DNA of 64,000 nt from a virus, in IMG/VR virus record IMGVR_UViG_3300001450_000023, positions 1 to 64,000 of that record; one strand, written 5' to 3'. Shown piece by piece: positions 1 to 64,000 of this stretch. The notes under the pieces were generated by a model, which had not been told where the DNA came from, did no database searches, and saw only the letters and a program-made list of their open reading frames with translations. Every line of letters begins with the position of its first letter. Positions within the stretch are counted from its first letter, which is position 1. Position numbers and translations under genes: made by a program.

Positions 1-1
1 A

Positions 2-187
2 CCATTTCCAGAGATAGAAGAGTTCAAAGCTTTTGAAACAATAGGATATGGAGATGAAAGGTTTGATGATTGTTCTGATATTTATGTAATTACATATGGA
101 ATAACATATGATAATGATACATTAATGATTAGAAAAAGAATGAAATATAATTGTGGAACTTATGATTATGCCACATGGACAGATTAA
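2..187 (+). CDS. C-terminal end of a hypothetical protein (5' partial)
   Basis: An open frame enters from the left edge and ends at TAA 185-187, giving 61 residues. It is rich in Asp, Tyr and Thr and has no stop before 185. The composition looks coding and matches the neighbouring phage genes, but I recognise no domain. It is followed at once by a candidate structured RNA and a terminator, so it is probably the last gene of its transcript. The start lies outside the window. Confidence 0.5.
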   Translation, partial: PFPEIEEFKAFETIGYGDERFDDCSDIYVITYGITYDNDTLMIRKRMKYNCGTYDYATWTD

Positions 188-197
188 TCAGGTTTTA

Positions 198-305
198 GGG
201 AGTTTAATTATGCAGTACCTTGAGTGAGAAATAACAGCTGATTTCTCAAGTTTCTTTAACAGGATGTTAAAGATAGAAAACTCTAAAAAAACTCCCACTT
301 TTTAT
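198..305 (+). ncRNA. Candidate structured RNA with closing stem and two internal hairpins
   Basis: An 8-bp closing stem pairs GGGAGTTT (198-205) with AAACTCCC (289-296). Inside it lie an 8-bp hairpin TGAGAAAT (225-232) with ATTTCTCA (241-248) and a 7-bp hairpin CTTTAAC (254-260) with GTTAAAG (266-272). A T-rich tail begins at 299. All stems are perfect as read. The layout is a closed multiloop with two arms. It is not a tRNA: the arms and loops do not match D, anticodon or T arms and there is no CCA end. I infer a small noncoding RNA, or a structured 3' end of the upstream transcript. Strand is assigned from the T-rich tail and the neighbouring genes. Confidence 0.45.
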
Positions 306-399
306 TATTATTAACTGCCACTCCATTTAACTATGAAGAGTTGTAATATATAATGGATAATATATATTAAGGCAAATGTTATAACTCAATTAAAATCAG

Positions 400-431
400 G
401 TAATCTCTGTTATTCAGAGATTACTTTTTTT
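400..431 (+). terminator. Intrinsic terminator
   Basis: A perfect 10-bp stem, GTAATCTCTG (400-409) with CAGAGATTAC (415-424), has a 5-base loop and is followed by seven T. It separates the candidate RNA region from the promoter-like element just downstream. Confidence 0.85.
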
Positions 432-434
432 ACT

Positions 435-468
435 ATAAACTTTACTTTTTCCCTTTACCAATACTGGA
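435..468 (+). promoter_or_regulatory. Promoter-like repeated element, copy 1
   Basis: This 34-base stretch matches 1675-1708 at 29 of 34 positions; the shared core is ACTTTTTCCCTT. Four of the five differences are C/T and one is A/G. Both copies begin within five bases of the T-run of an intrinsic terminator, are followed by TATTATTATAAA (4 bases after copy 1, 10 after copy 2), and precede a plus-strand gene. Position and conservation suggest a promoter or activator site. I see no clear Bacteroidota -33/-7 pair, so a phage-specific promoter is possible. Confidence 0.5.
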
Positions 469-494
469 ATAATATTATTATAAACTTAATAACT

Positions 495-1280
495 ATGCAA
501 ATTATGAAAGGAAATTTAAAAATACATTTACATTCAAGACAAGGAATGTATAATGTTGATTCAATAGGAAAAGCATCTATAACTTGTAGTACAAAACATT
601 ATAGTTTTAGAGTATCACATAAAGATTTTAAATGTTTTGCTGGTGGAAATAATGATTCAAGTACTGAGTATGAAAAAGAATTATTTAGAACTGCTATAGA
701 TTCAGATGGAATAAAAAGAGATTTAATTAGATTAGAAGCAACTTATAGAGAAATTAAGAAAGCTGCTGAAACTGGAGTAAATGATTATTATACTAAATTA
801 GAAGAAAAAGCATCTGCAAATAATTTAGAAGATGAAATTCAAGATTATAAATTTAATAAGGCTGTAGAAATATATCAGCATAATATAGATTTATCTAATT
901 ATGAAAATTCTAAAGGAACTAAATTTATAATTCAACAATATGATGACTTTCCTCTTAACCATTTAGAATATAGAATGTTCTTTGACCCATTTAATTTTGT
1001 TGTTAATTTTCATTCTAGTTTACATCAAATTACAGAAGATATTAGAGATAAAACTGATAGTGAAAATTGGTGTACAATTAATGGTGGTCACTTAAAAATA
1101 ATAGATAATACTGTTGTATTATATGGACAATCAGGTGATTATGGAGTATATAATGATGAAATAGCAGTTGAATGTGCAAGAAAATTATTTCCAAATAAAA
1201 CTATATTTTCTTATGCTGGACATTCATTTAAAAAGGAAATGTTATTTGGAGAAGTTATTGAAGATGAACTCCCATTTTAA
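495..1280 (+). CDS. Hypothetical protein
   Basis: A 261-residue soluble protein that I cannot assign. The middle (about residues 75-150) is charged and helical; the C-terminal third holds a more globular segment with a GQSGDYG motif and several aromatic residues. No signal peptide or membrane segment. Two in-frame ATGs are possible: 495 and 504. The second has the AATTATG context used by many genes here, so the protein may start three residues later. A promoter-like element lies just upstream, so it is probably expressed independently and early. Confidence 0.75.
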   Translation: MQIMKGNLKIHLHSRQGMYNVDSIGKASITCSTKHYSFRVSHKDFKCFAGGNNDSSTEYEKELFRTAIDSDGIKRDLIRLEATYREIKKAAETGVNDYYTKLEEKASANNLEDEIQDYKFNKAVEIYQHNIDLSNYENSKGTKFIIQQYDDFPLNHLEYRMFFDPFNFVVNFHSSLHQITEDIRDKTDSENWCTINGGHLKIIDNTVVLYGQSGDYGVYNDEIAVECARKLFPNKTIFSYAGHSFKKEMLFGEVIEDELPF

Positions 1281-1330
1281 AGAGTATTTTGTATTGCTTG
1301 AGATACACTAAATAAGTCAAGTAAACTGTT

Positions 1331-1533
1331 GATTTAAAATTGCAATAAAAAGGTGTACTTGTGAGTGGGCTATGGTGTGATACAAACTCTCATTGCAATT
1401 TTTAAAATCAGGTTATCACTTAGTATAGAACAATTAGATGTAAGACCTATGGAGGAAACTCTGCTAGAGCATTCATGGCTAAGTATCATTCCCATAGGAA
1501 GTATAACTGTGATACCTTTGGAATGTGGGTATC
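1331..1533 (+). ncRNA. Candidate structured RNA with competing pairings
   Basis: The first stem pairs 1331-1346 with 1392-1409 around the self-complementary octamer ATTGCAAT, with small bulges. A second long-range stem pairs GGTTATCAC (1411-1419, one bulged T) with GTGATACC (1509-1516). Inside it are CCTATGG (1446-1452) with CCATAGG (1492-1498) and a CTCT/AGAG hairpin (1459-1469). GATACC (1511-1516) can pair instead with GGTATC (1528-1533), so two exclusive folds exist. G+C is locally raised (25 of 60 bases in 1441-1500). An intrinsic terminator follows at 1578. I infer a noncoding RNA or cis-regulatory RNA of unknown family; group I intron core motifs were not seen. Confidence 0.45.
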
Positions 1534-1577
1534 AATTTTATATTAAACTTTAAGGGTTTAGTAATTAATTAATCATT

Positions 1578-1613
1578 GAGTTAGCCTATTAAATGTTTAG
1601 GCTAACTCTTTTT
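1578..1613 (+). terminator. Intrinsic terminator after the candidate RNA
   Basis: A perfect 10-bp stem, GAGTTAGCCT (1578-1587) with AGGCTAACTC (1599-1608), is followed by five T. Confidence 0.85.
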
Positions 1614-1638
1614 AAGAAGCATGGTGTTAAGTTTAAAA

Positions 1639-1670
1639 GGACTTTCTGTAAAAGGAAAGTTCTTTTTTTT
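1639..1670 (+). terminator. Second intrinsic terminator in tandem
   Basis: An 8-bp stem, GGACTTTC (1639-1646) with GAAAGTTC (1655-1662), has one G-T pair and is followed by eight T. With the terminator 26 bases upstream it insulates the next promoter. Confidence 0.8.
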
Positions 1671-1674
1671 ATAA

Positions 1675-1708
1675 ATAAACTTCACTTTTTCCCTTCACTA
1701 ATGTTGGA
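1675..1708 (+). promoter_or_regulatory. Promoter-like repeated element, copy 2
   Basis: Matches 435-468 at 29 of 34 positions, starts five bases after a terminator T-run, and is followed by TATTATTATAAA at 1719-1730. It lies about 65 bases before the ATG at 1775, leaving an AT-rich leader. Confidence 0.5.
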
Positions 1709-1774
1709 TAGTATTTGCTATTATTATAAATATGAAAACTAAAATTATTTTAAACAATTAAACAATTGAAAATT

Positions 1775-2314
1775 ATGGAAACTACTAAAGAATTTGGTAA
1801 AATTATGGTTACTGAAGTTAAGACTTCAGATTATCAAAAGCAAGGTACTGTAACAGCAGTACTAAAACAAGTTGTATCAACTAAAACTACTTATGCAAGT
1901 AATGGTACAAAAGATAATTTATTTGACACATCAGAATTTTCTGAGTTAGAAAGTTCTGAATACACAAATGATGAAACAAGAGTATATTTTATGGATATAC
2001 CTGCAGGTTCTACTTTGCAAGATGTACAAGTAAAGATGAATCTTCCTAAGTTTGCTAATGCAAGATTAGTTAAGATTTTATCTAACAGACCTATTCTTGA
2101 TGATGGTCAAAGGTATGCAATTGCTAATTATGGCAAGAGTGAAATGTCTTTTGCAAAAAGACAACTTGTAAAAGATGGTTCAGGTAATCATGTACTCCGA
2201 AATGGAGAAAATTGCTATAGAAAAATAGAATTTTCTATTCATGGTGGAGAAGATGAAAATCTAATTCATGAACAAGGACTTGTTTATTCAACTCCAGAAA
2301 GTGTACTTGCATAA
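1775..2314 (+). CDS. Hypothetical protein, probably well expressed
   Basis: A 179-residue soluble protein of mixed alpha/beta character with no domain I recognise. I chose ATG 1775, which has the AATTATG context, over a TTG three codons upstream. It sits alone between a promoter-like element and a perfect terminator (2321-2358), so it is a single-gene transcript. The compact unit just ahead of the replication genes fits an abundant early product, but no function can be read from the sequence. Confidence 0.75.
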   Translation: METTKEFGKIMVTEVKTSDYQKQGTVTAVLKQVVSTKTTYASNGTKDNLFDTSEFSELESSEYTNDETRVYFMDIPAGSTLQDVQVKMNLPKFANARLVKILSNRPILDDGQRYAIANYGKSEMSFAKRQLVKDGSGNHVLRNGENCYRKIEFSIHGGEDENLIHEQGLVYSTPESVLA

Positions 2315-2320
2315 ATTTAA

Positions 2321-2358
2321 TAAGCTACTGTAATTTTGCAGTAGCTTATTTTTTTTTT
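2321..2358 (+). terminator. Intrinsic terminator
   Basis: A perfect 10-bp stem, TAAGCTACTG (2321-2330) with CAGTAGCTTA (2339-2348), has an 8-base loop and a run of ten T. Confidence 0.9.
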
Positions 2359-2377
2359 AATTTTAAAACAATAAGAG

Positions 2378-2794
2378 ATGAAAATAGTTTTAAATAGATG
2401 TTTTGGAGGATTTAGACTCTCAGATAAATGTGAAGAAATGCTTGAAAAAAAAACAGGTGGACTTTCTTTTGAATCAGAAAGACATAATGAACATCTGGTT
2501 TCTATTGTAGAAATGTATGGTAAAAATGCATCAGACAGTTTAGTTTCACAATTAGAAATTGTGGAAATACCAGATGGATGCAAGTATCATATAGATGAAT
2601 ATGATGGAATGGAATCAGTAAATACCTATATAGAAATTACTGAAGATGACCTTTTTATTGGATTAAATTTAGAAAGATTAGAACTTGCTAGACAAGTTGA
2701 TTTTATTAAGCTAATAAAAGGAGGATATGAAAAGTGTTTAGAAGAAAAAGCAGACTCTGATATATCAGTAATGAAAGATGAAGGTCTGTTATAA
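2378..2794 (+). CDS. Conserved phage hypothetical protein with CFGGF N-terminus
   Basis: A 138-residue protein that begins with a beta-strand and a CFGGF motif close to the N-terminus, a start I associate with a small family of phage hypothetical proteins of unknown function. The rest is acidic and mostly helical. No membrane segment or catalytic motif is evident. It lies 63 bases after the previous stop, beyond a terminator, so it needs its own promoter or read-through. Confidence 0.7.
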   Translation: MKIVLNRCFGGFRLSDKCEEMLEKKTGGLSFESERHNEHLVSIVEMYGKNASDSLVSQLEIVEIPDGCKYHIDEYDGMESVNTYIEITEDDLFIGLNLERLELARQVDFIKLIKGGYEKCLEEKADSDISVMKDEGLL

Positions 2795-2803
2795 ACTATA
2801 ATT

Positions 2804-2884
2804 ATGAAAACAATAAAAGAATACAAGATATTCACAATTTATTTTTTAATTTTTAAATTATCTTTTGTCGTAAGAAAGGCTTAA
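2804..2884 (+). CDS. Possible 26-residue hydrophobic peptide
   Basis: A short frame starts at an ATG with the AATTATG context and encodes 26 residues: a charged N-terminus (about residues 1-9), then a hydrophobic stretch of about 15 rich in Ile, Phe and Leu, ending in Arg-Lys. It could be a small membrane peptide or a leader of the polymerase gene 28 bases downstream. Support is only start context and position. Confidence 0.3.
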   Translation: MKTIKEYKIFTIYFLIFKLSFVVRKA

Positions 2885-2912
2885 GATTTTTTTTACCATT
2901 ACCAATAAAATA

Positions 2913-4835
2913 ATGAAATATATCTATGACATTGAGATGTACCCTAACTTGTTTTTTGTTTTATTTTATGATATTGTAAACAAAAAGTATCATAAGTTTG
3001 AAATAAGTCAGTTTAAAAATCAAAAAGATGACTTGGCTAAATTTCTTGCAAAGAATAAAGGGTGCACTCTAATAGGTTATAATAATGTAAGATATGATTA
3101 TCCATTATTGCATTACTTTATAATATTATTAGGTAAAAAACTTACTAATAAAGAAATTGTTACAAAACTTTTTAATAAAAGTGGTCAATTAATAAAAATA
3201 AAAAGTCCTGTAGGAAAACCTTTATTCAGAAATATAGACTTACTATTAATAAATCACTTTGATAACAAAGCAAAGATGGTAAGTCTAAAGGAATTAGAAT
3301 TTAATCTTAGGATGGAAAACATTCAGGATCTGCCATATCATTTTACTAAAACATTAAGTAAAAAACAAATAGAAGAAGTTACACTATATTGTAAGAATGA
3401 TGTAGATGCAACTTATAACTTTTATTTGGAATGTAGAGATAGCATAAACTTCAGAGAGAAAATGTCTGAAAAATACAGTATGGATTTCACTAATTACAAT
3501 GATGTAAAAATAGGTGAAGCTATACTAATAGATGCTCTTTCTAATAAGATGAATGTAGAGAAAGAAGTTATAAAATCCATGAGAACCCGTAGGAATGTAA
3601 TGTCTATTAAAGATATTATGGTTAACTATGTAAAATTTTATGGAGATGCTCTAAAAACTTTTGTTGATTGGTGGAAAACTAAAGTAATCACCGAGACAAA
3701 AGGACAATTTTCTAAGATACCTGTTGAAGAAATAGAAGATATCTTTGAGTATACTAATCAAAAGTTATGTATGAAAAATACAATGTTGAAAAAACTCAAC
3801 ATAGTACATAAAGATTTTCAGTTTGACTTTGGTACAGGAGGTATTCATGGAATTTTAAAGCCAGGTAAATGGAAAAGTGATGACAATAACAAGTTAATTC
3901 TTGTAGATGTGTCATCATATTATCCTAATTTATGTTCTAAGAATGGGTTTCATCCAGCTCATTTTCCTAAAGACATTTTTATACAAGTAATTGACATGCT
4001 ATATAAGCAGAGAATGCAGGGTAAGAAAGATGGAGATAATGAAATTGTAAAAGCAATTAAGTTAGCTCTTAATGGAGCTTTATATGGGAAAAGTAATGAT
4101 AAATTTTCTTGTATGTATGATCCACAAATGATGATGAGTGTATGTGTAAATGGACAATTACTACTTGTAATGTTAGCAGAAAAACTTATAGATTTAGGTT
4201 TTGAAGTAATTCAAATAAATACAGATGGTATTTTATTATCATCTTCTAATGAAAAAGAAGATATATTGAAAATAGTCTGTAATAATTGGATGAATCTAAC
4301 AAAATTGAAACTTGATTATGATTATTTTGATCTTGTAGTACAAAAAGATTGCAATAATTATATAGCAAGATATACAAATGGAAAAATTAAGAGAAAAGGT
4401 GCTGCTTTTAACTATAAATTAGAGTGGCATAAGAATCATTCAGCTTTAGTAGTACAAAAAGCTGTAGAAAAGTATTTTCTTGATGATATTCCTATAGAAA
4501 CTTTTATAAAAAGTCATAAAAACATTTTTGATTTTATGCTTAGAGTAAAACTCAATAGAGGAAGCTCTTTAAATGCTATTACTGATGGTGAAAAACTACA
4601 AATGCAAAAGATTACTAGATATTTTATTGCAAAAGAAGGTAATTATGTGTTTGAAAAAGAACTTCCACCATTAAATGGTAAACGTAGGTTTACTGCAGTA
4701 GAAAAAAATTATAATGTTATCCCTTGTAACAATATTTCATCTCCTTTTTGGTCTGATGAGTATATATTTTCTGAGATAAATTATGATTATTATATAGAAA
4801 AAGCTAATAAAATAATAGAATCATGTATGATATAG
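2913..4835 (+). CDS. DNA polymerase, family B, with 3'-5' exonuclease
   Basis: This 640-residue replicative polymerase has all exonuclease motifs: D6 and E8 (Exo I), N57 and D62 (Exo II), Y159 and D163 (Exo III). Polymerase motif A is DVSSYYPN with D332; motif B is K383, N387, Y391, G392; motif C reads NTDG with D438. By comparison with RB69 polymerase, the essential second Asp of motif C is kept while the first is Asn. The protein is shorter than cellular family B enzymes and resembles compact phage ones. It overlaps the next small gene by 13 bases and leads the replication operon. Confidence 0.93.
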   Translation: MKYIYDIEMYPNLFFVLFYDIVNKKYHKFEISQFKNQKDDLAKFLAKNKGCTLIGYNNVRYDYPLLHYFIILLGKKLTNKEIVTKLFNKSGQLIKIKSPVGKPLFRNIDLLLINHFDNKAKMVSLKELEFNLRMENIQDLPYHFTKTLSKKQIEEVTLYCKNDVDATYNFYLECRDSINFREKMSEKYSMDFTNYNDVKIGEAILIDALSNKMNVEKEVIKSMRTRRNVMSIKDIMVNYVKFYGDALKTFVDWWKTKVITETKGQFSKIPVEEIEDIFEYTNQKLCMKNTMLKKLNIVHKDFQFDFGTGGIHGILKPGKWKSDDNNKLILVDVSSYYPNLCSKNGFHPAHFPKDIFIQVIDMLYKQRMQGKKDGDNEIVKAIKLALNGALYGKSNDKFSCMYDPQMMMSVCVNGQLLLVMLAEKLIDLGFEVIQINTDGILLSSSNEKEDILKIVCNNWMNLTKLKLDYDYFDLVVQKDCNNYIARYTNGKIKRKGAAFNYKLEWHKNHSALVVQKAVEKYFLDDIPIETFIKSHKNIFDFMLRVKLNRGSSLNAITDGEKLQMQKITRYFIAKEGNYVFEKELPPLNGKRRFTAVEKNYNVIPCNNISSPFWSDEYIFSEINYDYYIEKANKIIESCMI

Positions 4836-5026
4836 AAATTAATGCTTTAGTAGTACCAGAAGGAATAAATAAAGCAAAATTAATAAATCAATTGTTAGAA
4901 AATGTAATGATTCCTATATCAATACAAGAAGATGTTTTAGATCTTCAAAATGAACTTGGTTTAGATGGATCTATTGTTAATGAAGTAATACATTTTATAA
5001 AATATAAACAAAATTTTGAAGCATGA
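4823..5026 (+). CDS. Small hypothetical protein between polymerase and helicase
   Basis: A 67-residue acidic protein, probably helical, with no domain I recognise. It overlaps the polymerase end by 13 bases and the helicase start by four (ATGA), so it is translated with them and may be a small replisome factor. That role is inference from position only. Confidence 0.65.
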   Translation: MYDIEINALVVPEGINKAKLINQLLENVMIPISIQEDVLDLQNELGLDGSIVNEVIHFIKYKQNFEA

Positions 5027-6123
5027 AAAGAGATGAAATTCAACAAGAAGCTTTAGATGCAATTGTTAAAAACAAATTTAGAGGAATAATAGATGTAGCA
5101 CCCAGAGTGGGTAAGTCTAAGATAGCAATTGATGCTATTAAAAAATTAAATAAAAAAAAGGTGCTAATAATAGCACCTTTTAATCCCATTTTAGAAACAT
5201 GGGTACAGGAATTCTCAAAGTGGGGATTGGACTTTAATGGGGACTTAATAAATCAAAGGTCTTTGGATAAAATTAATTTACCTGATTATGATTTAGTTAT
5301 TGCAGATGAGGTACATACTTTGTCAGAATATCAAAGATTTTTACTCAAAGACAAGAAAATTTTAGGTTTTTCAGGTTCAATTTCAAGTAAAACTAAGAAA
5401 ATACTTTCAGAAGAACTAATGATTAAACCTATTTTTTCTTATAAAGTTGAAACTGCAATTAAAGATGGTATTATTTCAGATTATGAGATAAAAGTCATAT
5501 CTTGTAATCTTGACACTAAAGACAAATATATCCAAGTGTCAACCAAAAAAGCCAACTTTAAGACTACAGAGTGGAGCAATTACCAATTTTTAGATTCTCA
5601 ATTTACAAAGTTTAAAAGAATGTCTTGGGGTAACCCTAGACTAAATCCTATTAAGATGCAAATGGCATCTAAAAGAGCAAACTTTCTATATACTTCAAAG
5701 ACAAAATTAGAAGCATGTAAGAAATTTGTAAATTCTTTAGATGAGAGATTGCTAGTATTTACAGCAAGAACAGATGCTGCTGATAATCTTGGTATTAATT
5801 CTTACCATTCTAAGAGTAGTGGAAATAATTTAAATGAATTCTGCGAAGAAAATATAGATAAATTAGCAGTATGTGAAATGACTTCTATGGGCATAACTAT
5901 CCCTAATTTAAAGATAGGAATCTTTCATCAATTAAAATCTTCTGAAGAAGGTGCAATTCAAAAAATTCTAAGAATGTGCAACTGGGAAGATGGAGAAACT
6001 GCTAAAATATATATATTCCAATATACAAATACACAAGATGAGATCTGGGTGCAAAAAGCACTAGAACCATTTGATAAAAGTAAAATTGATTATGTAAGTT
6101 TAAACAAATTTGAATATGCTTAA
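5023..6123 (+). CDS. SF2 helicase (SNF2/RAD25-like)
   Basis: A 366-residue P-loop ATPase. Motif I is APRVGKSK with K31, motif II is DEVH (95-98), motif III is SGS in GFSGSIS, and a late QKILRM segment fits motif VI. These are the motifs of superfamily 2 DNA helicases; crAss-like phages regularly carry an SNF2-type helicase beside the polymerase. The protein is compact, with two RecA-like lobes and no accessory domains. It overlaps its upstream neighbour by four bases. An 11-bp terminator-like hairpin lies inside the gene at 5156-5181. Confidence 0.85.
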   Translation: MKRDEIQQEALDAIVKNKFRGIIDVAPRVGKSKIAIDAIKKLNKKKVLIIAPFNPILETWVQEFSKWGLDFNGDLINQRSLDKINLPDYDLVIADEVHTLSEYQRFLLKDKKILGFSGSISSKTKKILSEELMIKPIFSYKVETAIKDGIISDYEIKVISCNLDTKDKYIQVSTKKANFKTTEWSNYQFLDSQFTKFKRMSWGNPRLNPIKMQMASKRANFLYTSKTKLEACKKFVNSLDERLLVFTARTDAADNLGINSYHSKSSGNNLNEFCEENIDKLAVCEMTSMGITIPNLKIGIFHQLKSSEEGAIQKILRMCNWEDGETAKIYIFQYTNTQDEIWVQKALEPFDKSKIDYVSLNKFEYA

Positions 6124-6652
6124 CAAAAAACTGTTAGATATTCTAGAAGAAAATAGGATTCCAGATACTGGGATCCTTTATCTTTTAGCTATCTATTATA
6201 ATTTAGATGCACAGCATCTTGTTGATGATGAAGTTCAGAAAAAAGTGAACATGTTAAAAATTGTTGAAAGAGATTATGATTCAGATGAATTTACCATTAA
6301 ATGGAATGTACCTTTACTTCAAGGAGACAAGCCAACAGTAAGTCATTGGGACTGGGTAGATGACTGGAGAAAGCTTTTTAAACAAGTAAATCCTGAAAGA
6401 ACAGGAGTAAAACAATATTGTATTGCTAGGATGAAAAGATTCTTTTCTAAATATCCTAATTATAGGCAAGATGATGTAATGAAGGCTACAAGAGCCTATT
6501 TATCAACAGTTGTTGATCCTAAATATTGTAAGAAATCACACAGATTTATATATGAAGATAGTGGTGTAAATGAGTATTCTCTTCTACTTGAGTGGTGTGA
6601 AAGAACAAAGAGTTCAGATAAATATTTAAAATATAAAAAGATGGGAGAATGA
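6116..6652 (+). CDS. Hypothetical replication-module protein
   Basis: About 178 residues from ATG 6116; an in-frame TTG two codons earlier is less likely. The C-terminal half is a basic helical domain rich in Trp, Tyr and Arg (about residues 80-135), plausible for DNA or protein contacts. It sits between two helicase genes, overlapping the upstream stop by eight bases and sharing ATGA with the DnaB-like gene. A helicase-loader-type role is a reasonable guess from position, but I see no diagnostic motif. Confidence 0.7.
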   Translation: MLNKKLLDILEENRIPDTGILYLLAIYYNLDAQHLVDDEVQKKVNMLKIVERDYDSDEFTIKWNVPLLQGDKPTVSHWDWVDDWRKLFKQVNPERTGVKQYCIARMKRFFSKYPNYRQDDVMKATRAYLSTVVDPKYCKKSHRFIYEDSGVNEYSLLLEWCERTKSSDKYLKYKKMGE

Positions 6653-7749
6653 ATTTCATAGAAAAATTTAAAGCAGGTCAATTAGGTAAAAACTTTGGAC
6701 TGCCAACAGGATTAAAATCATTTGATCTTGCTATTGATGGTATTCAAAGGAAGTCAATGTATGGAATAGCTGCTGCCCCAAAGGTAGGTAAGACTACTTT
6801 TACAGATTTTTCTTTTGTTATTAATCCAATTTTGTATTGTTTAGAAAATAAGTTGAATATAGAGTTTCATTATTTCTCATATGAGATAGATAGGATTAGA
6901 AAAGAGTTTGATTTTGCATCATATTTCTTTTATAAAGACTACGGAATCAATTATTTAGAACATAATGAAAATAGATATCCTATAGGTAGTAGATATTTTT
7001 TAGGTAAGTTGAAATGTAAAGATACTAATGAAATAATTCCAGTATCTAAAGAACATAAAGACTTACTTGGCAAAATATACTTAGATAGGATAATACCTAT
7101 ATTTGGTGAGTATGATTCTCAAGGTAAAAAAGTAAAAAAAGGTATAATAAATTTCATTGCAGATAGAGACAACCCAACAGGGATGAGAAATCTGCTATTG
7201 AATTATTATAAAGACAATGGACACTTTATTTATGAAGAATATACTGTTTTACAAAACAATAGAAAGGTTAAGCAACAGAAGATTAGTGGCTATAAATCTA
7301 ATGATGAGTCTAAATATCATATAGTGATAACAGATCACATCAGAAAATTAAAAAGAGAGAGAGGATTCTCAATGAAAGAGAATATAGATAAGTGGATAGA
7401 ATACACAGTTGACTTAAGAAACTGGTGTGGTTCTACATTTGTACACATATGCCATTTAAATAGGGCTATAGGGGATATAAACAGGATAAAATATGAATCT
7501 GAGACATTGCATCCAACAGGTGATGATGTTAAAGATACAGGAAATTTATCAGAGGAGTGTGATTATTTAATTACACTTTTTAATCCAACAGAAGAAAGGT
7601 ACAAGTTAGAGAGTCATTTTGGAAATGATTTATCAATGTTTCCAAATTATAGGAGTATTCACTTAGTAGAATCAAGAGATACAGAGTGTCCACAGCATTT
7701 GTTTACAGAAATGCATGGAAATATCAAAAATTTTATAGAAATTTATTAA
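6649..7749 (+). CDS. DnaB-like replicative helicase (RecA fold)
   Basis: A 366-residue ATPase with Walker A AAPKVGKTT (K48), a Walker B-type strand HIVITD with D229, and a following HLNRA segment typical of the DnaB C-terminal domain. The N-terminal domain of bacterial DnaB is missing: the ATPase starts almost at once. It would unwind the phage replication fork. Start and stop are coupled to the upstream gene by ATGA. A 16-base gap precedes the next ATPase. Confidence 0.82.
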   Translation: MNFIEKFKAGQLGKNFGLPTGLKSFDLAIDGIQRKSMYGIAAAPKVGKTTFTDFSFVINPILYCLENKLNIEFHYFSYEIDRIRKEFDFASYFFYKDYGINYLEHNENRYPIGSRYFLGKLKCKDTNEIIPVSKEHKDLLGKIYLDRIIPIFGEYDSQGKKVKKGIINFIADRDNPTGMRNLLLNYYKDNGHFIYEEYTVLQNNRKVKQQKISGYKSNDESKYHIVITDHIRKLKRERGFSMKENIDKWIEYTVDLRNWCGSTFVHICHLNRAIGDINRIKYESETLHPTGDDVKDTGNLSEECDYLITLFNPTEERYKLESHFGNDLSMFPNYRSIHLVESRDTECPQHLFTEMHGNIKNFIEIY

Positions 7750-7765
7750 CTTTAAAAACAGAAAC

Positions 7766-8479
7766 ATGGCAAAAAGTGTTGCAATTGTTGCAGATTCAGG
7801 ATTTGGTAAGTCTACTGCTATAGCAAAAATAGAAGCTATAGGTCACAAAGGACTAGATCCAAAAACTACATTAGTAGTTAATGTTAAAAACAAACCTCTA
7901 CCAATCAAAGGGTGGAAAAACAGTTTTAAACCAATTAATAATAAGGAAGATCTGAAGAAAGGTAATTACCTTGCTACTTCAGACTATGGTGTCATTATAG
8001 ACACTATGAATTATTTTAATGAACATAGAAAAGAAGTTGTTAATGTAGTCATAGATGATTTTCAGTATATTATGGCAGACAATTTCATGAAAGATGCCTT
8101 AAAAACAGGTTATGATAAGTTCAACAAGTTAGCAAAGAGAACTTATGATGTGTTGAATACAGGTATTTCTATGAGAGAAGATGTTAATTTTATTATTCTT
8201 ACTCATTCTGAGATAGTAGAAACCCAAAACTTTGGTACTACTTATAAGATGAAAACTATAGGTAAGATGTTAGATGACAAAGTTAAGTTAGAAGGTCTAT
8301 TCACTATAGTATTATATGGTAAATCTTCTTTTGATACTAAGAAAGGAGTACAGAGAAGTTTTGTAACTAATATGGATGGACAGTTTCCAGCTAAATCTCC
8401 ATTTGGAATGTTTGATGAATTATATATTAAGAATGATTTAGGTCTAGTAATAGATACTATGAATGAATATTATAACTAA
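7766..8479 (+). CDS. RecA-like P-loop ATPase, Sak4-type
   Basis: A 237-residue ATPase with Walker A ADSGFGKST (residues 9-17) almost at the N-terminus and Walker B NVVIDD (D97, D98). Short single-domain P-loop proteins of this design in phage replication operons include the Sak4 single-strand annealing and recombination group. A role in recombination-dependent replication or annealing is likely. The protein lacks the N- and C-terminal domains of RecA. It follows the DnaB-like gene directly. Confidence 0.75.
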   Translation: MAKSVAIVADSGFGKSTAIAKIEAIGHKGLDPKTTLVVNVKNKPLPIKGWKNSFKPINNKEDLKKGNYLATSDYGVIIDTMNYFNEHRKEVVNVVIDDFQYIMADNFMKDALKTGYDKFNKLAKRTYDVLNTGISMREDVNFIILTHSEIVETQNFGTTYKMKTIGKMLDDKVKLEGLFTIVLYGKSSFDTKKGVQRSFVTNMDGQFPAKSPFGMFDELYIKNDLGLVIDTMNEYYN

Positions 8480-8490
8480 AAACTTTAAAA

Positions 8491-8730
8491 ATGAGTGATA
8501 TAACTGAAAAATTACAAAAAATAGTAGATGAAGAATCTGCTAAAGTAGAAAAAACTGGAAGATCACATATTGAAACCTGTGATGCTAGCTATTATGGCTG
8601 GGACACAGATATATGGGATCATAGACATACTATTATGAATGCATTTATTAAAAGAGGGTATCATGTATCTTCTAAAAGTAATCATGGTGTATTAGATATT
8701 GTCATTGTAAAACCTATAGAAGTATCATAA
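8491..8730 (+). CDS. Small hypothetical protein
   Basis: A 79-residue protein with a helical N-terminus and a compact His/Trp-rich middle. No recognised domain. It ends at TAA 8728-8730, which overlaps the beginning of the radical SAM frame, so the two are likely translationally coupled. Confidence 0.65.
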   Translation: MSDITEKLQKIVDEESAKVEKTGRSHIETCDASYYGWDTDIWDHRHTIMNAFIKRGYHVSSKSNHGVLDIVIVKPIEVS

Positions 8731-9596
8731 GGAGTGTAGAAAGAAAAACATTTAAAATAAGACCATCAGGAAGAAGTAGTGATTACATTACTCCTTCTTT
8801 TGGTTATGGATGTTTATTCAAATGTAGTTATTGCTATATGAAAAGACACTTAAAAGAAGGACTTTCTATAGCTACAAATACTGAAGATATACTTGGGCAT
8901 ATATTTGAACATGCTAAAACTTTAGGAGATAAAATTCCTAATCAAACATCAAAACAATTCTGGACTTATGATATTAGTTGCAATGAAGATTTTGCACTAC
9001 ATTTAAAGTATCACAATGCTAGAATGATATTTGATTTTTTTACTTATTCTGATTTACCTATAATGGCTACAATGGCTACTAAATATGTAAATCCTGACTT
9101 AATAAATTATGATGTTCAGGATATAAATGGGAATAGTAGAATAAGAATAAGATTTAGTCTTATGCCTCAGAAATTATCTGATGTTTTAGAACCTAATACT
9201 TCTAAAATTATTGATAGGATAAAAGCTATTGATGCTTTTATAGATGCTGGGTATGATGTTCACATAAATTATAGTCCTATAGTAGTATATAAAGAATGGT
9301 TAGAGGATTACAAATATTTATTTCAAATGGTAGATGATTATGTAGATTATAAAAATCAAGTTCAATCAGAAGTTATATTTTTAACTCACAATGAACAAAA
9401 ACACATAGATAATTTAAAAAACAATTTACCTAAAGAAAATATATTATGGAATCCTCAAATACAGGAAAGTAAAGTTTCTCAATATGGTGGTGCTAATGTT
9501 AGATACAAGCACAACTACAAGAGAAAATGGATTATTCAATTCAAAAATTTACATAATGAAATTATACCTTGGAATACAATAAGGTATATTTTTTAA
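8727..9596 (+). CDS. Radical SAM protein, spore photoproduct lyase-like, non-canonical start
   Basis: The 4Fe-4S motif CX3CX2C is encoded at 8811-8834 (GCLFKCSYCYM), preceded by an SDYITPSFGYG stretch typical of the spore photoproduct lyase (SPL)-like family and followed by KRH. The first in-frame ATG (8838) would remove all three Cys, so translation must begin earlier. Upstream the frame is open from 8682 but has no ATG, GTG or TTG. ATA 8727, overlapping the previous stop, is my best guess, giving 289 residues. An AAGGAG lies at 8729-8734. SPL enzymes cleave thymine spore photoproducts; the substrate of this relative is unknown, DNA repair being one option. Confidence 0.75.
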   Translation: MRSVERKTFKIRPSGRSSDYITPSFGYGCLFKCSYCYMKRHLKEGLSIATNTEDILGHIFEHAKTLGDKIPNQTSKQFWTYDISCNEDFALHLKYHNARMIFDFFTYSDLPIMATMATKYVNPDLINYDVQDINGNSRIRIRFSLMPQKLSDVLEPNTSKIIDRIKAIDAFIDAGYDVHINYSPIVVYKEWLEDYKYLFQMVDDYVDYKNQVQSEVIFLTHNEQKHIDNLKNNLPKENILWNPQIQESKVSQYGGANVRYKHNYKRKWIIQFKNLHNEIIPWNTIRYIF

Positions 9597-9606
9597 AAAC
9601 TTAAAA

Positions 9607-9960
9607 ATGGGAAGATATATAACAGGAGATATAGACCATAAATTTTGGTTTGCTGTTCAATCATCTGATGCTGCTTCTAAATTTGGAGGTGAAATGGAAC
9701 ATTCTTATATCCAATATGGATATGATGATATGGAAGATTTTAATATAGAAACTTTAGATGCTTTAATAAAAACATTCAATACTGATTTTGATGAAAAAGT
9801 AGATAAATCAACAGATCCAGAATGGTTTAATAAATGGTATAATAGCAAAAGAGGAGTTTCAGAATCAGCAGCAGAATTAGTAGCAGATGTCCAACTTGGT
9901 ATAACAATATACCAATGCCTTCTTGAAGAAGGACAATGTTATTTTGAAGCAGGATTATAA
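9607..9960 (+). CDS. Conserved phage hypothetical protein
   Basis: A 117-residue acidic protein that opens with GRYITGDIDHKFWF, a start I associate with phage hypothetical proteins of unknown function. No metal-binding or membrane motif. It lies 10 bases after the radical SAM gene and belongs to the same operon. Confidence 0.65.
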   Translation: MGRYITGDIDHKFWFAVQSSDAASKFGGEMEHSYIQYGYDDMEDFNIETLDALIKTFNTDFDEKVDKSTDPEWFNKWYNSKRGVSESAAELVADVQLGITIYQCLLEEGQCYFEAGL

Positions 9961-9996
9961 TAAGGAATTAAATTTTTAACATAAATCAATTTTATT

Positions 9997-10428
9997 ATGC
10001 AAAAACAAATCACAGTAAGCCAGATTCTAGAAGATCTAGAGAATGGTATGACAAGAACTCCTTCTGATAAAAGATATAACTCAGAAGTAGGAAGCATTAT
10101 GGAAAAGTATAACCTTACAAAGTTTGAGGTTATATTATTATTTAAGAATGAAAAGTTGAAAGGCAAGAAAACTAAACAGCCCAGACAATTATCATTTGTT
10201 TTAGTAGATGATACAGAAACTACAAATAATGTAGTTGAAGAACCTTCTCCTGAAATTATTGTAGCAGTAAACTCAATGACAGGACAAGAAATTCAAGATG
10301 TTTTAGAAGATTCAAATGTAGAACAACCTGTAGAAGAAACAACTAATGATGTATCTTTTACTCTTGTAGAAGAAACAGAAGAAGCAGAAGTTGTTGAAGA
10401 AGAAAATAATGACCAATTAGGTTGGTAA
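9997..10428 (+). CDS. Hypothetical protein with acidic tail
   Basis: This 143-residue protein has a basic, probably helical N-terminal domain (residues 1-60) and a long Glu/Val/Thr-rich acidic tail ending in DNDQ-type residues and GW. The layout (small folded domain plus disordered acidic tail) is common in phage DNA-associated proteins but does not identify a family. It starts at a TATTATG context and is followed by a terminator at 10440, so it ends a transcription unit. Confidence 0.65.
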   Translation: MQKQITVSQILEDLENGMTRTPSDKRYNSEVGSIMEKYNLTKFEVILLFKNEKLKGKKTKQPRQLSFVLVDDTETTNNVVEEPSPEIIVAVNSMTGQEIQDVLEDSNVEQPVEETTNDVSFTLVEETEEAEVVEEENNDQLGW

Positions 10429-10439
10429 GAATATTCATA

Positions 10440-10468
10440 ATAGAGTCTAAATAGGCTCTATATTTTTT
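10440..10468 (+). terminator. Intrinsic terminator
   Basis: An 8-bp stem, ATAGAGTC (10440-10447) with GGCTCTAT (10454-10461), has one G-T pair and a 6-base loop, then A and six T. Confidence 0.8.
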
Positions 10469-10487
10469 AAATTTTAAATATATAATT

Positions 10488-11255
10488 ATGTTATTTGGTG
10501 GATATGAAAGTAATGAAAGAAAATCCTCAATACATTTTGGTCTTAATCAAGGTGTAAAATTACAAAAGTTTGAGTATAACCCAAGCATTGAATTTGCTAA
10601 TGGTAATACTGCAGAAGGTGTAGAAATAGAATTCAACGTAAGTGGTTCTGTTGTTAGAAGTAACATTTACCCTCCTACAAAAGTTTATGATGGAGGACAA
10701 GAGATTACAGATCCTACACACAAAGCATTTAAGAAAGCAATTATTGAATTCAAGAAAAGAATTTATCATATTGCTGAATCTTTTATGTCTAGAGAAGCTT
10801 TAATTGAAGCTATTTCTGTTCCTAAACCTTTTGGAGAATTTATGGAATCTATAATAAGTTCTTTTGAAGAAGGATGGCAAGAAAAGCCAATTGACTTGTT
10901 CTTACAATATCAATGGCAGCTAAGAGAAGGAGCAGAAAGAAAATACTTAGAAGTACCAAAGAAAACTTCTCAAGGTCCATTTATTATGCCTGCACTTGCT
11001 GGTGACTGGAAAAAAGTCCTCATTAGTGAAAGTGGTGATGGTTCATTAAATGGAGTTGCTTTTGGTAAACTTAAAGGTAAAACATTTACTACTGACAATG
11101 GTCTTGAAATTATTTTCAAAACTAAAGATACAGGAATGTTTTACATAAATGATGACAATGAAGTTCATCCATTTGTAAGGTCTAGCTGGTTTATGGAAAA
11201 TGGTTGGGCAGCTGCAGATGATGAAGCTGAAAGTACATTAGATAGCTGGGCATAA
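10488..11255 (+). CDS. Probable single-stranded DNA-binding protein
   Basis: A 255-residue protein with a Gly-rich start (MLFGGYE), a beta-rich body with scattered aromatic residues, and an acidic C-terminus (DDEAESTLDSW). An acidic C-terminal tail is usual in phage ssDNA-binding proteins such as T7 gp2.5. The gene lies between recombination and primase genes and follows a terminator, which suggests a separate, perhaps stronger promoter. The function is inferred from context and tail; no OB-fold signature can be shown by eye. Confidence 0.5.
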   Translation: MLFGGYESNERKSSIHFGLNQGVKLQKFEYNPSIEFANGNTAEGVEIEFNVSGSVVRSNIYPPTKVYDGGQEITDPTHKAFKKAIIEFKKRIYHIAESFMSREALIEAISVPKPFGEFMESIISSFEEGWQEKPIDLFLQYQWQLREGAERKYLEVPKKTSQGPFIMPALAGDWKKVLISESGDGSLNGVAFGKLKGKTFTTDNGLEIIFKTKDTGMFYINDDNEVHPFVRSSWFMENGWAAADDEAESTLDSWA

Positions 11256-11266
11256 AATCTTATAAT

Positions 11267-12268
11267 ATGTTATATGGAGGATTAAATGGTCTAATATCAC
11301 TAACAAAGAATGAAATATTAAAGAGGATATCTCAGCAAGAGATATTCTCTATTTTGTTTGGTGATATAGATTACAAAAGTAGATATGTAAATCCTATTAG
11401 GAATGATGAAAAGGCAGGATGTTTTTTTTCATGGCATAATGGAATATTATGGTTTTCTGATTTTGCAGACATTAAAGTTAATAGGGATTGCTTTGAGTTA
11501 CTCAAAGATGCTTATAATTTAAATTTTTATGAAACTCTACAATATATAGATGAATATTTTGGATTAGGAATACAAAATGGTAATCCAATAAAACCTAAAA
11601 TTGTAGATAAGATAGTAGTAAAAAAATCTACTAAAAGTAAAACCCTTATAACATATCAAAAAAGAACTTTTGATAGACATCACAAAAAGTACTGGTCTAA
11701 TTATGAAATTACTCAAGAGCAATTACTACAAGACCAAGTATTCCCTACAGTTTATTTTAAAATTCATTCTAGAGCAAAAGATAAATGGGTAACCATAAGA
11801 CCTTTTGCTAATGAAGTAACTTTTACTATAGACCAATGGGGAGGTGATGCTATTAAAATATGCAGAGCATTACACAAAGGAGATATGAAATGGATTACAA
11901 ACTGTACAAAGAATCATATAGGTATTGATAATGGTTTTCAAGGTGAAAATTTAATTATAACTAAATCTTATAAAGATTGGAGAGTTTTAAAAAATCAAAA
12001 TCTATCTGCAATATGGCTACAAAATGAGGGAATGTTTCCTAAACAGGAATTATTAGAATCATTGTGTATGACATATAATAATATATATGTATGGTTTGAT
12101 AATGATGATCCAGGAATTAAAGCAGGAAAAAAGTTAAAAGAAATAATATCTTCTTTTCATGACAATGTAGAACACATTTATTTACCTGATAAAAAGGTTA
12201 AAGATCCTGCTGAGTGTATATTTAAAAATAAAAAACTATTTTACAATTTTATAAAATTATTATTATGA
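11267..12268 (+). CDS. DNA primase, DnaG/Toprim type
   Basis: This 333-residue protein has a Toprim-like C-terminal half: ITKSYKDW at 231-238 in the position of the first Toprim motif and FDNDDPG (277-283) as the DxD metal motif, followed by GKKL. The N-terminal part (about 20-100) resembles the phage primase region that precedes the RNA polymerase domain; I see no classic Cys4 zinc finger. The role is synthesis of primers on the lagging strand with the DnaB-like helicase. Its stop overlaps the next start (12265) by four bases. Confidence 0.75.
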   Translation: MLYGGLNGLISLTKNEILKRISQQEIFSILFGDIDYKSRYVNPIRNDEKAGCFFSWHNGILWFSDFADIKVNRDCFELLKDAYNLNFYETLQYIDEYFGLGIQNGNPIKPKIVDKIVVKKSTKSKTLITYQKRTFDRHHKKYWSNYEITQEQLLQDQVFPTVYFKIHSRAKDKWVTIRPFANEVTFTIDQWGGDAIKICRALHKGDMKWITNCTKNHIGIDNGFQGENLIITKSYKDWRVLKNQNLSAIWLQNEGMFPKQELLESLCMTYNNIYVWFDNDDPGIKAGKKLKEIISSFHDNVEHIYLPDKKVKDPAECIFKNKKLFYNFIKLLL

Positions 12269-12891
12269 CAACTAGAAAAGTTAGAATTTTTTCAACAAAA
12301 GTTAAAGCTCAAATAGATACTGATGTAACTAACTGGGGAGATCTAAAAAATATTTTAAGAGACAGACAAATTCCATATAGTGGAATGACTGCAGCTCTAA
12401 GTGGTTCTAATTTATCATTAGAATCTAATGCTGCTCAATTACCTAATACAGATTTTGTTTTGTATCTAATGCCACAGAAAACTAAAAGTGGTATCAATGT
12501 AGAAGCATTTTCTTATATGGATTTAAGACAAACAATTCAAAGCATTATAGAAACTACAGGAGATGTAGCTAAGAATTTTTTTAATGATGAATTGAATTAC
12601 ACTAGAAAAAATGCATCTCAATTAAGAGTTTTATTGCAAGAATGGAATAAACAAGTTCCTGTAGCAAGTCAAGAAAATGTTGAGTTGACAAACCTTATTG
12701 CAAATTTAAAATCTTTAGAAACCAAACATCAACATTTAGTTGATCAAGCAATAGTATTACTCGAAAGAGTAATGCATGCTTGGGATGATGAAGAAGAAAT
12801 AGAAGCAGAATTTGAAAAATTAAATTCTGAATTTAATCCACCTGAATGTGAAGATTTTCGTGAAGAAGCATCTTCAGAAGATTATTTTTAA
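12265..12891 (+). CDS. Ubiquitin-like (beta-grasp) protein with helical acidic extension
   Basis: Residues 1-75 read as a beta-grasp ubiquitin-like fold: a beta-hairpin (3-18), an alpha-helix (22-33), further strands, and a last strand DFVLYLMPQ followed by KTKSG. The remainder (80-208) is a helical segment and an acidic tail, and there is no C-terminal Gly-Gly. In the PRTRC plasmid system a small ubiquitin-like protein is encoded beside a ThiF-like E1 and a JAB protein, both of which lie downstream here. I infer a phage ubiquitin-like component, either conjugated after processing or acting as a scaffold. It overlaps the primase gene by four bases and is followed by a terminator-like hairpin. 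Confidence 0.6.
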   Translation: MTTRKVRIFSTKVKAQIDTDVTNWGDLKNILRDRQIPYSGMTAALSGSNLSLESNAAQLPNTDFVLYLMPQKTKSGINVEAFSYMDLRQTIQSIIETTGDVAKNFFNDELNYTRKNASQLRVLLQEWNKQVPVASQENVELTNLIANLKSLETKHQHLVDQAIVLLERVMHAWDDEEEIEAEFEKLNSEFNPPECEDFREEASSEDYF

Positions 12892-12893
12892 AC

Positions 12894-12917
12894 AAAGGCT
12901 CTTAATTGAGCCTTTTT
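12894..12917 (+). terminator. Terminator-like hairpin inside the ubiquitin-like gene set
   Basis: A perfect 8-bp stem, AAAGGCTC (12894-12901) with GAGCCTTT (12908-12915), has a 6-base loop and ends in five T. It may attenuate expression between the ubiquitin-like gene and the next gene. Confidence 0.7.
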
Positions 12918-12929
12918 AAATTTTATATT

Positions 12930-14129
12930 ATGACAGAAGAATTTGTTAAAGATATACTTGAACTTAAAAGACAAGAGTTTGAGAAACAAGACATGTTAAG
13001 TAAAAATAATTATTCACCACCAATTTATGAAGTAATTAGTAAAAAATATCATTCTTCTTTGTCAAATATAATAGAAGTATTTGATGAAGTATTTGGTAGA
13101 GAATATTGGGATATGCAAGTAGAACCTAGAGCTTATCATAATTTAGGTGGTAATAGTGTCTATAACAAAGAATTAAATGTAGTTGTCCGTTTTCCTGAAT
13201 TAACAGTAACTAATGAAAATGAAAGATCTATTTTATTAGAAAATTTCTTTTTAAGATTAGTTTTTAATGGTAGAAGAACATATAATTTAGAAACTTCAGA
13301 TTATACATATTTCTTTGATATGAGAGCAAATCTAGAAGGTAAATTAAATACTCCTAGTGCTCAACAATTATATAAAGATTATCACCATAGCCATATTCAT
13401 AGTAGTGCTGATAGAATAAATTTTCAATCATTTTGTACAGGTAGAAATTTCTTTTCAGACCTTTATAGAGGATATAATAATGACCCTTGTAAAGAAAATT
13501 TATTCATGTTAGCTAAATATATGATTAATATGGCTAGTACAGAATCACTAGCTGGTGTTCCTTATATAAAGATGGACACAGTATTATTTACTGACCATAG
13601 TAGAACTCTTGATGAATCAGTATTTCATAATTTAAATCAATATGTAAAATATTTGAAAATAAAACCTGTTGATTGGACATTTAAAAATGGTTTTTTAAGC
13701 ATTGTAGATAATGAAAAGTTTGAAAGAAATCTATATGAATTAGTTATGAACTCAATAGATGAATTAAACATGGAAGAAACTAATACTACTTGGTTAATTA
13801 ATAATATTAAATGTAGAAAAGACAATTTAGGTAACTATTATTCAATAAGACAAGATTTTGATAATGATTACATACAAACTTATATAAGAGATCAGAATAC
13901 AAATAATACTTTTTATTTTAAAGGCAGTAAGTTTCCAATCTCTTTGAGTAAAGAAACATTTATTAATGAAGATAATTTTTATTTAAATCAAAAAATTAAA
14001 AAGCATGCAAAACAATATATTGAAAGACAAATTAATGAAAAAAAGCTTACCTCTTATTTCAAATCAAGAAGTAATAGAAGTAAGATTGAACAAGACAATA
14101 ATGTCAAAAATAAAATACTTGTGCAATAA
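12930..14129 (+). CDS. Candidate E2-like (UBC/RWD-like) protein
   Basis: About 399 residues from ATG 12930 (TATTATG context); a TTG eight codons upstream falls inside the terminator hairpin. The core at 83-110 (VVVRFPELTVTN, then a hydrophobic helix) is followed by HHSHIHS (152-158) and FCTG with C169. A His-rich motif followed by a single conserved-looking Cys-x-Gly is the pattern described for divergent prokaryotic E2-like proteins, and the partners on both sides are E1/Ubl/JAB genes. Assignment as an E2 rests on this pattern and on context; a structural prediction is needed. The gene overlaps the JAB frame by about 95 bases. Confidence 0.5.
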   Translation: MTEEFVKDILELKRQEFEKQDMLSKNNYSPPIYEVISKKYHSSLSNIIEVFDEVFGREYWDMQVEPRAYHNLGGNSVYNKELNVVVRFPELTVTNENERSILLENFFLRLVFNGRRTYNLETSDYTYFFDMRANLEGKLNTPSAQQLYKDYHHSHIHSSADRINFQSFCTGRNFFSDLYRGYNNDPCKENLFMLAKYMINMASTESLAGVPYIKMDTVLFTDHSRTLDESVFHNLNQYVKYLKIKPVDWTFKNGFLSIVDNEKFERNLYELVMNSIDELNMEETNTTWLINNIKCRKDNLGNYYSIRQDFDNDYIQTYIRDQNTNNTFYFKGSKFPISLSKETFINEDNFYLNQKIKKHAKQYIERQINEKKLTSYFKSRSNRSKIEQDNNVKNKILVQ

Positions 14130-15027
14130 AATTTCACAGGTTGAATGGTCAGGAGTATTATTTTACTCCTTGAAAGGCAATATAAAAAATCCTTCTAAGA
14201 TGGTTTGTGTAATAGAAGATATTCTACCTATGGATATGGGTTCAGCAGCATATACTGAATACTCATTTGATGATAGAGTAGTTACTTTTTTGCAAGAAGA
14301 AGAGGAGAGATTTGATTGGCATATAGGTCACATACATTCTCACAATAATATGAAAACATTTTTTTCAGGAACTGATATGTCAGAATTAAATGACAATTCT
14401 GAAAATCACAATTTCTATTTATCTCTTATTGTGAATAATGCAATGGATCTTACAGCTAAGGTAGCTCAAAGAATCAAGTTAAAAGATATTTCATTTCTTG
14501 CTAATGATAGAGATGGCAATACATATTCTAAGAAACTAGCTAATGATAAAGAAGTTCTTATGATATATGATTGTAACATTAAAATCCCTAAAAGTGAATT
14601 GTTAGAAAACTCTTTCATAAGATCTGTTGATAAAATAATCAAAGATAATGAAGAGGCTAACAAGAAAATGAAATCTAATAATAATTTAGCATGGGATTTT
14701 AATGAAAATGTAGATTTAGAATTTGATTTTACAGATGATATAGAGATTGAGAATGCACTTGTGTATTGCTTAAGAAAAGGAGTAACTTTTAGAGATGATA
14801 CATTAGAAGATTGTCTTGATGACATTTTTGAATTTAAAAACTGGGATGATTATGATGATATTGAATATTATTTGAAAAGATATTGTTTGAAAACAAGCAA
14901 TCTTTATAATTCAACTGATTATGATAAATTGTTAAATCAAATGATTTATAAATTAAATGAATTTGTAATTGTATATCCAGAAATTAAAAACATTTTAAAA
15001 CATTTTAAACATGAGTCAGAGATTTGA
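14035..15027 (+). CDS. JAB/MPN (JAMM) metalloprotease, candidate deubiquitinase-like peptidase
   Basis: Complete JAMM signature: E37 in VEWSG, then H101-S-H103, seven residues, S111, two residues, D114 (HxH-x7-S-x2-D). JAMM proteins are zinc isopeptidases that remove or process ubiquitin-like modifiers. The JAB domain spans about 10-150; the C-terminal 180 residues are acidic and of unknown fold. In-frame ATGs exist at 14005, 14035 and 14101. The last would cut the first strand of the domain, so I prefer 14035 despite a 95-base overlap with the upstream gene. It overlaps the E1-like gene by 17 bases. All catalytic residues are present, so activity is expected. Confidence 0.8.
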   Translation: MKKSLPLISNQEVIEVRLNKTIMSKIKYLCNKISQVEWSGVLFYSLKGNIKNPSKMVCVIEDILPMDMGSAAYTEYSFDDRVVTFLQEEEERFDWHIGHIHSHNNMKTFFSGTDMSELNDNSENHNFYLSLIVNNAMDLTAKVAQRIKLKDISFLANDRDGNTYSKKLANDKEVLMIYDCNIKIPKSELLENSFIRSVDKIIKDNEEANKKMKSNNNLAWDFNENVDLEFDFTDDIEIENALVYCLRKGVTFRDDTLEDCLDDIFEFKNWDDYDDIEYYLKRYCLKTSNLYNSTDYDKLLNQMIYKLNEFVIVYPEIKNILKHFKHESEI

Positions 15028-15706
15028 TAGATTTAAAGATGCAGAATGGTTTGGTGATAGAACTGTTCTTATAGGTGGGTGTGGTGGAATAGGCTCTTGG
15101 TTGAGTCTATTTCTATCTAGGGCAGGATTTACTCAAGTTATATATGATGATGACAAAGTAGAAGAACATAATATTGGTGGACAACTGTATGGTATCAAAA
15201 ATGTTGGTAAAACAAAAGTAGATTCTATGGTTGAAATTATTCATCAGTTTACTGGAGATAATAAAGTGCATGTGTTTTGTGAGAGAATGGATAAAACATC
15301 TCCTACTAATAATTATGTATTTTCTGCTTTTGATAATATGAAAGCTAGAAAAGAGTTATTTCACAACTGGCTTGAGTCACATGGTAAGAGTAATGATGCT
15401 ATATTTATAGATGGTAGATTAGCAGCAGAAAGTTTGCAAGTATATACTGTAAAAGGAAATGATTCTGATTCTATTAAAAATTATGGAGAATCTCTTTTTG
15501 ATGATTCTGAAGTAGAAGAAGAACCATGTACTTTGAAGCAAACTACTCATATGGCTGCAATGATAGCATCTATAATGACAGGTTTTTTTACAAATTATAT
15601 TGTTAATGTGAATGAAAAGGAAGAAGTTAGACAAGTACCTAACTTTCATTCTTATTATTTACCAAACCATTATTACAATGCAATCAATAGCACAAATTTT
15701 AAGTAA
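15011..15706 (+). CDS. ThiF/E1-like adenylating enzyme
   Basis: A 231-residue Rossmann protein with a nucleotide-binding loop GGCGGIG (22-28), acidic D46-D48, and DDKVEEHNIGGQ (47-58), the counterpart of the ThiF/E1 motif DxDxVxxxNLxRQ. The usual Arg of the RQ pair is Gly here. A candidate catalytic Cys is C173 in EPCTLKQT. E1-like enzymes adenylate the C-terminus of a ubiquitin-like protein. The length fits a minimal one-domain enzyme like ThiF or the PRTRC ThiF protein. It is translationally coupled to the JAB gene and followed by an overlapping gene of unknown function. Confidence 0.8.
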   Translation: MSQRFDRFKDAEWFGDRTVLIGGCGGIGSWLSLFLSRAGFTQVIYDDDKVEEHNIGGQLYGIKNVGKTKVDSMVEIIHQFTGDNKVHVFCERMDKTSPTNNYVFSAFDNMKARKELFHNWLESHGKSNDAIFIDGRLAAESLQVYTVKGNDSDSIKNYGESLFDDSEVEEEPCTLKQTTHMAAMIASIMTGFFTNYIVNVNEKEEVRQVPNFHSYYLPNHYYNAINSTNFK

Positions 15707-16277
15707 TTTTGTAGAACCAAGATACTATGGAGATATATATAGCATTTCAAGAGTAAATATTTATGGATGTTCTTTTACTTCCAAGTTTATTCCTGTATTT
15801 GCAATGTTTAAAAGTTCAGGTAGTTTATTCTTGGAAGGTAAAGAAATTATTTATCATCATTTATATGCAGATAACAGAGAACCTCTTAAAAAGTCTTACA
15901 ATATTATGTATAGTACTTTTTGTTATGGTATGAAAGCTAAATCATATAGAAATAAAGATGGTATAATTTTAATTAGAAAAGGTCTTGTTACAGATGAAAA
16001 TTTTAATATTAAGATGGTTTTATGTTTTAAAGATTTTAAAAACATAGACAAGAATAATGTAACTATTAAAGACTTTATCTTAATTGTTAACAAACAGTAT
16101 TTTAATTCTTTATTGTTTAAAAATTTTAATAAAAAAAACTGTTTTGAAGATATAGATATGTTGTTAACAGATAATGTAGAGGAGTATTGTTTTAAATCTC
16201 CTAAAATTATTCCTAAATTTAAAGATATTGCTATAATGCAAGAATATTTAAATGATGTAAATAAATTATTATTATGA
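15678..16277 (+). CDS. Hypothetical protein linked to the ubiquitin-like gene set
   Basis: About 199 residues from ATG 15678; an in-frame ATG at 15612 would overlap the E1-like gene by 95 bases. No domain recognised. The sequence alternates beta-prone stretches and Lys/Asn-rich segments, with scattered Cys (YGCSFTS, STFCYG, KKNCFED, EEYCFKS). It is embedded between the E1-like and nuclease genes with overlaps on both sides (29 and 4 bases), so it may belong to the same functional unit. Confidence 0.6.
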   Translation: MQSIAQILSNFVEPRYYGDIYSISRVNIYGCSFTSKFIPVFAMFKSSGSLFLEGKEIIYHHLYADNREPLKKSYNIMYSTFCYGMKAKSYRNKDGIILIRKGLVTDENFNIKMVLCFKDFKNIDKNNVTIKDFILIVNKQYFNSLLFKNFNKKNCFEDIDMLLTDNVEEYCFKSPKIIPKFKDIAIMQEYLNDVNKLLL

Positions 16278-16690
16278 CAGAAAAGAAAAAGAAGAAGAAT
16301 TTAGGAAAGATTAACAGAAGAAAAGGGCATAATGCTGAAAGGCATTATGCTAATTGGTTTAAACAGTTAGGTTATAAATTATGCCAAACTTCTAGATATG
16401 GAAGTAGGTTATATGATGATTGTGGAATAGATTTAATAAATATTCCATTTCTAGTACAAGTGAAAGCAGGTAAGCAAAAAAATTTAAATATTATATCTGA
16501 ATTAAAGAATATAAAAGAAAAAGTTGCAGAAAACTTTCCAAAAGAATCTAGAGAACAAGAATTACCTAAAATGTTAATCCACAGAAAGGATGTAGGCAGA
16601 GGTAGGAAGAGAACTTCTTATGATGACATTATTACAATGACTGCTGAAGATTTTAAAATATTAATTAAATTAATTTCCAATGATAGTTAG
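16274..16690 (+). CDS. PD-(D/E)XK nuclease, Holliday-junction-resolvase-like
   Basis: This 138-residue protein starts with a Lys-rich tract, then RRKGHNAERHYAN with E22, GIDL with D53, and VQVKAG with Q62 and K64. The E...D...(Q/E)xK spacing is that of small PD-(D/E)XK nucleases such as archaeal Hjc-type resolvases. It probably cleaves branched DNA during recombination-dependent replication. It is coupled to the preceding gene by a four-base overlap and to the next nuclease by eleven bases. Confidence 0.72.
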   Translation: MTEKKKKKNLGKINRRKGHNAERHYANWFKQLGYKLCQTSRYGSRLYDDCGIDLINIPFLVQVKAGKQKNLNIISELKNIKEKVAENFPKESREQELPKMLIHRKDVGRGRKRTSYDDIITMTAEDFKILIKLISNDS

Positions 16691-17774
16691 AACTTCAAGA
16701 AAAATAGAAATGGATTACAGGCTTGATGAGGCTGTATCTCAGTCTAAGTTAAAATATCTTTTAAGAGGTGTTTCAATATATAATACTGTTGAAGAAGATG
16801 ATTCTGATGAATACTATTCTGAGAAAGCACATTTTATTATAGGATCTGCAGTAGATACTTTGATAACTATGGGTGAAGATACATTCAAAAAAGAATATTA
16901 TATTTCTCAACTTGAAAAAAAGCCAGGTAAAACAATAATGTCAATTATTGTAGAAACATTTGATTTTCAGATGGCAGCTTCTCATGGTAATTTAGATTAT
17001 GAATCTTTTACTTCTGACAGAGTAAAAAGATCTATCATGATGGCTGTAAATAATCATCAATGGCAAAAAAGATGGAATGATGATACTAGGTATAATAAAA
17101 TTATATCTTTAGGGCAAGAATATTGGGATTCTCTAATAGATGCACAGGGTAAAAAAGTTTTAAGCAATGAACAGTATATAACTGTTATTCATGTGTACCA
17201 GTCATTAATGGCTAGTCCATTTACTGCTCACTATTTTGAAGATGCAGAACATTTAGAGTTGTATTTCCAGTTACCAGTATATTTTCAATATAATGGTGTA
17301 AGCTGTAAAGGTTTATTAGATCTTGTTATTGTAGATCATGCTAAGGGGAAGATATATCCTATAGATATTAAAACTATGGGAGATTATACTATTAGATTCC
17401 CTTATTCTTTTTATAAAAGAAGGTATGATTTTCAAGCAGCATTTTATACACAAGGATTGATGAATTCTAATTTCAACAAATGGTGTTATGACATTGAAAA
17501 CTTTAAGTTTATAGTAGAATCTACTATAAATCCAGGCACTCCTTTAGTGTTTACTTGTACTCATGAATTACTTCTGAAGAAAGGTAAATTTGGAATTCCT
17601 GATAAAAGAGTTGGAGATGTTGTAATAAGAGGTTGTAGAGGATTTCATCAAGCTATTGAAATATACAAGTGGCATTTGAAAAATGGTTTTGAATTAGATA
17701 GAATAGTTTCTATTAATGAAGGTAACTTATTATTGGGCATAGAAGGAATAATAGATGAAAATACAAGTAAATAA
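16680..17774 (+). CDS. PD-(D/E)XK exonuclease, RecE/RecB-like
   Basis: A 364-residue protein with a nuclease core at about 190-260: CKGLLDLVIVD with D214, PIDIKT with D229 and K231, and DFQAAFYTQGL with Q252. This D...DxK...Q-x3-Y order matches the RecB/RecE/YqaJ branch of PD-(D/E)XK enzymes, which resect DNA ends. An N-terminal helical domain (1-180) precedes it. With the Sak4-like ATPase it could form a phage recombination pair. Its stop overlaps the next start. Confidence 0.78.
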   Translation: MIVRTSRKIEMDYRLDEAVSQSKLKYLLRGVSIYNTVEEDDSDEYYSEKAHFIIGSAVDTLITMGEDTFKKEYYISQLEKKPGKTIMSIIVETFDFQMAASHGNLDYESFTSDRVKRSIMMAVNNHQWQKRWNDDTRYNKIISLGQEYWDSLIDAQGKKVLSNEQYITVIHVYQSLMASPFTAHYFEDAEHLELYFQLPVYFQYNGVSCKGLLDLVIVDHAKGKIYPIDIKTMGDYTIRFPYSFYKRRYDFQAAFYTQGLMNSNFNKWCYDIENFKFIVESTINPGTPLVFTCTHELLLKKGKFGIPDKRVGDVVIRGCRGFHQAIEIYKWHLKNGFELDRIVSINEGNLLLGIEGIIDENTSK

Positions 17775-18324
17775 TATTTATATGAATAAAACATGGAAAT
17801 ATTTATTTCCCATGTTAAAAGATTACAATGATGATGTGTTAATGGCTTTATTAAATTCATTGCACATCTCAGCAACAGGTATTGGAGATTTTCTCATAGA
17901 GAAAAATTTAGAACAGCATATTTTTATACTTATAAATCAAAGAAGTAATCCAAGACTATTTAGTAATTTAATTAATTACATAATAGATAAAGATTTTTTT
18001 GAAGATGACTATGTATTTGATAATATAGCAACAGGTTGTTTACATATGGTAATTTTAAAGTTACCTAAAAATGTTGTGCCTACTTTTTTTGATGGAAGAT
18101 ATTCTCATTTATATACTTATACAGAAAGAAAGAAGTTTTTTAGGAGAGAAGATAAAGCTTATAGTGTTATTAACAAACATTATAACTATAAACTTGAATT
18201 TATAAATCAACTGAAAGAAGAATTTGGAACTGTATTAGAAATAGATGAGATAGGAAATAGAGAATTAGATTTGCCTCCAAAGAAAGAAGAAGAAATATTT
18301 AATTATAAGAAAGAGCCTGAGTAG
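17755..18324 (+). CDS. Hypothetical protein
   Basis: A 189-residue helical protein with no recognised motif and a charged Lys/Glu-rich tail. It overlaps the exonuclease gene by 20 bases. Its stop codon TAG lies inside an 11-bp hairpin at 18307-18334, so translation end and transcript folding are linked. Confidence 0.65.
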   Translation: MKIQVNNIYMNKTWKYLFPMLKDYNDDVLMALLNSLHISATGIGDFLIEKNLEQHIFILINQRSNPRLFSNLINYIIDKDFFEDDYVFDNIATGCLHMVILKLPKNVVPTFFDGRYSHLYTYTERKKFFRREDKAYSVINKHYNYKLEFINQLKEEFGTVLEIDEIGNRELDLPPKKEEEIFNYKKEPE

Positions 18325-18334
18325 GCTCTTTCTT
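18307..18334 (+). terminator. Hairpin overlapping a stop codon, terminator-like
   Basis: A perfect 11-bp stem, AAGAAAGAGCC (18307-18317) with GGCTCTTTCTT (18324-18334), has a 6-base loop that contains the start of the TAG stop. There is no long T-run after it; T-richness is within the right arm. It could be a weak terminator or an RNA-stability element. Confidence 0.55.
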
Positions 18335-18357
18335 AACAATAATACAAATAAACAATT

Positions 18358-18807
18358 ATGAAAGCTATTAATAAAAGTACATGTTTAAAACAAGAAATAA
18401 AAATTTCTGTAGATAAATTTGATAATGAAAATAATATTATCAATTCTTCAGAAGATATTTGTGATTATTTTAGAAATATCATTCCTGTAGATATTAATAC
18501 ACAGGAATGTTTTATTATTATTTATTTAGATAAGAAAAGTGATGTTATAGGTTATAATGTAAATTCAATAGGTGGAATTGATCAATCAATTGTTGATGTA
18601 AGATTAATTTTTGCTGTTGCATTAAAATGTTTAGCAAGTGCTATAATATGTATTCACAATCATCCATCAGGTAATTTAAAACCTAGTAAAAGTGATGTTC
18701 AAGTAGAAAAACAAATTAAGAAAATTGCTGATTATCATAGCATTTCTTGTCTTGATTTTTTAATTGTAACAGAAAATGGGGATTACTCTTTTGAAGCAAA
18801 TAAATAA
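18358..18807 (+). CDS. RadC-like JAB-domain protein
   Basis: A 149-residue protein with the RadC motif H100-N-H102-PSG, then P109-S110 and D113, plus an upstream Glu (E50). This is the JAB/MPN fold of RadC (once thought a DNA repair protein; function still unsettled). The N-terminal helix-hairpin-helix region of bacterial RadC is absent. It is the second JAMM-type protein in the same gene block and is distinct from the one at 14035. It starts with an AATTATG context after the 18307 hairpin. Confidence 0.82.
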   Translation: MKAINKSTCLKQEIKISVDKFDNENNIINSSEDICDYFRNIIPVDINTQECFIIIYLDKKSDVIGYNVNSIGGIDQSIVDVRLIFAVALKCLASAIICIHNHPSGNLKPSKSDVQVEKQIKKIADYHSISCLDFLIVTENGDYSFEANK

Positions 18808-18809
18808 TT

Positions 18810-18959
18810 ATGAATAAAAAAGAATGGAAAAGAATTTATAACACTATGGTTGAATGTAAACTGAAAGGTGCTTTTATTTCTCCTAAAGGATTAATATATA
18901 AGACTCATCAAAAAGATTCAGTTTATTATTCAATCAAACAAATAAAAAACAAATTATGA
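18810..18959 (+). CDS. Small hypothetical protein
   Basis: A 49-residue Lys-rich protein that starts two bases after the RadC-like stop with an AATTATG context and overlaps the next start by four bases (ATGA). Tight packing supports it as a gene. No function recognised. Confidence 0.5.
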   Translation: MNKKEWKRIYNTMVECKLKGAFISPKGLIYKTHQKDSVYYSIKQIKNKL

Positions 18960-19288
18960 ATAACCTATTTGGAAAGTATCATTGTTTAAAAAATAAAATA
19001 AATAAAAATACTGGGTATGAAAATTGTTTATACAAACCAACAGTAGAAGAAAGATATTATATATATGGAATAATGAAAAAAAATGGCCATCACAATAATA
19101 TTTGGACTTTGCTAAAAGATGGTGATAAATTAACAGTTACACCAGGTTATAATGTATCTGCTACAAGAGTAGGACATTTTGTAACTTTAGAAAATAGAAA
19201 AAAGATATTAGATGAAAATAATGAATTTGAACTAACAGTTGATGAAAATATGATTTCTTTAATTTCAGATGAAACACTTAATAAATAA
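18956..19288 (+). CDS. Hypothetical protein
   Basis: A 110-residue protein, basic at the N-terminus and acidic at the C-terminus, probably alpha/beta. No recognised motif. It shares ATGA with its upstream neighbour and ends three bases before the next gene. Confidence 0.6.
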   Translation: MNNLFGKYHCLKNKINKNTGYENCLYKPTVEERYYIYGIMKKNGHHNNIWTLLKDGDKLTVTPGYNVSATRVGHFVTLENRKKILDENNEFELTVDENMISLISDETLNK

Positions 19289-19291
19289 GAT

Positions 19292-19510
19292 ATGGGAAAA
19301 ATGAAAAAAATATTTATGGAAAAAAGAGAAAAAGAATTAGAAGAAGATTTTCTTAAAGATCAATATAAATCTAATATATTATTTACTAGTACTGAGCATG
19401 ATATATTAATAAATTTGATTGATAAAAAAATAAAAGAACTTTATGCATACCCTATGCTTTTATCTGAATTAGAGAATCTTAAAATAAAAATAAATTTAAA
19501 TACAAAATAA
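19292..19510 (+). CDS. Small helical hypothetical protein
   Basis: A 72-residue protein, strongly charged (Lys/Glu) and predicted helical throughout, perhaps a coiled coil. It ends the small-gene operon; a terminator follows at 19591. Confidence 0.55.
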   Translation: MGKMKKIFMEKREKELEEDFLKDQYKSNILFTSTEHDILINLIDKKIKELYAYPMLLSELENLKIKINLNTK

Positions 19511-19590
19511 CTTTTTATTATTATTTTATTTACCTATATTAGTAAAAGGTAAATAAAAGTTTTAAATTTTGTATAATAAGTTTTGATTTA

Positions 19591-19621
19591 AAAGGGTAGA
19601 TTTTATCTACCCTTTTTTTTT
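19591..19621 (+). terminator. Intrinsic terminator
   Basis: A perfect 11-bp stem, AAAGGGTAGAT (19591-19601) with ATCTACCCTTT (19605-19615), has a 3-base loop and nine T. It closes the operon that ends at 19510. The 80 bases before it hold a weaker ATTTACC/GGTAAAT pairing and nothing else I can name. Confidence 0.88.
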
Positions 19622-19676
19622 ATACTATTTCTAATATAACTGATAATGAAAGTATAATTAATTACTAATTAACTTT

Positions 19677-19702
19677 AAAGGTGCTAATAGCACCTTTTTT
19701 TT
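19677..19702 (+). terminator. Intrinsic terminator, tandem with the previous one
   Basis: A perfect 9-bp stem, AAAGGTGCT (19677-19685) with AGCACCTTT (19689-19697), has a 3-base loop and eight T. The same arm sequences recur inside the SF2 helicase gene at 5156-5181. Confidence 0.85.
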
Positions 19703-19714
19703 AAATTAAAAATA

Positions 19715-19891
19715 ATGTCAGGTAAAAAAAAGAAAATATATATATTTACTAAAATAGTAAAGAGATCAAATTCAGAATACACAATATCTTTACAGAAAAA
19801 ATTTAAAGATGTTACTGAAGCAATTTCTTATGCTAAAGATAATAATTATACTATCATTGATAATGTAGGTAAGGTTATTAATAAAAATTGA
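19715..19891 (+). CDS. Small hypothetical protein
   Basis: A 58-residue protein with a Lys-rich start and an alpha/beta pattern, immediately after a terminator and four bases before the next gene. Dense packing with its neighbours and the phage-typical composition support it. No function recognised. Confidence 0.55.
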   Translation: MSGKKKKIYIFTKIVKRSNSEYTISLQKKFKDVTEAISYAKDNNYTIIDNVGKVINKN

Positions 19892-19895
19892 GAAT

Positions 19896-20078
19896 ATGGA
19901 AAACAATGAAAACAATATAAAAATTGCAGAATCATGGGATGAACTAATTCCTGTATTAAAGAAGTGTTTAAAAGGTAAAAAAGAAAATATTTTTGCTGAT
20001 GCTTTAAATACAATGAATAAAAAAATAGTTCATAAAGCAATAATAGATTTTATGAAAACTGAAAAACTGAAAATATGA
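19896..20078 (+). CDS. Small hypothetical protein
   Basis: A 60-residue helical, Lys-rich protein overlapping the next start by four bases (ATGA). Its last codons lie in a 26-base sequence that is repeated at 20459-20484. Confidence 0.5.
   Translation: MENNENNIKIAESWDELIPVLKKCLKGKKENIFADALNTMNKKIVHKAIIDFMKTEKLKI
20053..20078 (+). repeat. Direct repeat, copy 1 (26 bases)
   Basis: Matches 20459-20484 at 25 of 26 bases. Each copy spans the junction between two genes: the end of one frame and the ATG of the next. Confidence 0.75.
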
Positions 20079-20326
20079 GTAAAGAAGAAATAATAACTAA
20101 GATATGGGTAAATAATAACTGGAAAAATGTAGACCCAAATAAACCTCCTATTAGTTCTAGAGAACTAGATTCTTTTCTATTTTATAACAATGCTCCAAAA
20201 TGTTTTATGAAAACTAATGGTTATTGGTTTAAAATTAAAAAAGATGCTACTTTAATAAAAGTAGGTAGAGTTTTATATACATTATCATTACAAGATTGGT
20301 TAAAAATTTCATTAAAAAATGAGTAA
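20075..20326 (+). CDS. Small hypothetical protein
   Basis: An 83-residue basic protein with a Trp-rich N-terminus. Its first seven residues (MSKEEII) and their 22-base coding sequence are identical to the start of the next small gene at 20319, a sign of local duplication. No recognised domain. Confidence 0.55.
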   Translation: MSKEEIITKIWVNNNWKNVDPNKPPISSRELDSFLFYNNAPKCFMKTNGYWFKIKKDATLIKVGRVLYTLSLQDWLKISLKNE

Positions 20327-20468
20327 AGAAGAAATAATAAAAGGTTTAATGATAAAATTAGCTGATGAAAATATTAATGTCACAGCTTTAGCTAAAAGAG
20401 TTGGTTATAAAAATTATAAAAAATTTGAAAAAGCTTTAGAAAAAGCATTTGAAATTATTGAAAACTGA
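20319..20468 (+). CDS. Small helix-turn-helix-like protein
   Basis: A 49-residue protein; the stretch at about 20-40 (NVTALAKRVGYKNYKKFEKA) is reminiscent of a helix-turn-helix, with a short turn at VGY. It overlaps the upstream gene by eight bases and starts with the same 22 bases. A DNA-binding role is only suggested. Confidence 0.45.
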   Translation: MSKEEIIKGLMIKLADENINVTALAKRVGYKNYKKFEKALEKAFEIIEN

Positions 20469-20484
20469 AAAACTGTAAATATGA
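20459..20484 (+). repeat. Direct repeat, copy 2 (26 bases)
   Basis: One mismatch to 20053-20078. It covers the last codons of the 49-residue gene and the ATG of the endolysin gene. Confidence 0.75.
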
Positions 20485-21308
20485 AAACTGAATTTAATCC
20501 AGGTGATACTATCACTTGGGAAATCAAAAAGAAAAGTAAATTAACAAACCTAATCCTATTAGCATTAATAGGATTATTTATTTATTGGTTTAGTATAGGA
20601 TTTAAAGATAAAAATTATCCAATACTTGATCCATGTGAAACTGTCTATGAAGAAATACCTCAACTAATTTTTGTTGATAAATCTGATACTGTTGTCACTA
20701 AAAAATATGACAATATAGGATTACCAACTTTTAGAAAATGGCTTACAAGTAATGAATGGAAAGGTAAGCATTTAAAAGATTCTTGTTCCAAAATGAAAAA
20801 ATCATTTTCAAATTGGAAAGAAAATCATAAAAGAAGGTTTTTAAAAGAATGGAAAATTTGTGCTATTGAAGAAAGTAAAGTTTCAGGAATTCCTGCTGGC
20901 ATTATAGTGGCACAAGCAATGCTTGAGTCTAATTGGGGAATCTCTAGATTAGCTATAGAAGCTAATAATTTCTTTGGACACAAATACAAAAACAAAAGAA
21001 GCAATAAATATATAATTGCTGCTGATGATTCTCCTACAGATAAATTCACAGTCTATAAAAGTAGGTGGTGGTGTGTCAGAAAACATTCTAATATATTAAA
21101 TGGCAGGTATGCTAAAAGGCTCAAAGGAAAAACACTTGAACATTGGTTAGAGGCCCTTTGTGGGGGAGTTACTGTACAAGAAAGTAAAGATTTTGTCAAA
21201 AGTGGTGGTAAAGTTTATGCTACTAGTTGTATGACTAAACCTTGCTATGCAGAAAAACTTTTAAAAATAATTCTTGATTATAAATTATATAATCAAGAAA
21301 TTATTTAA
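20481..21308 (+). CDS. Membrane-anchored endolysin, glucosaminidase family
   Basis: A 275-residue protein with a single N-terminal membrane segment (about 22-40) after a short charged start, a linker, and a glucosaminidase (FlgJ/LytG-like) domain from about 120. The catalytic Glu is probably E149 in AQAMLESNWG, followed by ANNFFGHK, a family hallmark. It would cleave cell-wall peptidoglycan after export as a signal-anchor protein. The gene lies on the early strand, far from the holin and spanin-like genes on the other strand. Cys residues at 223-236 may form a disulfide. Confidence 0.82.
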   Translation: MKTEFNPGDTITWEIKKKSKLTNLILLALIGLFIYWFSIGFKDKNYPILDPCETVYEEIPQLIFVDKSDTVVTKKYDNIGLPTFRKWLTSNEWKGKHLKDSCSKMKKSFSNWKENHKRRFLKEWKICAIEESKVSGIPAGIIVAQAMLESNWGISRLAIEANNFFGHKYKNKRSNKYIIAADDSPTDKFTVYKSRWWCVRKHSNILNGRYAKRLKGKTLEHWLEALCGGVTVQESKDFVKSGGKVYATSCMTKPCYAEKLLKIILDYKLYNQEII

Positions 21309-21358
21309 ATTTAAGCTGTAAAAATAAAACACTTTATATATTTGAAAAAAATCTAATT

Positions 21359-22189
21359 ATGAAACAGACAAAAACTTACCATGAAATCACTCAAAAATTG
21401 AGAGATTTTTTTTTATCTAAAGGATTCATTGAAGTGCCTTCTCAAAGTAGAAAATCTATATTAGCTGCTTGTGAGAACCCACATTCTGTAGCAACATTTA
21501 AGTATGATAACTTAGTATGGCCTTTGCCACAAACTGGTCAAATGTGGTTGGAATATGAATTGTTAAAAAATCCTGATTGGAAAGGATGTTTCTGTGTATC
21601 AACTTCTTATAGAGATGAAAAAGAACCAATTCCTGGTAGACATGAAAAGATTTTTCCAATGTTTGAGTTTGAATCAAAAGGTGATTTTGAAGCTTTAAAG
21701 AAGTTAAACATTGAAATGGCAGAGTATTTAGGATTTGATACACCAGTACAAATTGATTATGATGAAACTTGTGAGAAATATGGTGGTGTTGAAATTCTTG
21801 AAGATGAGCATGAATCAAAAATGTGGAAAGAATTAGGACATTCTATATCACTAGAAACTTTCCCTATTAGAACTTCACCATTTTGGAATATGAAATATAT
21901 TGGAGATGGTAAGTTTAACAAATGTGACATTATTCTATTTGGACAAGAAACATTTGGAACAGCAGAAAGAAGTTGTGATGCAAAGGAAATGAGAGACTTC
22001 TTTTATTCTATCATGGAAGGAACTTACTGTGAAAAATTATTTGAACTGTTTGGTAAAGAAAGAGTAGAAGCTGAATTAGAAGAATTTTTAGCTAATGATT
22101 TCTTTCCAAGATTTGGAGGGGGCATTGGTTTAACAAGATTAGGGAGAGCATGGGAAATGCTTTCAGAAATTAAACATGAACTAGTATAA
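21359..22189 (+). CDS. Class II AspRS/AsnRS-core protein, AsnA-like
   Basis: This 276-residue protein has class II aminoacyl-tRNA synthetase signatures: motif 2 SYRDE (83-87) with GRHEKIFPMFEFE after it, QETFGTAER (196-204), and motif 3 GGGIGLTRLGR (253-263). The order is that of the AspRS/AsnRS group. The N-terminal OB-fold anticodon-binding domain is missing, as in archaeal asparagine synthetase (a paralogue of AspRS lacking that domain, of about 290 residues). An asparagine synthetase role is thus as likely as tRNA charging. It lies alone between the endolysin and a small membrane gene, with an AATTATG start. Confidence 0.75.
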   Translation: MKQTKTYHEITQKLRDFFLSKGFIEVPSQSRKSILAACENPHSVATFKYDNLVWPLPQTGQMWLEYELLKNPDWKGCFCVSTSYRDEKEPIPGRHEKIFPMFEFESKGDFEALKKLNIEMAEYLGFDTPVQIDYDETCEKYGGVEILEDEHESKMWKELGHSISLETFPIRTSPFWNMKYIGDGKFNKCDIILFGQETFGTAERSCDAKEMRDFFYSIMEGTYCEKLFELFGKERVEAELEEFLANDFFPRFGGGIGLTRLGRAWEMLSEIKHELV

Positions 22190-22200
22190 AAACTTAAATT

Positions 22201-22341
22201 ATGAAAATAAAAAGATTGTTATTGTTTTTATTAATATTAGCAATCTTTTTGTTATTTTCACATAAGATGTTTTTATATTTTATAATTATATACTTAATTA
22301 TATGGGTTATTATAAATGCCTATAAAACAAACTATAAATAA
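22201..22341 (+). CDS. Small two-segment membrane protein, holin-like
   Basis: A 46-residue, very hydrophobic protein with two likely membrane segments (about 5-20 and 24-40) joined by a short turn. Its stop overlaps the dUTPase ATG by one base. The size and layout fit a small class II-like holin; the endolysin gene is two genes upstream. The role is inference. Confidence 0.5.
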   Translation: MKIKRLLLFLLILAIFLLFSHKMFLYFIIIYLIIWVIINAYKTNYK

Positions 22342-22844
22342 TGATAATTACAATTAAAAAAGTAATAGACAATATAGAAATACCTAGATATGCAACAGAA
22401 GGTTCAGCAGGGTTTGATCTAAAAGCAATGAGAGTTATTGCTTTATATTCAGGAACTAAAAAAATAGATCTTGCTGAGAAAATGAATAAAACAATAAGTG
22501 AAGGCAAAATTACACTTAGACCTAATGAAAGAGCATTATTTGGAACTGGTTTAGCATTTGAAATACCAGAAGGTTTTCAGATGGAAATCAGAGATAAAAG
22601 TGGAATATCACTTAAAAAAGGCTTAAAAGTCTTTAATGCTCCAGGCACTATTGATAGTGATTATAGAGGAGAAGTTGGAATTATTTTATATAATTCTACT
22701 CCTTATCTTGCTACAGTCAACTTGGGAGAATATATTGCACAAGCTGTAATAACTCCTTATTTTAAAGTTGATTTTGTAGAAGCTGTTAAAACTACTGCTA
22801 CTGAAAGAGGTAGTGGTGGCTATGGCAGTACAGGACTAAAATAA
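22341..22844 (+). CDS. dut: dUTPase
   Basis: A 167-residue trimeric-type dUTPase with all five motifs: GSAGFDLKA (motif 1, about 21-29), RDKSG (motif 2), NAPGTIDSDYRGEV (motif 3, catalytic Asp and Tyr), AQAVI (motif 4), and RGSGGYGSTG (motif 5, Phe replaced by Tyr). It hydrolyses dUTP to dUMP and keeps uracil out of phage DNA. A short insertion between motifs 1 and 2 (about 35-55) is slightly unusual. It is the last plus-strand gene before the convergent terminator. Confidence 0.93.
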   Translation: MIITIKKVIDNIEIPRYATEGSAGFDLKAMRVIALYSGTKKIDLAEKMNKTISEGKITLRPNERALFGTGLAFEIPEGFQMEIRDKSGISLKKGLKVFNAPGTIDSDYRGEVGIILYNSTPYLATVNLGEYIAQAVITPYFKVDFVEAVKTTATERGSGGYGSTGLK

Positions 22845-22872
22845 TTTCCGTTTTCATATTGTTTTGATTAGG

Positions 22873-22906
22873 GTAAGTAAGTCTTAACAGGCTTACTTAC
22901 TTTTTT
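22873..22906 (+). terminator. Terminator at the convergence of the two gene blocks
   Basis: A perfect 9-bp stem, GTAAGTAAG (22873-22881) with CTTACTTAC (22892-22900), is followed by six T on the plus strand. On the minus strand no T-run follows the hairpin, so it mainly stops plus-strand transcription. The minus-strand 1,572-residue gene ends at 22910. Confidence 0.82.
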
Positions 22907-22909
22907 CCA

Positions 22910-25900
22910 TTACCTACTAGGATATTTTTTCAAAAGATATGCACTTATTTGATTTTTTATCTTTTTTCTTTCTTGAGCAGTACTTCTTCTATTTTTTCTT
23001 TCTTCAAATTTTGTAATTAGTTTATCAACCAGTTCTCCTTTTTCAGTAGCTCTTTTTTGTTTATTTTCTCTTTTTCTTGTTTGTTCTTCAGTTTCATCAT
23101 AATATTTTAATTTTTTTGAAAAACTTTTTGGATTAAATATTCTTTCTGTTTGACTTCTTAATCCTAAACCAAAGGGTTCTCCTTTAACAACATCTTTAAG
23201 TATTCCTGGAAGAAAAGTTTTACTTATAGCTACTCCAAGTTTACTTTCCCCGCGATATATACCTGTAGTATATATATCATTTCCCATAGACCACTCTGTA
23301 TATGCATCTCCTATTTTTCCAATATCCTTAATAGTTTTCCAAGCTGCAGGAACTGCAGCTTCACCTAAAGCTGTAATATTTGCATTATATTGAGTTATAG
23401 TTTGAAGAGAAGCATCTATTTTATTCATTAAAAGATTATAAGCTTGTCTATCTGGATCATCTTCATCATCATCTTCACCCCAAAATGTAGCATGAACCAT
23501 TATCATCATTGCTATTTTTTGTAATGCTAATGCTAATTCTGTCATATTAGCACTCATATTTTTAGCATCTCTTTCAGTAAAAGTTTCACTTATTCTTGAT
23601 TCATAATTTCTAGAACCAAATTTTGAAACAAGATTTGAATCAACTTTTGCTATTGAAAGTATTCTTTGAATAGGCATTCCAATAGATTTTTGTAATAATA
23701 TCATACTAGAATATGCTAAATCTTGAATGTAACCAAATGGACCACTAAATGCTACTGGTTTTTTTTGTCCATGTTTTTGCATCCACTTATTACTTATAGT
23801 ATTAGTCCATAAAATTGATCCCCCAAGTCCAGCCATTGCTGCTGCACCTACACCTCCTGTCATAAATCCTAAACTACCAAAAAATAAAGCTGATGATGGT
23901 GCTGTAAAACTATGATATCTACCTTTATATCCTTTTATACCTCCTAATAAATTATCTTGAGGTACTGCAAATCTTGAATATAAAGCATTTGGTAACCAAG
24001 TTTTAAACATACTAAATGCTCTACCTATAACATTATCTTTTATAAGCATTCCCCTATTAGTATTATAGTTACCATGTGCTTGGTTAATAGCAGATTCTAC
24101 TCTAGTTTTAAAAGTTCTAAACTCTATGGTATTCATATTTTCCCATGAGTTAATATTATCAGCTGTATTATAAGGAGGTCTTAAATTACCTTTTTCATCC
24201 ATAGCATCCCATACTGATGTTTCATTTTCTCCATTTACATCTGTTATTTTTTGTTCTAATAACATTGAAACAAATACTGGAGATTGAATAACATACTCAG
24301 TTCTCCTATTTAATTCCATTGGATGTAAATTATCTAATATAGTTGAAAATTCAGATACATCAGATGATTTTTGAAGCTCATTAGCTGAATCTTGTAAGAT
24401 ATCAACTTTCTTCATTAATTTTTTTAATTTATTACCATCTTTCCAAAATTGTGGACTTTGAGTGGCAAATGTTCTAGTTACAATACCTTTTGCTCTCCAA
24501 TAATTTGCTTCAGAAAAATAATCACCTTGTGCAGCAAGAATTAAATTAGAAGCTTCTCCTTCAGTATAATTAGTTATAGAAGATGAAACATTCCAACCTA
24601 AATTTTTAGTCCTTATTGCTGAAAGAAGTCCATCTATTGTACTAGTTATTGTCCATTGTCTACCTAATGAATTTATTTTATCTTTATATTCTTTTATTTT
24701 TTTAGGATCTTTTTCATCTGAAACTAATTTTGTAAGAGTTTCTTTTAATCTTTTTTCTTCTTGATTTAGTATTCTGTTAAATGTAGTTTTATCTCCATTT
24801 ATTACTGCTTGTGTTTTTTGTAACCAATTTTTAGCAGATTTTTTATCATCACCAGTAAATTCATCAGTAAGATCAATACTTGCTTCTCTATCAAAATTTA
24901 ATAATACTACCCTATTATACCAATTTTGATATCTTGCTTTTGCATTTTTTCTTTCATCATCACTATTACTTTGTCTACCAGCAACTTTAGTTAATGAAGC
25001 ATCTTTAATAGAATCATAATGAGATTTTAATAAATCTATAATAGGCTTACTATTAACTCTTGATCTATATTTAGCTCCTAATTCAGAATACATTTTTAAT
25101 ACTCTAGGTAAATCAAAAGATTTATTTTCAGCAATTTTGTGTTGAGCTGCTGATTTAAAAAATACTTTAGGTGAAAATGATTCTGGTAATTTTGATTTAA
25201 CTTTACTAAGTTCACCATTAGTTAAATTTAAATTATGTGCTAAAACTTCTAATGCAGTATCTTTTACTGAACTAAGTGCTATTTTTCCTGATGGCAATTT
25301 ATCACCATTTCTTTCATATTCTTTTTTAAATAGCTCATATTCTGCATTTGCTATATTATTTATAGTAGTTAAATTTTGAGATAAAAATGAAGAGTTTACT
25401 TCATAATTAGTTTTACCTGTTATATAATTTATTTTAGCATGATTTATTTGATTTTCTATACCTACTGTAAAAATTTCTCCTAAATTTCGCCACATTGTTG
25501 TAGCACCTTTTAAAAATTTATCAAGAGGTCCAACAGATTCTGCTGTTATTTCATTAAATGCTTTTTTAAATGCAGGTATAGAATTTACATTTAATTTATC
25601 TTGTATTTCAACAGGAAAACCTTCTTTAACTTCTTTAAGAATACTCATCATTTCTGTATAAAAATTATACAAATTTGTATTTCCATCAATTTTGTTAAAA
25701 TTAGCATCATAATAATCAGTTTTATTATCTGTATCTGATACTACATATTTTTTATTTTTTGTAGAAAGTTTTGCAGTATTTTTTCTAGGAATACTAATAT
25801 TATATTCCATTCTAGGTAACATATCTATACCAAAAGTATTACCTACAGAATTTGAATATTCAATTGCAATGAATGGTGAATTTTGTATGAGATATTTATC

Positions 25901-27628
25901 ATACTCTTTTTTATTATCTTTTAATTCTTTTTTTATTACTTCAGCATTTAATAAGAATTTTTTTACTAATCTTTTTTGTTTAGCTATTTCTTCTTTATAA
26001 CCATTTTCACCAAGATTATCTTTTAATTCTTTTATATGTGCATCAATTTGTTCTTGAGTTGCACCACTTTCAAATAAAGGATTATTTTTAAATTCTTCAA
26101 TTATTTCAGGAATTAAACTAGGATTAATTTGAATAGTATTTTTTAAATACCATTTTTTTCTTTCTTCTAAAGCTTTATTTAAAGCTTTTTGTCTTTGAGC
26201 TGGGTTAACTATATTTCTAGCTTCAGTAATTTTATAATCAAAATCATCTTCCATGACATTTCTATCATTAAAGAATTTAGTAGCATATCTATATATAAGA
26301 TCACCAGTATTATTTCCAAATTCATCTATTTGTTTAAATATGTCCCAGCTTTTAATTTTTTTATTAAAAAATATTCCTCCTGAAGAAGCATCACCTAAAC
26401 CTTCTTTAGCTTTTTCAGAAAGTTTTTCAATTCTTTCAACTTGTTTTCTTGATATTGCTAATTCTTTATTTTCATCATCTTGTAATATAGCTAAAGATAC
26501 ATCAGGTAATACTGCATCTTCAGAAAAAATACCCATAGTAATATCCATTACAAATTTATCAACCCAATTAATATCTATTAAACTTTTAGTTATATCTTCA
26601 TAACTAAATTCCTGATCTTTTATATTTTTAAATTGGCTATTTTCATTTACTATTTTTGTTACTCTTTCTTGTTCAAGTGCAGCTATTTTATTTTGATATA
26701 CATTAGCTTTGAGATATAATTCATTATATAAATCTTTTTCAACTTTATCAATTTCATTATATAATTCAGAAGTAGAAAAATTTTCACCATATATAGAATG
26801 AGTTTTACCTTTTTCCATATTCATTCCATGATAGAAATCTACAATTTGATTAATTTCAATTAACTCAGAAGCAGTTCTTGTTCCTGGTTTATTCATTAAA
26901 TAATCAAGCCTTTGAAAATCAGCTTCTGCAACAGACTTTAATGATTTTAAAGTTTTATTTTCTGTAAGCTCTTGAAGTTCATTTTCTATATCAGATAATG
27001 TTTTATTTAATCTTAATTCTACTTTTACAGCAGTTTGTAATAAATCTTTAAATCTTTGTTTTTGTTCAGGAGAACTTGCTTTAGCAGACTCTATTTGTTT
27101 TTTAGAATTTTTAATTTTAGCTATTCTATTTCTAACTATATTTTTTTGTCTAATTTTATATTGTATTAAATTAGAATGACCATCTCTTGTAGCAAGAGTT
27201 ACATTTTCATAAAATTCATCTGGATTGTTAACATTAAAATTTATTTTTTCAAATTCAGGATTAACACTTAATAAAGGTTTTATATCACCTAAACTTTCTA
27301 CAGTATAAACACCATCTTCTACTATACTACTATTTACATATACAGGTTCATTGTTTGGAAATTTTGTAAATTTAAGTTTAGAATTATCTGTATTATTCTT
27401 ATCTAAATATAAAAGAAGAGGTTCACCATTTACATCTACAGCTTTAGAATCACCAAACCAATCTATAAAATCATCAGTATAAGTTGTCATCCATGCATTT
27501 AAAGCTGCATTTTTATTACCTAATAGTTTATTTAAATCTGAAAATAATTCAGATTCTTTACCATTAGCAGCACTAACTTTTTCTATTTCGTTAGTCTTTT
27601 TATTTGTTACAAAACATGCTTTAGCCAT
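22910..27628 (-). CDS. Large virion cargo protein with membrane-active segment
   Basis: A 1,572-residue protein encoded directly after the virion RNA polymerase gene (overlap TAATG). Residues about 45-70 contain FIDWFGDSKAVDVNGEPLL, which resembles the entry of ADP-ribosyltransferase-like polyvalent proteins of phages, but the expected HGT motif is replaced. Most of the chain is helical and Lys/Glu-rich. A Gly/Ala-rich hydrophobic segment (about 1,240-1,285) could insert in a membrane, and the last 70 residues are very basic. Position and size suit a protein ejected with the polymerase in crAss-like phages. No catalytic site is certain. Confidence 0.75.
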   Translation of the reverse strand: MAKACFVTNKKTNEIEKVSAANGKESELFSDLNKLLGNKNAALNAWMTTYTDDFIDWFGDSKAVDVNGEPLLLYLDKNNTDNSKLKFTKFPNNEPVYVNSSIVEDGVYTVESLGDIKPLLSVNPEFEKINFNVNNPDEFYENVTLATRDGHSNLIQYKIRQKNIVRNRIAKIKNSKKQIESAKASSPEQKQRFKDLLQTAVKVELRLNKTLSDIENELQELTENKTLKSLKSVAEADFQRLDYLMNKPGTRTASELIEINQIVDFYHGMNMEKGKTHSIYGENFSTSELYNEIDKVEKDLYNELYLKANVYQNKIAALEQERVTKIVNENSQFKNIKDQEFSYEDITKSLIDINWVDKFVMDITMGIFSEDAVLPDVSLAILQDDENKELAISRKQVERIEKLSEKAKEGLGDASSGGIFFNKKIKSWDIFKQIDEFGNNTGDLIYRYATKFFNDRNVMEDDFDYKITEARNIVNPAQRQKALNKALEERKKWYLKNTIQINPSLIPEIIEEFKNNPLFESGATQEQIDAHIKELKDNLGENGYKEEIAKQKRLVKKFLLNAEVIKKELKDNKKEYDKYLIQNSPFIAIEYSNSVGNTFGIDMLPRMEYNISIPRKNTAKLSTKNKKYVVSDTDNKTDYYDANFNKIDGNTNLYNFYTEMMSILKEVKEGFPVEIQDKLNVNSIPAFKKAFNEITAESVGPLDKFLKGATTMWRNLGEIFTVGIENQINHAKINYITGKTNYEVNSSFLSQNLTTINNIANAEYELFKKEYERNGDKLPSGKIALSSVKDTALEVLAHNLNLTNGELSKVKSKLPESFSPKVFFKSAAQHKIAENKSFDLPRVLKMYSELGAKYRSRVNSKPIIDLLKSHYDSIKDASLTKVAGRQSNSDDERKNAKARYQNWYNRVVLLNFDREASIDLTDEFTGDDKKSAKNWLQKTQAVINGDKTTFNRILNQEEKRLKETLTKLVSDEKDPKKIKEYKDKINSLGRQWTITSTIDGLLSAIRTKNLGWNVSSSITNYTEGEASNLILAAQGDYFSEANYWRAKGIVTRTFATQSPQFWKDGNKLKKLMKKVDILQDSANELQKSSDVSEFSTILDNLHPMELNRRTEYVIQSPVFVSMLLEQKITDVNGENETSVWDAMDEKGNLRPPYNTADNINSWENMNTIEFRTFKTRVESAINQAHGNYNTNRGMLIKDNVIGRAFSMFKTWLPNALYSRFAVPQDNLLGGIKGYKGRYHSFTAPSSALFFGSLGFMTGGVGAAAMAGLGGSILWTNTISNKWMQKHGQKKPVAFSGPFGYIQDLAYSSMILLQKSIGMPIQRILSIAKVDSNLVSKFGSRNYESRISETFTERDAKNMSANMTELALALQKIAMMIMVHATFWGEDDDEDDPDRQAYNLLMNKIDASLQTITQYNANITALGEAAVPAAWKTIKDIGKIGDAYTEWSMGNDIYTTGIYRGESKLGVAISKTFLPGILKDVVKGEPFGLGLRSQTERIFNPKSFSKKLKYYDETEEQTRKRENKQKRATEKGELVDKLITKFEERKNRRSTAQERKKIKNQISAYLLKKYPSR

Positions 27629-30600
27629 TACCTACAGTTATTTTCTGATTTATCAATAAGATTTTCTATTTGTTTTTTATTACCTGCTTCCATTACAGCT
27701 GCTTCTATTCTATTTTGTGCATCATAATATCCCCATTCTCCTTCCAATCTCCCTTTAATAATATCACCAGCTAGTGTTTTATTATCTGTATCATTGCTTT
27801 CATATAATTGAACTAAGTTATTTATTTCTTCTTCTGAAAATTGATTATTTATATCTAATTTTTTAATAATTTTTTCAAAATCAAAAGGAATTATATCTTG
27901 ACTAACTATAACACCATATCCTGTTGTTGAAGCATTAGAAAAAGCTTCACGATATTCTTTTTCAGATATTTCTTCAACTTTACCATAATCTTCAAGACCA
28001 TATTGATTATTTTCATAATATTTATTATCTGAAGTTTTAAAATAATTTTGATATCGATTATCACTACCAAATTTTTCTACAACACTTTTTAAAGGAATCT
28101 TAACTCTTATTGTAAGATTTTGCATTTCTGGTGGAAATAATTCAAAAATTGTAGCCATATTATTACCAAGACTAAATAATTCTAATTGATTTATAGGATT
28201 ATTAATAATTGTTTTAATTTCATCAGAAATTTTATTTTGTTTAATTATATCACTTTCAATTCCATAATATGTTTCACGATCTCCATATCCCTCCATTTTC
28301 CATTCTAAATCCATAAATTTATCTGTCAAATTATTTAATGATTCAATAACTGATGAATCATCAATTGATGGAGAAAATAAAGTTAATTGTTCTCCACCAT
28401 TTTTCTTATCTTTTTTTAATTCAGTTAATTCATTTTCTAAAATTTTAATTTCAGATTTTAATGCTACCATTTCTGAATTTTTAACATCTCCTCTAAGTTG
28501 TTTATATTTCTTTTTACCTGTTAATAATATTTCAATTATTTCATCTCTAATTTCCATTTCTGATAAAACAACACCTGCTTTTTCTGCAGGAATCATCATA
28601 TCTTCTGCAGCTCTTTCAACACTAACTCCCTTTTTACCTATAAAAGAAGGGTTAATATCTTTTTTAGAACCTATTTTTCCACCTGTTTCTTTTTGTGCTG
28701 AATCAGGAGTTATTTTAGGTAAATTATCTAAAATAAATAAATAAGGATTAGTATCAAGCATTTCTGATTCCATTTGCAATTGATTTAATTCCCTTTCTTT
28801 TATTGCTATTTCTTGCTCTTTATTTTCTATTTGTTCATCAATTTGCAATTTAGATTGTATGATAGGTTTTCCTGCATAAAGATTTCTTAAATCTTGACCA
28901 GGCTCTCTTAATTCTTCAACAACTTTATTTCTAGATATAACTAATGCTTTATTATTATCTATCATAAATACATCATTACCTGCATAGGTTGTAATGTTAT
29001 TTTTTTGTAGATCATTATCAGAAAAGAATCTTTTATTATATTCTGATTTATCATATTGATATAAATAATTAGCTACACCTTTTGCTATTTGTAATTCATC
29101 AGTTATTTCTTCTTGAGAAGAATTAAATAATTTTGGATTAGTATTAACATCTTTTATTGTATATGGTAATTTACCAATTGTAATATTAAATTCATCTTTT
29201 TTAGTATCTAATAAATTATTAACATCATTAATAACTTTATCAGCATCATTAATATCAGGTTGTATAGAAGTAATTTTTTTCTTAGTTTGTATTTCTGCTA
29301 TTTGGAATAAAGAATCAAATGCAGCAGATAAAACATCTACATTTTCTGCATCTAAATTAAGACTTGTTTTTACATTATTTACTAAATCAATTAATACTTT
29401 TTTAATTCTTTGTAGAACAGATTCACCAGAATTTTTATATCCCATTTTATCTAACTCTGCTCTAAAATTATCATTTGATAATAAAGATAAAAACTCTTTA
29501 AGATTAGTAAGACCATAAGCAGTATATTCATTATTACTAAGTCCTTCAAAATTATCTCTTTTAACTATAGTAGATGCAATTACTCCTGGATTGTCTTTTT
29601 CAAATTTACCTCTTGCATAATTGAATACAGTTACTAAATCTCTAACTGGTTTAGGAATATCAGGAACACTTTTTAAATTAGCTCTACCATCTTGTTCTAT
29701 TTCTACATATTTCTCTAAGGTAGTTTCAGTTACAGCATGTATTAATTCATGAATTAATTTTTCAGCAACTGTACTTTCATCATTTGTATTTAAAAATTTT
29801 GAATCAATATAAATAGTATTATTAAGATAAGCTCCAGCTGCTTTATATTTAGTTAAATCTCTAACTACTAATTTAATATCATCAGGTAATATTTGATTTA
29901 ATGTTTCAGCAAGATAAGATAAATTACCTAAATCAGCATTAACTATAGAGTCTATACTTTTTTGTAAATTTCCATCTTTAATATGATTTTTAGTATTAAC
30001 AGCAGAAGATTCTTCTATAGAATCTGAAGAACTCTCCATACCAGCATATTTATCTTCTATTCCCTTTTCTATTAAATCATTTTTTTCTTCTTTTGATTTA
30101 AGAATTGTAACTATAGAATCATTACTAGTATTTATATCATATTCATTAGTACCAAAAGTACTTAATTTATCAGCTCTTTTCCACTTATTAGGACCTATTC
30201 TATAAAATGGATATCTTTCTCCTTCAACTTTAAACTTATACATTCCAGCATAATATTCAAGTTCTGCTTTATTTTTAGAATTTGCTAATGGGAAACTTAT
30301 TGTTTGATCTTTAGAATTATATTTTGGTTTTCTAGGAGGAGATTGTAACTCATTAGTATTATGTTGAAAATATTGAATTTGCCATCTAGATGGATATTCA
30401 TTTTTATTTTCATCAGATGCAATAGGTTGCACCATACTATTTAAATCACTATTTTCATTATAAGCAACACTATCATATCCAGTTGCTAATAAATATGATA
30501 CAGGGATAAATTTAGAAAATTGTATAGCTTCTTGTACACCACCTTCTAATAAAGAATAATTTACAAGATCTTGTGCTAACATTCTTGTAGTATATGGTTT

Positions 30601-33600
30601 TCCATTAAATGGAGGTAATGGTAAATTTCTTTGAATTAAAGTAGGAATAGAATTATATAATCTTGTTTTATCTAAATCTTGACTTGTTGCATTATTATAT
30701 TTAATTAATGATAATCCATTATCATTATCTATTTCATACTCAAATGATTTAATCAATGGATTTTTTAATACCATTGCTTTTACAATCATATCATCAGAAC
30801 CATTTAAAGAATTTAAATATTTAGCTAATGATTCACCATCTTTTTCAGTAAATGATCTTTGTCTTTCATCAAATACATTGTCTGTACTAAATAATGATAA
30901 ATTACTACTGTTAATTAATTTAGTAAATTCTTTTTTAGTTTTTTGATTAGCTTCAATTACTTGTAATTCATTAGTAGAATCTATATTCCTTAAACTTGCT
31001 ATTTGACTAAGAGCATTACTTAAATTTCCTTGATCATATGGAAAATGTTGTTGCCATAATTCATGAGCAGAATACACAGAATTAGCTATCATTTTACCTG
31101 CTATAGTAGTTGGAGTAAATGTTAATACTGTTCCTTCTCTTTCTAAAATTACAACATCACCTTCTTCAGCTTGAGATTTCTCTGAAACTTTTCCAAATAA
31201 TTTTAAAAATGGAGAATAAACTTCTTTTGATTTTCTTACATCTGCTCCAGCAATTTTAGATAAACTTGGATCTTCTAAAAATAAAGATTCAAATTTTTGT
31301 TTTTTAGCTATAACATCAAAGAAAGATTTACCTAAACCTTGTGAATCTATATTTAATAAAGATTGTACTTTTCTTAATTGTTTTCCTTGAGTATTATAGT
31401 CTAAAAATCTTTCTAAAATTAAATATTGTGTTTTAGGATCATTGCCTTTATTTTGAATTTGTTGCTGTAAAACACTTCCATTTATTTCTTTAAATTCATT
31501 ATCAATAGCTCTTTTAATAAGTGCAGCATCTTCTGGCATTAAAGCATTTTTTAAATCAAATTGTGATAATATTAATAATGTATCTGAATCATCTCCAATA
31601 TATTTATCATAAACTATCTTTAAAGCTTCTGCTTGTTTATCTTCAACATAAGGAGCTATAATTGAATTTAAGTTTATTAAAGTGTTTACATAATCTCTAA
31701 TAATAGGTTGATTTAAAAATAATCCAACTATAGAATTACCATTTTCATCTTTATCAAATCCCATTAAAGTCATTACTTTATCTACATCAAATGTTTCTTT
31801 ATTTAAAAACAATTTTTCTAATGCCTGTTCTTTAGCATTATCTGTAGCTAAGTTTTGTCTTGCTGTTAATACATCAGAAATATCTCTTTGATTTGGTCCT
31901 GCTGTTTTTAAATCACCATAAAATTTATTAGATGTAATACTTCCAAAAGAATTTTGTGAAGTTGCAATAGAATTTTGATTTAATAAAGAATGGAATACCA
32001 CATCTATTGAATATGCACCAATACCTACTTTACCAGATGCACCAAGTTTTACTAAATTTTTCTGATAACTATCAGATAACATAGTAAATGATTCTCCAGT
32101 ATTAATATCATCAGCATTTGCAAAAGTAACTAAATCATCTATTTTTTGAGCTTGTCCTTTTTCCCATTCCATAGATAATGCTTTACTTATCTTGGATTGC
32201 ATTTTAGGATTAGATAATACAGAAGAATGTATTTTAACAATATTATTTTTATATATTTTTTTAAGTCTATCCTTTAACTCTTTTATCCTTTCAGGACTTT
32301 TTGGAGTTTTTGAATCTAACTCACTTTGTATTTTTTCTACATTATCAGAAATTACTTTTATATTACCATTTTTATCTACATAATGATATAGACTGTAATT
32401 AGTTTGTTTATCAATATCAAAATCAAGACCTACTTGAGTAAGAGTATTTCTAGGAACAACCATTAAATCACCAGCTTTAGGTGGTAAAAATCCTACAATT
32501 TCTACATCTAACATAGATTGGTGTGATGAAGTAGGAGTTCTAAAAGATATATTAGATAATAATTCTTTATCAAATTTATCTTTTTTAAGCACATATTTAT
32601 CATTTTTTAATTCTACATATCCATCAAATAAATCTATTAAATTACCTTTACTATCTTTAAATCTAGAAGGAAGATAAACTTGTGTTTTATGAACTATAGA
32701 ACCATCTTTATTTATTTGAATTCCTTTTAAATCTCCATCAAAATTTTCATCTAAATAAATAATTTGATTCTCAATATCTTCTGAAACTTCAGTTACTTGT
32801 TTATAACCTTCTGGAGAAGATACTACAAAAGTATTTCCTGGAAATTTTAATTTAGCTATTCTATTTGAAACTACAGAGTTAAGTAATGCTTCTAAATTAT
32901 TAGAACTTGGAGATAGCCATAATGGTAATTTAAATTGATATCCTGTTATTTTTCCACTACCATCTTTTGCATAAGTGTAATCTATTTCTAAAGAATCAAC
33001 AACCTGTTGTTCATAATTTCTTTCTTCAGCTTCCTCTTTTAATAATTTTTTTAATTTATTAGCAGTTTTTTCAATATCTTTAGGTATTCCAGTTTTAACA
33101 TCAATACCTAATTCATCATATAAAGTTTCTTTTTCAAGATCTAAAAGGTCATTAAAATTATCAAAGAATTTTCTTTCTAATGCAGAACCATCAATAGATT
33201 CACCTTTGTATTGAAAACCTTTCATACTAGTTACACCATTACCAAATAACAGTTTAGTAGTTTGTGTACCTTGTGATACTGTATCTTTTTTGCCTTTATA
33301 TGGAACTTCTTGTTGTATTCTGAAATTTTTTCTATCTAATAATAAAGAAGAATTTTCAAATTCTTTTACTAAGGTGTCAACATCATTTTGCATGATATTG
33401 CCATTATCATCAAATATAGTTGCTGAATTTGAATTTGCTCCTACTTTATTTGCAGTATTATATGATAATCTAACTTTTTTATCACCACTCTTTGCTTCAA
33501 GTTTTTCCATTGCTTGTCTTACTACATCTAATTGTGTACCTTCAGTTATCTGAGGAAGCAATGGGATAGAAGATGATTTTATATATACAGTTCTAAATAA

Positions 33601-36600
33601 AGGATTGTCTTGTGTTCCTTCTATAATTTGACCTGTGTATACAGGTTTCATAGGTTGATATACAAATGCAATTAATTCTTTTTCTTCAGCATTCATATCT
33701 TTTAATGCCTTACCTGATTCTACTAATTCTATTGCATTTTCTAATCTTGCACTATCAATTAATCCAGGATTTGCTTTACCTAATTTTTCTAATACATGAA
33801 CATGCTCTTTCCAAGTTGTATATTCTTGGGCATCTGTACTTTCTATATTAAAGAAAGGTTTTGTATTAGGATATTTATTAATAAATGCATCTAATTTATC
33901 TGAATCATTTTTTACTCTATCATATTCATTTTGATCAAAAGTTTTGTTATCTAATAATTTAGTTAAAGATGCTAAGTTATTAGCAGGACCTTCTAAATCA
34001 TTTACAAAAATTTGAATATATTGTTCTTGATCTGAGTCAGCAAGTTTATTACCAGGAGCTATCATTGCTGCTAATCTCTTATTAATATTTTCAGCAGTAT
34101 TTTTAGATATATCAGCAAAATTATCAGCCTTAGATCTTTTATAATACATTGCAGGATCTCCTGCTAATAGCATAAACTGATTAGAATTTGATATCATATT
34201 ATTTACAACAAATTCTATTGCTGAATATATAATTTTATTATTATCAGAAAGATTAGGATCAATAGAATTAAATTTATTTAAATAATCTACATCTAATAAT
34301 TTATTATCATAAACTTTAAGTTCTCCTAAAGGACTAGATTCTACAATATTATAAGTTTCCCAATCATTTAATTTTTGTTTATATTGAATTCCAACAGTCT
34401 TAGTTAAATAATTTTTTGCTTCTTTTTCAAAATTTTCTAAAAAATTAAATTCATCAGGGTTTGTATTTTTTAAATTTTCTTTATCATTATTTAAATATTG
34501 TTGCATTAATTTTGGAAATCCTTCTATATCATTAGCTAACTCTGTTAATGTTTTTTTCTTTCCTTTATAATCAATAATTAAAGAATTTAAGTTAGGGAAC
34601 ATTAAAAATGATCCAGCACCTTTATTATATCCTTTTATATTTGAACCAATTTTTTCATTTAAAAAATTAGTAATTCTTTCAAATTCAGGTAATACAGTTT
34701 GTTCATATAATATATTAATCATATTTTCCCCAGGAACAACATCCCCATCTTCTTTTAAGATAAAATCATCAGCTTTTCTAAAATCTAATGTGGGCATTGA
34801 TATTGTATTAATATTAGACTTATCAGAATTAGTTAATCCTAAATAAGTAGCTGTTCTTAATAAAACACCTTGATAATTTTGCCCTTTAAAAGCACCTTGT
34901 TTCATATCAGTATATAAACCAAGTTTAACCATTTCATGGTCAGCTTCACTAAGGTCTTGTAACTTTGTTCCTTGATATGCTTTTTGCTTTCTTTGCTTTA
35001 TAGATTCTAATGATAAATAATCTATACTAAATGTATTTCTAAGTTTAGTATTTTCAAGCAATTCTAATAACATAGAATGTTTAGAAAATGCTTGCTGTAA
35101 TAATTGTTTTCTTAAAAAAGGATCATTTTTTAATTCCTGCTCTCTTTCCTTAATATATGTTTTATTAATATGAGTTTGCAAAGTCTTTTTTGCAACTCTA
35201 AAAGAAGTTGGACTTATAGTATTTGCAAATAAAGCTTCTTCTATTGCATAATTTTTTAATATTGTTTCTTTTAAAATATTATTATCTTCTACAAGATTAT
35301 TGTCTTTATTAATACTTGATAATTTATCTTTAATAATTTTTATTAAAGATAAAGGACTAGCTTGACCAAAACTTTCTTGAAAAGTTTTTCTACTATTTTC
35401 TGAATTTATATAAATACCATTATCAATAATATTTTTAATATTATCACTTGATAATACTATACCTACTTCTTCTAGAACAGATTGTAATTCTTTTATACTA
35501 TTATCTAAATCTATTTTTTTCCCAAGTCTATCATATAAACTTAAAGCACTAGGAGTTTCTTTTACTTTATCATTAACTATAGAATATACTTTATTATCTT
35601 TAATAAAGGTAGAACCTTCTGTTAGTTGAATACCTGCTTTTTGTAATGATGCTAAATTTTGATTTTTTATATCTTTATCAAAATCATCTATTTTAGCTTG
35701 TGTTCGTTTTCTAACAATTTTACCCCCAGGTTTTTCATAAATATTATTTAATCTTTTAATAACTCTATCAACTTCATTTATATTATATGTATAAACACCA
35801 TTGTCATCTCTTTCAATTAAAGAAGAGTCTTTAAGATTATTTTCAAATCTTTTTAAAATAATATTTGCAACTTCACTAGAATTAGAATTCATCACTTTAA
35901 CATGAGGTTTTCCTTTTGAGTCTATTGAAAACATTACAAATTTCATATTCAATTTGCTCTTATCAAAAAATGATAAAAATTGATTTTGAACTTTTTCAGG
36001 TTCAGCATTAAATTTATCTATAACCTCTTGTAAAAATGGGAATGCTTTTACATATTGATTAAGTGTAGCTAATTGTACTTTTTTAGAGCCACCAGCATTT
36101 GATAATATTTGTTGTAATATTTCTACAGTTGTATCTACAGGAATAACAGATGGTAATCCTAAAAAGTCAGTCATTGTATTAAAATCTTTATCAACTTCTT
36201 TAATACCAGTAAGTAATTCTCTTACTTCTGCTGAAATAGAATTTTTACCACCCTCTTCTAAAGCATTTTGAGAATAATTTTTTTCTTTTTGATTTTCTTC
36301 AGATTGATTCTCTTCAAATTTATCAGGAGTTGAGACTTCTTTTAAATTTGTTTTTTTAAGAGCTTCCTCAATTATACCTTCTTTATTATTTGATATATTA
36401 TTAAGATAGTCTATTAGATGTTCATATTTTCTAATATATTCATCTTTTTGTTTTTCATCCCCAATTAATTCTTTTATTTGCTCAATTCTTTCTAAGTAGT
36501 GTTGTTTTTTTACATCTACATAATTAGATAATTGATTGTCTATTTCTTCTTTAAGTTCTGATGCAATTAAAGGTTTATCTCTATTATCTCTTTTATATTT

Positions 36601-39600
36601 TGTAATTGCATTATAAGAATAATCTACTAATGAATTAAAATGATGAACTTGTATTCCTGAATGTTTATTTAAAACTTCTGATATTTCTTCTGCACTTTCA
36701 CCTGAAATTTCAACTGGTGAAAAAATCATAAGCTGACCTTCTATTTCATCAATACTTCTTAATTCATTATCAATTTTATTTTGAAGTGCTTGTTTAGAAA
36801 TTTGAGTTTTATATATAACTAATTCTCTATTTGTTTTAGTGTCATTATTTATATACCCAATTAATGAAGTATATCCTGCATCTAACATTCCCTGCCTAAC
36901 AGCTTCATTTTTTTCTTGCATAGTAGAGAAAGTCTTACCCTCCTGTGCTCTTTGGGAAATCTTCATAAACTCTTCTTGACCTTCTTCTGTAGTAGCATCT
37001 AAATTTTTTGAAGCATCATATTGTATTTCTACTTCTGTAACCTGCCCCTCTGTACTATCTTGAAATGCTTCATCTAAAGCAATATATCTTCCAGCACCTC
37101 TTTGAGCATTTTCTACTTTTGAAGAGAATGTTCCTTCTGTTCTAAACCCTTTTACTTTTACAATTTCAGGTTCAGTTTTATTTCCAGATTGTTCTTGTGC
37201 TTTTAATTTTTTTAATATTTCTTCTACTTCAGAAGTTTTATTATTTAATATTGCTTTTTCTCTAGAAGTTAACTGCTCATCATTTTTAATTTTATTTGCA
37301 ATACTATTAATTCTATCTTCTGTTACAACACCATTATCAACAAAGTTATTATACTCTTCATCAAGTACTACATCTTTAACTTCATGTACTTCTTCTAATA
37401 CTTGTTCATTAGAAGCTGGTTGTACTTGAGCTTCATCAGATTCTATAGAAATTTCTATTGATGGATTTGTAGTAAATGTAGTTTTACTTTTTCCATCTCT
37501 TGTTTCATATTGAAAAGGTTTTAAATTTATTTCTAAATTGTTTGATATATGTTCAATATAATTAGAATGAGTTTTCTTAAAAGTTAATTCTTCATTACCT
37601 GTAATATCAAATGTAGGTAAATCTATTCTATTATTTAAAGTTTCAAAATTAGAAGCACCTGCTAAATCTTTAATGATAGATGAGTTATCATGAAACTTTT
37701 TTATTCTTTCATTAAAGAAATTATTAAATTGATCTTGAGTTTTTAAATTTTGAACTTGTTTAGCAATTGAATATTTTCCAAACTTTAAAGTTTTAGTAGT
37801 GCCATCACTCATTTTTTTCCCAACAAGAATCATATATTGATGAGTAGCTGATCCAGTTTTTGGCATACTTACTAATAAACTATCTGCTGAACCATTTTTT
37901 AATGCTTTATCAAAATTATTATTTTCAATTGAAGGATTTCCTTTTGCTATACGGGTTGTTTTTTTAAAAATATTTTTAATAGTATTTGCATCAGTTAAGT
38001 CAATACCAACTGCTTTAGCTGCTTCTACCATTTTATCAAACTGATTCATAGTTGGAAGTTTTGTATCATTTTCACTATTATAAGTGTCAACAAAACTATC
38101 ATACATAGTTCTATATTCATTTTTACCACTATAGAACATGTGGAATAACATTAAATTCTTTAATGTATCAGATTGATTTTCAGATATTTGAGAATTAAGA
38201 GTAGGGTAAATTACATATTTAGGAACATTTTTATCACCAACTTTTACAGATGTATTTCCAGGTACAACTACAAAAGTAAAATTACTTTTACCTTTAATTG
38301 TATGATCTCCTGTTTGTGCTTCAGGTAAATTTACTACTTTACCATTTTTATCATAATAAATAAAATCACCATTTCTTGCTTTTATAGCTATATAATAATC
38401 TTTAAGTTCTGGAATTTTAAATGTTCCACTTTCTCCTGCTGCACTTTGTGAAGCTCCTAAACTACCATTAGTTTTATTTGTAATTTTTGCTGTTAGCTTT
38501 AAATCTTTATCTGTATTACTATAAAGATTTTTTAACTTAGCTCTTATATTATTTAATTTTTCTATTTGCAATAATCTATCTTCTACACCTAAACTTTTAT
38601 TATTAGAATTTTTTAGATAAGAAGGATCTTGTATTATAGCTATAATATTTCCAGATGCATCTGATACAGCTAATGGTATTTTTTTCCAGTAAAGATCATC
38701 TGCAACACTTATTTTATATTTTTCTACAAACTCTTTAAAAGTTATATATGATTGTTCTTTATCTTCTTCAGGAGAATAAGTATCAGTATCTGATAATGTA
38801 GATTTATTATCTATTTCATCATCTAATACTAAAATATTATCTATTTTATCTGTTGAAAATGGTTGAATAGTTAATTGTTCTCCTGGTAAATAAGATGATG
38901 GATCTAATATATAATTTGCTCCAGGAGTATCTGTACCAGGTTGTAATTTTGAATAATCATAATTACCATTTTTATCTTTTTGAAAGTTTACAAAAGTTAG
39001 AGGAACATTTTCTACAGAATATGAAGTTTCAATTGCAGATTCTTCTTGAGATACTTCTTCAACTCTATCTGAAACTTTATCAATAAGTTTTTTTGATTCA
39101 GTTTTATTTTGATATCCTGAATCATAATCTAATAAAGAAAGTATATCTTGTTCAGGTCCTACAAAATATTTATTATATATTTCTTTAAAATTAGCATCCC
39201 CTTTTACTAATTTATATCCTTTTGTAATAAAATCCCATTGAGTTTCTACCCTATCTTTACCAGCAGTATCTATAAAATATTTTACAAATGTTTCAAAAGT
39301 AGGTTCAACATTATTCTCTTGAATAGAGATTTTATTTATAACATTTTCAAATTGATTTTTTAATTGCTCTTCTGTTAATACAATAGGAGAAAATGAACCA
39401 GCTTCTAAATCATTTTCTAATTCACTTTCTGTTTCAGAACCTTCTGTAGAAGTAATTGGTTTATCATTTGGAGTAATACCAAGAAGATTATTTATACCAC
39501 TTTTTAATTCTGAATTTGTATTATTAATACCTTGTTCAATAACATTACTCTCATGTGCTTCTTCATCAGTATAATTCTCTTCATGAAATAATTCATATAA

Positions 39601-42387
39601 TTCATTATTTTCATTTTGATCTTCTTCAGATAAATTAGCTATATCTTTACCAAGCTCTTTATTTTCCTGCTTGATTGCTTCTTTTTTATTTTTCTCAGCT
39701 TCTTCAAGTTTATCTTTATAATTTTCTTTAAGATTAGTTAAAACTTCATCATCAATTTTACCTTTGTATTTTTTAGAAACATTATCAACAACATCTTGAA
39801 TTTCATTAGCTTTACCTTCAGTTTGTAAAATAGATAATTGTTTTCTTTTATTTTTAAGTTCTTGTATTAATTTAGATTCATAATATAATTCAAGTTGTTT
39901 CTTTTTAGAAACAAAATCATTATATTGTTTATCAACAATTGATTGTTTTCTTTTTAAAAAAGATTGATTAAAAAGTAAAGATTTTAAACCTGCAACTGAA
40001 TCTAATTCAGAAGCTGATTTTTGATATTCATTAAATACTCTTTGTTCCTCTTTTGTTTCAAATTCTTGACCTTCTAATATATTATCTAATGAAGCATCAA
40101 CTTTTTGTTTAGCTTCAGGTATAAATGTTTTTTCTTCTAATTCAGAAATATTTTTATCTTTATCTTTAGAAAATTTATCTAATTTTTTACCATCTCTGCT
40201 AATAATTTTATCATTAATTGATATTTGATTTTCTAATTTATTTATATCAATTGCATTAGCTTCTTGTTTAGATATATTAGAATCTAATTCTGTTTTTAAA
40301 TTCTTATCTTCAGGATTTTGTTTTACTTTTTGTTTTAAAGCTTTTTCTTCTTTTCTTAATTGTATATTTTCACTATTAAGAGTTTTAATTTCTAATTCAC
40401 CTTCTTTATTACTTTCTTGTAATGTTCCAATATTATTATTTAAATCTGATGAATTTTTTTCAAATTCATCTTGCAGTTGTTTCTTTTCTTTTTCTAAATT
40501 TTGTTTAGCTTCTTTATTTGCTTTTCTATTATCTACTTCTGTAGTTGGTAAATTAACTTCATTAGTTAATAAATCTTTTGCAGCTAATGTTCTTTGTTCA
40601 GATATTTTAGTATCTAATTCTGAAATACCTTTCTGCACCATCATTGAATTAGCTCTATTTATATAGACAGCTTCAGCATTATAATAATTTTTATCATAAA
40701 CTTCATTATAAATTTTTTCAAATGATTTAATTTCAGAAACTATTTCAGATGCTCTTCCCCTGACATCTGAATTAAAAGATTCATTACCAGCTATAGTTTC
40801 ATATACTTCATATAATCTATCTGCAGTACCTGTTCTAAAATTTTGTAAAGCTTGGTGATATACAATTTCTTTTTCTAATTGTTCTGCTTGTTCTACCTTA
40901 CCTTGATTTCTTAAAGCTTGAGCATCTTGTCCAATTTCTGCTATTTTTTCATAAGTATTTTGTAAACCTATAACTTGATCAACTGTTGTATTGCCATTTA
41001 TTTGAGGTAATAAATTATTAAGATCACTTACAGCTTTTTCTGCCTTTTCTGCTGCTTCTTTTCTTTTATTATATGTCATTGCATTAGTAACTCCAATTTG
41101 AGTACCAGAACCTATAACAGCAAAGAAAGCACTTTCTAAAGTTTCTTTACTAAAAAAATCATTCCAAGCATCTGATCTATTATAATCCTGTCCTTTACCA
41201 TATGCAGTACCTATTTTAGAAGCATATCTTTCTATAACTGCTTCTTCTATAACTTCTTGTCCAGCTTCAAATGCAAAAGTCTTTGCAAAACCTTTTTGTC
41301 CTCCAAGTAATCCCCCCAATCTAGCTGCTTGTGTTGGAGCACCTTGTGATACCATTCCTGCAATACCTCTTGTTGCTAATAAACTCCCAGTAAAATTTAA
41401 AAAGAAAGAAGCTGCATTTATTTTCATAGTTAAATCAGCACCAGCAATAGAATTATCTCTTGCTTGTTGAACTATATCAGCATTATCTTGCACCCATGCA
41501 GAACCCCATTCTTCTGAAGATTGTTGAGCAAATTCTTTAGCAGCAGTTTGTAATTGTTCAGGAGAAAGTTTATTTTTATTTTTTTGTGCAAAATCAGCAT
41601 AGGCTTTTCTATATGCATTTTCTTTACCTGAAGTATATCCATTTTCATCCATATGATGTTTAAAAACAGTATCATATGTTTCTTTACCAAGCATTGATGA
41701 TATACCTTGTGTCATTAATGCAGAAGTAACAGCCCCAGTAATTCTCTTCTTAGCTTTTTCTCCTAGTTTTGTAGCTTTACCTAATTTACCAAGTCCTTTA
41801 AATGTTGCTTGACCAATTTTTGTACTAATACCACCAAAACTTGCTAAACTACCTATTACAGCAGAAGTTCCATTTAAACCCCAATTTAACCAATCTGATC
41901 TAGTATTTATTTGATTATCTTGAACAAATCCTTTTATTGCATCATTGACATCATTATTAGCTATCCAATTACCTACATAATCTTCCCCATCCCCAATAAA
42001 ACTATTGTCTATTAATTTAGATATTTCAGATAATCCTTTTGTTCCTGTTACTATTGATAAAGCATTACCAACATAAGGTATTTTTTCAACAGCATCTAAT
42101 GTATGATGCCAATCACCAACATCTAAAATTCCACCTACAAAATCTAAAGTAGAACTTAATATAGTACCAACAGTATTACCAGTAAGTTTAGCTCCTGTAG
42201 TAAAAAAATTATCATATTCTTTAGGATTTTTTTCAGCTTCAGCTATTTTTTTTTCAGCAACTTTTTTTGTTACAACAGGAGTAAATGATGTAAGTTGAGG
42301 TAAACCAGTTCCAGCTTCAACTGCTTCTTTTTCTGAAGTCTGCAAATCATTACTTATACTTTGAAGTATATTATTAGGATCTGACAT
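27628..42387 (-). CDS. Giant virion protein with crAss-like RNA polymerase and metallopeptidase motifs
   Basis: A 4,919-residue protein. The motif DFDID at 3322-3326 (encoded 32410-32424) is the metal-binding DxDxD of the double-psi beta-barrel in crAss-like virion RNA polymerases (phi14:2 gp66 group). Other parts: Gly/Ala-rich membrane-prone segments (about 50-430), a long coiled-coil (about 430-960), an ADP-ribosyltransferase-like segment near 1750-1870 (RGAGRYIALDEAF), and a zincin motif HELIH (4213-4217) near the C-terminus. Such multi-domain proteins are injected with DNA; the polymerase would transcribe early genes. It is more than twice the length of the phi14:2 enzyme, so polymerase and cargo modules appear fused. 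I saw no frameshift or in-frame stop. Confidence 0.88.
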   Translation of the reverse strand: MSDPNNILQSISNDLQTSEKEAVEAGTGLPQLTSFTPVVTKKVAEKKIAEAEKNPKEYDNFFTTGAKLTGNTVGTILSSTLDFVGGILDVGDWHHTLDAVEKIPYVGNALSIVTGTKGLSEISKLIDNSFIGDGEDYVGNWIANNDVNDAIKGFVQDNQINTRSDWLNWGLNGTSAVIGSLASFGGISTKIGQATFKGLGKLGKATKLGEKAKKRITGAVTSALMTQGISSMLGKETYDTVFKHHMDENGYTSGKENAYRKAYADFAQKNKNKLSPEQLQTAAKEFAQQSSEEWGSAWVQDNADIVQQARDNSIAGADLTMKINAASFFLNFTGSLLATRGIAGMVSQGAPTQAARLGGLLGGQKGFAKTFAFEAGQEVIEEAVIERYASKIGTAYGKGQDYNRSDAWNDFFSKETLESAFFAVIGSGTQIGVTNAMTYNKRKEAAEKAEKAVSDLNNLLPQINGNTTVDQVIGLQNTYEKIAEIGQDAQALRNQGKVEQAEQLEKEIVYHQALQNFRTGTADRLYEVYETIAGNESFNSDVRGRASEIVSEIKSFEKIYNEVYDKNYYNAEAVYINRANSMMVQKGISELDTKISEQRTLAAKDLLTNEVNLPTTEVDNRKANKEAKQNLEKEKKQLQDEFEKNSSDLNNNIGTLQESNKEGELEIKTLNSENIQLRKEEKALKQKVKQNPEDKNLKTELDSNISKQEANAIDINKLENQISINDKIISRDGKKLDKFSKDKDKNISELEEKTFIPEAKQKVDASLDNILEGQEFETKEEQRVFNEYQKSASELDSVAGLKSLLFNQSFLKRKQSIVDKQYNDFVSKKKQLELYYESKLIQELKNKRKQLSILQTEGKANEIQDVVDNVSKKYKGKIDDEVLTNLKENYKDKLEEAEKNKKEAIKQENKELGKDIANLSEEDQNENNELYELFHEENYTDEEAHESNVIEQGINNTNSELKSGINNLLGITPNDKPITSTEGSETESELENDLEAGSFSPIVLTEEQLKNQFENVINKISIQENNVEPTFETFVKYFIDTAGKDRVETQWDFITKGYKLVKGDANFKEIYNKYFVGPEQDILSLLDYDSGYQNKTESKKLIDKVSDRVEEVSQEESAIETSYSVENVPLTFVNFQKDKNGNYDYSKLQPGTDTPGANYILDPSSYLPGEQLTIQPFSTDKIDNILVLDDEIDNKSTLSDTDTYSPEEDKEQSYITFKEFVEKYKISVADDLYWKKIPLAVSDASGNIIAIIQDPSYLKNSNNKSLGVEDRLLQIEKLNNIRAKLKNLYSNTDKDLKLTAKITNKTNGSLGASQSAAGESGTFKIPELKDYYIAIKARNGDFIYYDKNGKVVNLPEAQTGDHTIKGKSNFTFVVVPGNTSVKVGDKNVPKYVIYPTLNSQISENQSDTLKNLMLFHMFYSGKNEYRTMYDSFVDTYNSENDTKLPTMNQFDKMVEAAKAVGIDLTDANTIKNIFKKTTRIAKGNPSIENNNFDKALKNGSADSLLVSMPKTGSATHQYMILVGKKMSDGTTKTLKFGKYSIAKQVQNLKTQDQFNNFFNERIKKFHDNSSIIKDLAGASNFETLNNRIDLPTFDITGNEELTFKKTHSNYIEHISNNLEINLKPFQYETRDGKSKTTFTTNPSIEISIESDEAQVQPASNEQVLEEVHEVKDVVLDEEYNNFVDNGVVTEDRINSIANKIKNDEQLTSREKAILNNKTSEVEEILKKLKAQEQSGNKTEPEIVKVKGFRTEGTFSSKVENAQRGAGRYIALDEAFQDSTEGQVTEVEIQYDASKNLDATTEEGQEEFMKISQRAQEGKTFSTMQEKNEAVRQGMLDAGYTSLIGYINNDTKTNRELVIYKTQISKQALQNKIDNELRSIDEIEGQLMIFSPVEISGESAEEISEVLNKHSGIQVHHFNSLVDYSYNAITKYKRDNRDKPLIASELKEEIDNQLSNYVDVKKQHYLERIEQIKELIGDEKQKDEYIRKYEHLIDYLNNISNNKEGIIEEALKKTNLKEVSTPDKFEENQSEENQKEKNYSQNALEEGGKNSISAEVRELLTGIKEVDKDFNTMTDFLGLPSVIPVDTTVEILQQILSNAGGSKKVQLATLNQYVKAFPFLQEVIDKFNAEPEKVQNQFLSFFDKSKLNMKFVMFSIDSKGKPHVKVMNSNSSEVANIILKRFENNLKDSSLIERDDNGVYTYNINEVDRVIKRLNNIYEKPGGKIVRKRTQAKIDDFDKDIKNQNLASLQKAGIQLTEGSTFIKDNKVYSIVNDKVKETPSALSLYDRLGKKIDLDNSIKELQSVLEEVGIVLSSDNIKNIIDNGIYINSENSRKTFQESFGQASPLSLIKIIKDKLSSINKDNNLVEDNNILKETILKNYAIEEALFANTISPTSFRVAKKTLQTHINKTYIKEREQELKNDPFLRKQLLQQAFSKHSMLLELLENTKLRNTFSIDYLSLESIKQRKQKAYQGTKLQDLSEADHEMVKLGLYTDMKQGAFKGQNYQGVLLRTATYLGLTNSDKSNINTISMPTLDFRKADDFILKEDGDVVPGENMINILYEQTVLPEFERITNFLNEKIGSNIKGYNKGAGSFLMFPNLNSLIIDYKGKKKTLTELANDIEGFPKLMQQYLNNDKENLKNTNPDEFNFLENFEKEAKNYLTKTVGIQYKQKLNDWETYNIVESSPLGELKVYDNKLLDVDYLNKFNSIDPNLSDNNKIIYSAIEFVVNNMISNSNQFMLLAGDPAMYYKRSKADNFADISKNTAENINKRLAAMIAPGNKLADSDQEQYIQIFVNDLEGPANNLASLTKLLDNKTFDQNEYDRVKNDSDKLDAFINKYPNTKPFFNIESTDAQEYTTWKEHVHVLEKLGKANPGLIDSARLENAIELVESGKALKDMNAEEKELIAFVYQPMKPVYTGQIIEGTQDNPLFRTVYIKSSSIPLLPQITEGTQLDVVRQAMEKLEAKSGDKKVRLSYNTANKVGANSNSATIFDDNGNIMQNDVDTLVKEFENSSLLLDRKNFRIQQEVPYKGKKDTVSQGTQTTKLLFGNGVTSMKGFQYKGESIDGSALERKFFDNFNDLLDLEKETLYDELGIDVKTGIPKDIEKTANKLKKLLKEEAEERNYEQQVVDSLEIDYTYAKDGSGKITGYQFKLPLWLSPSSNNLEALLNSVVSNRIAKLKFPGNTFVVSSPEGYKQVTEVSEDIENQIIYLDENFDGDLKGIQINKDGSIVHKTQVYLPSRFKDSKGNLIDLFDGYVELKNDKYVLKKDKFDKELLSNISFRTPTSSHQSMLDVEIVGFLPPKAGDLMVVPRNTLTQVGLDFDIDKQTNYSLYHYVDKNGNIKVISDNVEKIQSELDSKTPKSPERIKELKDRLKKIYKNNIVKIHSSVLSNPKMQSKISKALSMEWEKGQAQKIDDLVTFANADDINTGESFTMLSDSYQKNLVKLGASGKVGIGAYSIDVVFHSLLNQNSIATSQNSFGSITSNKFYGDLKTAGPNQRDISDVLTARQNLATDNAKEQALEKLFLNKETFDVDKVMTLMGFDKDENGNSIVGLFLNQPIIRDYVNTLINLNSIIAPYVEDKQAEALKIVYDKYIGDDSDTLLILSQFDLKNALMPEDAALIKRAIDNEFKEINGSVLQQQIQNKGNDPKTQYLILERFLDYNTQGKQLRKVQSLLNIDSQGLGKSFFDVIAKKQKFESLFLEDPSLSKIAGADVRKSKEVYSPFLKLFGKVSEKSQAEEGDVVILEREGTVLTFTPTTIAGKMIANSVYSAHELWQQHFPYDQGNLSNALSQIASLRNIDSTNELQVIEANQKTKKEFTKLINSSNLSLFSTDNVFDERQRSFTEKDGESLAKYLNSLNGSDDMIVKAMVLKNPLIKSFEYEIDNDNGLSLIKYNNATSQDLDKTRLYNSIPTLIQRNLPLPPFNGKPYTTRMLAQDLVNYSLLEGGVQEAIQFSKFIPVSYLLATGYDSVAYNENSDLNSMVQPIASDENKNEYPSRWQIQYFQHNTNELQSPPRKPKYNSKDQTISFPLANSKNKAELEYYAGMYKFKVEGERYPFYRIGPNKWKRADKLSTFGTNEYDINTSNDSIVTILKSKEEKNDLIEKGIEDKYAGMESSSDSIEESSAVNTKNHIKDGNLQKSIDSIVNADLGNLSYLAETLNQILPDDIKLVVRDLTKYKAAGAYLNNTIYIDSKFLNTNDESTVAEKLIHELIHAVTETTLEKYVEIEQDGRANLKSVPDIPKPVRDLVTVFNYARGKFEKDNPGVIASTIVKRDNFEGLSNNEYTAYGLTNLKEFLSLLSNDNFRAELDKMGYKNSGESVLQRIKKVLIDLVNNVKTSLNLDAENVDVLSAAFDSLFQIAEIQTKKKITSIQPDINDADKVINDVNNLLDTKKDEFNITIGKLPYTIKDVNTNPKLFNSSQEEITDELQIAKGVANYLYQYDKSEYNKRFFSDNDLQKNNITTYAGNDVFMIDNNKALVISRNKVVEELREPGQDLRNLYAGKPIIQSKLQIDEQIENKEQEIAIKERELNQLQMESEMLDTNPYLFILDNLPKITPDSAQKETGGKIGSKKDINPSFIGKKGVSVERAAEDMMIPAEKAGVVLSEMEIRDEIIEILLTGKKKYKQLRGDVKNSEMVALKSEIKILENELTELKKDKKNGGEQLTLFSPSIDDSSVIESLNNLTDKFMDLEWKMEGYGDRETYYGIESDIIKQNKISDEIKTIINNPINQLELFSLGNNMATIFELFPPEMQNLTIRVKIPLKSVVEKFGSDNRYQNYFKTSDNKYYENNQYGLEDYGKVEEISEKEYREAFSNASTTGYGVIVSQDIIPFDFEKIIKKLDINNQFSEEEINNLVQLYESNDTDNKTLAGDIIKGRLEGEWGYYDAQNRIEAAVMEAGNKKQIENLIDKSENNCR

Positions 42388-42404
42388 TAATATTTATTTT
42401 TTAA

Positions 42405-45400
42405 TTAATCTACAAAATTTGTTCTAGCAGTATAAAAGTTATTTATACCTTGTATGCTTGCAGGTTTTATTCCATCTTTATATATAATATTTCCATCTTT
42501 ATCATATATAATATTTCCATCTTTATCTTCTTTTGGTGTTGCTTTAATAAGTTTATCTAATTCAGCATGATCTGTAAAGTTTGTTAATGATTGAAATGGA
42601 ACTACATAAAATACAGCTTGCCCATTTTCAACTTTAGTTACAGTCATATATTTTTTATTATTACCTTTATGTACAAAGGTACTATTTGGTACTTTCATAA
42701 TCAAATTAGAACTAGAATTACTTTTGGTTTGGCTTTCTATACTTTCTTTTGCTATAGCAAATGGGGCAGTTTGTGAAAACTTTTTCATATGCTTATTATA
42801 TCTTTCTGGACTAATTGCATCTGTCATTGCATCATAGTTTGCCCCTTTAACATCTGGCCCTAATGTTTGAGTTATTGTATGCTTTCTAACAGTTCCTTCA
42901 GGTATTGTTTCTGTTTTACTCTTATCTACTTCAGGTGAATTTTCTTTAACTGGTTCACCAGCTTTATTATAATATTGTTTAACTTCATCATTAACACCAA
43001 TTTCAATATCATATACTAAATGCATACCTGGTTGTCCATCTATTACAGTTTCTGTAACCATAGGACTACTTATATAAAAGTTTACAGGAACACCATTAGA
43101 TACAAACCCAATAGTATTTACTGCTGTTTCATTAGTTAGTTCATTCATTTGACCTTCTGTCACTTGTTTTACAGCCACTTGTTCAGTTATCATATCTTGT
43201 GTAAGATTATCAAAATTTGTAAGAACTGTTCTTAGTGGACTATTTTCATCATATTTATTAGCAAGTAATTTTATCTTTGTACCAAGATTATCTTTTACTT
43301 TATTGATTGATATTTTCTTACCATCATAAACTCTATCATGTAACCAGTTTCTAAAGTTTTGTTTTGTTTGATCATTAACAAAAGTTTCATTCTTACTATC
43401 TGTTTTTGTTGGTAATATTTCAATAGGAGTATTAGTTCTAGTACTTTTTGTTTTATTAATATTATCACTTTGATTTAAATAACCTACAGTAGTACCAAAA
43501 AGATTCTTATTAAGCCATTTTGAAGCACCTTCATAATCCATTTGTTCAGAACCTCCTGGATCTACAAAAGTTTGACTAATATGAGAATATGCAGAATTCA
43601 TTTCTGAACCAACACCATTAACATATGATTCTTGAAAAGGTATATTTGAAACAATATTAGTGTTTAATAATCTTTGTAACTCAGGATTTGCTTTAGTAGC
43701 TTGTTTCATTTCTGCTTGTAAATTTCTTTGTAATTTTTCTTTCTCAAGTAATTGATTTTGATATGCAACACCTCCTGCACCTGCTGCATAATCAGCATCT
43801 AATTTATCTAATTTTTTGTCATAATCCTTCATTATTTTTTGTGCCTCAATATAATGTACTGGCCAAAATCCTTTTCCTCTTTCCATCATTAATTGAGTTG
43901 TATAGCCACCTCTTCCCCCTCTTGCTTTCGGATCCCATACTCTAATTTTGTTTTTTGCTGAGACGGTAGCTTTCATCTCAGCTAGTTGTTTAACTCTTTC
44001 TTGCCATAAGGCTTTCTTCTTTTTAGAATGATCCTCATGTAAATTCATACCCTTATCCCATCTATCTTGTAGAGTTAAAGTTTCTTTTAATTCTTCTGGA
44101 ATATTATGATAATCTTCTGTTAAAATATCATAGTCTGAATTACCAGCTAAAATATCATTTTTAATTCTATCTAACTCTTGAAGATTATCATTAGTTCTAT
44201 CTGTTAAACCTTTAATTTTAGCTATATTATTTTCTCTAGTTGTTACATAAGATTCATTATATTTTCCAAACTGAGCTATATCATTATCAGTTAACTTAAT
44301 TAATGGGTTAGCTTTAAAAAATGCTTTTTTATCATTAACCTGTTTGTATGTTTTATTAATATTATCAGCTTCCCATTTTGCTAAAGCTTTTTCTGCATAA
44401 TCCTCATTAACTTTTTCTATTTCTTTTTTGTAACCATCCCAATTACCAGTTCTTTGACTTTCACTTTTTGCTTCAAATAATTGATTTGTATAATTAACAC
44501 CACTATCATCTCCTAATGTAGCTGAAGCAATTTCTTGAGCACTATTATGTTTTAAATCTAAAGTTTGATCATATTCTACTAAATCTTCAGCTTCAGTTTT
44601 AATATTTAATAATGTTCCTGAATAAGTACCACTAATTGGCTTATTATTAGCATCATAAGCATCAGAATTTTTAGCACCTTCAGGAGTTACTGGATCTACA
44701 TATGATCCAATATCAGAAGTAATTTCCAAACCTCTAGAAGTAGAATTTATTTGAGTTCCATCTGATGAACCACTACCAGATCCTGTAGTATCACCTATTT
44801 TTTTCTTAGTTGCTTCTTGTTCTTCATAAGCATATTTAGATATACCATAATCTATCATAGCTTGCTTTTTAGCTAATACTTGTTCTGATAAAAATCCTGG
44901 TATGCCTTGTGCTTGTCTAGTTCCAAAATATTCATTAATAACAGGATTAGCATTAATATATTCAACAATTATATTATTAACTTCAGTTTCTGTTAATTCT
45001 TTTTTTGATCCTGATTCCAAAAATGTTAATTTACCTTCTGGTGTTTCTTCTACTGTTACACCTGATCCTACATTTTGAAGATAAGTATTAATATTAGTAC
45101 CTTTCATTGCTTTATCTACTTCATTAGTACCTATAATAGCATCAGAAACAAATCCAGTTTGATATGCACCTGACATATCTCCTGCTTCACCTTTAGTTCC
45201 AAATTTACTAAAATCTGCATCAAACTTATTTAACAAAGCATCTGCATGTGATTGACTTATTCCAGCTTCACCTTTTGCTGCAGTAAATGCTTCAACCATT
45301 TTATCTAACTTTTGTTTATAAGTTTGCCTTGTTGCATAATTAGATTCAATAGCTGCCCAGGTTCCTCTGGTTTTATCTTTCCATATTTCTTTACTAACTT

Positions 45401-45683
45401 TTGAAAGTTCTCCAGGATTATTTATATACTTTAAAGCATTTTCTCTTAGGTCAGTAGTTTTTTCATCTATTATACCTTCATAATCAGAAATTATTTTTTT
45501 ACTTAATTCATCATCAGCACTAAGTTTATTCATTTGTAATTTTTGATACAAAGTATCATAACCCATTTCTTGTTGAGCTAAACTTTGATCAGCTACTTGT
45601 TGAGCCTTTAATAACATATTACTAGGCTGCTGATACATGAAATCTAAATAATTTCCTTTAGTACTTTTATAAAATCTTCCCAT
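42405..45683 (-). CDS. Large helical virion cargo protein
   Basis: This 1,092-residue protein is mostly helical, Lys/Glu/Asn-rich, with no membrane segment. It starts MGRFYKSTKGNYLDFMYQQP, a start I associate with crAss-like phage structural proteins of the polymerase neighbourhood. Near the C-terminus it has an in-tandem short repeat of the type DGNIIYDKDGNIIYKDG. It lies between the muralytic protein and the RNA polymerase, so it is probably part of the ejected set. No enzyme motif found. Confidence 0.75.
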   Translation of the reverse strand: MGRFYKSTKGNYLDFMYQQPSNMLLKAQQVADQSLAQQEMGYDTLYQKLQMNKLSADDELSKKIISDYEGIIDEKTTDLRENALKYINNPGELSKVSKEIWKDKTRGTWAAIESNYATRQTYKQKLDKMVEAFTAAKGEAGISQSHADALLNKFDADFSKFGTKGEAGDMSGAYQTGFVSDAIIGTNEVDKAMKGTNINTYLQNVGSGVTVEETPEGKLTFLESGSKKELTETEVNNIIVEYINANPVINEYFGTRQAQGIPGFLSEQVLAKKQAMIDYGISKYAYEEQEATKKKIGDTTGSGSGSSDGTQINSTSRGLEITSDIGSYVDPVTPEGAKNSDAYDANNKPISGTYSGTLLNIKTEAEDLVEYDQTLDLKHNSAQEIASATLGDDSGVNYTNQLFEAKSESQRTGNWDGYKKEIEKVNEDYAEKALAKWEADNINKTYKQVNDKKAFFKANPLIKLTDNDIAQFGKYNESYVTTRENNIAKIKGLTDRTNDNLQELDRIKNDILAGNSDYDILTEDYHNIPEELKETLTLQDRWDKGMNLHEDHSKKKKALWQERVKQLAEMKATVSAKNKIRVWDPKARGGRGGYTTQLMMERGKGFWPVHYIEAQKIMKDYDKKLDKLDADYAAGAGGVAYQNQLLEKEKLQRNLQAEMKQATKANPELQRLLNTNIVSNIPFQESYVNGVGSEMNSAYSHISQTFVDPGGSEQMDYEGASKWLNKNLFGTTVGYLNQSDNINKTKSTRTNTPIEILPTKTDSKNETFVNDQTKQNFRNWLHDRVYDGKKISINKVKDNLGTKIKLLANKYDENSPLRTVLTNFDNLTQDMITEQVAVKQVTEGQMNELTNETAVNTIGFVSNGVPVNFYISSPMVTETVIDGQPGMHLVYDIEIGVNDEVKQYYNKAGEPVKENSPEVDKSKTETIPEGTVRKHTITQTLGPDVKGANYDAMTDAISPERYNKHMKKFSQTAPFAIAKESIESQTKSNSSSNLIMKVPNSTFVHKGNNKKYMTVTKVENGQAVFYVVPFQSLTNFTDHAELDKLIKATPKEDKDGNIIYDKDGNIIYKDGIKPASIQGINNFYTARTNFVD

Positions 45684-45739
45684 TATCTATATTGTTGTAA
45701 ATTTTAAAATCCTTGTTTACTAGTAACACTAGTTTTTTA

Positions 45740-48700
45740 CTAATTACTTTTTTTCACCTCTGTTGTTGCATCTTCTTCAGTTGTTGTTTCTTTTTTAGCT
45801 GTTTCTTCTTGTTCAAATTGTTTAATTATTCTTTGCACTTCTTTTGCAGTAGATGATGTACCAGTTGCTACTTGATAATATTCATAATTTCCTCTAGCAT
45901 CTTTTCTTATACCAATACCATATGGACTAAGCATAGGCATTAATTTATTAATATCTCTATCATATTCTTTAGCATTTAATCCTTTACCACCAGCTTGCAT
46001 TGCAGCACCCATGTTAGCAACATCTTGATTAAGAGCTGTAAAGAATGCATCTTTATCTGCTGTATCTTTATCTGCTGCTTCTGTAGCACCTTTAGCTTCA
46101 TATAATCCTTGTTGAAATTTAAGTTGTGAAAGTTGATTATCTACACCTACCATCCCAACAGCATATTGTTGATATGCTTTATTTAACATATCATTAGCTT
46201 GCATGTTACTCATTTGCCCTAAAGATCTTTGTTGATTAACACTTCTAGCAGTACTATTAAATCTTCTTCTAGCATTTCTAGCAAATTCACCAATCTTAGC
46301 TTCTTGCATATTAAACTGTTGTCCTAAGAAACCTTTTGTTCCTTCTAATGTATTAATAGCTTCTTGTCCAAATTGTTCATAAAAGTTTTGATTAGGTTTA
46401 TCAGTAGCTCTACTCATAAATGTTGTAGCCATAGGTCCAAGTCCACTTACAGCAGTTCCCATTAAACCTAATTTATCACCTAAAGTAAATTCATAAGGTT
46501 TTTCTTCTTGTCCTTGTGTTGTACTTGCAGCTTTTTCAGCAGCTATTTCATCTAAAAGAGATGTAGTATCTTCTGAGAATTTATTATTACTTAAAGGTTC
46601 ATCAATAAGTTTTACTGTAGTAGGATCATAATTTGTACTTATAGATTGTACATCAATAGGCTTCATTTTAATTGGATCATAGTTTTTTGTACTTGTATAT
46701 TCAAAATCAGTAGGAACATTAATACCTAAATCAACAGGTTTCATTGTAATAGGATCATATTTTTTTCTACTTGTATCTGGAACTGTAGTAAATGCTGCAA
46801 ATTCATCACCAGGGTAATTAATATTATTTTGTGCTATTAAATTTTCTAAATCTTCAGCTTCTTTATTTCCTTGAGCAGCATATTGAGCACCAGATACCCA
46901 CTCTGACATTGTCATATTATTTTCTCCAAAGTTATTAAAAATACTAGGATATGTTCCATTTTGATATTTATGAACTTTACCACCATTAGCATAATCCATA
47001 TTTTTAACCATTCCACCACCAGGATATTTCATTTCCCTAGTCATTTTCCTAGTCTTACCTCCATACTTAGAAAGATATGTACCTAAACCTTTTAAGTTTT
47101 CTATAGCACTAACTTCTGCCTGAACTCTTTGCATTGCTCCATCTTGAATTTCTACAGTTTCTTTTGCTCTATTGTAACTTGCTAATAGTAAAGGATCAGT
47201 TGGATTTTCTTTAATTTTATCTTCTAAAGATTTTATATATCCTGCACTCTTTAATTTTTCAGCTGCCATAGTTTTATTTTTTTTATTTTTAATTCTTTTA
47301 GAATATATTTCAGTTTCTTCAGGAATTATTTCATTAGTCATATTATCATCTTTATCACCAACTTGAAACTTAATTCCACTTTCTTTTGTAGGATCATCAC
47401 TATGGTCAGGTCCTACAAATTCTCCAACTTCACCATTAGGTGTTTCAAAAGCTTCACCACCTTCTACTTCTGCTATTGTTTCTTTTTTAATATTACCACC
47501 AGCATAAAATTTAGCAGTTAATCCAACATCTGCCCCTTTAAATCCTTTTTTAAAATCTCCTTTAACACTACCTGTTATATCAATATTTTCAGTTAAAGGA
47601 TATTGTCCTTTAACTTTAAAATTAGGTGAAAAAGTTTCATCATATATATTTTGTTCTAAAGAACCTGATACTGAACCATCACCCACTTTTCCTTTTGCAG
47701 AAACAAACATATTTCCTGGATAAGACATTCCTGTATTAAATTTAAGATTTGGATCATTTTTCTTTGAATATATAGGTAAATTTAATTCAGGAATACCATA
47801 CATATCAACAAATGACTGTTGTCCTAAAAAATCAATTGAATTATCAGCTGTATTTTTAAGAGGATCTCCTTCTATTTTACCACCATCAGCATAAAATTTA
47901 AACCAATCAAGTCCTCTTTTTTGATTCATATTAGGCATTTGAGAAGATTTAGAAGGTGTTGTTTTAATAAGTGAATCATCTTTTTTAGAAGTTTTCTTTT
48001 CTGAATAAGTTTCTGGAGCATTAACACTTCCACTATATTCTTGCAATTCTTCAGGTGATAAAAGTTCACTTTTTTCTACTTGCTCTTGTCTTTCTTGTAC
48101 TGGTTGTTGTTGAGTAGAACCTTGTGTATTATTTTTTGTATTATTTTGTGTATTACTTGCTCCTTGAATTTGAACTCCCATTCCTGGAAAGTATTCTTCT
48201 AATATAGGTAATGTAGTATTATTATATAAATTAATAAGTTTTTGATTATAAGTAGGAGAAGTAGCATATCCTCCTTCTGCCACAGCAGTAAAATATTTTC
48301 CAGGATCTCCTAAACTTTCTGCACTACCTCTTTTTGCATATCTAGGTATAGTAATTAATTTTATTTGTGCCATCATCCCCTCTTCAGGAGTTTCAAATTT
48401 TCTAAAAGGAGTTTTTACTTTATATTCAAGTTTACCAGTTTTTTTATCTACTTTACCAGTAGGCCCCATAAGACTATTTTCTTTTCTTTTAGCTGCCCAC
48501 TTGTCAGCTTCTTCTTTATTTTTAAAATACTCTCTTGTTTCTTCTATTGTAAAAGGTTGTTTACCTCTAGCTTTAATTCCACCATAATTATGATTTTTAG
48601 TTGCTAAACCATTACCTTCTACATAACCAGTTTCAAGAGCTACTTGAGTTGCAACAGCACCAACATCTACATTGATACCAAGTTTTTCTGCTGCTGCTTG

Positions 48701-49450
48701 AATAGCTGGAATATATTTTTTAAAATATCTTTCTTGTTTAGATTCTTGTTTAGATTTTTTAATAGGTTTTCCTTTTTCAACTGTACCACCATCTTTATAA
48801 ACTTTACCACCATGTTTAAGAACTTGACTTGCACCTTTAAAATCAGGCATGTTTTTATATCTTTCATCACCTTTTCTATTTAATAACTCACCTATTTCTG
48901 CACTAGCAATAGCAAATCCCATTTCTGCACCCATTTGACCTAATGCATCCATTCCTCCTCCCATTTCTCCTCCTCCCATTGCTTGTTTGTTTTCTTTTGT
49001 CATCGCAGCATTTTTACTTCCATCAGCGTTATATGCTTTTCCTGTTTCACCATCTGAAAAACCCCCTCCGCCAATATCTTGCCCTGCTAAACCATCTCCT
49101 CCCCAACTATCCATTGCAGAAGATTGTGTATTTGGTTCAGTAGTTTTTGCTTTTTTATTCTTAGAACCATTACTTTCACTACTTCCACTACCCATGTCTC
49201 CCATTCCACCTGTAAGTGAACCTAACATTGCTGACAAACCTGCAGATAAATTCCCACCAGGATTAGCTGCTTCTTTATCTTCTTCTGCAGAATAATAATC
49301 AATAGTAGTACCCCAAGCATATCTCATAATAGAATTATATGCATCATTTATAATGGTACCATCATCTATAGGTGTATATTTTTCTATATAATTATCTAAA
49401 GGTTTTTTATATTTCTTACCTTTATACTTATTATTTTTTCTCCTGTTCAT
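45740..49450 (-). CDS. Virion protein with internal glucosaminidase domain
   Basis: A 1,236-residue protein. After a Gly/Ser/Met-rich low-complexity N-terminus (60-190), a glucosaminidase domain spans about 240-430, with catalytic-type E273 in ALETGY and NYGGIKARG after it. It would open the peptidoglycan during DNA entry. The middle has a beta-rich repeat module (about 560-680) and an EGGEAFETPNGEVGEF segment. Short motifs of the form (Y/H)xGGK recur between modules, and a KYDPITMKP-like unit occurs three times near 930-1000. It is placed between the tail hub and cargo genes, as expected for an internal tail or cargo protein. Confidence 0.8.
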   Translation of the reverse strand: MNRRKNNKYKGKKYKKPLDNYIEKYTPIDDGTIINDAYNSIMRYAWGTTIDYYSAEEDKEAANPGGNLSAGLSAMLGSLTGGMGDMGSGSSESNGSKNKKAKTTEPNTQSSAMDSWGGDGLAGQDIGGGGFSDGETGKAYNADGSKNAAMTKENKQAMGGGEMGGGMDALGQMGAEMGFAIASAEIGELLNRKGDERYKNMPDFKGASQVLKHGGKVYKDGGTVEKGKPIKKSKQESKQERYFKKYIPAIQAAAEKLGINVDVGAVATQVALETGYVEGNGLATKNHNYGGIKARGKQPFTIEETREYFKNKEEADKWAAKRKENSLMGPTGKVDKKTGKLEYKVKTPFRKFETPEEGMMAQIKLITIPRYAKRGSAESLGDPGKYFTAVAEGGYATSPTYNQKLINLYNNTTLPILEEYFPGMGVQIQGASNTQNNTKNNTQGSTQQQPVQERQEQVEKSELLSPEELQEYSGSVNAPETYSEKKTSKKDDSLIKTTPSKSSQMPNMNQKRGLDWFKFYADGGKIEGDPLKNTADNSIDFLGQQSFVDMYGIPELNLPIYSKKNDPNLKFNTGMSYPGNMFVSAKGKVGDGSVSGSLEQNIYDETFSPNFKVKGQYPLTENIDITGSVKGDFKKGFKGADVGLTAKFYAGGNIKKETIAEVEGGEAFETPNGEVGEFVGPDHSDDPTKESGIKFQVGDKDDNMTNEIIPEETEIYSKRIKNKKNKTMAAEKLKSAGYIKSLEDKIKENPTDPLLLASYNRAKETVEIQDGAMQRVQAEVSAIENLKGLGTYLSKYGGKTRKMTREMKYPGGGMVKNMDYANGGKVHKYQNGTYPSIFNNFGENNMTMSEWVSGAQYAAQGNKEAEDLENLIAQNNINYPGDEFAAFTTVPDTSRKKYDPITMKPVDLGINVPTDFEYTSTKNYDPIKMKPIDVQSISTNYDPTTVKLIDEPLSNNKFSEDTTSLLDEIAAEKAASTTQGQEEKPYEFTLGDKLGLMGTAVSGLGPMATTFMSRATDKPNQNFYEQFGQEAINTLEGTKGFLGQQFNMQEAKIGEFARNARRRFNSTARSVNQQRSLGQMSNMQANDMLNKAYQQYAVGMVGVDNQLSQLKFQQGLYEAKGATEAADKDTADKDAFFTALNQDVANMGAAMQAGGKGLNAKEYDRDINKLMPMLSPYGIGIRKDARGNYEYYQVATGTSSTAKEVQRIIKQFEQEETAKKETTTEEDATTEVKKSN

Positions 49451-49481
49451 ATTAATATGAATTTGTAAATGTAAAAATTAA

Positions 49482-52400
49482 TTACCTGAATGATTTGTTC
49501 TCTATTTCAAATGTATAGTTAGTAGTAAGTTTAACATCATCTAAATTATCAAAAATAAACCTTATTATCAAATATTTGTCCCTTAATGGTTGTAAATCAA
49601 ACCAATCTTTAGTAAAACTGATACTAGAAGTATTAATAACTTTATCTATTGGAAATTCTACTTTTAAACTTGTCCAATCTTTTGTGAAAATAGATTTTGT
49701 ATAATCAATCCTATAATCTCTAAGTTCATTAATTTTCCAATCTCTTTCACTTCTATCTATAGTGATTTCATTATTAGCTGTATTCTTAACTTGATTACTT
49801 AAATAATCAGAAGTATCTTGATTTTTAGGTGTTAAAGTTAATTGACCAGTTGTCTGTCTAGAATTATGAAGCATTGCTTTATTAAATGTAACAAATCTTT
49901 CATCAATAAATTCCTGATTTGCAGTAGAATATTTTTTAGCAATTGTTTGCAATATAATTTCATCAAACAATGTTGTTTCAATAGGTGAAGATAATGATAT
50001 ATATTCTAGTATATGTTTATACCTTGTACCATAAAATTTTTGATAAGTCCCTACAACACCATGTTTCCAAAGTTGGTGAGTATTACTCCATGCAGTAAAT
50101 GCAGTTCCTTCTGTAGAGCTAACACTAATAAAATTATTATGGATAGGATACATATACAAAGGAATATAAGAATGGAAACTTACCCAAGTATTTGATAAGA
50201 ATGAATAAGATAAAGTCCAAGACTTATTTTCAAAAATTGATTGATCATGAAATCCTTTAACAAGTTCTGTATAAGTAGTTGTACCAGTTCCTAAACCAAA
50301 TTTACCAGTATAACTACTATATACTAAGCCACCATCTACTAACCCAGAAGCACTTCCTGAAGCTTTATCTGTAAATTTAAAATCATCAGTTTGAGTACTT
50401 ACTATTTTATAATCCCTTTTAGTTAAAATTATTCTTTTATGTCTATAATCATAAATAGCATGCATTCCTATACCATTAGGGTTAGCAGGATTTTGTGTAT
50501 TTGGAAACTCAGATCCTATTAATTCATAATATTGTTGAGCAAAAATTAATTTTAAATTTTCTTTAAAGAAATTTCTCATACCTATAATTGCAGGTTGTAA
50601 TCCCTTAGCAGTAGTTAAAAAAGCTTGTCCAGTATTTCTATCTACAAAGAAAATACCATTAGGTGTTTTTACTGTTGCCCATTTATCTACAGATCCTGCA
50701 GTACCTATATCATCATCTACCATTAATCTTGGAGGAATACTAAAATATTCTCCTGTACCTATAAATGATATTAAATCATCTGTAACTCTTTCTTGAACAT
50801 TTTGTGGTAAAACATATAATGATTCTTCAGTATGTATTAATAAATTATTTTTACTTCTAATAAGATTAGTTATTTCTCCTTTTTCAGCTTCAATATCTTT
50901 ATAATTATTAGCTAAAAATACTCTATAATTATCTCCAGCTTCTTCTTGAAAACTTTGCTGAGAATAACTTACCCTTGTTGGAAAAGACTCTATACAACCT
51001 GAACAACAATTATATGATTCTCCTAATGGGTAATATGCATTTAATTCATTAAATACAGAATAATCTTTATTATAAAGATAAGTTTCAGGAATACCTACAC
51101 TTTTAAATCCCCATGAATCTTTTGGAGGATTTCCTTCTCTAAAAAAGAAAAATCTATTTCTAACATGTTTTAACAAACCATCTATGTTAGCTCTAAGATC
51201 TTTAAAATATTCATTTCCTCCTTTATATCTTACATCATCTTGCCTTAAACTAATATTCATAGTAGATTCTACATATATATTTGAAGCAAATTCACTAGCA
51301 AAAATTAATGCATTTTTTGTTGTAAAAGTATCATAATCATGTACAGCACTTATATTACCAGTAACTATATTATTATCTCTTCTTGTAACCCATTCCATAC
51401 CTGCTATATATTGGTCATAAGCTTCATTAACAACTGCGGCAACAGTTCCTGCAGTTGCAGCAATAGCTACAGCAATTGTTAAAGGAGCTGCAGCTCCATA
51501 AGTAACTACTGTTAATACAACTGATGAAACAAGGCCAATAATAGAAGCTACAAGATCCCAAACAGAATTATTAACTCCCCAAATAAGAGTATTAGGTAAA
51601 TTTAATGGACTAATAAATGTATCTCCTCCATATATGTCATTAGTTGTACCTGTATTAATATACATACAATTATGTGTTCTAAAATAATTTATAGCAAAAA
51701 GATCTGGGTGTACATCTCTATCTATTTTTATAGATACATATGGTATGCAACTATTTGCAAAATTTGCAGACATACCTCTTATTATATTTCCAACACCACC
51801 ACCTGAAGCTATTATTTCAAGTTTTAATATTTGAACTGGATTAGTATGTGAAACATTAAATAACATTCTACCATCTATAAAATTTTCAGATCTTGCTAGT
51901 GGCATCATTACTAAAGATTCAGTAATAGGTCTTAACATTACTGGAGTTTGTACTGCTGGTACACCATTATAAGTCATATATCTAGCAGAAGATAAATATG
52001 CAGTTCCATCACCAAATACAGCACTACCATTTACAGAACCAAATTCTGTAAGATCATCAAATTCATCATTATATCCTTGATTTCCTTTTATCCATTTATT
52101 ATAAAATTGAAATTCATTTTCTTTTTTAAGATATCTTCCTATAGAACCTGTTCTATTAAATAATAGATCAGGGCCTATAAAATAACTATTAGTAGTAGAT
52201 CTACTATCAATATTAGGTGTTGTATTTGCAGGTGTACCTCTATCTGGACCTCCTCTAAGCCATGAGAATAAACTATAATTTACTCCTTCAGAAGTAGCTT
52301 CATTTAAAGGATTACTAATACCTTTATCAATAACAGTTCTGTTAAATTCATTTCTATCTCCTCTTACTATATAATGTCCTATAATATCAGCATGTGGGTA

Positions 52401-54800
52401 TATTATATTATCAAATTTAATTCCTAAAACATTTAATAAATTATGTTGGCTTTGTACTTGCGTAGGAGCTATGGTACTTAATGGTGTAGCTGTAACATTA
52501 AATCCACCAGTACTTGCTGTAGTAATTAAAGTACCAGTTGTTACTATTGATGTAATTCCTGTTGGAGTTGAAGATCCATAATTTATAAAAGCATATTCAA
52601 TTACTACTTCAAGTAAATAAGTGTGATAACTACTTGTTGTACTATCATATATAAAACTATTACCAGTAAGACTAAAAGTAAGTGGTGTTGCTGCTACAGC
52701 ACCACTTCCTCCATCAAAATTATAGTTTACAATAACTGTTCTTGCATTTGCAAGATCACCGCCAAATATACTTAAAAATTCTTGCTCAGTCAAAGTTGGA
52801 TCTGTAGCTGCAAAATTTAGGTTTAATGCTAATCTAGATACAAAAACTACTTTAGTTGGATTTGCTACAATATGAGGTATTAAATTTCTATCTGGAAATT
52901 TATGATGTCTTATAGCTTTTCCTCCTAAACTTGTTCCACAAAAATCTGTTCCCCAATAATCATTACCTGCACAATCTAATATTGTAGGATAATTAGCATT
53001 TTCAGCTTCCCAATAAGCCATTTGTCCACTAGTTGCTGTTAATGGTTTTGCTGTATTATATATTTGCCATTGCCTTAATTGATTTGCTGCAGATAAACTA
53101 TTATAAGCAGCTTCTTGTGATTGTGGATATATATGTGCTATATCTTCATTCCAAGGATCTATTTCTACATCTGGACATAAAACAGTATTTGTAATATTAG
53201 TTATTCTATAACCTGCAGTTGTTGAATCAATTATAGCAGTACAATCATTATTAGTAACTGTCCAAGAAGTTATAGCAAAAACATGAATATTACCTCCTAA
53301 AGAACTTTGAGAACAAGCTATATTTATCCATCCTAATGGATCTCCACAAGTAATATCTTTAGTAAATGTTTGTACTGCACCTGGTGTACCTGTTCCTGGA
53401 TCAATTGTATATTTTATTTCAAAAGATGTTTTAGTACCACTACAATTACAAGGATTATTTATATGTGAAGGACTAGCAGTAGTGTTAAGTCTTTTTATAG
53501 GTTTTAATTCAACTTGTAAACATGTAGTATGCAATACTCCTCCACCACAAGCACCACATGAATAGTTTGTTAAATCTCTTCCAGGAATATGATATGCAGG
53601 AGTTTCATAACCATCTTTAAAAATATATACTATACCAAAAGCATATACTTCATCTCCCATATATCCTCTATGATGCCAATAAGTATCAGGATCTTTAGAA
53701 TTACCTGTTTCAATTATTTCAGAATTTACAGTTTTTACTACATAACTACTTTTAATTAAAGATGCTTTTTTTTGAAAATCACAAAAATTTAAAGATTTAC
53801 CTATAGTGTTTGCTAAAACTAATCTATTTTCTAATTGTTCTATATGCTTTGCTGAAGATATAAAATCTGCATCAATAATTATTTCTGATATATCTATTTG
53901 AACAAATTCATCACTAGGTCCTCCATAGAAAAATTCTCCATTAATTACACTTTTTATACCTGATTGATATGCAATAGCTGGTAATCCATTATTATTAGTA
54001 AAATGGACTACACCAAATCTATAAGATTCATAAGTAGTATCAAGATCAGTTAAAAATATGTTTATACCTTTAGTAGAATGTCCTGTTCCACCAATACTAT
54101 CTGTAGCTATATTTGAAGAACCACTTATTCTTTTATAAGGTGATGTAAGTATACTTTTAAATATTGGTATAGGTTGTGATAAGTAACTCCACTTACTAGG
54201 GTTTAAATCTCTGTCTAAATATTGAATTGCAAAACAATATGTACCAGAGTCTAATGAGCCAGATTCAGTTAATTCAAAACTAGAAAAACAAGGAGGAGTA
54301 AATTCTAAAAATAATTTAAAAAGTTCACAATCCCAATGTACACCAGTTTTAAAATCATCTGGTAAATCAAAATTAAAATATCTTACTGGATTAATTCCAT
54401 CAGTAAAATATATAACTCTTTCACACCCTCTTCTAACTCTAAATACAGCTTCTATTTGATTTTGTATATTGAAACCTAAACAAGGTGCTGTATTATCATT
54501 TACTATTTCAGTATAAGTTCCTTTTTCATCTACAATACCTATTTCAGAATTAGTACCATTAGTACTAAATAATGCTGTATTATTATCTCCAATATATACA
54601 TCACCTATTAAAGTATACCCTGATTTTATAGCAGAAAAAGAAGCATTAGCTTCTTCATTAGATATAAAATTAGATTCCCCTTCTCTAGTTTCATTAATAG
54701 CATTCCAAGCCATAGTATAAGTTCCCTTTGGTTGATCTACAGAAGAAGAATCTGTAAATAAACCCTTATATGGTCTGTTTGAATTTTTATTAGTAGCCAT
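49482..54800 (-). CDS. Tail hub / tail tip protein
   Basis: A 1,772-residue beta-rich protein. The N-terminal 150 residues have short repeated strands of the type expected in beta-propeller tail proteins such as P22 gp10. It follows the ring/adaptor and IHF-like genes and precedes the injected cargo genes, the place of the hub or muzzle protein in crAss-like phages. An unusual Ala/Val-rich hydrophobic segment lies at about 1,077-1,127. Cys-rich loops (SCGACGGG, CCSGCIE) occur. Identification rests on position, size and beta content rather than a catalytic motif. Confidence 0.7.
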   Translation of the reverse strand: MATNKNSNRPYKGLFTDSSSVDQPKGTYTMAWNAINETREGESNFISNEEANASFSAIKSGYTLIGDVYIGDNNTALFSTNGTNSEIGIVDEKGTYTEIVNDNTAPCLGFNIQNQIEAVFRVRRGCERVIYFTDGINPVRYFNFDLPDDFKTGVHWDCELFKLFLEFTPPCFSSFELTESGSLDSGTYCFAIQYLDRDLNPSKWSYLSQPIPIFKSILTSPYKRISGSSNIATDSIGGTGHSTKGINIFLTDLDTTYESYRFGVVHFTNNNGLPAIAYQSGIKSVINGEFFYGGPSDEFVQIDISEIIIDADFISSAKHIEQLENRLVLANTIGKSLNFCDFQKKASLIKSSYVVKTVNSEIIETGNSKDPDTYWHHRGYMGDEVYAFGIVYIFKDGYETPAYHIPGRDLTNYSCGACGGGVLHTTCLQVELKPIKRLNTTASPSHINNPCNCSGTKTSFEIKYTIDPGTGTPGAVQTFTKDITCGDPLGWINIACSQSSLGGNIHVFAITSWTVTNNDCTAIIDSTTAGYRITNITNTVLCPDVEIDPWNEDIAHIYPQSQEAAYNSLSAANQLRQWQIYNTAKPLTATSGQMAYWEAENANYPTILDCAGNDYWGTDFCGTSLGGKAIRHHKFPDRNLIPHIVANPTKVVFVSRLALNLNFAATDPTLTEQEFLSIFGGDLANARTVIVNYNFDGGSGAVAATPLTFSLTGNSFIYDSTTSSYHTYLLEVVIEYAFINYGSSTPTGITSIVTTGTLITTASTGGFNVTATPLSTIAPTQVQSQHNLLNVLGIKFDNIIYPHADIIGHYIVRGDRNEFNRTVIDKGISNPLNEATSEGVNYSLFSWLRGGPDRGTPANTTPNIDSRSTTNSYFIGPDLLFNRTGSIGRYLKKENEFQFYNKWIKGNQGYNDEFDDLTEFGSVNGSAVFGDGTAYLSSARYMTYNGVPAVQTPVMLRPITESLVMMPLARSENFIDGRMLFNVSHTNPVQILKLEIIASGGGVGNIIRGMSANFANSCIPYVSIKIDRDVHPDLFAINYFRTHNCMYINTGTTNDIYGGDTFISPLNLPNTLIWGVNNSVWDLVASIIGLVSSVVLTVVTYGAAAPLTIAVAIAATAGTVAAVVNEAYDQYIAGMEWVTRRDNNIVTGNISAVHDYDTFTTKNALIFASEFASNIYVESTMNISLRQDDVRYKGGNEYFKDLRANIDGLLKHVRNRFFFFREGNPPKDSWGFKSVGIPETYLYNKDYSVFNELNAYYPLGESYNCCSGCIESFPTRVSYSQQSFQEEAGDNYRVFLANNYKDIEAEKGEITNLIRSKNNLLIHTEESLYVLPQNVQERVTDDLISFIGTGEYFSIPPRLMVDDDIGTAGSVDKWATVKTPNGIFFVDRNTGQAFLTTAKGLQPAIIGMRNFFKENLKLIFAQQYYELIGSEFPNTQNPANPNGIGMHAIYDYRHKRIILTKRDYKIVSTQTDDFKFTDKASGSASGLVDGGLVYSSYTGKFGLGTGTTTYTELVKGFHDQSIFENKSWTLSYSFLSNTWVSFHSYIPLYMYPIHNNFISVSSTEGTAFTAWSNTHQLWKHGVVGTYQKFYGTRYKHILEYISLSSPIETTLFDEIILQTIAKKYSTANQEFIDERFVTFNKAMLHNSRQTTGQLTLTPKNQDTSDYLSNQVKNTANNEITIDRSERDWKINELRDYRIDYTKSIFTKDWTSLKVEFPIDKVINTSSISFTKDWFDLQPLRDKYLIIRFIFDNLDDVKLTTNYTFEIENKSFR

Positions 54801-54806
54801 TTATTA

Positions 54807-55769
54807 TTAATTAGTATATCCTCTAAAATAATTATTTCTTTCATCTGGATCATTAAACTTTCTAAGTTCTTGTTTGTTTAATTTACCAAAAAATCCATAG
54901 TATCTTCTTTGTTTAGGTATCATGTGTAATCTTTGCTCTAACATGTCTTGGTAATCATCTTCACCTTTTAACATGATTGCATGATTTCCAGCTTGTTTAC
55001 AGTACCAATGCCAATCTCTTTCAGACTTCATCAATCTAGAATCACTTCCTTTTTCATTTCTATAAAACCTATATTCCATTACTTTATAAGTAATATATTT
55101 AGTAACTGCTGTAATATAAGAATAATGATCAGGAATCATAGGATATCCATCATCATCTAAATAAGGTCTTGTAAATGCCAATGCAATTGAACCTGTTTCA
55201 AAAGAAAATCTAAGTGAACTACCTCTATCTATTATTTTATATTCATCTGTAGAACCAACATAGATTTTATCTTCATTGGTCATACCATCAAAAAAATTAT
55301 TTGTACTTTGTCTTATTGGAGAAAAACAAGTATTATATAAAGGAGAATTTGCAAAAGGACTATATTCTGCTTGCAAATCATAATATGGTCTATAATATGC
55401 TAACTCATAATCATTTATTGGACTACCATTACAATCTAAAGCTACAGGAGTACTACTAGGTGAATCAGTAGTAGTTGTAGTTGCAGCTTCTACAGCAGTA
55501 CTTGGGCATAAAGGATTATCTTTGTGTGATTTAAAGCAATTATTTCTAGCTACTTGTTTTATTTGATATGTACCATTTGGAATACAGCAAGTATAGTTTT
55601 TAATTTCTATAAATGCTATAGCATCTTCATATTGTGTTATTGCACCTATTGCTTCTAGTGCTTCTGCTGACCATTCAATTACATCAGAAACTGACAATTC
55701 ATCTATCCTTAGATCTCTTCTAAGTTTGTCTAGTATTCTGTATATTGATACATATCTAAAATCTTTCAT
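54807..55769 (-). CDS. Virion ring/adaptor protein
   Basis: A 320-residue protein with a helical N-terminus (IYRILDKLRRDLRIDELSV, about 9-27) and beta-rich middle, a pattern seen in head-tail adaptor or tail tube proteins of podoviruses. It overlaps the IHF-like gene by four bases and ends six bases from the tail hub. In crAss-like genomes this slot is filled by structural ring or tail tube proteins. The exact ring cannot be assigned. Confidence 0.65.
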   Translation of the reverse strand: MKDFRYVSIYRILDKLRRDLRIDELSVSDVIEWSAEALEAIGAITQYEDAIAFIEIKNYTCCIPNGTYQIKQVARNNCFKSHKDNPLCPSTAVEAATTTTTDSPSSTPVALDCNGSPINDYELAYYRPYYDLQAEYSPFANSPLYNTCFSPIRQSTNNFFDGMTNEDKIYVGSTDEYKIIDRGSSLRFSFETGSIALAFTRPYLDDDGYPMIPDHYSYITAVTKYITYKVMEYRFYRNEKGSDSRLMKSERDWHWYCKQAGNHAIMLKGEDDYQDMLEQRLHMIPKQRRYYGFFGKLNKQELRKFNDPDERNNYFRGYTN

Positions 55770-56233
55770 GTTACTAAAAATTCTTTACCTTGTTTTATCA
55801 ACCTTGCAAGATTTCTTTTTAAATCTCTTGCTGGTTTGAAATAATAAATACCTTTATTTTTAACTAATACATTTTTCTTAGACCATAAAAACTTGTATCT
55901 AATAGAATTAGTGTGTTCATTAAAGTGGAATACCAATTGCTTATCTTCTTTACATTCTTTACATTTTTCCCAAAGCTTTTTTGTTTCTTTCCAGTCTGGA
56001 GATAATCCTTTAATTTCTCCATCAACTAATTTTGGTTTTCTTTTTTTACCTATTATTTGCAAAGAACCCAACTTACAAGGTAATGCTATCTCTTTTGCAT
56101 CTAACAACTCATCTATTATATAGTCAAAAAATCCATATAGAATTTGTAAATAGTCTTTTAGTTCTAATGGATTTTCAGTTTTTTCTTTATATGTGTTATA
56201 GCTTTTTCTAGCTGTACATAAATTATTTTTCAT
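55766..56233 (-). CDS. IHF/HU-like protein
   Basis: About 155 residues from ATG 56233; an upstream ATG at 56281 would overlap the previous gene by 59 bases. The core FFDYIIDELLDAKEIALPCKLGSLQI recalls HU/IHF (helical pair, then a strand with GxL/GxF), followed by a basic arm (KKRKPK). crAss-like phages encode two IHF-like genes in this position. Here I see one. It may bend DNA at the portal or act in packaging; the C-terminal part (90-155) is basic and aromatic. Confidence 0.65.
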   Translation of the reverse strand: MKNNLCTARKSYNTYKEKTENPLELKDYLQILYGFFDYIIDELLDAKEIALPCKLGSLQIIGKKRKPKLVDGEIKGLSPDWKETKKLWEKCKECKEDKQLVFHFNEHTNSIRYKFLWSKKNVLVKNKGIYYFKPARDLKRNLARLIKQGKEFLVT

Positions 56234-56957
56234 TTGTTGCAGTATTATCTTTTGCATTATTGCTATGATCTTCTCTACCAAATTGATTAAATTGACCTAC
56301 TAGTTCTTGCATTGTTAGTAAAATTAAATCATCTATCATTCCTTCTGCTATTGGAAAATCATAATCATACATTGATTTACAATCATCTATTTTGGTTGCA
56401 ACTGTTCCACAAGAATCAGGTTGCTCATTACAATAATTAGGAAAATTTATTACTTCTTCTTGATTTCCAAATAGTGCTTCTATAGTGATAACTTTAATTT
56501 TAATTGGGGATGAAATAAATAAATACTCATCTCTAATAAAAAAGTCAGGTTTTTTTGAAGTGTACTTAGCACCTTGTTTATATTGATACCCTTTCCATGT
56601 TGTTTCACCAAATTGTGTTTTTCCATCTAAGGATGTTACACTCTGAATAATATGATTAGAATATCCCATTAATGGAGCAGGTAATTTATGTTTACTTCTA
56701 TATATAGTACAACCAAGAGTAGGAATACAAGGGCATTCATGTATAGGTACTTCTATAAGTTCTACACATGGTAATACTTGATAAGACCATTGATTTACTC
56801 TCTGCTTTTTATTTTTTCTTTGTTCATATAATTTAGCAGTAGTAGTTAACAACTTATTATAAATATGTCTTGATCTTAATCTACTATCATCAGATTGTAC
56901 TCCTTTAGAATACATGCTCTGAACTCTCTGTATTATATCTTGATTTTTCATGCTCAT
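56223..56957 (-). CDS. Virion stabilisation/ring protein
   Basis: A 244-residue protein with the segment QSDDSRLRSRHIYNKLL (about 21-37), then VLPCVELIEVPIHECPCIP, patterns I associate with crAss-like tail stabilisation or ring proteins. Cys residues in CPCIPTLGC could bind metal. It lies between the nuclease gene and the IHF-like gene, with overlaps on both sides. A second in-frame ATG two codons later is equally possible as the start. Confidence 0.65.
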   Translation of the reverse strand: MSMKNQDIIQRVQSMYSKGVQSDDSRLRSRHIYNKLLTTTAKLYEQRKNKKQRVNQWSYQVLPCVELIEVPIHECPCIPTLGCTIYRSKHKLPAPLMGYSNHIIQSVTSLDGKTQFGETTWKGYQYKQGAKYTSKKPDFFIRDEYLFISSPIKIKVITIEALFGNQEEVINFPNYCNEQPDSCGTVATKIDDCKSMYDYDFPIAEGMIDDLILLTMQELVGQFNQFGREDHSNNAKDNTATNEK

Positions 56958-57633
56958 GTATTTTTAGAATATTTGTAAGATCAGAAGGGTAATATACTTC
57001 ATAGTCATCACCTTTTAACCAAACTAACATTCTGTTACTTATTTTAAAACCTAATTGCTCTAATAATATTTGATAATATGATAATTGTATTTGATATTTA
57101 TTATAAGAAGAATCTTTAAATATTTCAAAAGGTTTTAACATATTATTGTAAGACTTAAATAAATCTTTATTTGTCTTATAATCTCCTATTACTAAAGTGT
57201 TGTCTCTATTATCTAACAATATAAAATCAGTTGTACCTGCATATTTATATTCATTAGAATACATTTGTAATTCTACAAAAACTACCTCATAATATTTTGG
57301 CAATTCTTCCCAAAACTTAATTACAGATTTTGGTACATCTTCACTTACTATACCTAAACAATAATCTTCTGCATACTTATGTACTAAAGTACCATAGTCT
57401 GTAGCTTTCTTATTGTTTTCTTGCCATTCCTTAAGAACTTGCTGTTTAGTTTTATTGTGTTTTTTAGCAACAAATCCTGCTATTAAATCTGCTTTAAAAG
57501 GTTCATAGAACTGTTTTATTAATGCAGAAGTAGAAGGATATATTTCACCACTTATTTTATAAGTATGACTTAACTCATCAAATTCTAAACTGTTGTAAAC
57601 TTCTTTAGCTTTTTTTATTACTTTATCTTTCAA
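56905..57633 (-). CDS. PD-(D/E)XK nuclease in the virion block
   Basis: This 242-residue protein has H85 (GTLVHKYAE), E121, GTTDFILLD with D136, VIGDYKTN with D151 and K153, and a later QLSYYQ motif: the RecB-like PD-(D/E)XK arrangement. crAss-like phages carry a nuclease of this type near the tail genes; a role in packaging or host DNA degradation is possible. It is transcribed with virion genes rather than replication genes. A 110-base AT-rich gap upstream may hold its promoter. Confidence 0.75.
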   Translation of the reverse strand: MKDKVIKKAKEVYNSLEFDELSHTYKISGEIYPSTSALIKQFYEPFKADLIAGFVAKKHNKTKQQVLKEWQENNKKATDYGTLVHKYAEDYCLGIVSEDVPKSVIKFWEELPKYYEVVFVELQMYSNEYKYAGTTDFILLDNRDNTLVIGDYKTNKDLFKSYNNMLKPFEIFKDSSYNKYQIQLSYYQILLEQLGFKISNRMLVWLKGDDYEVYYPSDLTNILKIHEHEKSRYNTESSEHVF

Positions 57634-57743
57634 TTTTACTTTTTTTACAAATTATTTAATAAATTTATTTATAACAAATTTACAGTTTATTCTACGAAAT
57701 AAAAAATCTTTAGTTTACAGTAAAACACTTTTTTAAAAATTTA
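57634..57743 (-). promoter_or_regulatory. AT-rich gap with possible promoter and repeated octamer
   Basis: On the minus strand the box TAAATTTG (57675-57682) fits the Bacteroidota -7 consensus TAnnTTTG, about 42 bases before the nuclease ATG; a matching TTTG about 19 bases further upstream is imperfect. ACTGTAAA occurs twice (plus-strand 57679-57686 and 57714-57721), the second inside a near-palindrome. A promoter or operator is possible. Confidence 0.3.
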
Positions 57744-57902
57744 TTAGGTAGTACTAGTAGCATCTCCTAGCTCACAATTTTTATTAGGAGTTTCTTTGCA
57801 ATTACATTTTTCTTTAAGTTTTTTAATTCTTTCAGATTGCTTTTTAATAAACATTAAAAGCTTTTTGTTTGCTTCTTCGTAGTTTAATTCACCATTTAAC
57901 AT
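57744..57902 (-). CDS. Small Cys-containing protein
   Basis: A 52-residue protein with a Lys-rich helix and a C-terminal Cys cluster (CNC, then C after nine residues). It starts 11 bases after the spanin-like gene ends. Too short to assign; it may be an additional lysis or assembly factor. Confidence 0.5.
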   Translation of the reverse strand: MLNGELNYEEANKKLLMFIKKQSERIKKLKEKCNCKETPNKNCELGDATSTT

Positions 57903-57913
57903 AATAATAAAGT

Positions 57914-58210
57914 TTATTCTAAAAATCTTAATTTTTCATTAAGCATAATTTGTATTGTAATTACAGCAGCAGTTACTTCTTCTAATGCTCCAAGTGTTTC
58001 TAGATCCCTTTCTCTGATATATGTGTTTAACTCTTTTAAATGAACTGCATGCCTTTCTTTTGTTTCTTTAATCTCTTTTCTTAGTGACTTTCTTTCATTA
58101 GTCATTTCTATTTTTGTTTCTTTTTTATCTTTCCACAATGCATAGATACCAACTCCCAAAGCTACTATAACTGGTGTTTGTTCCAGTAACGTAAATAATA
58201 ATTGATCCAT
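57914..58210 (-). CDS. Membrane protein with coiled coil, spanin- or holin-associated
   Basis: A 98-residue protein with one membrane segment (about 11-26), a basic turn, and a long charged coiled coil (30-75). This is the layout of an inner-membrane spanin (Rz-like) or of a small BhlA-type holin. It follows the holin-like gene by 13 bases and the lipoprotein gene just before that, which favours the spanin reading. Confidence 0.6.
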   Translation of the reverse strand: MDQLLFTLLEQTPVIVALGVGIYALWKDKKETKIEMTNERKSLRKEIKETKERHAVHLKELNTYIRERDLETLGALEEVTAAVITIQIMLNEKLRFLE

Positions 58211-58223
58211 AAGGGTTTAGTTT

Positions 58224-58463
58224 TTATTCTTCTTCTTTAATTTTTTTCTTTAAATCAATGTCTTTCAATTTCTCAAAAGATCTGCCTCCAAAATATGCAC
58301 CTATAACAGTAATCAATACTAGCTCTAACAAACTAATCCAATTGTCTGCAACATTAAACTTTGCAAAAATTCCATCTACAAAAATTAAAAGTATTGTCAT
58401 TAATACTAAAAATAACAATACAATAGGTCTTACATTTTTTGATAGCCAATTATCTAGTTTCAT
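58224..58463 (-). CDS. Holin-like protein
   Basis: A 79-residue protein with two membrane segments (about 12-30 and 44-60), the second ending in AYFGGRSFEK, and a Lys-rich tail. Two-segment proteins ending in GGRSFEK are typical phage holins. It overlaps the upstream lipoprotein gene by four bases. Confidence 0.7.
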   Translation of the reverse strand: MKLDNWLSKNVRPIVLLFLVLMTILLIFVDGIFAKFNVADNWISLLELVLITVIGAYFGGRSFEKLKDIDLKKKIKEEE

Positions 58464-58669
58464 GGATTTTGATATTTAATAGTATCTATTTCAATAGTAT
58501 CTATTTTAATACTATCTATTTTTTTAGCATTTCTCATAATTTGTATTACATCTATATCAAGCACATCTAATTTTGTATTATTATATCCATCTGTAAAACA
58601 AGACTGTAGTAATACAAATAATAATATAATAGTTTTAAGTTTAATTAATTTTGGTAAATAATGTTTCAT
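58460..58669 (-). CDS. Small lipoprotein, outer-membrane spanin candidate
   Basis: A 69-residue protein with a signal sequence and lipobox LLQSC (Cys about 24), then a charged region with the imperfect repeat DSIKIDTIEIDTIKY near the C-terminus. A lipoprotein next to a holin suggests an o-spanin-type role. Confidence 0.6.
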   Translation of the reverse strand: MKHYLPKLIKLKTIILLFVLLQSCFTDGYNNTKLDVLDIDVIQIMRNAKKIDSIKIDTIEIDTIKYQNP

Positions 58670-58703
58670 TTTTTGGGTTTTATAGATTAAATAAAGTTTA
58701 ATT

Positions 58704-59918
58704 TTATCCTAAAGTTAAATAGCAACATGGTGCTCCATGTCCTGTGTATGGAAAAATTGAAAGCACTCCTGCAGCTATTGTTGCTGGTAATGTTGCTGTA
58801 TAAGTATAAGAGTTGTTATATAAATAAAAACCACTTTTATTAAGACTACCAGTCTGAAAACCAGGAAGCATATTTTGTAAATATTGCACATAATGCCCTG
58901 AAATATTAGTCTGTGCCCCATCTCCTAACATTGCCATCATATAGACTCCTTGTTCAAGTTTTTGAGTACTCCCTAAAGCAACTGATTGCATCCCTGTAAC
59001 TCCATTTGTAAATGGACCAACTTGTACAACCTTAGTCCAACTATCACTAGCATATACATATTTATATATACCACCAACAATATCATGTGCCATTGATGCA
59101 CTTGATTGTATTCCAATGTGTGTTACATTCATTTCTCCTCCTACCCAAAATAAGAGTCCATACCAATAGTTAGCAGTCATTGTAAATGCATTATAACTAT
59201 TAGTTGCTGTACCATTTCCACAAGGTAATACATTACCTTTTACTCTTATATCAGCAGAAGTTCCTCCTAAGAATGTAGCTATATCTCCTTTCTTCAATGT
59301 CCCTGAGTCATTGAGCAATACCTCCATTCCAGAAGCAGGTGTAACACTTGCTTTTCCTGTAATTGCAGCGGGAGCAACACTTAATGTAAGATCACTAGCA
59401 TTTTCTGTTATTGTTAATTCTGTAGAATTAACTTTTTTAAATTCAAAGTCTACTCCACTTTTTTGCTTATACCAACCTGCTCCAGAACCTACATTACTTA
59501 CAGTATTTGTTTCCCCTGCTGCAGCTGCTATTGTTATATCATTAGTGTTATTAGTTAGTGTAACATTTGTGCCTCCAATTAATGACTTAAATTCTAAATC
59601 TTCAAGAACTTTTTGCTTAAATACTCCAGAGCCACCACCAACATTTGAAGCAGTATTTGCTTCACCACCTGTATGACTAGAAGATGCAAAATATAATAAA
59701 GAATTAGCTTTGTTTAGTGTAACACCATTTTGTATAATTACTACTTTATCATTATTTATAGCATCTCCTAAAGAGTCTGCTTTAGCAATATCAGAAAAAG
59801 AAAAATCATCGGTAACAGGATATTCTTCACCATATGATATTGTTTTATTTAGCTCTTTTATATAAACTACTTGTTTAGTAGTAGAAACATTTTTTAATTT
59901 TACTTTTCCTGCACTCAT
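58704..59918 (-). CDS. Fibre protein with repeated shaft units and shared C-terminal domain
   Basis: A 404-residue protein. The middle has two related units of about 50 residues (each with ASNVG/VSNVG, a KQK and an EFK element), typical of trimeric phage fibres. The C-terminal 170 residues (from about 230) are homologous to the C-terminus of the 222-residue protein at 60330: both contain a [14 protein letters not shown] strand and VQVGPFT. It may be a receptor-binding or head fibre. The end is followed by only 34 bases before the lipoprotein gene. Confidence 0.65.
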
Positions 59919-59920
59919 AG

Positions 59921-60325
59921 CTAATTATATTGTGATAAGTAATTAGTTATCATATCTAAATATTTAGTTTTCCTTTGTTGTGTAAATACAGTATCAGTAA
60001 CCATATTTTTAATATGATACTGTACACTTGTAACTGCACCTACTTGTGCAAAACTTAATGTTGTTGTAAACTTAGCCATTAAAATTTCTCCTTGTTCAGC
60101 AGTTACTTCAGCAATCCTGTTGTCTTGTAAAAAAATAGTTATTAAGCTATCACAAAAATCAATATCTGATCCCAACCTTTCTGCTGGTGTAGTAGGTACA
60201 TAAGGATATAAATATTCTACTGAATACCCTGTCCCTAAACTGTCAGCCTTAGCCTGAGCTTCTGTTATATTATTAAATTTAGATATAACTTGCCAACCTT
60301 CTTTATATATTTTGTAGTAATTCAT
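59921..60325 (-). CDS. Hypothetical protein between two fibre genes
   Basis: A 134-residue soluble protein with a Tyr-rich start and a helical end. It sits between the two fibre-type genes with gaps of two and four bases. A fibre chaperone or attachment role is possible from position only. Confidence 0.6.
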
Positions 60326-60329
60326 TTAT

Positions 60330-60998
60330 TTATGCCATTAATAAAAAACATCCTGGTATATCATCACCTAATGAACCACCTGCAGAAATTGCACTTTGAG
60401 CTAAACTAGTTGGCATAGTAGCAGAATAACTACCTGAAATAAAAAAATAAAATGAAGGCCTCGCAGCACCTGCTGAAAGTTGACCTGCAAAATTACCTAA
60501 GTTATTTACATCATATCCACTAACATCTGTTTGTACACCATCTGCAGTTATAGCTGTAGCATATAATCCTTGCTCTATAGTAATTAAACTACCTGTTACA
60601 TCTATTGAAATTATACCACTACCTCCTGTAGTAAATGGGCCAACTTGAGTCACTTTATTCCATTGATCATTACCATAATCATATTTATATACACCTGCTA
60701 CTATATTATGACTTAATTCACCATTAGTATGAATTCCTATTTTTGAAAAACTTATTTTACCTGGAAGAAAAAATGGAGTTAAATAAAGAGTACCATCAGT
60801 AGTAGCTGTATCACCATTTGTAAAAGCACTAGCTGTCATTGCTGCTGGGTATACTCTTGCTCCTTTTGTTTGCATAGCTGATGCAACCTCAACTACATCT
60901 ACTCTACTAGTTAAGCTAGTAAATTTAGTTTTTAAACTTAAAACTTCACTAATTACCCAACTTAATCTTCTTTGTATATCTTTTAATAATTTTCTCAT
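60330..60998 (-). CDS. Fibre-tip type protein with coiled-coil start
   Basis: This 222-residue protein begins with a coiled coil (about 1-40, heptad-like LSLKTKFTSLTSRVDVVE) and continues with a beta domain homologous to the C-terminus of the 404-residue protein at 58704. The two probably form related trimeric fibre tips. It overlaps nothing and is tightly packed with its neighbours. Confidence 0.6.
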   Translation of the reverse strand: MRKLLKDIQRRLSWVISEVLSLKTKFTSLTSRVDVVEVASAMQTKGARVYPAAMTASAFTNGDTATTDGTLYLTPFFLPGKISFSKIGIHTNGELSHNIVAGVYKYDYGNDQWNKVTQVGPFTTGGSGIISIDVTGSLITIEQGLYATAITADGVQTDVSGYDVNNLGNFAGQLSAGAARPSFYFFISGSYSATMPTSLAQSAISAGGSLGDDIPGCFLLMA

Positions 60999-60999
60999 T

Positions 61000-61950
61000 T
61001 TATAAACATGTTGCTTCAGTAGAACAATATATTCTAATGTAGTGAATTAATAAATTTCTTTTTGCATCATTACAACAATCTAAACCATAAATCATGGCAT
61101 CATGTTGTTTTTTTACTTCTAATATAACATTGCAAGTATCTTCTGTAGGATCACATGCAGTAGATGTTGTACAAGGTGCTACATGACAATTTATATATTG
61201 CTCTGCTTCAATACAAGATTCATTACCATTAACATCAACTTCACAAACTTTTACTTTATATAAACCAGGAATAAGTTGTGTTAAAGCAAATAAACTATTT
61301 AATTTTAATTGTCCAGCAGCTGCTTGCACTACATTTGCAGGAGGATTAGTTGCAGGTGTTGTTAATGGAAAAGATATTGGACTAGCAAAAGTTCCATCCC
61401 AGCCACAAGTTATTGTTGTATCTTGTGCTATTGTTAAATTACCAGCATATTTAAAACCTGCAGTAGTTGTTATTTCTATAGAAAATGCTTGTGAAGCATT
61501 TGCTTTATCTGTAGATATTACAAAGTTAGCAAGACTTGATTGAACTGTAAAAGCATGTGTTTGCAATGCTGCACCAAATGTATTAAATTTAATACCACTA
61601 ACTAAGTTACCATTTATACCATCTAGTTGAACAGTATATTTATTTTTTGCACCAGATGTTTGATGAGTACAACTTTTTTTAGTTATACCAAATACATAAG
61701 TAGGAGCAATCTCTACAGTATCACTACCAGCAGCCCCAGCAGTATTTCTACAATCTCTAGAGTATGTAATAGTATATTTTTTTACATCTTTAAAATCTTT
61801 TGATGTAGTATCAAAGATATTTGTAATATAGTCAAATTCAGGGACAGGTGATTCAAGAACAGCATGTACAGTAGTACATCTAGTTAACCTATTAGTAGTA
61901 TATCCAGTATTTATAATTATTAATTGACCTGAAGTTGATTTTACAGTCAT
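61000..61950 (-). CDS. Cys-rich beta-domain virion protein
   Basis: A 316-residue protein, mostly Thr/Ser/Asn-rich beta strands in at least two Ig-like segments, then a C-terminal helical module with clustered Cys (CHVAPC, CDPTEDTC, DCCND, YCSTEATC). The same kind of Cys-rich helical tail closes the next gene upstream. Position after the capsid-type gene suggests a capsid decoration or head fibre protein. Confidence 0.6.
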   Translation of the reverse strand: MTVKSTSGQLIIINTGYTTNRLTRCTTVHAVLESPVPEFDYITNIFDTTSKDFKDVKKYTITYSRDCRNTAGAAGSDTVEIAPTYVFGITKKSCTHQTSGAKNKYTVQLDGINGNLVSGIKFNTFGAALQTHAFTVQSSLANFVISTDKANASQAFSIEITTTAGFKYAGNLTIAQDTTITCGWDGTFASPISFPLTTPATNPPANVVQAAAGQLKLNSLFALTQLIPGLYKVKVCEVDVNGNESCIEAEQYINCHVAPCTTSTACDPTEDTCNVILEVKKQHDAMIYGLDCCNDAKRNLLIHYIRIYCSTEATCL

Positions 61951-61959
61951 TTTATTTTT

Positions 61960-62520
61960 TTAAGTACAATTACATAAACAAGTTTCTGTATTATTTAGTA
62001 TGTTATACAACTTTGAATAAAGAGAACATAATTCATCACAATTACAATTGCAATTACTACCATTCACTAAACCAAAGTGTAACAAATGTGCTTCAACATC
62101 AGCAGGAGTTTTTAGAAGATTTTTTACATATTTAGCAACTTCACAAGAAGTAGAACAATCCATAAAGAAACAATTACTTTCTGTTGTTATAGGTGCTCCT
62201 CCAGATTCAATTTGAGTAATTACAACTTTGTATACTCCATCAGGAAATACTGTTGTTCCTGTACCTAATACACCAGGTAATATTTTAATTATTTTATCTT
62301 CAATACTATAATTAGTACCATCAACAGGTACTTTAGTGCCAGCATCTTGTAATATTGTTATAGGAAAACCTGTACAATCACAACAATTTTTAAATATAGT
62401 AAATTCAATTGTAGCACCTGTTGGGATTGCAGTTCCAGAACCTGTACCTGCAGCATTAAGAATAGTTTGAGTTACTATTAGTTGTGTGCAGTCTGCATTT
62501 TTAGATATTGTTAAAGCCAT
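61960..62520 (-). CDS. Cys-rich beta-domain virion protein
   Basis: A 186-residue protein with one Ig-like beta domain (about 1-120, with KNCCDCTG) and a C-terminal helical module with many Cys (DCSTSC, NCNCNCDELC, CLCNC). It shares its layout with the neighbouring 316-residue protein. The very high Cys content is unusual for a phage protein. Capsid decoration is the likely role. Confidence 0.6.
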   Translation of the reverse strand: MALTISKNADCTQLIVTQTILNAAGTGSGTAIPTGATIEFTIFKNCCDCTGFPITILQDAGTKVPVDGTNYSIEDKIIKILPGVLGTGTTVFPDGVYKVVITQIESGGAPITTESNCFFMDCSTSCEVAKYVKNLLKTPADVEAHLLHFGLVNGSNCNCNCDELCSLYSKLYNILNNTETCLCNCT

Positions 62521-62521
62521 G

Positions 62522-62920
62522 TTATAATATTATTATTTTACCTGTAAAGTCTATTTTATTTAAATTAATAATTTCTATATCCCCCTTCTTAGATAAATTG
62601 ATAATTACATCATTGCTAATATCTATAAAATTCTTTGTCCCTTTATAAATTTGAATTAAGGGATTCTTTCCTTTATTGTGTTCTTTTTGTTTAATATATA
62701 TCTTTTTTTCTTGCCAGTCAGCTATTGAAAAGTTAAGTATATATTTTAATTTTTTCCATGAGATTAGACTATTATTAATACCTAATATATCATCTTCATT
62801 ACCTTCTTTTAAAATACTAAGAAATTGTTTTATTAACTCTTTATTCTTAGTACTAAAATAGTTTATCTTTTTTTTAATTACTTCTATCTCTTCTATTACA
62901 TTGTATATTTTTCTTTTCAT
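62522..62920 (-). CDS. Hypothetical protein
   Basis: A 132-residue, Lys/Ile-rich protein with a helical N-terminal half and beta-prone C-terminal half. Composition differs from its Thr/Ala-rich structural neighbours. It follows the terminator of the capsid-type gene, so it needs read-through or its own promoter. No function recognised. Confidence 0.6.
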   Translation of the reverse strand: MKRKIYNVIEEIEVIKKKINYFSTKNKELIKQFLSILKEGNEDDILGINNSLISWKKLKYILNFSIADWQEKKIYIKQKEHNKGKNPLIQIYKGTKNFIDISNDVIINLSKKGDIEIINLNKIDFTGKIIIL

Positions 62921-62931
62921 GTATAGAAATT

Positions 62932-62967
62932 AAAAAAAAGAATTAGAGGGCATAACCCCCTAATTCT
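62932..62967 (-). terminator. Strong terminator after the capsid-type gene
   Basis: On the minus strand a 12-bp stem (62967-62956 with 62950-62939, one G-T pair, 5-base loop) is followed by eight T. A strong terminator directly behind a capsid gene is common and allows its expression to be set apart from downstream genes. Confidence 0.88.
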
Positions 62968-62985
62968 CTTATATGTTAAAGATTA

Positions 62986-64000
62986 TTAACAAGCACAATC
63001 ATCAGCAGTTGGTTCTATTACTGTAAAACCATTACCCGCACTTGTAGGAGTTACACCAGCTTGTTGAGTAACAGCAGCATCAAGTACTGTTAACAAAGCT
63101 GCACCAGCTTTCCCATCTATTTCACCACAAGGAAATACAAATTTGGTATTGAAATGATTTTCATAATCTAACCATCCACCATTTGAACTTACATCATAAG
63201 TAAGATCTACCATATGGTAATTAAGGCTTTTATCAATTACACTATTGAAATCTGAAAAAGCAACTCCAATCAAATCACCTGTTCTATAAACACCAGGTTT
63301 TCCAATAAAGCCACCAACTTCATATTCAATGTGTGCAAGATCATAACCAGCTCCTTCTCTCATTACAGGATCAGTAGTAGTTACAATTGTACCAGTACAT
63401 GCAAATCCAGTTTCTGCCACTTTAGAAACAACCATTAATGGAGTTCTTTGTTGGTAGTATTTAGTGTTAACATTACAGTAGCTATTAATAGCTTGAGTAA
63501 CACCAGTTAATCTTAGTGAAGGACATCCATCACCATGGGTTGCTTTGAATCCAGTAGCAGCATCTGTAAGGTCAGTAATTGTAGTTGTTTTTATTTTATC
63601 ACTATCATCAGCAGTAAATCCAGCAGCACCAGTAACAATACCAGAACTTACTGTTTTAATACCAGCAAATGCTGCACCTGCCATTGTAATTTTTACTGTA
63701 TCAACACCATCACTTTTTGCTGAAAAACCTGAAGTAGCATTAATTGCAACAGCTGCTTTATTAGCTATAGCTAATTTGCTATCACCATTTAAAACATCCC
63801 AAGCAATATCAATTCCATCAAGAGTTGCTTTTACAGTACCATTTCCAGTAACTGCAGCAGTATATTTAATACTACCAATATTTGCCCATGCAGAAGCAGT
63901 TACTAAACCATCTTCATCACCATTGATATCTGCAATTAGAAGTCTTGTAAGTTCTGCACAGTTTCCTGTACCACAACTTTCACAACCATCACAACATGCT
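62986..64000 (-). CDS. Virion structural protein, possibly major capsid protein (5' partial)
   Basis: The frame is open to the right edge of the window; the first internal ATG (63684) is not the true start. The visible 338 residues begin with a Cys cluster (ACCDGCESCGTGNC), continue with Ala/Thr/Asp-rich beta segments, and end with a conserved-looking C-terminal third (about 190-300) containing PLMVVSKVAETGFACTGT, REGAGYDLAHIEYEVGG and DLTYDVSSNGGW. The place at the head of the structural block and the strong terminator favour the major capsid protein or a capsid-associated protein. I cannot confirm the HK97 fold by eye. Confidence 0.55.
   Translation of the reverse strand, partial: ACCDGCESCGTGNCAELTRLLIADINGDEDGLVTASAWANIGSIKYTAAVTGNGTVKATLDGIDIAWDVLNGDSKLAIANKAAVAINATSGFSAKSDGVDTVKITMAGAAFAGIKTVSSGIVTGAAGFTADDSDKIKTTTITDLTDAATGFKATHGDGCPSLRLTGVTQAINSYCNVNTKYYQQRTPLMVVSKVAETGFACTGTIVTTTDPVMREGAGYDLAHIEYEVGGFIGKPGVYRTGDLIGVAFSDFNSVIDKSLNYHMVDLTYDVSSNGGWLDYENHFNTKFVFPCGEIDGKAGAALLTVLDAAVTQQAGVTPTSAGNGFTVIEPTADDCAC

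Follow-up and report, generated by a model that had tools for sequence, protein, structure and literature searches.

The window analysed here is a 64,000-nucleotide stretch of viral DNA, and five consecutive or overlapping genes lie on its forward strand between positions 12265 and 16277 (Table 1). The original prediction had read the first four of them as genes for a ubiquitin-like protein (Ubl), a candidate E2, a JAMM peptidase and an E1-like enzyme, and all were found where it had placed them. The cassette is located inside the replication module, together with replication and recombination genes. In the public records that we examined, its genes are named 'hypothetical', 'metalloprotease' or 'thiamine biosynthesis', the record names of crAss001 gp76-gp79 being hypothetical, 'metalloprotease domain' and 'thiamine biosynthesis'. 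In single-protein searches of Pfam, NCBIfam, PHROGs and PADLOC, genes 1, 2 and 5 received no functional assignment, and the folds of genes 1 and 2 were resolved only by structure prediction.

Table 1. Positions of the cassette genes, of their principal motifs and of an upstream gene in the window.
Feature	Position	Strand	Basis or remark
Gene 1	12265-12891	+	208 aa
Gene 1, N-terminal ubiquitin-like (beta-grasp) domain, residues 1-76 (predicted)	12265-12492	+	AF2, VIA-align, conservation
Gene 1, Lys-Ser-Gly end of Ubl domain	codons 12484-12492	+	Gly76 invariant
Gene 1, C-terminal helical extension	12493-12891	+	no recognised family
Gene 2, E2 (UBC/UEV-fold) candidate	12930-14129	+	AF2, fold matches, invariant residues; alternative TTG start 12906
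Gene 2, Tyr151-x-His153-Ser154-His155 motif	His155 codon 13392-13394	+	
Gene 2, Cys169-Thr-Gly171 motif	Cys codon 13434-13436	+	
Gene 3, JAMM/MPN+ metallopeptidase	14005-15027	+	PADLOC JAB, Prok-JAB, catalytic residues; overlaps gene 2
Gene 3, catalytic residues	E47 (14143), H111-S-H113 (14335-14343), S121 (14365), D124 (14374)	+	
Gene 4, E1-like (ThiF/UBA5-type) activating enzyme	15011-15706	+	Pfam ThiF, UBA5, PRTRC ThiF profiles
Gene 4, motifs G23xGGIGS, D46/D48, N54, Q58, K69, D108, R113		+	
Gene 4, candidate catalytic Cys173	15527-15529	+	
Gene 5, small poorly conserved protein	15678-16277	+	directly after E1; ATG at 15678
Upstream small protein, SIM-like acidic motif	9997-10428	+	FVLVDDTE 10195-10218, FTLVEETE 10357-10380

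Gene 4 matches the Pfam ThiF model (E 1.5e-19) and PRTRC ThiF (E 1.5e-17), and the best match in a PDB profile search was UBA5 (4.3e-13), in keeping with its proposed identity as a ThiF/E1 Rossmann enzyme. The GxGGxGS loop, the DxD, N, K and D residues and the candidate catalytic Cys are present in 52/52 relatives, apart from rare deviations at G26 and D46. The NxxRQ motif lacks its arginine: the position is occupied by Gly57 in all 52 proteins, and the aligned column holds Arg in PRTRC ThiF and UBA5. Judged from its sequence, the E1 site appears nearly complete. A related E1 is encoded in another gene context by the Xanthomonas jumbo phage PhiXhv-12, and in its 70-aa neighbour neither a tail Gly nor any further sign of a Ubl was visible by eye. 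Gene 3 matches the PADLOC JAB model (6.3e-8), and 50 of its 56 relatives match Prok-JAB (best 4.4e-6); a PDB profile search with the JAMM protein yielded no relative at E 0.01. The complete JAMM motif that had been noted in this protein (E and HxH-x7-S-x2-D, i.e., E47, H111, H113, S121 and D124) is invariant in 56/56 relatives.

The AF2 model of the gene 1 product (pLDDT 88) folds as beta-beta-alpha-beta-beta over residues 1-72. VIA-align places residues 1-76 on both NEDD8 (3gzn_I; Z 8.4, rmsd 2.2, 72 aligned) and ubiquitin (1ubq; Z 8.1, rmsd 2.8, 69 aligned), and the superposition stops in both cases at residue 75/76. Gly76 is the sole invariant residue of this ubiquitin-fold protein (62/62 relatives) and is preceded by Ser75 and Lys74, each retained in 59/62; in a second sequence set, K[S/A/G]G is present in 61/61. 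Because every member carries at least one residue after this Gly, the gene 1 product is, on the modelled domain boundary, a Ubl precursor, its actual processing being inferred. The minimal form ends ...KSGE, and the shortest relatives have no C-terminal extension and terminate 1-5 residues past the Gly. In the longer proteins, the C-terminal half would be released upon cleavage after Gly76. In cr106_1, an HNH gene falls precisely where the Ubl domain stops; the Ubl is a free 92-aa protein with the end ...KIKSGKF, and the extension is a separate ORF. A look by eye at the C-terminal part had suggested a small helix-loop-helix DNA-binding domain; this had no Pfam support and the region is only called helical. 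No known Ubl family model was matched by gene 1 or by its relatives taken one by one, a PDB profile search with gene 1 gave no relative, and a short Ubl used as a query matched only itself.

For gene 2, the AF2 model (pLDDT 84) has a UBC/UEV/RWD fold over the first ~210 residues. Its best VIA-align matches are mainly UEV, UBC and RWD proteins at middling scores (Z 4-6.4) and comprise TSG101-UEV (Z 6.4, rmsd 3.6, 132 aligned), UBC9 (Z 4.7, rmsd 4.5, 133 aligned), the E2 domain of Cap2 (Z 4.6, rmsd 4.3, 128 aligned) and UFC1 (Z 4.2, rmsd 4.3, 125 aligned); Foldseek alone gave weak E-values, the fold being clearer with VIA-align. Thus the beta-grasp and UBC folds that had been anticipated for the first two genes are those that the predicted structures display. 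The E2 candidacy of gene 2 had been based on a His-rich/FCTG motif, and the Cys of this motif, C169, is indeed invariant in 56/56 relatives, as are Ser154-His155; G171 is invariant as well. C169 and H155 sit in the model after the fourth strand and ahead of the helix that follows it, so that C169 would hold the position of the UBC cysteine, an inference drawn from the order along the fold and not from coordinates. The motif reads HSH, compared to HPN in eukaryotic E2s. Neither gene 2 nor its relatives, searched one by one, matched a known E2 family model, and a PDB profile search with gene 2 found no relative.

The missing E1 arginine and the strong divergence of the Ubl and E2 (mean column identity 16–17%) would be compatible with a degenerate or non-catalytic scaffold that descends from a cassette of the plasmid type and persists as a complex with a structural or regulatory part to play. 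However, the catalytic positions are the most conserved, and the JAMM and E1 genes are sites of group I introns and of a homing endonuclease, elements that usually mark conserved, needed sequence; we therefore regard a scaffold as very improbable.

The order Ubl-E2-JAMM-E1 was found in 88/88 surveyed loci, loci cut by a contig end being left out of this count. Near-duplicates occur among the 88, which hold 77 distinct gene 1 proteins. A set of 80 loci gathered from JAMM seeds shows this fixed order too, and on the two sets together the arrangement is not due to chance. The carriers of this arrangement form a large group of viruses that infect bacteria of the Bacteroidetes type: the cultured gut phage crAss001 with other Steigviridae, phages of Flavobacterium and many viruses from metagenomes. 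The cassette of the window is nearest to that of Fipvunavirus (Flavobacterium phages) and next nearest to that of Steigviridae. The survey of other phages called for by the original prediction thus bears it out: the four genes stand together in all complete loci, and the named phage records with Ubl, JAMM and E1 fall into the same groups. A natural control for co-loss is provided by cr116_1, in which E2, JAMM and E1 are absent and gene 1 has lost its Ubl half and nothing more, the C-terminal half being retained; rIIA/rIIB genes occupy the cassette slot. In other Steigviridae, the slot contains an amidoligase/ATP-grasp module. The folds, the invariant catalytic residues, the fixed linkage and the co-loss were all established by computation.

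For the PRTRC (ParB-related, ThiF-related) cassette, the components agree with those of type 6d in Iyer et al. 2006 (PMC1779556). The proposed likeness to this plasmid system is upheld: its operon, Ubl (C), E2 (B), JAMM (A) and E1 (ThiF), is colinear with the phage cassette, and its E1 and JAMM are relatives at the profile level, the JAMM matching gene 3 with E 2.8e-7 and a common HSH...FFSxxD core. The PRTRC Ubl ends in ...KTKG, compared to KTKSG in the phage, and the PRTRC E2 has C-x-G, as gene 2 does. hhalign comparisons of the phage proteins with the PRTRC Ubl (C) and E2 (B) were weak (E 0.23 and 0.29), with the best local match on the tail or active-site motif, and the NCBIfam PRTRC cut-offs were not met (PRTRC_A, 14.5 bits vs 101.8; PRTRC_ThiF, 40.9 vs 144.75). 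By these alignments, the E1 and JAMM proteins of the two cassettes are clear relatives, whereas the Ubl and E2 share only the tail and active-site motifs. In contrast to PRTRC, which resides on plasmids, the cassette is carried by phages within the replication module, its Ubl is a predicted precursor with an extension, its E1 has no motif arginine, and it lacks ParB, protein E and the middle gene: no ParB-family gene or PRTRC protein E is annotated beside the named phage cassettes, and Pfam detected none among the window neighbours.

The same components might instead serve a sulfur carrier, the E1 adenylating the Ubl for thiocarboxylation (ThiS/MoaD/CysO-like), the JAMM protein processing the carrier and gene 2 being an acceptor and not an E2. 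Gene 4 is a single-domain ThiF-like E1 that many deposited records name 'thiamine biosynthesis protein', and JAMM-carrier pairs exist in sulfur metabolism. However, we consider this unlikely: no sulfurtransferase, cysteine desulfurase or thio-cofactor enzyme is annotated beside the cassettes, all complete loci have an E2-fold protein with an invariant Cys, and the closest overall organisation is that of PRTRC.

Other known systems share part of this composition. BilABCD, an anti-phage system, encodes a Ubl, E1, E2 and JAB/JAMM in one operon, and the peptidase processes the Ubl (PMC11354881); the phage cassette likewise has all four components. However, BilA has two Ubl domains (PMC11354881) compared to one in the gene 1 model, and Bil is a bacterial defence whereas the cassette is borne by a virus. 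The E1/E2/JAB logic is also common to type II CBASS, with Cap2 (E1-E2) and Cap3 (JAB): in PADLOC, gene 4 aligns with the E1 portion of the E1-E2 models (1.6e-11) and gene 3 with the JAB models, and the predicted fold of gene 2 is similar to the E2 domain of Cap2. Unlike CBASS, the cassette has no CD-NTase, its E1 and E2 are separate proteins and it encodes a dedicated Ubl. Since Ubl conjugation serves anti-phage defence (PMC10097602; PMC11354881), the cassette could act against such host systems (CBASS Cap2/Cap3, Bil) without any tagging of its own, the JAMM protein stripping host conjugates or the phage Ubl titrating host enzymes; the slot has the look of a site for host interaction, since other Steigviridae have rIIA/rIIB or amidoligase modules in it. 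A pure decoy or deconjugase would need no E1 and E2 with invariant catalytic residues, however, and neither the Ubl tail nor any of the four genes is retained or lost without the others, leaving this proposal only a slim chance. The Lambda/T1-type TAPI-TAPK pair, a Ubl and a JAB protein of tail assembly (Iyer et al. 2006, PMC1779556), shares with the cassette a phage-encoded Ubl with a conserved Gly and C-terminal extension and a JAB peptidase, but is without E1 and E2 and belongs to the tail module, not the replication module. Ubiquitin-like tagging is most familiar from human cells. Compared to the eukaryotic UFM1, NEDD8 and ubiquitin cascades, the E1 is nearest to UBA5, the Ubl superposes on NEDD8 and ubiquitin to Gly76 and the E2 fold is like those of TSG101-UEV, UBC9 and UFC1; however, sequence identity is about 10%, there is no E3 or proteasome, and the tail is KSG instead of GG. 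A literature search combining crAss with ThiF or ubiquitin found no relevant paper, an earlier mention not being excluded as subscription journals were mostly outside the search, and the cassette genes go unmentioned in the main texts of Yutin 2021 and Shkoporov 2018.

Two further genes may be linked to the cassette. A gene 5 homologue lies at the same place in about half of the loci; the protein has no Pfam, NCBIfam, PHROGs or PADLOC match and belongs to no recognisable family, and is possibly an accessory factor. The small protein encoded upstream carries a SIM-like motif, retained as such or as a close variant in most of its 66 homologues and common to the C-terminus of long gene 5 proteins; the motif gave 20 matches among distinct ORFs vs 0–2 in shuffles. 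The upstream protein is possibly, and speculatively, a Ubl-interacting partner.

We consider it likely that the cassette encodes a working, phage-borne, PRTRC-like pathway of ubiquitin-like conjugation and deconjugation, conjugation itself, its targets and its chemistry remaining unproven. In this pathway, the JAMM enzyme would cut the gene 1 precursor after Ser75-Gly76 to yield a Ubl with a C-terminal Gly, a cleavage that in most phages would also free a separate small helical protein; in a parallel to this extension, ubiquitin is made as a fusion to ribosomal proteins. The E1 would then adenylate Gly76 and carry the Ubl as a thioester on Cys173, and the E2 would accept it on Cys169, with the help of His155, for transfer to lysines of target proteins, from which the JAMM enzyme may also remove it. 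The order of these chemical steps is inferred, as are conjugation to protein lysines, the targets and the biological role. Against this pathway count the lack of biochemical evidence, the lack of a visible E3 or target, the missing E1 arginine, the absence of E2 or Ubl family matches for genes 1 and 2, and, for gene 2, its middling fold scores, its HSH motif and the placing of C169 by fold order alone.

Because the cassette lies among replication and recombination genes and is exchanged for rIIA/rIIB or amidoligase/ATP-grasp modules, its likely role is the modification of host or phage proteins in takeover, or resistance to defence; it thus probably serves to manipulate the host or to resist its defences, with targets unproven. 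Whether a widespread phage lineage (crAss001 with other Steigviridae, phages of Flavobacterium and many relatives from metagenomes) possesses a full, self-contained Ubl cascade of precursor Ubl, E1, E2 and deconjugase as a constant element of its replication region and uses it to tag host or phage proteins, the tag being read by phage proteins with SIM-like motifs, is in our view evenly balanced. If true, this would be ubiquitin-like protein tagging operated by a bacterial virus. Likely roles are now assigned to crAss001 gp76-gp79, and the cassette is a relative of the little-studied PRTRC system that lends itself to experiment; as the cultured crAss001 and Bacteroides phage DAC15 carry the genes, what the virus tags, and why, is directly testable. 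The complete set, in fixed order in a common phage lineage, suggests that phages themselves use a chemistry known as an anti-phage weapon (CBASS, Bil).

The five genes lie on the same strand, almost all overlapping, between a Toprim primase gene and nuclease-like genes (see table), where the original prediction had placed the set. The IMG/VR virus record containing the window comprises 79,789 bases, of which 64 kb are covered. Pfam, NCBIfam and PADLOC searches returned a ThiF match for gene 4 and a weak JAB match for gene 3, and no match of known function for genes 1, 2 and 5. Genes 2 and 3 overlap out of frame by ~125 bases; comparably long overlaps occur in FpV4 (125), crAss001 (62) and numerous relatives in IMG/VR. 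Some 3 kb downstream, the window encodes another, unrelated protein with a JAB fold, of the RadC type (Pfam, 1.2e-33).

Positions of the features discussed and crAss001 counterparts
Feature	Sequence	Positions	crAss001 gene
SIM-like motif protein	window	9997-10428	
Toprim primase (upstream flank)	window	11267-12268	gp80
Gene 1 (Ubl precursor candidate)	window	12265-12891	gp79
Gene 2 (E2 candidate)	window	12930-14129	gp78
Gene 2/3 overlap	window	14005-14129	
Gene 3 (JAMM)	window	14005-15027	gp77 ('metalloprotease domain')
Gene 4 (E1)	window	15011-15706	gp76 ('ThiF')
Gene 5	window	15678-16277	gp75
Uracil-DNA glycosylase (UDG)			gp74
Nuclease-like genes (downstream flank)	window	16274-17774	
RadC-type protein	window	18358-18807	
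HNH insertion, gene 1	cr106_1 (L007)	1502-2017	
Distant E1	PhiXhv-12 (L012)	6932-7615	
Long gene-5 protein	L033	4163-5314	
Group I intron, E1 gene	L076	6715-6995	
Group I intron, JAMM gene	L087	5151-5363	
LAGLIDADG insertion, JAMM gene	Fpv1 (L095)	3166-3915	
rIIA/rIIB slot	cr116_1 (L096)	9120-13584	
Ligase module slot	cr108_1 (L097)	8277-15002	
Ligase module slot	phi14:2 (L099)	8025-13669	

By tblastn, gene 4 has relatives in 78 phage records. Flavobacterium psychrophilum phages account for 29 of these, and crAss001 and DAC15, both cultured phages of Bacteroides, are also among them; in IMG/VR, relatives occur on at least 192 stretches. For named phages, 74 records contain the JAMM gene; the Ubl was found in the same groups, in 29 records from Flavobacterium phages and 45 others. 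Eleven named phages, mostly Steigviridae, have in common the order primase, gene 1, gene 2, JAMM, E1, gene 5, followed in most of these neighbourhoods by the UDG and recombination nucleases; in FpV4 a UDG separates the primase from gene 1. A gene-order survey, in which iterated profiles for each gene were run on all ORFs of 95 sequences, recovered Ubl, E2, JAMM and E1, all four in order, in 88. Gene 1 was absent from five, whose start falls inside gene 2, and the other two (L012 and L013) carry distant E1s in other contexts. Among 80 JAMM-seeded loci, many of whose contigs also belong to the 95-sequence set, gene 2 was always present and genes 1 and 4 were absent only at contig ends. A screen of 84,980 bacterial and archaeal species genomes gave only two strong E1 matches, each on a short MAG contig and one of them with the whole gene set; the family therefore looks virus-specific. 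E1 and JAMM were absent from the Suoliviridae and Intestiviridae examined. The distant E1 of the Xanthomonas jumbo phage PhiXhv-12 adjoins genes for an 892-aa protein of unknown family, a DNA ligase and a topoisomerase, with no cassette-type Ubl, E2 or JAMM nearby.

The AlphaFold2 model predicts for residues 1-72 of gene 1 the beta-grasp fold initially suspected, and its superposition on NEDD8 and ubiquitin extends to residue 75 or 76, opposite ubiquitin residues 75-76. Gly76 is the sole invariant column among 62 aligned relatives and is preceded by Lys74 and Ser75 (59/62 each); a K[S/A/G]G tail is present in 61/61 members of a second set. The extension beyond this glycine ranges from one residue (KSGE, then stop) to more than 200. 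As no member terminates at the glycine itself, processing is suggested to be obligatory; the cleavage is inferred, and the JAMM gene would be expected to perform it. In cr106_1, an HNH endonuclease gene sits exactly where the Ubl and helical portions meet; the Ubl there is encoded on its own, as a protein of 92 aa that ends in KIKSGKF, and the remainder begins anew as a separate gene. Gene 1 is a putative ubiquitin-like precursor.

In the gene 2 model (pLDDT 84), a helix precedes a four-stranded meander and a loop bearing Tyr-x-His-Ser-His and Phe-Cys-Thr-Gly, after which come further helices. The structures most similar to it are for the most part UEV, UBC and RWD domains; TSG101, UBC9, UFC1 and the E2 domain of Cap2 are among them. 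Despite moderate Z scores (at most 6.4), it is the consistency of this list that counts for a predicted E2 fold. Ser154, His155, Cys169 and Gly171 are invariant in 56/56 relatives, which supports a catalytic E2 over an inactive UEV, with catalysis inferred and the exact position of the cysteine inferred from its order along the fold. The candidate E2 of the original prediction is supported at the level of predicted fold; its complete JAMM motif, every catalytic residue of which is invariant among gene 3 relatives, and its ThiF/E1 enzyme are upheld. Gene 4, with UBA5 as nearest solved structure in profile searches, retains the nucleotide loop, both aspartates, the Asn and Lys residues and the second Asp; its Cys173 is invariant. 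Anomalously, the NxxRQ arginine is replaced by Gly in 52/52 phage E1s; either another residue compensates, or adenylation, itself inferred, is unusual. The invariant Arg7 is a candidate for the compensating residue, by analogy with MoeB, whose arginine acts in trans. Group I introns interrupt one E1 gene and one JAMM gene, and the JAMM gene of Flavobacterium phage Fpv1 is broken in two, close to the HxH motif, by a gene for a LAGLIDADG endonuclease.

The likeness to plasmid PRTRC systems that had been drawn holds for gene order and for two of the proteins. Complete operons among the plasmid PRTRC loci examined read ParB, E, C (Ubl), middle gene(s), B (E2), A (JAMM) and ThiF (E1), and are colinear with the phage set. 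In profile-profile comparisons, phage E1 matched PRTRC ThiF (E 1.5e-17, the two Cys regions aligned) and phage JAMM matched A (2.8e-7), whereas E2 against B (0.29) and Ubl against C (0.23) were not significant, their best local matches being the Cys-x-Gly motif and the KTK(S)G tail. From the colinearity, these two profile matches and these local motifs, the set is called PRTRC-like; it is not classed as PRTRC itself, since it lacks ParB and protein E and falls short of the curated cut-offs. Thioester relay, conjugation to proteins and target identity are inferred, and no paper tying crAss-like or Flavobacterium phages to ubiquitin-like conjugation was found (subscription literature was outside the search).

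A hydrophobic-x-hydrophobic-hydrophobic-Asp-Asp-Thr-Glu motif resembling SUMO-interacting motifs occurs in two places: in long gene-5 proteins, where it forms the C-terminus or lies close to it, and in a family of small proteins encoded upstream (66 homologues), where it follows a helix-turn-helix-like segment. Its 20 occurrences among 4,553 distinct ORFs are limited to these two unrelated families (shuffles gave 0-2), where it is kept within otherwise divergent acidic tails. It is possible, if speculative, that these proteins read the tag.

In Steigviridae without E1, other genes occupy the primase-UDG slot. That of cr116_1 holds rIIA/rIIB homologues; E1, E2 and JAMM are absent from its whole genome, and only the portion of gene 1 downstream of the KSG boundary is left. 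The Ubl domain thus tracks E1, E2 and JAMM and is lost with them, the other half of gene 1 being independent. In cr108_1 and Cellulophaga phage phi14:2, the slot holds an ATP-grasp/COOH-NH2 ligase/glutamine-amidotransferase/amidoligase module. It appears that modules for host interaction or protein modification are interchangeable in this slot, which follows the primase gene. Because the T4 rII genes act against a host exclusion system, our best guess by analogy, inferred and not demonstrated, is that the cassette may have a counter-defence or takeover role.
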